From contig PMOP01000085.1 in assembly GCA_003161495.1 (NCBI GenBank), forward strand, positions 1 to 25,296: 25,296 nucleotides of DNA, read 5' to 3'. Under the pieces are notes generated by a model, which searched no databases, was not told where the DNA came from, and saw only the letters and a list, made by a program, of their open reading frames with translations. Shown here in pieces: positions 1 to 25,296 of the stretch; position 1 is the first letter of the stretch; each line of letters begins with the position of its first letter. The translations under genes and the position numbers were made by a program. The stretch is from Acidobacteriota bacterium. Its GTDB lineage: Bacteria > Acidobacteriota > Terriglobia > Acidiferrales > UBA7541.

Positions 1-437
1 TTGGAAAGTCCGTAGGGGGAAATAGGCGCCAGCGCGGCGCTCTCTCGAATGGGAAGGTCCGACGTTTTCCCGTACACCGCGCAGGAGCACGCAAACACCA
101 CGCGTTTTACTTTCGCGTCGCGCGCCGCCACCAGAACATTCAGCGTTCCGTCCACGTTGACCAGATTTGTCTCGATTGGGTCTTTCACGGAACGCGGCAC
201 CGAAGTTTGCGCCGCCAGATGAATCACGCAGTCCACGCCGCGGCAGGCCTCACGCACTGCTTCCAAATTCGCGATGCTGTTTTCTATTATTTTAATTTTT
301 CTATTTACGTGGGCCAGGTTTGCGACTTTACCGGTGGAGAAATCGTCCAACGCCACAACCTCGTGGCCGCGCCGCACGAGTTCGTCGATCGTATTCGAGC
401 CGATGAATCCGGCTCCGCCGGTTACCAGATAGCGCAT
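1..437 (-). CDS. NAD-dependent epimerase/dehydratase (UDP-glucose 4-epimerase-like), 3' end cut by window
   Basis: The reverse strand opens with ATG at 437 and stays open to the window edge, giving 145 residues of an extended short-chain dehydrogenase. The start MRYLVTGGAGFIGSN carries the NAD-binding TGGAGFIG motif (residues 6-13). LDDFSTG follows, then the HLAAQTSVPRSV segment, and VFACSCAVYG holds the catalytic serine region. Family members interconvert UDP-sugars in the cytoplasm, usually for polysaccharide or LPS precursors. The active-site tyrosine and substrate half lie outside the window, so the exact sugar cannot be named. The serine stretch reads C-S-C where most relatives have S-S-S or S-S-A; the middle serine remains. 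It is divergently oriented from the DUF3108 gene. Its family is certain; its substrate is not. Confidence 0.9.
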   Translation of the reverse strand, partial: MRYLVTGGAGFIGSNTIDELVRRGHEVVALDDFSTGKVANLAHVNRKIKIIENSIANLEAVREACRGVDCVIHLAAQTSVPRSVKDPIETNLVNVDGTLNVLVAARDAKVKRVVFACSCAVYGKTSDLPIRESAALAPISPYGLS

Positions 438-690
438 TTCTTCTCCCGTTTTGAAATTAGATACCAATCTGGAACAGAAAATCTAAAATAAAAGTTCTTG
501 CCTGATTCAGGCGATCCCAAATTACGCGAATGCCACATCGCGCATCTAAACACCTGGCTCGACACAACTGGTTTCCGGCCAACTTTTTCTGTACCCTGAA
601 TAGAGCGTGCCTCGGGCGGCGTCACGACGTCTAAGTTAGCATGCTGGAAAGGACCGGCGCGACTGGGCATCGCCGCTCTAAACCAAACCA
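438..690. other. Divergent intergenic region between epimerase and DUF3108 gene
   Basis: This 253-base stretch separates two divergent genes and must hold both promoters. I see no GG-N10-GC sigma-54 signature on either strand and no convincing sigma-70 pair. The reverse-strand frame across 422-691 starts inside it but has no family resemblance, so I leave it uncalled. Confidence 0.4.
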
Positions 691-1527
691 TTGCTCAATC
701 CATTGTTAACGACACGCGCAAGGTCCTATCGATTCGCTATCGCCGCGCTACTGCTGGCGATGATTGCGGCATTGGCATTCGCTTCTCTGGGTTTGGCACA
801 GAAATCCAAGTCCTCCAAGAAGAACGGCAAAACTCCGGCGGCTTCCGCGGCACCGGTCGCGATTCCCGTTCCGTTTCGCTCGGGAGAAATTCTCGAATAC
901 CGCGTCCTGTTCTCCAAATACGCGGTGAACGCGGCAAAGATCGAAACCTCCGTCGTTGAGGAGCGCAATTTCTTCGGCCATCTCGCATGGCATTTTCGCG
1001 CGATCGCGCACACCATTGATACCACGCGCGCGCTGTTTGCCATTGACGATCAGCTGGACTCCTACACTTCCGCCGCCAATCTTTTTTCCCTGCAATTTGA
1101 AATGTACCTCCACGAACAAGGGAAAACGCAAACCAATTTGTATCGCATGACGAGCGAAGGCGATCCCGCTCCCGCCGATGCCACGGCGCTCCGCGTGCTT
1201 CCCGGCACCCGCGACGCCATCGGTTTTCTGTATATTTTGCGCGCCGCGGATTGGCAGCACACGGCCGAATTGCACGCCCCGGTATTCGACGGCCACCGCA
1301 TCTATGACGTCATAGCGCGAATTGATACCCCGCAAGGAATCGTCGACGTCCCCGCTGGAAATTTTCCCGCCTTTCGCGTTGCCCTGCGAATGTTCGATCA
1401 TGGCAAGGAACTGACCGACACGAAGTTGTGGGTGTGGTTCACCAAGGATGACGCCCATACGCCTGTCCTCGTGGAAGCGGAAATTCCATTCGGCACCGCG
1501 CGCCTGGAACTCGCGCACTTGCCTTGA
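691..1527 (+). CDS. Exported DUF3108-domain protein
   Basis: A 278-residue protein with a signal peptide: basic residues RARSYR, then a hydrophobic run (about 15-33) and a likely cleavage after LGLA at about 36. A linker rich in Lys, Ser and Ala (37-60) leads into a DUF3108-like domain beginning FRSGEILEYRVLF and ending with LWVWFTKDDAHTPVLVEAEIPFGTARLEL, a typical close for this beta-rich envelope family. The biochemical role of DUF3108 is unknown; the product should act in the periplasm or at the outer membrane. The start is TTG at 691 (or TTG at 703): an in-frame stop lies just upstream, and the first ATG (760) would remove the basic n-region of the signal. No clear Shine-Dalgarno is visible. 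It converges on the PilZ gene across a REP-like hairpin pair. Confidence 0.8.
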   Translation: MLNPLLTTRARSYRFAIAALLLAMIAALAFASLGLAQKSKSSKKNGKTPAASAAPVAIPVPFRSGEILEYRVLFSKYAVNAAKIETSVVEERNFFGHLAWHFRAIAHTIDTTRALFAIDDQLDSYTSAANLFSLQFEMYLHEQGKTQTNLYRMTSEGDPAPADATALRVLPGTRDAIGFLYILRAADWQHTAELHAPVFDGHRIYDVIARIDTPQGIVDVPAGNFPAFRVALRMFDHGKELTDTKLWVWFTKDDAHTPVLVEAEIPFGTARLELAHLP

Positions 1528-1623
1528 GTAGCACAGGCACTCCTGCCTTTGCGGTTTTTGCGATTGCTGCTCACTGTTAGATTCAATTATAGAAAACCAC
1601 ACAGGCAAGAGTGCCTGTGCTAC
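1528..1623. repeat. REP-like inverted hairpin pair, family A
   Basis: Two 21-base arms, 1528-1548 and 1603-1623, are inverted copies matching at 20 of 21 positions; each begins or ends with GTAGCACAGGCACT. Each arm also folds on itself (AGGCA, four-base loop, TGCCT). The element begins right after the stop codon of the DUF3108 gene and ends just before the stop of the convergent PilZ gene. It fits the REP-doublet layout and could act as a bidirectional terminator. Confidence 0.7.
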
Positions 1624-1632
1624 AAAAAAACG

Positions 1633-2085
1633 TCAGTCGTTTGAAGTTACTGTGGAAGGCTCGGGCAGGACCCAATCCTCCGGCGGGAAAGTGATGCGCC
1701 AAAAATCCGGCGAGGGTTTCAGAAATTCCACGCCGACCTGAGCTTTCCCCTCGGATCCCGGAGAAATACTAGCTACGCGGCACAATTGCTCTTCCTTTGT
1801 CGCGCGGTTGCTCAGTCGAAGCTTTTGACCCTTGGCCACTTTGGCGGCCAGGAGAATGAGCGCCCCATGCAAGTTCACGATCAGGGTATGCGTTTCCTCA
1901 ACAAAAGAGGTTTCCTTTGGTGAACTGCCTTCGTTGCGAACCGTTACAGCCATCGTAAGAATCACTCGCTGACTGCGACGGCGATTCGATATGGGACCGA
2001 CTGGATTGGAGCTCCCTGAGGGCATAACCCATGTTAAGGGAACCGTCGATTTCAAACAATGGTACGCAAGGCCAGGCGTTTCCAT
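1633..2085 (-). CDS. PilZ-domain protein (PilZ 1)
   Basis: A 150-residue protein whose residues 34-140 resemble a PilZ domain, the cyclic-di-GMP receptor fold. The arginine motif NRRRSQRVIL (34-43) opens the domain. The usual [DN]x[SA]xxG motif is weak (NLHGAL, 71-76), and VGVEFLKPSPDFWRITFPPEDW closes the barrel. c-di-GMP binding is therefore less sure than for PilZ 3 or PilZ 4. The N-terminal 30 residues look poorly ordered; an internal ATG at 2025 would give a shorter form beginning MPSGSSNPVG. The gene starts 45 bases after the nucleotide-sugar dehydrogenase, same strand, and may be cotranscribed with it. That suggests a link between c-di-GMP and polysaccharide precursor supply, but this is inference from position. 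Confidence 0.8.
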   Translation of the reverse strand: METPGLAYHCLKSTVPLTWVMPSGSSNPVGPISNRRRSQRVILTMAVTVRNEGSSPKETSFVEETHTLIVNLHGALILLAAKVAKGQKLRLSNRATKEEQLCRVASISPGSEGKAQVGVEFLKPSPDFWRITFPPEDWVLPEPSTVTSND

Positions 2086-2130
2086 GAGTAACGGCCTCGG
2101 AATAACCGCCGAACTTGCTTACACGCGGCT

Positions 2131-3486
2131 TCAGACCAGTACGATTTTATTGCGATTGCGCGCGATGCGACGCGTGGCATTGCGCGTATCGACCACCAGT
2201 TGCGAAGACTCCACGATCATGGGGTAATCGTAGCTGGTGTGATCGGTGGCGATAAGCACGCAGTCGTAGGCGGCCAGCGATTTGCTGTCGATGGGCACGG
2301 ATTTCATTCCCTCGAAATTGTAGTGGCGCAATTTATGGATCACAGGGAAATGCGGATCGTTGTATTCCACCTTGGCGCCGCGCAAGGTCAGCTGCTCGAT
2401 AATTTTTAACGACGGCGACTCGCGCAGATCGTCCACGTCTTTTTTGTAGGCCACGCCCAGAACCATGATGCGTGAACCTTTCAGCGGTTTTTGCCGCTCG
2501 TTCAGCGCCGTTGCGACCGAGTCCACCACGTGATACGGCATCGCCGTGTTCACTTCGCCGGCTAACTCGATGAACCGGGTTGAAAAATCGTACTCTCGCG
2601 CCTTCCAGGACAAATAATACGGATCGACTGGAATGCAGTGCCCGCCCAGGCCCGGCCCGGGATAAAACGGCATGAAGCCAAACGGCTTGGTGGCCGCGGC
2701 GTCAATCACTTCCCAGATGTCAATCCCCATGCGCATGCCCAGCATTTTTAATTCATTCACCAGGGCGATGTTCACGCAACGGAAAATATTCTCAAGCAGT
2801 TTGGTCATTTCCGCGGCCTGGGTCGAACTCACGGGGATGACTTTCGCCACGATTTGCGCGTACAGAGAGCAGGCTGCGCGCCCCGATGGTGGATTCACTC
2901 CGCCCACCACTTTAGGGATTTGCGCCAGGCCGTATTGCTTGTTGCCGGGATCTTCGCGCTCGGGCGAAAACGCCAGAAAAAAATCCGTCGCGATCTGATC
3001 GTGCTCCGGGCCGTGCGCCACCGGGCACTTCATCCCGGTACTTTCGAGCACCGGCAAAACCAGTTCCTCCGTCGTTCCGGGATACGTCGTCGATTCCAGC
3101 ACCACCAGTTGCCCGCGTTGCAGGTGTGGACGAATCGACTCCGCCGTGGCTTGGACGTAGGAAAGGTCCGGCTCGCGCCGTTGATCCAGCGGCGTCGGCA
3201 CGCAAATAATGATCGCGTCGACTTCCGCAAGGCGCGAAAAATCCGCAGTGGCCGTAAAATGTTTTGACTGCACAAATTGCTGAATTTTATTTTGCTGAAT
3301 ATGCTGGATGTACGTTTGTCCGCGGTTCAGCTTTTCGACTTTCCCCGGGTCGGTGTCAAATCCGGTCACGCGGTGCCCTGCTTCGGCAAACCGCAATCCC
3401 AGCGGCAATCCCACGTACCCAAGTCCAATAATTCCGACGCGGAGTTGCGCGCCCTTGAAGTATTCCGGCCTGCGATCAGTTGGCAT
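2131..3486 (-). CDS. Nucleotide-sugar dehydrogenase, UDP-N-acetylglucosamine/mannosamine 6-dehydrogenase type (WbpA/WecC family)
   Basis: A complete 451-residue enzyme of the UDP-glucose/GDP-mannose dehydrogenase superfamily. These enzymes oxidise C6 of a UDP-sugar twice with NAD+ to a uronic acid in the cytoplasm. The Rossmann motif GLGYVG is at 21-26, followed by ICVPTPL, ESTTYPGTTEE and SPEREDPGN. The central-domain catalytic region has Lys229 and Asn233 in TKLLENIFR. The nucleophilic Cys284 lies in GLGGHCIPVDPYYL. The C-terminal UDP-binding domain has GVAYKKDVDDLRESPSL. The HCIPVDP wording and length match the N-acetylhexosamine (WbpA, WecC, TviB) branch better than plain UDP-glucose dehydrogenases, but the substrate is inferred. 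The product would feed acidic exopolysaccharide or O-antigen. Start ATG 3486. Confidence 0.93.
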   Translation of the reverse strand: MPTDRRPEYFKGAQLRVGIIGLGYVGLPLGLRFAEAGHRVTGFDTDPGKVEKLNRGQTYIQHIQQNKIQQFVQSKHFTATADFSRLAEVDAIIICVPTPLDQRREPDLSYVQATAESIRPHLQRGQLVVLESTTYPGTTEELVLPVLESTGMKCPVAHGPEHDQIATDFFLAFSPEREDPGNKQYGLAQIPKVVGGVNPPSGRAACSLYAQIVAKVIPVSSTQAAEMTKLLENIFRCVNIALVNELKMLGMRMGIDIWEVIDAAATKPFGFMPFYPGPGLGGHCIPVDPYYLSWKAREYDFSTRFIELAGEVNTAMPYHVVDSVATALNERQKPLKGSRIMVLGVAYKKDVDDLRESPSLKIIEQLTLRGAKVEYNDPHFPVIHKLRHYNFEGMKSVPIDSKSLAAYDCVLIATDHTSYDYPMIVESSQLVVDTRNATRRIARNRNKIVLV

Positions 3487-3767
3487 CGATGTCGTCTTTT
3501 CACTCCCGTCGAATTTACACTTCCGCGAACTACGTGTGGACTATAACAAATTTCCTCATCGGCGCAAAACTGGATCACCCCGCCCCGAATTAAGGAACCG
3601 ATCCCCGACTGCAAAAGGGGACCTCGGCTTCCGCAATCCTTAAGAGTCCAAGACAGGATTGATTTTTTGCATTATGTAGTGCCCGTCGACAGGGGAAGAA
3701 TACTTCTGCAGGATTCTATACCCCCGCCTGAAGGTTGGCATTCCATTTTCACAAAGATGTGGAAGTT
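3487..3767. other. Intergenic region upstream of the dehydrogenase
   Basis: These 281 bases lie between the LuxR-type regulator stop and the dehydrogenase start, both on the minus strand. I see no protein family in any frame. A sigma-54-like element on the minus strand near 3668-3684 fails because GG and GC are 11, not 10, bases apart. A CCCC/GGGG inverted repeat around 3604-3625 is short and lacks a T run. Confidence 0.35.
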
Positions 3768-4457
3768 CTAATGCGGGGTTTCCACGGTGGCACTGCGCTT
3801 TTGATAGCAGAGCAGTATAAGATCGGCCCGACGCCGTACGCCGAACTTGCTCAGCAAATTGGAGACGTGAAATTTCACGGTTCGCTCCGAAATATTGAGC
3901 TTGCTTCCGATCTCTTTGTTGGCCAGATTCTCCAGCAACGAACTCAGAACTTCCTGTTCCCGACGGCTGAGGTCCGCCGCCGCATCTACCTTCAGCCGCC
4001 GGCTGGGCGATCCGGCCAGAACAGAATCGACAAATCCGGAAAGTACCGCGCGGGGAACCCAGAATCCGCCCTGGGCGACCAGTGGAAGCGCGCGAGCAAG
4101 TTGCGCTCGCGCTTCGCCGTAACTCAGCAATCCCTTTGCACCCATCTGCAGCATCGAGTAACTTTCTGCGGCGTCAAATTTTTCGGCCACGACCATGATG
4201 CGCGCTTCGCTATGTTGTTCGAGGATATTGGAGAGCAGCGCGCCGGCCGCGGACTTTGCCACATGAGCGTCCACAACATAAACGGTCGCTTTGGGGATCG
4301 GCAAGTGGCGCAAATCCGGCCCCAGCGTCGATTCCAAATGCTCTGAAATTGTCTTGAAATCGGGACCTTCGAGCACGCGCTCGAATTCACTCAGCACCAG
4401 TGGGTGCGGCGAGATCAGGCAAACTTGTAACGCGATTTTTTTGGCCGTCTTCTTCAC
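3768..4457 (-). CDS. LuxR/NarL-type response regulator with degenerate receiver
   Basis: Read from GTG 4457, this is a 229-residue protein with a receiver-like domain (8-125) and a LuxR-type helix-turn-helix (about 163-222, LSRREQEVLSSLLENLANKEIGSKLNIS split over two helices, then RTVKFHVSNLLSKFGV). The receiver keeps an aspartate at the phosphorylation position (VVDAHV, D63). The acidic pair after strand 1 is replaced by S-P-H, and the switch Thr and Lys are replaced (VVAEK, GLLSYGEA). It may work without phosphorylation. The frame stays open upstream to 4754, but that extension is basic, low in family similarity and overlaps the start of the divergent PilZ gene, so I reject it. The GTG has only a weak ribosome site, so the start is uncertain. 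Its targets are unknown; the dehydrogenase lies downstream. Confidence 0.82.
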   Translation of the reverse strand: MKKTAKKIALQVCLISPHPLVLSEFERVLEGPDFKTISEHLESTLGPDLRHLPIPKATVYVVDAHVAKSAAGALLSNILEQHSEARIMVVAEKFDAAESYSMLQMGAKGLLSYGEARAQLARALPLVAQGGFWVPRAVLSGFVDSVLAGSPSRRLKVDAAADLSRREQEVLSSLLENLANKEIGSKLNISERTVKFHVSNLLSKFGVRRRADLILLCYQKRSATVETPH

Positions 4458-4679
4458 AGACTTCGAGCGTATCGGAACCGGGAACCGGGGGCAAGTCTCG
4501 GTCAATAGCGAGTTGCGTAGACGCACAACGGTTACTGAATGGAGACCTCGGTCACAAAACCTGACCGATTCCGGAGCGAGCGCCCTGGACTTCGGTAGGG
4601 TTTCTATTAGGACAATCCTCCCTACGGACCTTGCCATTGAAATTACCGGATAGGTTAATCTAAGGGGAAGTGAGGTCCA

Positions 4680-5003
4680 ATGTCCTCCACCAAGAAAGCT
4701 CGCAGATATGCGCGGGTGCCTTTGCCGAAGGGAACGCTGGTGGCTTGGGAACACTTGGGGAAACGTAACGTATCCACCGCCAACGTTTTAGCGCTTGGGG
4801 GCCTGTTTATCACGACGCCCGAGCCGCCTCCGGCCGGAGATACGATTAAGCTGGTTTTTGAGGTTCCTGGAGGCGAGATCCGCGCCCGAGCACTCATCTG
4901 CGATAGCCAGCCCGGTAAGGGCATGGGCATCCAGTTCACCGCGATGGCCCAAGAGGCTCGGGCACGCTTGTTCCGGTTAATGAAGACCCTCACGAGGGTA
5001 TGA
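4680..5003 (+). CDS. PilZ-domain protein (PilZ 2)
   Basis: A 107-residue single-domain PilZ protein. The arginine motif is in ARRYARVPLPKG (7-18). The second motif is divergent, NVLALGGLFI (35-44), with Leu where Ser or Ala is usual. The domain ends GMGIQFTAMAQEARARLFRLM. The N-terminus is short and basic (MSSTKKARR). The ATG at 4680 has a purine-rich leader, GGGGAAGTGAGG, ending about 6 bases upstream, a good ribosome site. It is transcribed away from the LuxR-type gene across about 220 bases. Single-domain PilZ proteins usually act by binding a partner when loaded with c-di-GMP; the partner here is not known and ligand binding is not assured given the weak second motif. Confidence 0.82.
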   Translation: MSSTKKARRYARVPLPKGTLVAWEHLGKRNVSTANVLALGGLFITTPEPPPAGDTIKLVFEVPGGEIRARALICDSQPGKGMGIQFTAMAQEARARLFRLMKTLTRV

Positions 5004-5029
5004 ATCGACGACGGCCCGCATCGGTAGGC

Positions 5030-5077
5030 TATAATTCAGAATCGGTAACTAGCTTGGTCCCTTGAAAGGGCACCGAT
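5030..5077 (+). promoter_or_regulatory. Possible sigma-70 -10 box and leader hairpin
   Basis: A perfect TATAAT lies at 5030-5035, with no good -35 element 17 bases before it. Downstream is a nested inverted repeat: ATCGGT (5041-5046) with ACCGAT (5072-5077), enclosing CCCT-TGAA-AGGG (5059-5070). It sits 52-100 bases ahead of the haem-binding-domain gene and 27 bases after PilZ 2. It could be a leader structure or a weak terminator of PilZ 2 (no T run follows). Confidence 0.35.
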
Positions 5078-5128
5078 TCCTCCCCAACACCCCCAAATGC
5101 GCGAGTCCCCCACTGCAGAGTGTTTTGT

Positions 5129-5611
5129 ATGAACAGGGCTCGCGTCAGGAAGGTCCTGTTCGCACTGCTTGTTTTCCTGGTCGTTATCCAAATTTTTCAG
5201 CCCCGGCGAAGGAATCCCCCCGTGGCGCTTTCCAGGTCCCTGCCCTCTCATGTGCGCGTGCCTCGGGATGTCTACGCCGCCCTGATCCGCTCATGCGGGG
5301 ATTGCCATTCAAACCAGACCCATTGGCCCTGGTATGGCCGTGTGGCCCCATTGTCCTGGGTGATTACTGACGACGTCAACGAAGGGCGCCGGCACATGAA
5401 TTTTGAAGATTGGCAAGCCTTGGCTGACCCCAAGCAGGCCAACGACCGCTTGACCAGCATTTGCGAGGAAATCAAGCAAAACGGCATGCCTCCTTTTTCG
5501 TATCGCCTCGTCCACCAGGACTTGCGTTTGAAGCCCCAGGAGACAGCCGCAATATGCACATGGTCTCAGTCTTTCCGGACCAACCCGGTTGGATCGGGCG
5601 GGCTTCCCTGA
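5129..5611 (+). CDS. Membrane-anchored haem-binding-domain protein
   Basis: A 160-residue protein (start ATG 5129; GTG 5120 would add three residues). A basic N-terminus is followed by one hydrophobic segment (residues 8-24, KVLFALLVFLVVIQIF). It is then a soluble domain with a single CxxCH haem c motif (CGDCH, 56-60) in the context HSNQTHWPWYGRVAPLSWVITDDVNEGR, and a later NGMPPFSYRLVH segment. This arrangement is that of the haem-binding domain family (Pfam Haem_bd) found in small periplasmic proteins. It probably carries one covalently attached haem on the outer face of the inner membrane, with a redox or sensing role that I cannot specify. Nothing in the neighbours explains it; it may be unrelated to the polysaccharide genes. 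Confidence 0.85.
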   Translation: MNRARVRKVLFALLVFLVVIQIFQPRRRNPPVALSRSLPSHVRVPRDVYAALIRSCGDCHSNQTHWPWYGRVAPLSWVITDDVNEGRRHMNFEDWQALADPKQANDRLTSICEEIKQNGMPPFSYRLVHQDLRLKPQETAAICTWSQSFRTNPVGSGGLP

Positions 5612-5826
5612 ACCCTGCAATATAGAAAAAGCATCCCATCGTCGGAACCAAGGTGCCTCGTTAGAGAAAACATTTTCCTAAGTCTCTGCTTTGCCCGAAA
5701 CCTTGACTTTTAAAGTTAATCTGGAAAAATCGATTGGAATTTCTTAAGTTGCTGATAAATAAGAAGATGTAGAGTTAAGGGACTCTCCAAGTAGAACCGT
5801 AATAAAAAGCTCTCCAGAAAATAGTT

Positions 5827-5842
5827 TGGTTCATTGTATGCA
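5827..5842 (+). promoter_or_regulatory. Weak sigma-54-like -24/-12 element ahead of EBP1
   Basis: TGGTTC-N5-ATGC-A has the correct 10-base gap between GG (5828-5829) and GC (5840-5841) but poor match around both. A start of transcription near 5853 would leave a short leader before ATG 5896 and would exclude ATG 5851. Low confidence on its own. Confidence 0.3.
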
Positions 5843-5895
5843 ATTAGTAAATGAGACGGGCTCTCGCTCTCAAATTCGATCTGAACAAAGGCGAT

Positions 5896-6969
5896 ATGGC
5901 GACCACGGCAATATCCAAGACAGGGGCCGGGAACCGGACAGCAAGCCTTCCGCCGGCGAGCCTGATATTCGGGCGCACGGCGGCGATGCAAACTACCCGT
6001 ATGAAGGTCGATAAGGTGGCCTCTTCCGGGGTTCCCATCCTGATCCAGGGCGACAGCGGCACGGGAAAGGGGCTGCTGGCCAAATTTATTCACCAGCTTT
6101 CTCCCAAACTGAATTCCCCGTTCGTGAAGGTGAATTGCGCGGCAATACCCGGCGCTCTTCTGGAAAGCGAATTGTTCGGCTATGAGAAGGGTGCGTTCAC
6201 AGGGGCGCAGACCGCCAAGCCAGGCCGCGTGGAATTGGCCGATGGCGGCACGCTTTTCCTCGATGGTATCGACGAGATGGACATATCGTTGCAGGCCAAA
6301 TTGCTTCAACTGCTGCAGGACGGGCAGTTCTTTAGAATTGGCGGCCAGGAAGACATGCGCGTCGAACTCCGGGTAATCTGCGCGACGAATCGGCGGCTCG
6401 AGGCGGAAATCGCGAGTGGCAGGTTTCGGCAGGACTTGTTTTACCGCATCAACGTGGTCAGCATCGAGCTTCCGCCGCTGCGTTCGCGCGTGGAAGATAT
6501 ACCTGAATTAGTGGCACATTTCCTGCAGATTCACAGGGTCCGGCATAACATGGAGGCGCGTCCTCTTTCCGCCTCGGCTCTCCATTTGCTTTCCAAGCAT
6601 TCGTGGCCGGGCAACATTCGCGAGTTGGAAAATTTAATGGAGCGGTATGTGATTCTTGGGTCGGAAGACGCCATATCCAGTGAGTTATTAAACTGGGAGT
6701 ACACCCACACCCCTCGCGAAATTCCCGTGGAAGGCCAGATCCACCTTAAAAAAGTAACTCGGCAAGCGATTGACGATCTCGAGCGAAAAATAATCTTGAG
6801 CGTATTGGAAGCCAATCATTGGAATCGCAAGCGAACCGCCAGCGCACTCAGAATCAGCTACCGCGCCTTGCTTTATAAAATTCGTCGCGCCGGCTTACCC
6901 CGAAAACGGGGAATGCACCTTCCGCCCGCCCAAATTATTTCTCCTTCCCCTGCCGCCCGGGAAAACTAA
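5896..6969 (+). CDS. Receiver-less sigma-54 activator with altered Walker B (EBP1)
   Basis: A 357-residue protein: a short N-terminus, an AAA+ sigma-54 interaction domain and a Fis-type helix-turn-helix. Walker A is GDSGTGKG (52-59). The sigma-54 contact loop is intact, ELFGYEKGAFTGA (92-104). Walker B reads TLFLDGIDEM (119-128), with Gly in place of the catalytic Glu. Sensor I ICATNR, the arginine-finger region GRFRQDLFYRIN and WPGNIRELEN all follow. The C-terminus has HWNRKRTASALRISYRALLYKI. There is no receiver, GAF or PAS domain, so its input must be another protein or its own expression. The start at 5896 is preferred over ATG 5851 because AAAGG lies 4 bases upstream; the first 15 residues of the longer form resemble nothing. 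Likely role: regulation of the neighbouring polysaccharide genes. Confidence 0.88.
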   Translation: MATTAISKTGAGNRTASLPPASLIFGRTAAMQTTRMKVDKVASSGVPILIQGDSGTGKGLLAKFIHQLSPKLNSPFVKVNCAAIPGALLESELFGYEKGAFTGAQTAKPGRVELADGGTLFLDGIDEMDISLQAKLLQLLQDGQFFRIGGQEDMRVELRVICATNRRLEAEIASGRFRQDLFYRINVVSIELPPLRSRVEDIPELVAHFLQIHRVRHNMEARPLSASALHLLSKHSWPGNIRELENLMERYVILGSEDAISSELLNWEYTHTPREIPVEGQIHLKKVTRQAIDDLERKIILSVLEANHWNRKRTASALRISYRALLYKIRRAGLPRKRGMHLPPAQIISPSPAAREN

Positions 6970-7088
6970 AGCGTAGGAGGCGAACCGGGCCGCCGCGGAC
7001 GGTGAGCCTTTAGTAGCTACAAATATCCTATTTATTATGTGTAAGATACGTGGCAATGGAGAAAAAGAAAAATAACAGAGAAATTTAT

Positions 7089-7104
7089 TTCCACTATGTG
7101 GTAA
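7089..7104. promoter_or_regulatory. Inverted repeat upstream of the export-operon promoter
   Basis: TTCCAC, three bases, then GTGGTAA forms a near-perfect palindrome about 120 bases before the -24 element at 7226. That is a usual distance for an activator binding site. A related palindrome with the same half-site in the other order lies at 21717-21734. Function is inferred from position only. Confidence 0.35.
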
Positions 7105-7225
7105 TCCAGACTTCACTTGGCGATTAGGAGGGGACTCTTAATCCAGGCTGCCAATCAATGTTAACTCCATGCCCTGCAATAACTTAAACGAATTTTAGAC
7201 GCGCAAGTCGAGAAAGCGTTGGCCA

Positions 7226-7241
7226 TGGCCCGTACTTTGCT
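7226..7241 (+). promoter_or_regulatory. Sigma-54 promoter of the EBP2-export operon
   Basis: TGGCCC-GTACT-TTGC-T: GG at 7227-7228 and GC at 7239-7240 with exactly 10 bases between. It differs from the TGGCAC-N5-TTGC consensus at one position. Transcription should start near 7252, giving a leader of about 58 bases before ATG 7310, which has AGAGG four bases upstream. This promoter would drive EBP2, the Wza-like gene, the beta-barrel gene and probably the ATPase. Confidence 0.7.
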
Positions 7242-7309
7242 CTAAATCTAGGAGCCACATTTGTCGGGATTTGTTCTCAGTCTTTGTTGCTTGTGCCTAA
7301 AGAGGTGGA

Positions 7310-8338
7310 ATGGAAACTCGGGCAGACGAAAATCTTCTATCAGCAGGGATGCCTGATTCCCGGGCTCGTGCCTACCATTACTTCGTTCGCGGCACCAGCC
7401 CGGCCATGCGCGCATTGGAGCGCACGATCGCGGACATCGCCTCCACGGACATTCCGGTGCTTCTGGTCGGAGAAAGTGGGACCGGCAAGGAAGTGGTTGC
7501 TCTTGAAATTCACCGCCTCTCGAGGCGCCGAAATGAGCCGTTTGTAAAATGCGGGTGTTCTGGATTGACTGGGGATACACTATCAGCGCGCCTGCTGTGC
7601 GCGGAAAATGTCTCGGCGGCGGATGCGGCGACCGGCGGATCGTTGTTTTTGGACGGGATCAATCACCTGGAACCGGCGGTGCAGAGCCTCCTGCTCCCTC
7701 TACTTCCCGACGGCAGCGGGACGCCGGCGCAGGGTTGCCAGAGCATGCGCATCATTTCGTCGACAACGCGAAATCTCGAGGAGGAGATGAAGAGCGGGCG
7801 ATTCCGGGAGGAACTTTATTACCGTATCAACGGAGTTCATTTGCGGCTGCCGCGGTTGCGCGACCGAAGAGAAGACATTCCCGCGTTGCTGGAATTTTTC
7901 TTCAAGAAATATTCCTCTCTGTTTGAGAGGCCGGAGCCGAAAGTCAGCGAATCCACAATGAATTTGTTGCTGGGCCATGAGTGGCCCGGAAATATCCGCG
8001 AGCTGGAAAATATGGCGCGAAAAATCGTGGCGTTGGGCGATGAACACCTCGCAACGCATGACCTTACCGGGGAAAGCAGATCCAAGGCGCCCGAGCCTTT
8101 TCCGGAGGCTCTGAAAATTTCCGGAAACGGATATTCCCGTGTGCCTTGCGGTTCCTTGAAAGAAGCGGGCCGGGCAGCTTCTAGGGTGGCTGAGCGCGCC
8201 ATGATTCTGAGCCAGCTTGAGCGAACGCACTGGAACCGAAAAAGGGCGGCGCGAGAACTGCAAATCAGTTACAAAGCTCTGCTTTATAAATTGAAACAAT
8301 TGGGTTTGGACGGTTCCGACCGTCCGGAGGAGCAATGA
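7310..8338 (+). CDS. Sigma-54 activator-like protein lacking the GAFTGA loop (EBP2)
   Basis: A 342-residue AAA+ protein of the NtrC family without a receiver. Walker A is intact (GESGTGKE, 54-61). The segment that should hold ELFGYEKGAFTGA is replaced by ARLLCAENVSAADAATGG (93-110), about 8 residues shorter than in EBP1, so the sigma-54 contact loop is missing. Walker B is SLFLDGINHL with Gly for the catalytic Glu. GRFREELYYRIN and WPGNIRELEN are kept. The Fis-type helix-turn-helix HWNRKRAARELQISYKALLYKL closely matches EBP1. Known GAFTGA-less relatives (TyrR, Rhodobacter NtrC) do not activate sigma-54 and act through sigma-70 or as repressors. Its stop overlaps the next gene's start by 4 bases (ATGA), so it is translationally coupled to the export gene. 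Likely a repressor or co-regulator; that is inference. Confidence 0.88.
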   Translation: METRADENLLSAGMPDSRARAYHYFVRGTSPAMRALERTIADIASTDIPVLLVGESGTGKEVVALEIHRLSRRRNEPFVKCGCSGLTGDTLSARLLCAENVSAADAATGGSLFLDGINHLEPAVQSLLLPLLPDGSGTPAQGCQSMRIISSTTRNLEEEMKSGRFREELYYRINGVHLRLPRLRDRREDIPALLEFFFKKYSSLFERPEPKVSESTMNLLLGHEWPGNIRELENMARKIVALGDEHLATHDLTGESRSKAPEPFPEALKISGNGYSRVPCGSLKEAGRAASRVAERAMILSQLERTHWNRKRAARELQISYKALLYKLKQLGLDGSDRPEEQ

Positions 8339-9009
8339 GGAAGTCTGCCATGAACCGAATAACGCTCTTTATTGCCGCTGTGATTCTGTTCGCAACCGGG
8401 GCTAACGCACGTGCAGCGTTCCAGGACAAAAAAGCCGAGAAGCAGGATGCGCCCAGCGCTTCCGCGCGAAGCACTGGCACCGGTGTGGACGATACCAGGG
8501 CGGCGCCGGCCGCGGCCACAACGGATCCCTCTTACGTGATTGGACCCGAAGACATGCTGGACATCAACGTCTGGAAAGAGCCGGACATGACGCGCCTCGT
8601 GCCGGTGCGGCCCGACGGAAAAATTTCATTGCCGCTGATTAACGACGTGCAGGCGGCCGGCTTGACGCCGCAGCAGCTGGCCACGGCGGTAACCGAAAGA
8701 TTGCGCAAGTTCCTGACGGGACCTCAGGTGACTGTGATTGTCACGGCCATCAACAGCCAGCGCGTGTTTGTGGTGGGCGAAGTTCTTCGCGCGGGCGCAT
8801 TTCCTTTGATACCAGGCATGACGGTTCTGCAGGCGCTCGCGAATGCCGGAGGATTTACTACCTTTGCAAATGAAAAAAAGATACACGTAATGCGACTGGT
8901 CAACGGCAAACATACTGAGATTCCCTTCAATTACCGGGAAGTTCTCAAAGGCGACAATCCGGACCAAAATATCAAGCTGGAGCCGGGCGACACAGTCGTC
9001 GTCCCCTAA
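8335..9009 (+). CDS. Polysaccharide export protein (Wza/Poly_export, SLBB)
   Basis: A 224-residue exported protein: a signal peptide (about 1-27, MNRITLFIAAVILFATGANARA), a low-complexity linker, a Poly_export domain (about 66-140, YVIGPEDMLDINVWKEPDMT, VRPDGKISLPLIND) and one SLBB domain (about 142-190, VFVVGEVLRAGAFPL). Such proteins form the periplasmic and outer-membrane channel for capsule or exopolysaccharide. Unlike Escherichia coli Wza it has no lipobox cysteine, only one SLBB and no C-terminal membrane helix, so it may need the next gene product to cross the outer membrane. GGAGG lies four bases before ATG 8335, inside the end of EBP2. The stop of this gene overlaps the first possible ATG (9009) of the next. 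Confidence 0.9.
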   Translation: MRKSAMNRITLFIAAVILFATGANARAAFQDKKAEKQDAPSASARSTGTGVDDTRAAPAAATTDPSYVIGPEDMLDINVWKEPDMTRLVPVRPDGKISLPLINDVQAAGLTPQQLATAVTERLRKFLTGPQVTVIVTAINSQRVFVVGEVLRAGAFPLIPGMTVLQALANAGGFTTFANEKKIHVMRLVNGKHTEIPFNYREVLKGDNPDQNIKLEPGDTVVVP

Positions 9010-9029
9010 TGCCTCGAATGGATGACACG

Positions 9030-10538
9030 ATGAAATTGCGAGTAAAAAACTGGACGATCATCATGGCACTGGCGCTTTGCGCGACCGCGGCCTTTGCGCA
9101 AGATCAAAAGCAGGACACGCTGCCCGCCGATGCGAACGCTCCGCTCCAACCCTTGAACACCAACCCGAACGGCGGATACTCGAATCCGCCCATCGGCGCG
9201 GCGCGCGGTCTTTCCGGGCCGGACAATTCCCAGTCTTATGATCCTTCGCAGGCCACTCCGGATCAGAACACGCTCGCTGGAGCTACCCCTTTCACACTGG
9301 GATCGATGCAGCATTTGGGCAATGTTTTCGACCCCGCGATTTCGATTTCACAACAGGGGCAAAGTTACCCTGGTAGCGCGACCGGGCAATCGAGCCTGTC
9401 GGCCGCAACTGTTTTAGGCGGCAGCCTGAAATTCGACCGAATCTGGGGCAGGAACGACTTTTCAATCCTCTACCATGGTGCGGAGACTTTCAATTACGGC
9501 TTTGGCTCGTCCAACCCTTTTGGTTCAGGCTCACAGAATTATCCATTTCACGATCTGGTCGCTACACAAGAAGGCGACTGGGGCAGGTGGCGCGTTGTTC
9601 TTAAAGATGAATTTTCGGTCTCGCCCAACGCCACGTTCGGAGGCCAAGGCTTTGGTGGTCCCGGGCTGGCTGCTCAAATTTCTTCTCAATTGGGCTCTTC
9701 TCTGGGCAATTTCGCGGGAACAACAGCGACCAGTCAAACGATCGATACCGGTTTTGGCATGCGCTACATGAACTCGATTCTGGGCCAGGTGGGTTATTCG
9801 TTTACCCGAAGGTCTACGATTACTATCTCCGGTTCTTATGGCTTGCTGCATTTCGCCGGGGCCGGGTACATTAGCAGCAACATGGTGAACGCGCAGGCGG
9901 GCTACGACTATCTACTCGATCCGTCCGATTCCATTTCCGTTATAGGCACCTACGGCAAGATTACATACCCCGGGACTGGGAATATCACGACGGATTATGT
10001 GGGCGCTCTGGCTTATGGAAGGAAAATTACCGGGCGCCTGGCATTCCAGATTTCCGCGGGGCCGCAGGAAATTCGCTCGACCGGCACGGGAGGAGTGGGA
10101 AGCTTCAACCAGCTGTTCGCTTCGGTCAACAGCGCACTGACTTATCAGCGGCGGCGGAGCGGCCTTTCTTTTAGTTACACACGCGGGCTGACCGGAGGAT
10201 CCGGCGTTCTGGAGGGAGCGACGAGCAATACATTTTCCGGCTCGGTGAACTACAAAATCACACGATTCTGGACGGGGGCAATTAACGGCGGGTACGCAAT
10301 GAACACCAGTCTGGCACCGGTTGGAGCGACCACTTTGAAATTCGACACTTGGTTCGTGGGCGCGAGCCTGGGCCGGCAAGTCGGACGGCATGCGCAAATT
10401 AATTTCAGTTACGGAGCGCTGGATCAGAACACCCCGGCGAGCTGCCCGGTGACCAGTTGCGGTATACCCGGGCTTCAACAAAGTTTTGGAATGACGGTCA
10501 ACTGGCATTTGCTGCCCATCACTGTGAGCGGTCGTTAA
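9030..10538 (+). CDS. Outer-membrane beta-barrel protein of the export operon
   Basis: A 502-residue exported protein from ATG 9030 (MKLRVKNWTIIMALALCATAAFA, cleavage near AFA-QDQ); ATG 9009, overlapping the previous stop, would add MPRMDDT and spoil the signal peptide. After an Asn-, Pro- and Gln-rich stretch (about 25-85) the rest is made of alternating short strands rich in Gly, Ser, Tyr and Phe (for example QVGYSFTRRSTITISGSYGLLHF and SVNYKITRFWTGAINGGYAM, each part of longer stretches). This is typical of a transmembrane beta-barrel of about 400 residues. No enzyme motif is visible. Its place between a Wza-like protein and an XrtA-locus-type ATPase matches outer-membrane proteins of exopolysaccharide/PEP-CTERM loci, so it may form the outer-membrane pore. 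The family name is not certain. Confidence 0.82.
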   Translation: MKLRVKNWTIIMALALCATAAFAQDQKQDTLPADANAPLQPLNTNPNGGYSNPPIGAARGLSGPDNSQSYDPSQATPDQNTLAGATPFTLGSMQHLGNVFDPAISISQQGQSYPGSATGQSSLSAATVLGGSLKFDRIWGRNDFSILYHGAETFNYGFGSSNPFGSGSQNYPFHDLVATQEGDWGRWRVVLKDEFSVSPNATFGGQGFGGPGLAAQISSQLGSSLGNFAGTTATSQTIDTGFGMRYMNSILGQVGYSFTRRSTITISGSYGLLHFAGAGYISSNMVNAQAGYDYLLDPSDSISVIGTYGKITYPGTGNITTDYVGALAYGRKITGRLAFQISAGPQEIRSTGTGGVGSFNQLFASVNSALTYQRRRSGLSFSYTRGLTGGSGVLEGATSNTFSGSVNYKITRFWTGAINGGYAMNTSLAPVGATTLKFDTWFVGASLGRQVGRHAQINFSYGALDQNTPASCPVTSCGIPGLQQSFGMTVNWHLLPITVSGR

Positions 10539-10603
10539 TTCGATGCGCGGCAATGCAGAAATTTCCGAGGTCGTGGCTGGTATTCTGTTCTTAAGGATTT
10601 TGC

Positions 10604-11593
10604 ATGTATAAGAAGTTCTTCGGACTCAAAGAGAATCCGTTTAACGTCAATCCGGACCCGCGCTATCTTTTCCTGACGCCGCACACGCAGGAAGCGCTGG
10701 CCTGCTTGACGTATGGAATCGAGACCCGCAAGGGCTTCATCCTGCTGACCGGCGAAGTGGGAACCGGCAAAACCACGCTGATCAATAAGACGCTGGAATG
10801 GCTGCACAAGGAGCGCGTTTTTACGGCATTTGTGTTCAACCCGCGCTTGAGCGTCTCGCAGTTTTTCGATTTCATGATGGCGGACTTCGGCATTCCCTGC
10901 GAATCGCACCAAAAGGGACAGATGCTGCTGAAATTAAATCAGTGGCTGCTCGATCGTTACCGGGCCGGAGAACGCGCCGTGCTGGTCGTCGATGAGGCGC
11001 AGAATCTTTCGCCGCAAATGCTCGAGGAAATCCGGCTGCTGACGAACCTGGAGACCTCCACAGAAAAACTGCTGCAAATCGTTCTTGCGGGCCAGCCCGA
11101 ACTCGAACATAAGCTCAATCAACCCGAGCTTCGGCAGCTCCGGCAGCGCATCACCCTGCGCGCCAAGACGCGCCAGCTCACGCTGGAGGAAACTCAAGGA
11201 TATATTGAGGAGCGCATGCGCATCGCGGGAGCGGAAAATCCCGATATTTTCAGTCCGGAAGCGGTGGCCATGGTCCACCGGTATGCGCGCGGGATTCCCA
11301 GGGTCACGAATCTGCTGTGCGAGCACGCGCTGGTGAGCTCGTTTGCGGACCAGAAAAATCCGGTGCCGCCTGAAATCGTGGAGGAAGTTGCGCGCGACTT
11401 TGATTTGCATGTGGTTGACCCGCTCGCGCAGGCGACACCGCCGGCCAACGCCCGGTCTCACCCCTCAGCAACAGGAACGAATGGCGATCAGCCACTCTTG
11501 ATTGAATCTCTGTTGCAGGCGCTGAACACCCTCGTCGACCGCCTCAACCAGGCGGATGCCCGCGTCGAATCCGATCCTGAACACAAAACCTGA
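10604..11593 (+). CDS. ExeA-like AAA ATPase of exopolysaccharide/XrtA-type loci
   Basis: A 329-residue ATPase beginning MYKKFFGLKENPFNVNPDPR, a hallmark of the ExeA/GspA-like family that includes the putative secretion ATPase found near XrtA exosortase and exopolysaccharide genes. Walker A is GEVGTGKTT (50-58), Walker B is AVLVVDEAQNL (Asp130, Glu131). RQRITLRAKTRQLT and GIPRVTNLLCEHAL give the sensor and lid regions. The C-terminal 55 residues are a variable linker plus a predicted helix (LLIESLLQALNTLVDRLNQ). It is cytoplasmic, with AAGGA six bases before ATG 10604, and follows the beta-barrel by 65 bases. Likely role: ATP-driven control or assembly of polysaccharide export. No exosortase or PEP-CTERM protein occurs in the window. 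Confidence 0.88.
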   Translation: MYKKFFGLKENPFNVNPDPRYLFLTPHTQEALACLTYGIETRKGFILLTGEVGTGKTTLINKTLEWLHKERVFTAFVFNPRLSVSQFFDFMMADFGIPCESHQKGQMLLKLNQWLLDRYRAGERAVLVVDEAQNLSPQMLEEIRLLTNLETSTEKLLQIVLAGQPELEHKLNQPELRQLRQRITLRAKTRQLTLEETQGYIEERMRIAGAENPDIFSPEAVAMVHRYARGIPRVTNLLCEHALVSSFADQKNPVPPEIVEEVARDFDLHVVDPLAQATPPANARSHPSATGTNGDQPLLIESLLQALNTLVDRLNQADARVESDPEHKT

Positions 11594-11594
11594 A

Positions 11595-11629
11595 TTTCTA
11601 TCTGGATGCCTATAAGCAGACGGTAGAAA
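11595..11629. terminator. Possible bidirectional terminator hairpin
   Basis: In the 43 bases between the convergent ATPase and NtrC-like genes, TTTCTATCTG (11595-11604) can pair with CAGA and TAGAAA (11617-11620, 11624-11629) around a three-base bulge. The A/T-rich outer stem could act as the U run for both directions. The stem is weak. Confidence 0.35.
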
Positions 11630-11636
11630 CAAATCT

Positions 11637-13028
11637 TCATTCCTTGATTTGGTGCTCCATCATTTTCTGATAAAGAAGGCGCCGATTGATTTGCAGTTTA
11701 TTTGCGGCTTCCGTTTTGTTTCCAGCGGCAAGTCTCAATGCGTTTTCAATGAGTTTTTTTTCAAGTTCTCCGACGGCTTTGTGAAACGGAAGCGAAAGCA
11801 GGTCGCCTTCCAATGGTCCGGCACCGGCGGCCGGCGATGAGGCGGCCATTTGCGGGAAATGAACCGGCAGGATGACCCGTCCCCGGGCCATCAACACAGC
11901 GCGCTCCACCATGTTTTCCAGTTCGCGCACATTTCCGGGATACGAATAGGCTTGCAACAATAGCATGGCTTCTTCGGAGAAGCCGACTGCGGGAAGACCG
12001 CTGTTTTCGCTGTACAGCCGCAAGAAATGTTCGGCCATGGGAACGATATCCGCGCGGCGCTCCCGTAACGGGGGCACGGTAATCCGGACAACATTCAGCC
12101 GGTAAAATAAATCTTCGCGAAAAAGTTTCTCTCGAACGGTCGCGTCCAGGTCGCGATTCGTGGCGGCTAAAACGCGAAAGTCTCCGCTTATGGTTTCGCC
12201 GCCCCCTAATCGCTCGAAGCTATGGTCTTGCAGGACTCTTAAGAGCTTGGCCTGAATGTTTTGAGACAATTCGCCGATTTCATCCAGAAAAATCGTTCCA
12301 CCCTCCGCCAATTCAAATCGGCCAATTTTTCGCGCTGCGGCGCCTGTAAAGGCTCCCCGTTCGTAGCCGAACAATTCCGATTCCAGCAAATTCTCCGGCA
12401 GAGCCGCGCAATTGACGACCACGAATGCGTTATCTTTTCGGCGGCTGTAATTATGAATCGCCTCCGCCACAAGTTCCTTTCCGGTTCCCGATTCTCCGCA
12501 GATCAGGACGGTGGTATCGGTCTCGGCGACTTTCCCGATCATCTTGAACGCATCCAGCATGCGGGCGCTGGAGCCAATCAGTCGCCCGGTTCCCAGAGTA
12601 TTCTGACGTTCGATTCGGGCGCGCAGGTCCACCACTTCCCGATTGAGTGAAGAATGCGCGAGGGCGCGTTCCACCGTCAGCGAGATTTCTTCCAGGTCAA
12701 ATGGCTTCATCACAAAATCGTAAGCGCCGAGCCGGACCGCTTCAATCGCGTTATGACTGGAGCCGAACGCAGTGATGACAATGACGGGAATCGCGGACAG
12801 CCGCTGCTCCTTCCGAATGTGTCGCAGGACATCCTCGCCCCCCAACTTCGGCATTCTCCAATCCGTAAATACCAGGTCGGGGATCCCTCTTCCCAGCAGA
12901 TCGATGGCTTCCAAGCCGTCCCCTGCTTCCAGGATTTGATATCCTTTCCCGCCAAGAATCTCCGCAAGCGTTTTACGGAGATTGACCTCGTCATCGATAA
13001 TGAGAATGGTTTGTCCCATGGCTGGCAT
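11637..13028 (-). CDS. NtrC-family sigma-54 response regulator (RR1)
   Basis: A complete 463-residue activator. The receiver (7-120) has the acidic pair in IIDDE, phosphorylation Asp56 (VFTDWRMP), switch Thr in VITAFG and Lys108 (VMKPF). The AAA+ domain has Walker A GESGTGKE (178-185), an intact ELFGYERGAFTGA (218-230), canonical Walker B FLDEIGE (247-253), sensor AATNRD and WPGN-like YPGNVRELEN. The Fis-type C-terminus (AAGNKTEAANKLQINRRLLYQKM) has a recognition helix different from the other three activators in the window. ATG 13028 overlaps the kinase stop (TGATG), so it is coupled to the kinase; an internal ATG at 13019 is a second option. When phosphorylated it should activate sigma-54 promoters, possibly the divergent pair found upstream of its own operon. 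Confidence 0.95.
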   Translation of the reverse strand: MPAMGQTILIIDDEVNLRKTLAEILGGKGYQILEAGDGLEAIDLLGRGIPDLVFTDWRMPKLGGEDVLRHIRKEQRLSAIPVIVITAFGSSHNAIEAVRLGAYDFVMKPFDLEEISLTVERALAHSSLNREVVDLRARIERQNTLGTGRLIGSSARMLDAFKMIGKVAETDTTVLICGESGTGKELVAEAIHNYSRRKDNAFVVVNCAALPENLLESELFGYERGAFTGAAARKIGRFELAEGGTIFLDEIGELSQNIQAKLLRVLQDHSFERLGGGETISGDFRVLAATNRDLDATVREKLFREDLFYRLNVVRITVPPLRERRADIVPMAEHFLRLYSENSGLPAVGFSEEAMLLLQAYSYPGNVRELENMVERAVLMARGRVILPVHFPQMAASSPAAGAGPLEGDLLSLPFHKAVGELEKKLIENALRLAAGNKTEAANKLQINRRLLYQKMMEHQIKE

Positions 13029-14611
13029 CAGGAAACGCGAATAGTCTCGGGAACCTTATCGTGCACCGGAAGAATGATCCGCACCCTGGTCCCGTCGCCT
13101 TCCGCGCTTTCAACTTGAATTTCTCCACCGTGCGCGCGGACAAACTCGTGGCAGATGGAAAGGCCGAGCCCAGTACCGGATGGCTTCGTCGTAAAGAAAG
13201 GATCGAAGACTCTGCTGATCATGCTAGAGCTGATCCCATTCCCGGTGTCGCGAAACTCGACGCGAACCTTATCGGTACCGGACACCGATTTCACCGTAGA
13301 CGTTACACTCACCCACAGAGTTCCGCCCGATTCGCTCATGGCTTCGATGGCATTCTGAATGACGTTGTCGAATACCTGCGCCATTTTGCTCTGGTCGATC
13401 GGAAGCAACGTCCCGTCCTCGGGAAAGCTGGTGATAAAATGAATGCCGTTCTTTTGGGCATTATCGGAAAATCGGTTCAGTCGCTGTTCGGTCAATTGCT
13501 TCAAGCTGGTTGGCTCGGGTTGAAAACGGACGGGGCGGGCAAAATTCAGCAATCGATTGACCATGCCATTCAGCCGTTCGATTTCTTCGAGAGCGATCGC
13601 GCAAGATTCGTCCACTCGGGGAATGCGCGCTTCCCGCTGCGCCATTTGAACACGCAATCGAATCGTGGCGAGCGGGTTGCGAACTTCGTGCGCGACACCC
13701 GCGACGAGACGCCCCAGGGCTGCAAGCCGCTCGGAATGCCGCAACTGGTCTTCGATCTGCTTTTCCCGTTCGATATTCTCACGCAAGGACGCTCCCAACC
13801 GATTAATCGCCTGCGCGATACGCTCGATTTCTTCCGGATCGGAACCCATCGGGATTTGCGAGGTAAGATCCCATTCCAAATCCTGGAGACTGCTCTCAAT
13901 CTTTCTGACGCCTGCTTGCAGATTCCGCACCACCCCCAAGGTGAGAAGCACGCAAACCAGCGCCGCCACCCCCAATGCCACGGTAATGAGATAAGCCCGC
14001 AGCCGATTGGCGCCGGGTAAACTCTGCAGCCGCTCGATCGTCCACGCGCTCCCCCATTGGGAATTTTCATTGCCAATGGGCGCTGCCTCGATCAGGAAAA
14101 AATCATTGCCACCCGTCAAAACCCTTTCCGCCGGCATATGGGAATTGGCTGCGTTTCGCGCGGCCTCTAGAATCGCGGGCTGCACATCCTCATGTGCTGC
14201 GCCTACGCCCAGAACCGGTACATTCTCAGTCCCCCGGTTAGCTGCTGGCGTATAGCCGAGAAGAAGTTCGCCATCGCTTTTGTAAAATCCGCCGCCAATA
14301 CCTTCCACTTTTTGTAAGGCGCTCTGACTGATCTCCGAAGTCGTTTCCGCAGAAGACACCAGGCCAAGATCCACGGATGACAATCCTTTCACCTGGCTGG
14401 CGGATTTAGCGTTATTCACGTAGTTGCGGGCCAGTTCGCTGGCGGCCTCAAACAAGCGCCGCTTCTCGTTGTTGAGAACCGCCGATTTGGTGTATTGCAG
14501 CGCGGCGAGCGCAGCAATCAACACGGCGACGAACAAAACGACGACGACGGCGCCCAGCAAAGTAATTTGCCAACGAAAACTAAGCCTTGGGAGTGAAAGT
14601 CTGGCAGACAA
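13028..14611 (-). CDS. Membrane histidine kinase, NtrB-like, HAMP (HK1)
   Basis: A 527-residue sensor kinase partnering RR1. Transmembrane segments at about 15-38 and 206-228 bracket a periplasmic sensor of about 165 residues with no recognised family. A HAMP region (about 229-281) and a short coiled coil follow. The HisKA domain has VAGVAHEVRNPLA (phosphorylated His308). The HATPase domain has N416/N420 (FDNVIQNAIEAM), DTGNGI (455-460) and GTGLGLSI (479-486). The start is TTG at 14611: AAGGGGGG lies about 7 bases upstream and no ATG gives a complete first membrane segment. Phosphotransfer to RR1 is expected from the one-base gene overlap. The signal is unknown. A perfect sigma-54 promoter lies 367 bases upstream on the same strand. 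Confidence 0.94.
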   Translation of the reverse strand: MSARLSLPRLSFRWQITLLGAVVVVLFVAVLIAALAALQYTKSAVLNNEKRRLFEAASELARNYVNNAKSASQVKGLSSVDLGLVSSAETTSEISQSALQKVEGIGGGFYKSDGELLLGYTPAANRGTENVPVLGVGAAHEDVQPAILEAARNAANSHMPAERVLTGGNDFFLIEAAPIGNENSQWGSAWTIERLQSLPGANRLRAYLITVALGVAALVCVLLTLGVVRNLQAGVRKIESSLQDLEWDLTSQIPMGSDPEEIERIAQAINRLGASLRENIEREKQIEDQLRHSERLAALGRLVAGVAHEVRNPLATIRLRVQMAQREARIPRVDESCAIALEEIERLNGMVNRLLNFARPVRFQPEPTSLKQLTEQRLNRFSDNAQKNGIHFITSFPEDGTLLPIDQSKMAQVFDNVIQNAIEAMSESGGTLWVSVTSTVKSVSGTDKVRVEFRDTGNGISSSMISRVFDPFFTTKPSGTGLGLSICHEFVRAHGGEIQVESAEGDGTRVRIILPVHDKVPETIRVS

Positions 14612-14754
14612 TTGCAGCCCCCCTTAGGATTGCCCTCTTCATCCAAAGAATGTTGACGAATTGCTACGCCTTTTACAAGTGTCGCAGACGCCTTATTCCC
14701 GTGCCAGCTCCGGAGGAGCACCCAGCTAAGGAAGCCGTCCCAGGGAAAGAGTTG

Positions 14755-14781
14755 GCGCCCTCTTCGGGACGAACAGGGCGC
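14755..14781 (-). promoter_or_regulatory. Strong hairpin between the 34-residue ORF and HK1
   Basis: GCGCCCT (14755-14761) pairs with AGGGCGC (14775-14781), and inside it TTCG pairs with CGAA around a three-base GGA loop, with one C-C mismatch. On the minus strand it starts 12 bases after the small ORF's stop. It has no following T run, so an RNA-stability, attenuation or processing role is as likely as termination; as DNA it is also a 27-base dyad. Confidence 0.5.
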
Positions 14782-14793
14782 ACTCTTCGCCCC

Positions 14794-14898
14794 TCATTTA
14801 TGCGAGCGATGCCTAAAGGTGATGAGCAGAAAGACGAATGTTGCATATGCTAACCAGACTAAGAATCGAAATGTCCGGTAGCTCATCTTCCAGTTCAT
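14794..14898 (-). CDS. Small single-span membrane peptide, 34 residues (unrecognised)
   Basis: A short ORF: ATG 14898 to TGA 14796-14794. The peptide has a basic amphipathic start (MNWKMSYRTFR), one hydrophobic span FLVWLAYATFVFLLITF and a basic tail RHRSHK, the pattern of a small inner-membrane protein. GAGG lies four bases upstream of the ATG. It begins about 70 bases after the start of transcription predicted from the perfect minus-strand sigma-54 promoter at 14978-14993 and is the first ORF downstream of it. A strong hairpin follows its stop, then the HK1 gene. A modulator of the membrane kinase HK1 is an attractive guess. I recognise no family, and a chance ORF cannot be excluded at this length. 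Confidence 0.5.
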   Translation of the reverse strand: MNWKMSYRTFRFLVWLAYATFVFLLITFRHRSHK

Positions 14899-14977
14899 CC
14901 TGCCTCGTAGTGGAGAAGGCACCAAACCAAACTATCGCGCAGGAATTCTCGTAACCATAATCGGCCACTGGGTTAAA

Positions 14978-14993
14978 AGCAAATGGAGTGCCA
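14978..14993 (-). promoter_or_regulatory. Perfect sigma-54 promoter for the small peptide and HK1-RR1 operon
   Basis: On the minus strand TGGCAC (14993-14988), TCCAT, TTGC (14982-14979), T: a full match to TGGCAC-N5-TTGC with the required 10 bases between GG and GC. Transcription should start near 14967. Downstream come the 34-residue ORF, a hairpin and HK1-RR1, so RR1 may control its own operon. Confidence 0.75.
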
Positions 14994-15102
14994 AGATAGA
15001 GACAAGATAGCAAGGGAAGTAGAACTCGCTAATTCCATAATTTCAACGTGTTTGGTAATTCCATATGTTTGATGCGAGGCGGGGCCGGGGTGCGGCTGAG
15101 CT

Positions 15103-15135
15103 AAAAGCGAACGGCATGTGTGGGAAAAGCGAACG
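15103..15135. promoter_or_regulatory. 11-base direct repeats, candidate activator site between two sigma-54 promoters
   Basis: AAAAGCGAACG occurs at 15103-15113 and again at 15125-15135, exactly 22 bases (about two helical turns) apart. The pair lies about 110 bases upstream of the minus-strand and 200 bases upstream of the plus-strand sigma-54 promoter, the normal range for activator binding. A shorter AAAAGCGA recurs at 18498-18505, upstream of the PilZ 3 promoter. Confidence 0.45.
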
Positions 15136-15157
15136 TTTCAACTGTGTTGAGGATCTT

Positions 15158-15169
15158 TTGATTAATCAA
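15158..15169. promoter_or_regulatory. 12-base perfect palindrome in the divergent region
   Basis: TTGATTAATCAA reads the same on both strands. It lies in the A/T-rich part of the 340 bases between the two divergent sigma-54 promoters and may bind a dimeric regulator or a bending protein. It does not match the full IHF consensus. The rest of 14994-15334 contains no gene I can support; AATTCCATA is also directly repeated near 15030 and 15057. Confidence 0.3.
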
Positions 15170-15334
15170 TTTTCCTGGAATTTTCATCTTACGATGCCCA
15201 AACCGCTTCACCCGCCGTAAGTCGCGGATCCTTTTAATTTCCACCACTTAGTGATCGGAATGTTCGGTTTCAGCGTTCGTCTCGTGTCTCCCCGACGGCC
15301 TCACTGGCCCCCGAGGATTTACCGAGTCAATCAT

Positions 15335-15350
15335 TGGCACCCGAATTGCC
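15335..15350 (+). promoter_or_regulatory. Perfect sigma-54 promoter for the ECF sigma gene
   Basis: TGGCAC (15335-15340), CCGAA, TTGC (15346-15349): a full consensus match with 10 bases between GG (15336-15337) and GC (15348-15349). Transcription should start near 15361, leaving a leader of about 46 bases before TTG 15407, which has GGGAGGA six bases upstream. The promoter lies inside the longest open frame (from 15251), which argues for the later start. Confidence 0.75.
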
Positions 15351-15406
15351 CATACATCGCCAGCGCAGGTTGCTTTCATGATTCGGAGCGATCGGGAGGA
15401 ACACAC

Positions 15407-16021
15407 TTGGCTAACCAATTGGATTGCCGTGTCGAGGACGGTCATGACGAATTAGTTCTTTGGACGACAAACGATAGCGGCGACAATTTGAACGAATTGT
15501 TTGTGGACTCCATGCCGCGGCTTTTCAGGGCGGCCGATTGCATCCTGCATAACTATCATGACTCGGAAGATGCTTTGCAGGACGGCCTGCTTTCCGCGCT
15601 TCGTCACATCGACCAATTCAAAGGAAATTCCCAATTCTCGACCTGGCTATTTTCCATCATTCGTAATTCCGCGCTGGCCAAACTGCGCAGGCAGCGCGCT
15701 CATCCTTTCATTTCCACCGACAATCACGGCTTGGAAGACGACGCCGAGTTTGGCGCCTCGGAGATACCAGTCGATCCAAGGCCGGATCCAGAACGGGGCT
15801 GCGCGCAGGCAGAGCTGTCTCACCAATTCGCCCAGATGCTCGAGGGTTTGCCGGCGAACTACCGCGCGATCATTCGGCTGTGTGACTTCGAGGGCTTCTC
15901 GGGAAAGGAAGCCGCACAACGGCTGGGACTAACCGTCTCGGCCTTGAAGGCGCAACATCATCGCGCCCGGCTGGCCATTCGGGAATCCATGGGTGCTCTC
16001 GCTGCAGGGAGAGGCTGGTAA
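15407..16021 (+). CDS. ECF-type RNA polymerase sigma factor
   Basis: A 204-residue sigma-70 family protein of the extracytoplasmic-function class. Region 2 contains DSEDALQDGLLSALRHI and FKGNSQFSTWLFSIIRNSALAKLRR. After an acidic linker, region 4 reads LPANYRAIIRLCDFEGFSGK, then EAAQRLGLTVSALKAQHHRAR. The start is TTG 15407 (MANQLDCRVEDG): it has a strong ribosome site, while the upstream extension to 15251 has no sigma-factor similarity and contains the sigma-54 promoter. No anti-sigma factor gene follows; the next gene is convergent. Control may therefore be transcriptional, through sigma-54, rather than by a membrane anti-sigma factor. Its target promoters are unknown. Confidence 0.9.
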   Translation: MANQLDCRVEDGHDELVLWTTNDSGDNLNELFVDSMPRLFRAADCILHNYHDSEDALQDGLLSALRHIDQFKGNSQFSTWLFSIIRNSALAKLRRQRAHPFISTDNHGLEDDAEFGASEIPVDPRPDPERGCAQAELSHQFAQMLEGLPANYRAIIRLCDFEGFSGKEAAQRLGLTVSALKAQHHRARLAIRESMGALAAGRGW

Positions 16022-16126
16022 CAGCGCGTTACTTAATTCGTCGATCGAAAAATTGAATTTAGAAATAATCAGGCAAGAGTCGCGCGGGAACAGGTCAATG
16101 AAAGGGTCCTTGCATTTCGTCGTTAC

Positions 16127-16867
16127 TCAATCAAATAAATTGAACCGGATGATGCACCACAGCGTGGAGAATCCGTCGCGCCAGGTGATTTTCTTGCCTT
16201 CCGCATAGGTGCGGCCGGCATAGGAAATGGAAACCTCGTAGATCCGCCAGTTGCCCTTGGAGATTTTTGCGGTGATTTCCGGCTCGAAACCGAAGCGGTC
16301 CGATTTCAGCTTGATGTTTTGCAGGACCTCGCGGCGGAAAACTTTGTAGCAGGTCTCCATGTCCGTGAGTTTCAAGTTGGTGAAGATGTCGGAGAGCAGG
16401 GTCAGAAATTTATTGCCCGCGTAATGCCAGAAATAGTGGACGCGCTGCGGACCGCCGAGGAATCGCGAACCGTACACCACATCCGCTTTCCCCTCGAAAA
16501 TCGGTTCGAGAAGTTTGGGATAATCCTTGGGGTCATATTCGAGATCGGCGTCCTGCACCAGAACGATATCGCCCGTGGCCGCCTCAAAACCCCTGCGCAA
16601 CGCCGCGCCCTTGCCGGCATTTTGGGGCTGAAAGAGGAAGCGTATATTTTCCAGAGGCAGGCGGGCCTTGCCGTTCTGGACCATGGCTTCGCGGTAGCCT
16701 TCCGATTGCGCTTTTTCAAATTCCTCCAGCAGGGCCCGCGTTCCATCGGTGGATTTGTCGTCGATTAGGATAACCTCTTTATCGATCGGCGACGCCTGCA
16801 CCCGCAGCAAGACCTCTTCAATAAACGCGCGCTCGTTATAGACCGGAATTACGACGGACACTTTCAT
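16127..16867 (-). CDS. GT2 glycosyltransferase, dolichol-phosphate mannosyltransferase-like
   Basis: A 246-residue family 2 glycosyltransferase with the GT-A fold. It begins [20 protein letters not shown], then [16 protein letters not shown], the sugar-nucleotide segment [20 protein letters not shown], and the metal-binding [16 protein letters not shown] and [19 protein letters not shown] follow, with [10 protein letters not shown] near the end. This order is that of DPM1-like enzymes that transfer a sugar from a nucleotide donor to a polyprenyl phosphate on the cytoplasmic face of the membrane. It has no membrane segment. It may provide a lipid-linked sugar for polysaccharide or protein glycosylation. 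The ribosome site is weak. It converges with the ECF gene and follows a second GT2 gene on the same strand across a REP-like element. Confidence 0.9.
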
Positions 16868-16897
16868 TCGGACCCACGCTTCCCATCCGGAATTTGA

Positions 16898-16980
16898 GTA
16901 GGACGGCCTTCCGCCTGTCTGCTTTTATCTTCCTACTCGATGTGCTGGCCGCAACGGGGACAGGCTGAAGCCCGTCCTAC
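16898..16980. repeat. REP-like inverted hairpin pair, family B
   Basis: Arms 16898-16919 and 16959-16980 are inverted copies matching at 20 of 22 positions, with GTAGGACGG at the outer ends. Each arm can itself fold (for example GACGGGC-TTCA-GCCTGTC with one G-T pair). The element lies between two same-strand glycosyltransferase genes and differs in sequence from families A and C. Confidence 0.7.
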
Positions 16981-17076
16981 GACAGATTCGGACCACATAA
17001 TCGGTGATCGATGCGAAGAACGCAAATGATTTGGACGGGCCGTTGCTCACGGGACACGGGTATTACGCGGCCTTCC

Positions 17077-17844
17077 TCAGGGGTTGCGGGCTGGAGGATA
17101 ACATCCCCGGACCGCGTTCCACCGGATCAATAACAACTCCAGGAACATTCGGATTCCATCCTCCGCCACGTTCACTTTCGTTGCGGCGTCATGCGACCAG
17201 CGCACGGGGACCTCCAATACTCGCAGGCCATGGCGCTTTGCCAGGAAAAGAATCTCAGGGTCGAATCCGAAACGCTCCACGCGTTGCTGTTCAAAAATAA
17301 TTCGCGTGCGATCCCTGCGAAACGCCTTGAATCCGCATTGCGTGTCTGAAAATTGAATTCCCATGATCCAGCGCACCATGCGGTTGAAAAAAATTCCCGC
17401 TTGCTCGCGGATCGCGGACTGGTGGACGGCGATAAGGCTTCGGTCCATGGCGCGGGAGCCAATGGATGCGTCATATTCGCGGTCTCGCAAGGGAGCCAGC
17501 AACTTGTCGGCCTCCTCAATCGGCGTGGAAAGATCCGCATCGGTGAAGAGTGCGATTTCCCCGAGCGCTTCGAGCATGCCGTGGCGCACACTGAATCCTT
17601 TTCCCCGATTGCCTCCGTTTGAGACCAGGCGCAACTCGGGATTTTTCGGATCGGAATATTTTTGTCGGTACGCGCTTACGATTTCGGCAGTCCGGTCGGA
17701 AGACCCATCATCGACGACGATAATTTCCGTACGGTAAGGTTTTTTTTGTAAATAAGCGAAAATAGAATCGAGGGTTTTTGGCAGGCGACCTTCCTCATTA
17801 TAAGCAGGGATAACCACGGAAAGGTCCAGCGTCAGCGAATTCAT
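17077..17844 (-). CDS. GT2 glycosyltransferase, dolichyl-phosphate glucosyltransferase (ALG5)-like
   Basis: A 255-residue family 2 glycosyltransferase: LSVVIPAYNEEGRLPKTLDS, IIVVDDGSSDRTAEIV, NGGNRGKGFSVRHGMLEALG, the metal site FTDADLSTPIEEADKLL, then GSRAMDRSL, DTQCGFKAFRRD and GFDPEILFLAKRHG. The sequence order and the DLSTP motif resemble ALG5-type dolichyl/polyprenyl-phosphate glucosyltransferases, which charge a polyprenyl phosphate from UDP-glucose. The sugar is inferred, not shown. It has no membrane span. Together with the next GT2 gene downstream (209 bases away) it may supply lipid-linked sugars for the same envelope polymer. No promoter with the sigma-54 signature was found upstream. 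Confidence 0.9.
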   Translation of the reverse strand: MNSLTLDLSVVIPAYNEEGRLPKTLDSIFAYLQKKPYRTEIIVVDDGSSDRTAEIVSAYRQKYSDPKNPELRLVSNGGNRGKGFSVRHGMLEALGEIALFTDADLSTPIEEADKLLAPLRDREYDASIGSRAMDRSLIAVHQSAIREQAGIFFNRMVRWIMGIQFSDTQCGFKAFRRDRTRIIFEQQRVERFGFDPEILFLAKRHGLRVLEVPVRWSHDAATKVNVAEDGIRMFLELLLIRWNAVRGCYPPARNP

Positions 17845-18041
17845 TTGCGATGGCGCCGCGCAAATCCCGCGGCATTCGGAAGCCCCTCAGCGCCGGGATT
17901 ATATCGCCTGAGAAAGGATTCGTCCACGGCGCGTCGCGGATGGAGCAACAGAGCTCTCTGAGAAAAAAGGAGTTAAGACGGATCAGCGGCAAACAAACTT
18001 CGCGACCGATGGAATTGCCTTGTGTGGAGGAATCGAAACAC

Positions 18042-18377
18042 TTATTGGGTGGACGAATCGGTACGAATAATTTCGTAACGCTCGATGACTGCGGCAACAC
18101 CGACTCGAGAAGAACCGTTATCCGGCGTCTTATCGACGCGAATTACTTTGCCCATGGCGCGAATGAAAACTTCCGACCCCCGGGTCACTTCGGCGGGCAG
18201 GGTGAGGGTAATGTCCAGCTCCGCCCCCGCGCCCAAATCCTGATCAATTGTAAAATAAATGCCGCGTGTGGATATATCGCGTGTCTTGCCATTACGCGAG
18301 GTAGCCTGCTCCACAGGCACCCGAATCATGACCGGCAAAGACAGGTCATACCGACGCGCGGTTCTACGCTCCGTCAT
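18042..18377 (-). CDS. PilZ-domain protein (PilZ 3)
   Basis: A 111-residue PilZ protein with both canonical c-di-GMP motifs: the arginine motif RRTARRYDLSLPV (4-16) and DISTRG (34-39), followed by IYFTIDQDLGAG and the closing SRVGVAAVIERYE. I choose ATG 18377 because AGGGG lies six bases upstream. The longer frame from ATG 18425 would start exactly at the transcription start predicted from the sigma-54-like element at 18435-18450. It is cytoplasmic and single-domain, so it probably passes a c-di-GMP signal to a partner. It lies between the ALG5-like gene and the second regulator, all on the minus strand. Confidence 0.87.
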   Translation of the reverse strand: MTERRTARRYDLSLPVMIRVPVEQATSRNGKTRDISTRGIYFTIDQDLGAGAELDITLTLPAEVTRGSEVFIRAMGKVIRVDKTPDNGSSRVGVAAVIERYEIIRTDSSTQ

Positions 18378-18434
18378 CTTCTTCCCCTGGACCCCTGATT
18401 TCTGCTCACTTGCCCACTCCGACAAGGAAATGGG

Positions 18435-18450
18435 AGCAATTGACCTTCCA
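18435..18450 (-). promoter_or_regulatory. Sigma-54-like promoter upstream of PilZ 3
   Basis: On the minus strand TGGAAG-GTCAA-TTGC-T has the exact 10-base GG/GC spacing and a perfect -12 block, with two mismatches in the -24 block. Transcription would start near 18425, 48 bases before ATG 18377. AAAAGCGA, the core of the direct repeat at 15103, lies about 50 bases upstream (18498-18505). Confidence 0.5.
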
Positions 18451-18777
18451 AAGCCCCGGACCGTCTTACTGTGCCATCCTGGCCTCGCCGACGATCAAAA
18501 GCGAGCAAGACTCACAGCCCCTAGTTCTAAAGCCGTTAACCCCGGAATGTATTGGCGAAATTGCCCACAAACTGCTGTTCTGACTATGCGGGAGAGCCTG
18601 CCACGGCATTCTCCACGCGTTTTAATCTCGTCGGTTGGGAAGAAGAAGTTCCACTATTATCCCAACTCCACTTCGATTTTCCCATTCCGATTCTACACCC
18701 TGAATAATTCGCGGAATGGGAAATAGCGGGAAATTCTCTGCCGCCTATTGACTAATTGGTTGCACGTACTAGACCCT
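18451..18777. other. Intergenic region between RR2 stop and PilZ 3 promoter
   Basis: About 330 bases with no gene I can support. It contains TTCCACTAT at 18649-18657, the same nine bases as in the inverted repeat at 7089, about 200 bases from the PilZ 3 promoter. No terminator with a T run was seen for RR2. Confidence 0.35.
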
Positions 18778-20268
18778 CTAGCCGTGCCTGCCCGCGGGCG
18801 CAAGATCCGACGGCGCCGAACCGGTGCTGGGAGTCCCGCCACCCGGGGCGACTTTTTTGTTACTCGCGCGCGCCGGGCGTCCTGTGTCCAATCCAAACTG
18901 CCGGATTTTATAAAGCAGCGCTTTATAACTGATCCCCAGCATCTTGGCCGCATCCTTGCGGCACCAGTGCGTTTTTTCCAATGCGTCCCCGATCGCTTCC
19001 ATCTCGGCTTCGTCTTTCAAACTGCGCACCAGCGCCTTCAGCCCCTGCTCGCGAACCGGGGCCGGCTCTTCTCTCGGAGAAATTCGCTGGCGCGTCGCGG
19101 ACATTTCCAGCAACTCGCGGAAGCTGCCCTCGTCGTCTTCCAAAATGACATAGCGCTTCACGAAATTTTCGAGTTCGCGAAGATTCCCCGGCCAGGGATA
19201 GCGCACGGCGGCTTCCATCAAGTGCTGGGAAGGAACCATGGGCTCCTTGTTGAATTTCTCGCTGTATTTCTGAAGGAAATGGCGGAAGAGCAGCGGAATT
19301 TCGGTGGCCCGTTCGCGCAGGGGAGGAACATTGATGGAGAGTACGTTCAGGCGATAGTACAAATCTTCACGGAGGCGGCCCGACTTCATCGCTTCCTGAA
19401 TTTCCACGTTGGTTGCGGCGAGGACGCGCACATCCACGTCAATCAATTGGCGCCCGCCCAGGCGCGAAAACTGGTGGTCTTGCAGGACGTGCAGGAGCTT
19501 GGCCTGCAAGTGAGGACTCATTTCCGCGATTTCGTCCAGGAAAATCGTTCCCTTGGTGGCCAGCTCAAATTTGCCGGGCTTGGAACGCACGGCGCCGGTA
19601 AACGCGCCCTGTTCATAGCCGAACAATTCGGATTCGAGCAACTCGCCGGGAAGCGCCGCGCAATTGACTTTGATGAAGGCCTGATTGCGGCGCGTCGACC
19701 GCATATGAATCAGGCGCGCGACCACTTCTTTTCCTACTCCACTCTCTCCATAAATAAACACGGGGACATCGACGGGCGCGATTTGAAGGATCTGCTGGCG
19801 AATCCGCACCATCTGAGGACTGGCGGCCAGGAAGCACAAGTCTTCGGTGATCTTGTCGCAGTATTCGCGCAACGCCTTGTTTTCCGTGCGCAGTTGCTGC
19901 TTTTGCCGGCACTTCAGCATGGCCACGTCGAGCTCGGCTTTTTCAAACGGCTTGGTCAGGTAATCCAGCGCGCCCAGGCGAATGGCCTCGACGACCGTGC
20001 CCACTTCATTGGAACAGGAAAGCATGACCACGTTCAGTGAGCGGTCAATCTGCATCAGCTGCTTCAAGGTCTCAATGCCATTCAATTCCGGCATCAGAAC
20101 GTCCAGGATGATGAAATCCGGTCGCTCGCCGTCCTCGATCTTCTTAATGGCCTCGGCTCCCGAGGTCACTGAGTCGACCTGATATCCGTCCACTTCCAGC
20201 AACGTGCCCAGATACTTTCGTATGCTGGGTTCGTCGTCTACGACCAGGATTCTCTCTTTTTCAGCCAT
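18778..20268 (-). CDS. NtrC-family sigma-54 response regulator (RR2)
   Basis: A 496-residue activator. The receiver has VVDDEPSIRKY, phosphorylation Asp56 (IILDVLMPELNG), Ser in place of the switch Thr (VMLSCSNE) and Lys106 (LTKPFE). The AAA+ domain has Walker A GESGVGKE (174-181), intact ELFGYEQGAFTGA, canonical FLDEIAEM, GRLREDLYYRLN and WPGNLRELEN. The Fis-type helix-turn-helix HWCRKDAAKMLGISYKALLYKI is nearly that of EBP1 and EBP2. A Gly/Pro/Ala-rich tail of about 30 residues follows. ATG 20268 has AAGGCGG five bases upstream; ATG 20295 would add nine residues. It follows HK2 by 47 bases and is its likely partner. The layout resembles PrsK/PrsR-type regulators of exopolysaccharide loci, but that equivalence is not proven. 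Confidence 0.93.
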   Translation of the reverse strand: MAEKERILVVDDEPSIRKYLGTLLEVDGYQVDSVTSGAEAIKKIEDGERPDFIILDVLMPELNGIETLKQLMQIDRSLNVVMLSCSNEVGTVVEAIRLGALDYLTKPFEKAELDVAMLKCRQKQQLRTENKALREYCDKITEDLCFLAASPQMVRIRQQILQIAPVDVPVFIYGESGVGKEVVARLIHMRSTRRNQAFIKVNCAALPGELLESELFGYEQGAFTGAVRSKPGKFELATKGTIFLDEIAEMSPHLQAKLLHVLQDHQFSRLGGRQLIDVDVRVLAATNVEIQEAMKSGRLREDLYYRLNVLSINVPPLRERATEIPLLFRHFLQKYSEKFNKEPMVPSQHLMEAAVRYPWPGNLRELENFVKRYVILEDDEGSFRELLEMSATRQRISPREEPAPVREQGLKALVRSLKDEAEMEAIGDALEKTHWCRKDAAKMLGISYKALLYKIRQFGLDTGRPARASNKKVAPGGGTPSTGSAPSDLAPAGRHG

Positions 20269-20315
20269 TTGATCCGCCTTCATCTTCGTCTTCATCTTGC
20301 CGGAATTGCATTCCG

Positions 20316-21536
20316 CTATGAATTATCTATTGGCAGCAGGAACGTAAAGGTACTGCCCCGCCGCAGTTCGCTCTCCACCCAGATTTTGCCGCGATGCGCC
20401 TGCACCAGCCGTTTGGCGATGGCGAGACCCAAACCCATTCCCGATGAGGTGCGGTCCACGCGCACAAAGTCCTCGAAAATTTCCTGATGATGCTCGGAAG
20501 CGATCCCGGGACCGGAATCCGACACGGAAACTTTGATGGAATTAGGATGCTGAACGCGCTCACGGCGGCGATCCTGGGCCTGCACTTCCTCGGTCGAGCG
20601 GCGTTCCCAGAAGTGAGCCTCGGCGCGAAAAATCACGTGGCCGCCGGCGGGCGTGTGTTTCAGCGAATTATCCAGAAGATTAGCCACCGTCTGTTGTACT
20701 TTCTGGTAATCAAATTTAAAAATGGGTATGTCCGCATTCAGAATCGTATCGAGCCGGACGTGCTTGCGCACGAACGCTTCGTGCCAGCGCGTCGCCAGTT
20801 CGCTCAGGCAATCCCGCAAATCGTTCTCGCGCAAATGCAACACCAGCTTGCCGCTTTCCAGGGCCGAATAATTCAGGAACATCGAAACCAGTCGAACCAG
20901 ACGCTCGCAACTTTCTTTCGATTCCTGCAGGATGTCCCGCTGCTTGTCGGTCAATTTCCCGAGCGAACCTGAGAGCAGCAAATCGTAATAGCCTTTAATC
21001 ACCGCGAGGGGCGTCTTCAATTCGTGCGCGGCCGACGCCAGGAATACGGTCTTCTGGCGGTTCACTTCCTGGAGCCGCAAGTAGGCGGCGAGCAGGTTTC
21101 GATAGGTAATCTCCCGTTCCTGCAGCAGCCCTTGCACGGTATGCTGCCCGCTAGCCTCTGGACCTGGGATCAATTGCTTTTCCGGGTCTTCGAAACGGAC
21201 CACCAGCCAGTCTGCCTCCGGTAGCCATTGGATGCGGGCCAGAGCCGCGCCGCCGCAACAATCGAATTTCGAATCGATTTGATTCTCTCCGGCCTCGATT
21301 TGGTCCGAAATTACGTTGGGATGGACGTGCAGCAGGTCGGAAAACAGGTTTGAACTCGGATCGAAGGAGAATCCGTGAGATCCAAGGCGTTGTATGCCGC
21401 TCTGGTTGACCTGCAGAATACGGCCGGAGCGGTCGGAAATCAGAATGGGCTGATCGAGCAACTCCAGAAGAGCGACGATGACGCTCGCCGGGATGGCTTC
21501 CTTGGCTGGCAACTCGATAACAGGACCACGTCTCAA
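20316..21536 (-). CDS. Soluble PAS histidine kinase (HK2)
   Basis: A 406-residue kinase without membrane segments. A PAS-like domain (about 18-115, LLELLDQPILISDRSGRILQ) is followed by a helical linker (LLQEREITYRNLLAAYLRLQEVNRQK). The HisKA domain has ASAAHELKTPLAVIKGYYD (His171). The HATPase has N286/N290 (VANLLDNSLKHTP), DSGPGI (340-345) and GMGLGLAI (366-373). An unusual charged insert of about 25 residues (305-330, rich in Arg, Glu and Gln) precedes the DSGPGI box. The start is TTG 21536 with GAGGTGA five bases upstream; an ATG further upstream is followed by a stop. It heads a kinase-RR2 operon, divergent from PilZ 4 across 373 bases. Its cytoplasmic signal is unknown. Confidence 0.92.
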   Translation of the reverse strand: MRRGPVIELPAKEAIPASVIVALLELLDQPILISDRSGRILQVNQSGIQRLGSHGFSFDPSSNLFSDLLHVHPNVISDQIEAGENQIDSKFDCCGGAALARIQWLPEADWLVVRFEDPEKQLIPGPEASGQHTVQGLLQEREITYRNLLAAYLRLQEVNRQKTVFLASAAHELKTPLAVIKGYYDLLLSGSLGKLTDKQRDILQESKESCERLVRLVSMFLNYSALESGKLVLHLRENDLRDCLSELATRWHEAFVRKHVRLDTILNADIPIFKFDYQKVQQTVANLLDNSLKHTPAGGHVIFRAEAHFWERRSTEEVQAQDRRRERVQHPNSIKVSVSDSGPGIASEHHQEIFEDFVRVDRTSSGMGLGLAIAKRLVQAHRGKIWVESELRRGSTFTFLLPIDNS

Positions 21537-21716
21537 CTAGTTCACCTCATGACACTTGTCCGCTCTGGGAGAAGCGCAGAACTCCATTAGTTTCACTTCG
21601 GTAACGCGCGGGGAACCATTCGGATACTGTCAAAAGGTGATCCCCCTGTCAATGGTAAATGGGTTCTATTTTGCGCATTTGTAGGAAAGCACTTGCCACT
21701 AAGGGAAAGAGAGGGT

Positions 21717-21734
21717 GTGGAAATCCAATTCCAC
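21717..21734. promoter_or_regulatory. Inverted repeat in the HK2-PilZ 4 divergent region
   Basis: GTGGAA, six bases (ATCCAA), TTCCAC: a perfect six-base dyad 69 bases before the candidate sigma-54 promoter at 21803, a normal activator-site distance. The half-site TTCCAC also builds the palindrome at 7089-7104. The rest of 21537-21802 shows nothing else I can support. Confidence 0.4.
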
Positions 21735-21802
21735 GATTTTGATGGCATCCATAACTGTTTGAATATACAAGCTTTGCAGTATTCTCACTTCATAGCGCAT
21801 GC

Positions 21803-21818
21803 TGGCAATCGATGTGCT
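21803..21818 (+). promoter_or_regulatory. Sigma-54-like promoter upstream of PilZ 4
   Basis: TGGCAA-TCGAT-GTGC-T: GG (21804-21805) and GC (21816-21817) are exactly 10 bases apart; two positions differ from TGGCAC-N5-TTGC. Transcription would start near 21829, about 80 bases before ATG 21910. Confidence 0.5.
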
Positions 21819-21909
21819 CCTCAAAGGGTGGTACTAGTTCTAAAGTACTAAAATTTTTGAATAGGGAAAATGTTTTCTCAAAACCTTGCTAATCTCAGAA
21901 AAAGAAACT

Positions 21910-22230
21910 ATGCGCTTAACCCCTGCCGAGCGCCGCCGTTCTCAACGGATCCATGTGCAGATTCCGATGTTTGTTCGCGGAACTGACTCAGCGGGATTGG
22001 AATTCCTTGACCTCACGAAGACGCTTGATATAAGCGCCACCGGGGCCTATCTGGCGAGCCCTCGCGCCATTCGCACCAACGAGGTTATAAACTTGACGAT
22101 CCCGGCGCCGTCATCGCCTTCCGCCACCCTGCCCGCAGAAACTCCCCCTATCGCGGCAAGGGTTCGCCGGCACCGCGCCTTGGATGGATTCCATCTGCTA
22201 GGCGTGGAGTTTTTGAAAGCGCTGGACTAA
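21910..22230 (+). CDS. PilZ-domain protein (PilZ 4)
   Basis: A 106-residue PilZ protein with both canonical motifs: ERRRSQRIHVQIPMF (7-21) and DISATG (40-45), then AYLASPRAIRTNEVINLTI and the closing FHLLGVEFLKALD. It is expected to bind c-di-GMP in the cytoplasm. ATG 21910 is chosen over TTG 21886 because the family motif starts close behind it; the ribosome site is weak (AGAAA). It lies between the HK2-RR2 operon (divergent) and the diguanylate cyclase gene (same strand, 276 bases downstream). Confidence 0.86.
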   Translation: MRLTPAERRRSQRIHVQIPMFVRGTDSAGLEFLDLTKTLDISATGAYLASPRAIRTNEVINLTIPAPSSPSATLPAETPPIAARVRRHRALDGFHLLGVEFLKALD

Positions 22231-22506
22231 GCGTCGGAAAATGAGTGGAAGGGAAACTGTGGTAACAGAATATCCAGAAAGAGTGCGCAATCTTTTGCAT
22301 CCGGGCAGCGAATCTGTGCAATGGCCCTTTATTTGGGAAGTCCACAAAGCATTTACTCTCATCGGCTCAATACATTACAAGAAATAGATTTATCCCGGCG
22401 CGCGCGCGACTTATGGCCGTTGCCGTGCACAGATCTCTCTGTATTCGGTCTCCACGCCCGTCCCGCGTTGGGGTATCCTTAAAAAATTAAACGGTACAAA
22501 TATTTA
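22231..22506. other. Intergenic region before the diguanylate cyclase, with weak -24/-12 element
   Basis: TGGCCG-N5-GTGC-A at 22414-22429 has the right GG/GC spacing but a poor match. A 48-codon frame at 22241-22387 has unusual third-base composition for this region and only a weak ribosome site, so it is not called. A stretch of alternating CG (about 22397-22408) lies between them. Confidence 0.25.
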
Positions 22507-23715
22507 ATGGCGCATACTGGTGCCCCCAACCCACCACGCTGGTCCGCCGAGGAGTCTTTTCTCGAGCTGTTGACGGACACGCTTGAAACGATGGACCGAA
22601 CCGGCCGCGGGCAATTCCTGCAGCGGTTTTTCCGCACCATTGCGCAAGTCGAAATAACGGAAGCACAAAGCCTGGATTATTGGGACCAGGCGCTAGCGCG
22701 CAAACGCGAATTGTCCGAGAGCATCGGCAAAAAAGTCGCTTTGCAGGCGGCCCTGGTGGATGTGCTGGCGTCCACTGGCCAATTGCGATTGCCGATCCTG
22801 ATCGAGTACGAGGAACTGCGTAAACTTCAGATCAATGCCACGACCGATCCCTTGACGGGCCTCTATAACCGGCGCTTTTTCGACGATTACTTTGAGAAAG
22901 AAATCAACCGGTCGATGCGCTATACGCACAAGCTGGCGCTAGTCGTTTTCGACCTGCATCGATTCAAGGAGGTGAACGACCGGTTCGGCCATCCGCAAGG
23001 GGATGCGTTGCTGCAGATGGCTGCGTCCACGTTGCGAAAATCCTTGCGTACCTCAGACTATGCGTTCCGGATCGGCGGAGATGAGTTCGCGCTCCTGCTT
23101 CCTCAATCTGACACGGAACAGGTGGCTGCACTGTCCCGCCGTTTGCGCGCCGCGTATTCGGATTCCATTGAGCCTTTGAATTTGAGAATTCCTCTGGCGC
23201 TCGATTATGGTCTGGCTGTTTATCCCGACGATGGCGAGTTGCAGGAAGTTCTGATCCGCGTGGCCGATGAGAGGCTATATCAGCTTAAAAATGGAACGCG
23301 CAGCGGGCCGCCGGTGTCAGCACCCTTGCAGGCAACCGGCCCGAGCGAGCGCCCGGCAATGCAGGAACCAATTCAAAAAGATGCCGCTCGCGTTGCACCT
23401 TCCGCCGAACCGCCGCAAAAGGTTGAACCGAAAAAAACCGGCTCGGAGCAGCAGCGGCGCTGGGAGCGCGTTTCCCTGGCGAATACGCATGCCTATGCGC
23501 TGATCGGCGAAGGAGTCGAGCGCACGGCGCGTGTGCTGGATTTGGGCTATGGCGGGGTCGCACTCGAAACTTCAAGTCCGGAAGAATTTACGGAAGCTTT
23601 TCACGCCGTGCTGCACGTGCCGATTCTGCCTCCCGTACGTGTCAGCTTGCATCGCGTTTATCAAAAGCCGGGAACCTCCGGTGCCACACGCATCGGATGT
23701 TCTTTCGTGACCTAG
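22507..23715 (+). CDS. Diguanylate cyclase with C-terminal PilZ domain (GGDEF-PilZ)
   Basis: A 402-residue cytoplasmic protein. Residues 1-110 are helical with no recognised sensor. A GGDEF domain (about 112-285) follows: DPLTGLYNRRFF, FDLHRFKEVNDRFGHPQGD and RIGGDEFALLLP (GGDEF 190-194), with an intact inhibitory RTSD site (181-184) five residues before it. The catalytic set is complete, so it should make c-di-GMP from two GTP and be inhibited by product. A Pro/Ala-rich linker (about 287-317) leads to a C-terminal PilZ domain: QRRWERVSLAN, DLGYGG in place of DxSxxG, and RIGCSFVT at the end. One protein may thus make and sense the messenger. ATG 22507 lacks a clear ribosome site, so the start is moderately sure. 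Confidence 0.92.
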   Translation: MAHTGAPNPPRWSAEESFLELLTDTLETMDRTGRGQFLQRFFRTIAQVEITEAQSLDYWDQALARKRELSESIGKKVALQAALVDVLASTGQLRLPILIEYEELRKLQINATTDPLTGLYNRRFFDDYFEKEINRSMRYTHKLALVVFDLHRFKEVNDRFGHPQGDALLQMAASTLRKSLRTSDYAFRIGGDEFALLLPQSDTEQVAALSRRLRAAYSDSIEPLNLRIPLALDYGLAVYPDDGELQEVLIRVADERLYQLKNGTRSGPPVSAPLQATGPSERPAMQEPIQKDAARVAPSAEPPQKVEPKKTGSEQQRRWERVSLANTHAYALIGEGVERTARVLDLGYGGVALETSSPEEFTEAFHAVLHVPILPPVRVSLHRVYQKPGTSGATRIGCSFVT

Positions 23716-23750
23716 ATTCTTCCTCGCGCCAACACAAAGGCTGATTTTTC

Positions 23751-23824
23751 GTGGCGCCGGCGTCTCGCCGGCGTTTTTCCTACCATCACGCGGCACAAGA
23801 CCGCCGGCGAGACGCCAGCGCCAC
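23751..23824. repeat. REP-like inverted hairpin pair, family C
   Basis: Arms 23751-23773 and 23802-23824 are inverted copies matching at 22 of 23 positions; the outer ends read GTGGCGC and the core GGCGTCTCGCCGGCG folds on itself. The element lies between the convergent cyclase gene and the hypothetical gene, where it may end transcription from both sides. Confidence 0.72.
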
Positions 23825-23924
23825 AAAACACCTTGCGTCGCGCTCTGATCCGGCTGCGGTTTTCTTGTCCTGAATTCTTAAGGAGAACTACAAGTTCGTT
23901 GCAGCAGGAATCCGGGCGCACGAT

Positions 23925-24482
23925 TCATTCAGAAATCTGTTGTTTCAGTGTGCGCGACCGGAACAGAAGCGCCTGTTGGATCCGCGCCAGTCCCAGTCCC
24001 CAGCGCAACTCCGCCTGTGGCGCGGTCTCCCCTTGGGCGACCAGACGAATATCCATACAAAAACCGGGCCGGCGCTCGGCCGTGAAATCGCAGGAAGAAA
24101 TTCGCAGAACGGCGCGGACCGCATCTGCGGCGTCACGCTCGAGGAGTTCTTTCAGCCCGGAGCGGAGATCCACGTAATGTCTTCGTTCCCAATTGAGAGA
24201 GCCTTCGGCGAACACGATTCTTGCCTGCGACGCAAATTCGTGCGCCAGGTCTGTCGAAACAGTGGCTGGCACTTCCGATTTTGTTTTAGCACCGGCTGTT
24301 ACGAATATCGATTCCGCGCTATTGACGGAGACAAGGAAATTCCGCAGCGGAAGGTATTGGCGGGCCCCCGCGATTTGCTCGATCGCCCGCGGATTGGCGC
24401 GCAGGTCGAAATAATTTTCTCCGGGCGGGAATACCGACTCCGGTGACGTGCCTTCGGCCTCCTCCACGATCTCGACCCGCAT
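23925..24482 (-). CDS. Hypothetical protein, 185 residues
   Basis: I do not recognise this family. The ORF is supported by a strong ribosome site (GAGGAGG six bases before ATG 24482) and by its position between a convergent gene and a same-strand neighbour 46 bases upstream. The protein has no signal peptide or membrane segment, is acidic in its first 30 residues (MRVEIVEEAEGTSPESVFPP), and is predicted mixed alpha/beta. It has two cysteines near RISSCDFTAERRPGFCMDI and ends in a basic helix (RIQQALLFRSRTLKQQISE). It may be cotranscribed with the monooxygenase-like gene upstream. Confidence 0.7.
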   Translation of the reverse strand: MRVEIVEEAEGTSPESVFPPGENYFDLRANPRAIEQIAGARQYLPLRNFLVSVNSAESIFVTAGAKTKSEVPATVSTDLAHEFASQARIVFAEGSLNWERRHYVDLRSGLKELLERDAADAVRAVLRISSCDFTAERRPGFCMDIRLVAQGETAPQAELRWGLGLARIQQALLFRSRTLKQQISE

Positions 24483-24528
24483 GAACGCCCTCCTCTATTC
24501 CGGGAATTTTCTCCTCTAAAATCGAGCG

Positions 24529-24939
24529 CTATTCGAGGAGCAGATGGAGGCGCTCGTCGTAGGGGCTGCCGAGCATGGGATCGATCTGCTGGCGAAACTG
24601 CCGAGTATGCGCGGCCGCTACATGCTCATCGAATGCTTTCTGGTTCTGCCAGACTTCAACGATGGAAATGTGATTGACGCGAGAGATTTGCGCGCTGGCT
24701 TCAATTTGCACGATGCCTTTGTCTTTGCGGCTGTCAGCCACATATTGCTGCACGAGTTTTGTGCCCGTGGCTGTATTCGGCGGCACGATGTCCACGTGCG
24801 TCACCACGTAAATCCTGTCGTGCGCGCCCGAATCCTGTGCGAGCGCCCTCCCGCCAAGACTCCATGATGCGAGTAGTACAACAACCGCCATGCGAAGCAC
24901 CACCGATTGCATGGAATTCACTTTCGATCCAATCCGCAT
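24529..24939 (-). CDS. Exported antibiotic-biosynthesis-monooxygenase (ABM)-like protein
   Basis: A 136-residue protein. The signal peptide (1-35) has MAVVVLLASWSLGG and a likely cleavage after ALA before QDSG. The mature part is an ABM-like ferredoxin-fold domain: DRIYVVTHVDIVPP at the start, VEVWQNQKAFDEHVAAAHTRQFRQQIDPML in the middle and a C-terminal ERLHLLLE. Small ABM proteins are dimeric; some oxidise quinones or haem, many have unknown substrates, and export is unusual. ATG 24939 is chosen for its AGGAGG eight bases upstream; the frame continues upstream to 25029 without similarity. Nothing ties it to the polysaccharide genes. Confidence 0.82.
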   Translation of the reverse strand: MRIGSKVNSMQSVVLRMAVVVLLASWSLGGRALAQDSGAHDRIYVVTHVDIVPPNTATGTKLVQQYVADSRKDKGIVQIEASAQISRVNHISIVEVWQNQKAFDEHVAAAHTRQFRQQIDPMLGSPYDERLHLLLE

Positions 24940-25162
24940 TCCCACACCTCCTGTCGAGTTAGTTGCCCCATCTTGTTCCTTCGCTGAATCTTTCGTGCCC
25001 GTCTGCGCATCCAAACGAATTCCCAGCACGCATGTATATCATGTTGGCAGGGCTCCGCGAATCACGTATGATAGAAAATTGTCCGCTGACCAAGCGACGC
25101 GACTGTAGCCCCGGCGCATGACCGGGAGCCGCGCAGACCGGCCAGCCGGCGGGAGATCTTCC

Positions 25163-25296
25163 ATGAAACCTAACATTCATCCGGACTACCATCCGGTAAC
25201 CGTGCATTGCGCCTGCGGGCATACCTTCCCCACTCGATCGACGATGAAGGGCGAGTTCCTGCGCGTCGAAATCTGCTCGAACTGCCATCCGTTCTA
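25163..25296 (+). CDS. rpmE: Ribosomal protein bL31, 3' end cut by window
   Basis: The first 44 residues match ribosomal protein L31 of the zinc-binding type: [22 protein letters not shown], split here by convention, then [21 protein letters not shown]. The CxC pair near 16-18 and CxxC near 38-41 form the zinc site. GGGAGA lies about 7 bases before ATG 25163. Two short GC-rich dyads (CCCGG/CCGGG near 25112-25126 and CCGGC/GCCGG near 25138-25150) precede it in the leader; I cannot say whether they regulate it. The gene continues past the window. Confidence 0.93.

Follow-up and report, generated by a model that had tools for sequence, protein, structure and literature searches.

A conserved GAFTGA-less EBP at the head of an export operon in Acidobacteriota: a candidate antagonist of sigma-54 activation

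The locus

The window, by which we mean the whole stretch of DNA analysed here (25,296 nucleotides, contig PMOP01000085.1 of the acidobacterial assembly GCA_003161495.1), carries several genes for proteins of the EBP type, among them those that we call EBP1, EBP2 and EBP3, and an export operon that begins with EBP2 (Table 1). The export protein and the ATPase of this operon are relatives of the XrtA/PEP-CTERM families, with scores below the curated cutoffs. The protein encoded between them is kept in this place in most of the relatives that have the operon. Nearby are also a GGDEF protein and two glycosyltransferases, as well as a small protein (5120-5611) with a CGDCHS motif, which we take to be heme-binding-like; it adjoins EBP1 in four of the five congener loci. 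A one-mismatch sigma-54-like site, TGGCACTCCATTTGCT (14978-14993, minus strand), precedes, at a distance of 366 bp, a pair of genes for a histidine kinase and a response-regulator EBP. Neither this response regulator (420.9 bits) nor EBP3 (374.9 bits) reaches the cutoff of 502.6 of the PrsR family TIGR02915.

Table 1. Coordinates of genes and sequence features in the window
Feature	Coordinates	Strand	Basis or remark
EBP1, GAFTGA-bearing paralogue; recognition helix of the type seen in EBP2	5851..6969	+	upstream of EBP2
Dyad TTTCCACTATGTGGTAA, candidate enhancer (UAS)	7088..7104	.	congener alignment; 138 bp upstream of the -24/-12 element
Sigma-54-like -24/-12 element TGGCCCGTACTTTGCT, before EBP2 and the export operon	7226..7241	+	pattern match, shuffles, conservation
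EBP2, protein of AAA+ and Fis-type HTH domains; GAFTGA and sensor domain absent	7310..8338	+	342 aa ORF
EBP2 Walker A GESGTGKE, intact (residues 54-61)	7469..7492	+	sequence and alignment
EBP2 segment in place of L1/GAFTGA, 10 residues short (about residues 84-110)	7559..7639	+	alignment and count
EBP2 Walker B Asp115-Gly116 (Glu replaced)	7652..7657	+	sequence and alignment
EBP2 degenerate L2 / pre-sensor I loop (about residues 133-146)	7706..7747	+	alignment
EBP2 retained arginine-finger segment GRFREELYYRI (residues 163-173)	7796..7828	+	assigned by motif
EBP2 HTH with recognition helix ISYKALLYKLKQ (about residues 308-332)	8231..8305	+	type common to EBP1 and EBP3
Poly_export/SLBB (Wza-like) protein	8335..9009	+	TIGR03027 162.3 bits, below cutoff 180
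Conserved operon protein	9009..10538	+	no Pfam or NCBIfam match
XrtA/PEP-CTERM-associated ATPase-like protein	10604..11593	+	TIGR03015 293.4 bits, below cutoff 324.5
Response-regulator EBP	11637..13028	-	paired with the kinase below; downstream of TGGCACTCCATTTGCT
Histidine kinase	13028..14611	-	paired with the EBP above; downstream of TGGCACTCCATTTGCT
EBP3, receiver-AAA+-HTH response regulator with GAFTGA, helix ISYKALLYKIRQ	18778..20295	-	domain and motif match
Histidine kinase immediately upstream of EBP3	20316..21536	-	same strand as EBP3

The EBP2 protein

EBP2 scores 110 bits against Sigma54_activat, where EBP1 scores 223 bits, and it also matches the AAA+ lid and HTH_8, the latter above its cutoff. 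N-terminal to the AAA+ domain, which starts at residue 28, there is no Pfam domain, hence no receiver-like domain such as VpsR has. The Walker A motif and the Fis-type HTH, which a preliminary description of the locus had listed as retained, are indeed in place. The same description had the GAFTGA loop replaced by a segment about 8 residues shorter: the loss stands, since a motif search of the translated ORF finds no GAFTGA-like hexamer, while the shortfall counts to 10 residues.

This count is best appreciated from the spacing of the conserved motifs. Between Walker A Lys60 and Walker B Asp115 EBP2 has 54 residues. The corresponding interval is exactly 64 in all 51 alignment rows with GAFTGA or a close variant (19 EBP1, 13 EBP3, 12 more distant relatives and 7 other EBPs of the own genome), as against 42 to 59 in 75 GAFTGA-less rows. 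From Walker B to sensor I, the next interval, every one of the 51 GAFTGA-type rows has 40 residues, whereas the 75 others range from 32 to 44 with a median of 36. L1 and L2 are the sigma-54-facing loops known from the work on PspF, and because both spacings are altered we regard the conserved form of both loops as lost in EBP2. The degenerate L2, the Gly116 of Walker B and a replaced sensor I Asn go beyond what had been described before; among the GAFTGA-less rows Walker B reads DE in 33 of 75 (DG in EBP2) and the sensor I Asn is present in 3 of 75. EBP2 is thus a bEBP-type AAA+ domain with a deletion in L1, as in the GAFTGA-less bEBP relatives. The motif on which contact with sigma-54 is known to depend is missing, in support of the earlier statement that contact in the known way is precluded, and since GAFTGA is essential according to passages of PMC3162934 and PMC10274813, EBP2 should be unable to remodel the sigma-54 polymerase by itself.

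Distribution, origin and selection

An orthologue of EBP2 is found in 26 of 61 genomes (the own genome and 60 relatives), and GAFTGA is absent from all 26; the other four best matches that were read (L043, L044, L046 and L047) carry it. A second, partly overlapping set is formed by the best 80 of 588 confirmed loci, which were collected via HTH peptide patterns; 19 of the 80 share contigs with members of the 26. In this set 68 loci are without GAFTGA, and their HTH conservation is in part a product of selection, because the loci were found through the HTH. The HTH is also near-invariant in a separate alignment of 24 rows that came from a search of the relatives' genomes. Twelve of the best 80 loci carry GAFTGA or a one-letter variant: nine are of the Myxococcota/Deltaproteobacteria type, two are acidobacterial (gp11) and one belongs to an unnamed bacterium.

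Among the matches listed in a database search with the EBP2 profile, a true GAFTGA is missing from all 120 relatives; 118 of them could be parsed and show a Walker A-B spacing of 50-57. The lack of the motif is partly by selection as well, because the profile itself is GAFTGA-less. Two loose-pattern matches to GAFTGA among them (P0045 and P0096) were dismissed, as they are located at Walker B. Where the listed relatives are named, the names given are 'response regulator AtoC', 'NtrC family response regulator' and 'sigma 54-interacting'. Given that not one of the 120 has a true GAFTGA, such naming is probably wrong as far as sigma-54 contact is concerned. Two records titled Bacillota and Verrucomicrobia (L090 and L127) have an EBP2 of the acidobacterial type and are probably assemblies that were misbinned or misnamed.

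In a tree of 125 rows, which retained the loop columns and left out the L002, L003 and L072 rows, 74 GAFTGA-less rows form one clade (SH-aLRT 99) on a long stem (0.58), and one state change suffices. A tree of 73 rows from which only the L1 columns were removed, with a third of the EBP2 rows (25) kept and with the L002 and L003 rows, the EBP2 of L071, L072, L125 and three outgroup rows left out, gives EBP2 as a clade (100/100) separate from those of EBP1 (99/96) and EBP3 (100/99). The program issued a long-branch warning for both trees. Judging from these trees, the GAFTGA-less copies arose once, and the clade is known here almost only from Acidobacteriota. A simple recent duplication of EBP1 finds no support, since the three proteins stand in separate clades. 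Homologues with an intact GAFTGA at the export locus, on whose absence the preliminary description had staked its idea, do not occur within the EBP2 clade and do occur outside it: ten of the twelve distant relatives stand at most 700 bp upstream of an export gene. Because an intact GAFTGA at this place is met only outside the clade, or as EBP1 in genomes without EBP2, the comparison suggests that the loss is the derived state.

It could be argued that EBP2 is a decaying paralogue or the product of a sequencing error, and the long stem branch and the fast evolution of the L1 segment and of the linker may be read in this way. Pairwise identity within EBP2, compared with that within EBP1, is 8% against 77% for L1 and 11% against 55% for L2. 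The rest of the domain behaves differently: 76% against 75% for the arginine-finger segment, 86% against 78% for the HTH, 74% against 84% for Walker A and 86% against 97% for sensor II. Of the 26 matches only L031 has an internal stop, and this stands at the extreme end of the match. The estimate of dN and dS rests on the closest congener pair, dS being saturated in most other pairs; there the whole EBP2 gene has a dN of 0.053 and a dS of 0.44, with dN/dS values of 0.22/0.37 for the L1 segment and 0/0.47 for the HTH. We consider EBP2 to be under purifying selection on these grounds. With the low dN/dS of this pair, the near-invariant HTH and all 26 orthologues agreeing in the lack of GAFTGA, a sequencing error that would restore the loop, as envisaged earlier, is rejected, and the reading as a pseudogene has next to no probability left.

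The ATP site shows a further pattern. The first Gly of Walker A or the Asp of Walker B is lost in 23 of the 75 GAFTGA-less rows, and 19 of these 23 fall into a single branch whose records have Acidobacteriaceae and Sulfotelmatobacter names. The first arginine finger is kept in 23 of the 23, the second in 20 and the sensor II Arg in 19. (Loci L121, L127, L129-L131, L135, L139-L142, L144, L145 and L148-L151 are a branch of EBP2 relatives with a degenerate Walker A of the AExGAGK[KRH] type and an altered Walker B next to a near-invariant HTH.) The arginine fingers were assigned by motif, after their roles in PspF. Arginine fingers act on the ATP site of the neighbour in AAA+ rings, and for this reason their retention hints at assembly with ATP-binding partners. 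As both Walker residues are kept in 52 of the 75 rows, ATP-binding homo-oligomers of EBP2 may form as well.

Neighbourhood of EBP2 in relatives

It had been noticed from the sequence of the window that EBP2 heads the operon and overlaps the Wza-like gene by four bases, and both observations hold here (the overlap is at 8335-8338). The position is conserved, with the export gene directly downstream in 22 of the 26 genomes and at most 700 bp downstream in 65 of the 68 GAFTGA-less loci from the best 80 of 588. Hence the expectation that the loss of GAFTGA would be conserved is borne out in 26 of 26 genomes, and the expectation that EBP2 would always stand next to the export gene holds in most of them (22 of 26). 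The four exceptions are L064 (ATPase gene next, no match for the export gene), L065 (export gene 2.7 kb away), L066 (about 1.6 kb of contig without an export match) and L072 (at the end of its contig). At L064 (10578-12394) the ATPase gene directly after EBP2 is followed by two weaker ATPase-like matches.

We do not regard the overlap itself as a conserved coupling. An overlap of -4 is possible in six of the 22 genomes with an adjacent export gene; in 13 of the 22 the ATG/GTG start candidates of the export gene lie 10-73 bp downstream of EBP2 (one of these also has a candidate at -20), and three have no start candidate between -40 and 120.

Promoter and dyad

The element before EBP2, previously called a near-perfect sigma-54 promoter, is the sole match without mismatch to TGGCNCGNNNNTTGCW in the window, where there is one site with a single mismatch. 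When two mismatches are allowed the window contains 26 matches against 19.4 expected, so that weak matches are meaningless. The score of the element was not reached by any of 100 dinucleotide shuffles of the 430 bp around the EBP2 start. Over the 26 EBP2 gene starts the best scores average 17.3, whereas dinucleotide shuffles average 14.5 and not one of 100 shuffle sets attains 17.3; single loci can be weak (L068 is reached by 45 of 100 shuffles, L056 by 17 and L060 by 13). With a scoring scheme and a cut of at least 16 that were chosen after the window had been seen, the site is present before 65 of 72 EBP2 loci and before none of 12 GAFTGA-bearing relatives. The 72 loci are the 26 orthologues plus 46 of the 68 GAFTGA-less loci from the best 80 of 588, 19 loci on contigs of the 26 and three with short upstream sequence having been left out. 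The rpoN gene was found in four of five congeners and not in the own assembly, which is 72.6% complete.

The alignment of six congeners further reveals a conserved dyad, TTNCCACNNNGTGGNAA, 137-138 bp upstream of the -24 element. At 124-142 bp from the -24 element at least 10 of its 12 bases are matched in 25 of 70 loci, as against 0 to 3 loci in ten control windows of equal width; the dyad was derived from the six congeners, which are themselves among the 25. Where it recurs in this form, its distance from the promoter is nearly fixed (130-138 bp). At least 8 of 12 matches are found in 50 of the 70 loci (control windows 1 to 18), and 20 of the 70 EBP2 loci have no dyad of this quality at the fixed spacing.

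Would the dyad mark other targets? The exact 12 bases are present in 6 of 37 genomes and occur at two places in the own assembly; the second place (G000:C180:1663) was rejected as a target because it lies within an ORF, near its start. A looser pattern of dyad plus promoter has matches in 35 of the 37 genomes, by eye mostly non-recurrent and probably due to chance. They include the EBP2 place in every one of the six genomes of the genus, as well as in G009, G014 and G015, and by eye it is EBP2's own promoter that alone recurs in all six, at enhancer distance.

This bears on the possibility that EBP2 is a sigma-70-type factor acting at other promoters, its sigma-54 promoter only setting the timing. 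We see it as the strongest rival explanation because the GAFTGA-less regulators in print follow this mode: VpsR, TyrR, HupR and the NtrC of Rhodobacter and Caulobacter work at sigma-70 promoters, some of the GAFTGA-deleted EBPs as activators (passages in PMC3162934 and PMC10274813), and VpsR, a regulator of exopolysaccharide genes, is among the PDB matches of EBP2. Against it, the one place with dyad and promoter that by eye recurs in six of six genomes is its own promoter, and EBP2 has neither a receiver nor another sensor domain. In our opinion this explanation is unlikely.

The layout around the exosortase gene (PF09721) offers another view of the same region. The gene is on another contig (C476) of the own genome and was not detected in four of five congeners. 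In nine EBP2-bearing genomes (G006, G014, G015, G018, G025, G026, G028, G053 and G060) it adjoins EBP2 on the opposite strand; in seven of the nine, sigma-54-like sites scoring at least 16 face it, and in five of the nine a dyad (8 to 12 of 12) lies 252-255 bp from the best of these sites, both counts being without shuffle control. EBP2 might then be an architectural protein that holds the DNA of this divergent region between its two sigma-54 promoters and takes no part in ring assembly. Yet the dyad, the promoter and EBP2 itself are also present where the exosortase is undetected or sits on another contig, and the conservation of the arginine fingers would be left unexplained. Thus we find a purely architectural role quite improbable.

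EBP1, EBP3 and the common recognition helix

Of the 18 EBP matches in the own genome the HTH of 11 was read, and only EBP1, EBP2 and EBP3 have a helix of the form ISY[KR]ALLYK. Every one of the 26 genomes with EBP2 also has EBP3 (E at most 1e-130), as do 15 of the 35 without it, counts that are uncorrected for shared ancestry; the cutoff is our own choice, and G026 passes it narrowly and only over part of EBP3. EBP1 (E at most 1e-88, likewise our choice) is present in 23 of the 26; 24 pass, the match in G060 being its EBP3 gene. The Walker B of EBP1 reads DG instead of DE in six of six genomes of the genus, with GAFTGA intact.

EBP1 is also present in several genomes without EBP2, and in some of these an intact EBP1 adjoins the export gene. 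Its promoters have looser, related half-sites. In two EBP2-less genomes, G017 and G027, a half-site lies 134-135 bp from a sigma-54-like site at EBP1, and an enhancer common to EBP1 and EBP2 is suggested by these half-sites, suggestive only as they are. The loci L074 and L079, from two genomes without EBP2, have a related half-site dyad 134-135 bp upstream of the sigma-54-like site before EBP1 and, in addition, a sigma-54-like site with the high score of 18.5 in front of the export gene. The congeners have a conserved sigma-54-like site of the TTTGGCTCGYTGTGTGCA type just upstream of EBP1.

It is possible to imagine EBP2 as a co-activator subunit that contributes arginine fingers and DNA anchoring to a mixed ring in which EBP3 or EBP1 contacts sigma-54. 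To our knowledge, both partners keep the contact loop in the documented mixed pairs (HrpR/HrpS and VnfA1/VnfA3), which counts against this role. EBP3 also occurs without EBP2 in 15 genomes and EBP1 in several, so neither of them need have EBP2. The arginine fingers do speak for the co-activator, both being present in 20 of the 23 rows with a degenerate ATP site of their own and the sensor II Arg in 19, and so do hetero-oligomers of paralogous EBPs, as documented in PMC9542535 in its accessible part. We deem this role unlikely.

Proposed function

Our hypothesis is that EBP2 is a dedicated antagonist of sigma-54 activation, which would bind the dyad of its own operon or join the ring of an active EBP and so provide negative feedback; we assign it a probability of roughly 0.5. 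The circuit could run as follows. An activator with GAFTGA and the same type of helix, most likely EBP3 and perhaps EBP1, would bind the dyad about 135 bp upstream and switch on the sigma-54 promoter of the EBP2-export operon. EBP2 and the export protein would be made together from this promoter. EBP2 would then occupy the same dyad, or insert into the ring of the activator, without touching sigma-54, and would lower further activation, the outcome being negative autoregulation of export. In relatives with the divergent layout the exosortase is possibly under negative control by EBP2 as well.

Some elements of this proposal can be read from the sequences directly: the loss of both sigma-54 loops, purifying selection, the conserved promoter-like site, the dyad, the gene order, the common helix and the retained arginine fingers. 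Others, namely binding of EBP2 to the dyad, the identity of the activator and the sign of the effect, we infer. That EBP2 rather than EBP3 or EBP1 would sit at the dyad is read solely from helix similarity. Negative autoregulation, by competition for the dyad or through mixed rings, would be the simplest circuit, its sign being a deduction of ours. No sensor domain is present in EBP2, so that the input to which it most evidently responds is its own amount. Dyad, common helix, the companion EBP3, conserved arginine fingers and divergent exosortase region all fit an antagonist. The brake would be dispensable in 15 genomes, because EBP3 is present there without EBP2. In summary, the idea of an antagonist appears well motivated, while the computed evidence fits repression and activation alike.

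A broader form of the hypothesis would extend to the whole EBP2 clade. Its members would be dominant-negative subunits, deprived of the sigma-54 contacts, with DNA binding and arginine fingers kept, made by the very enhancer that they occupy, and acting as a brake on export and, in some genera, on the divergent exosortase. We offer this extension tentatively, as clearly less probable than the proposal for EBP2 itself.

Comparison with known systems

TyrR acts as a repressor, and TyrR, DhaR and HupR have ligand or phosphorylation input domains. The repressor role of TyrR is also hinted at in the portion of PMC3162934 available, where TyrR, DhaR, HupR, VpsR and YplP are named among the GAFTGA-defective EBPs. 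TyrR, DhaR and HupR share the defective motif with EBP2, and unlike EBP2 in its setting they belong to sigma-70 promoters (same source). VpsR of Vibrio cholerae is GAFTGA-deleted as well, has a related AAA+ domain (PDB match 2.6e-33) and regulates exopolysaccharide genes; for this reason the claim that the arrangement of EBP2 is new needs trimming, as a GAFTGA-less regulator of such genes is on record (PMC3162934, in part). VpsR works at sigma-70 promoters (passages in PMC10274813, which also mentions its aspartyl site), whereas EBP2 itself stands behind a sigma-54-like promoter and a dyad.

The NtrC proteins of Caulobacter and Rhodobacter capsulatus, GAFTGA-defective too, resemble EBP2 in an L1 deletion that covers GAFTGA, 8 residues long in Caulobacter, and Caulobacter NtrC both represses and activates (sections of PMC10274813). 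They differ from EBP2 in being receiver-bearing nitrogen regulators, while EBP2 has a degenerate L2, a degenerate Walker A/B in part of its clade and the tie to export genes. FleQ of Pseudomonas, also an EBP, acts on exopolysaccharide genes both as a repressor and as an activator and works together with the ATPase FleN (PMC10723142, in part).

PrsR/PrsK offer a further comparison: sigma-54 control with an upstream motif at PEP-CTERM genes has been predicted for Proteobacteria with PrsR/PrsK, so that a sigma-54 site, a response-regulator EBP and an upstream motif meet at genes of an exosortase system. Unlike EBP2, PrsR is described as an enhancer-binding activator, and the available portion of PMC1569441, from which these points are taken, mentions no GAFTGA-less partner. 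RpoN dependence is shown for one pepA gene (PMC9850573, in part). Paralogous EBPs on one promoter are described for HrpR/HrpS and VnfA1/VnfA3, a loop-less partner going unmentioned in the portion of PMC9542535 at hand, and two EBPs can use overlapping sites (PMC10162802, in part). The accessible parts of PMC12316311 and PMC12054792 contain nothing on a GAFTGA-less protein like EBP2. Nor do the listed titles and abstract openings of the open literature, outside which most subscription papers lie, describe a GAFTGA-less EBP from Acidobacteriota or an EBP of this kind that heads an export operon downstream of its own sigma-54 promoter.

EBP2 is real and conserved; GAFTGA-less regulators such as VpsR, TyrR and Caulobacter NtrC were already known, and the arrangement is a new variation on them. 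GAFTGA-less EBPs have been described in print singly, as sigma-70 regulators (PMC3162934 and PMC10274813, in part), while EBP2 represents a whole clade that seems to belong to a sigma-54 circuit, with intact paralogues of the same helix type next to it. Should EBP2 indeed be a brake, we would have before us a dominant-negative EBP of natural origin, and soil bacteria would have in it a simple feedback on the export of surface polysaccharide.
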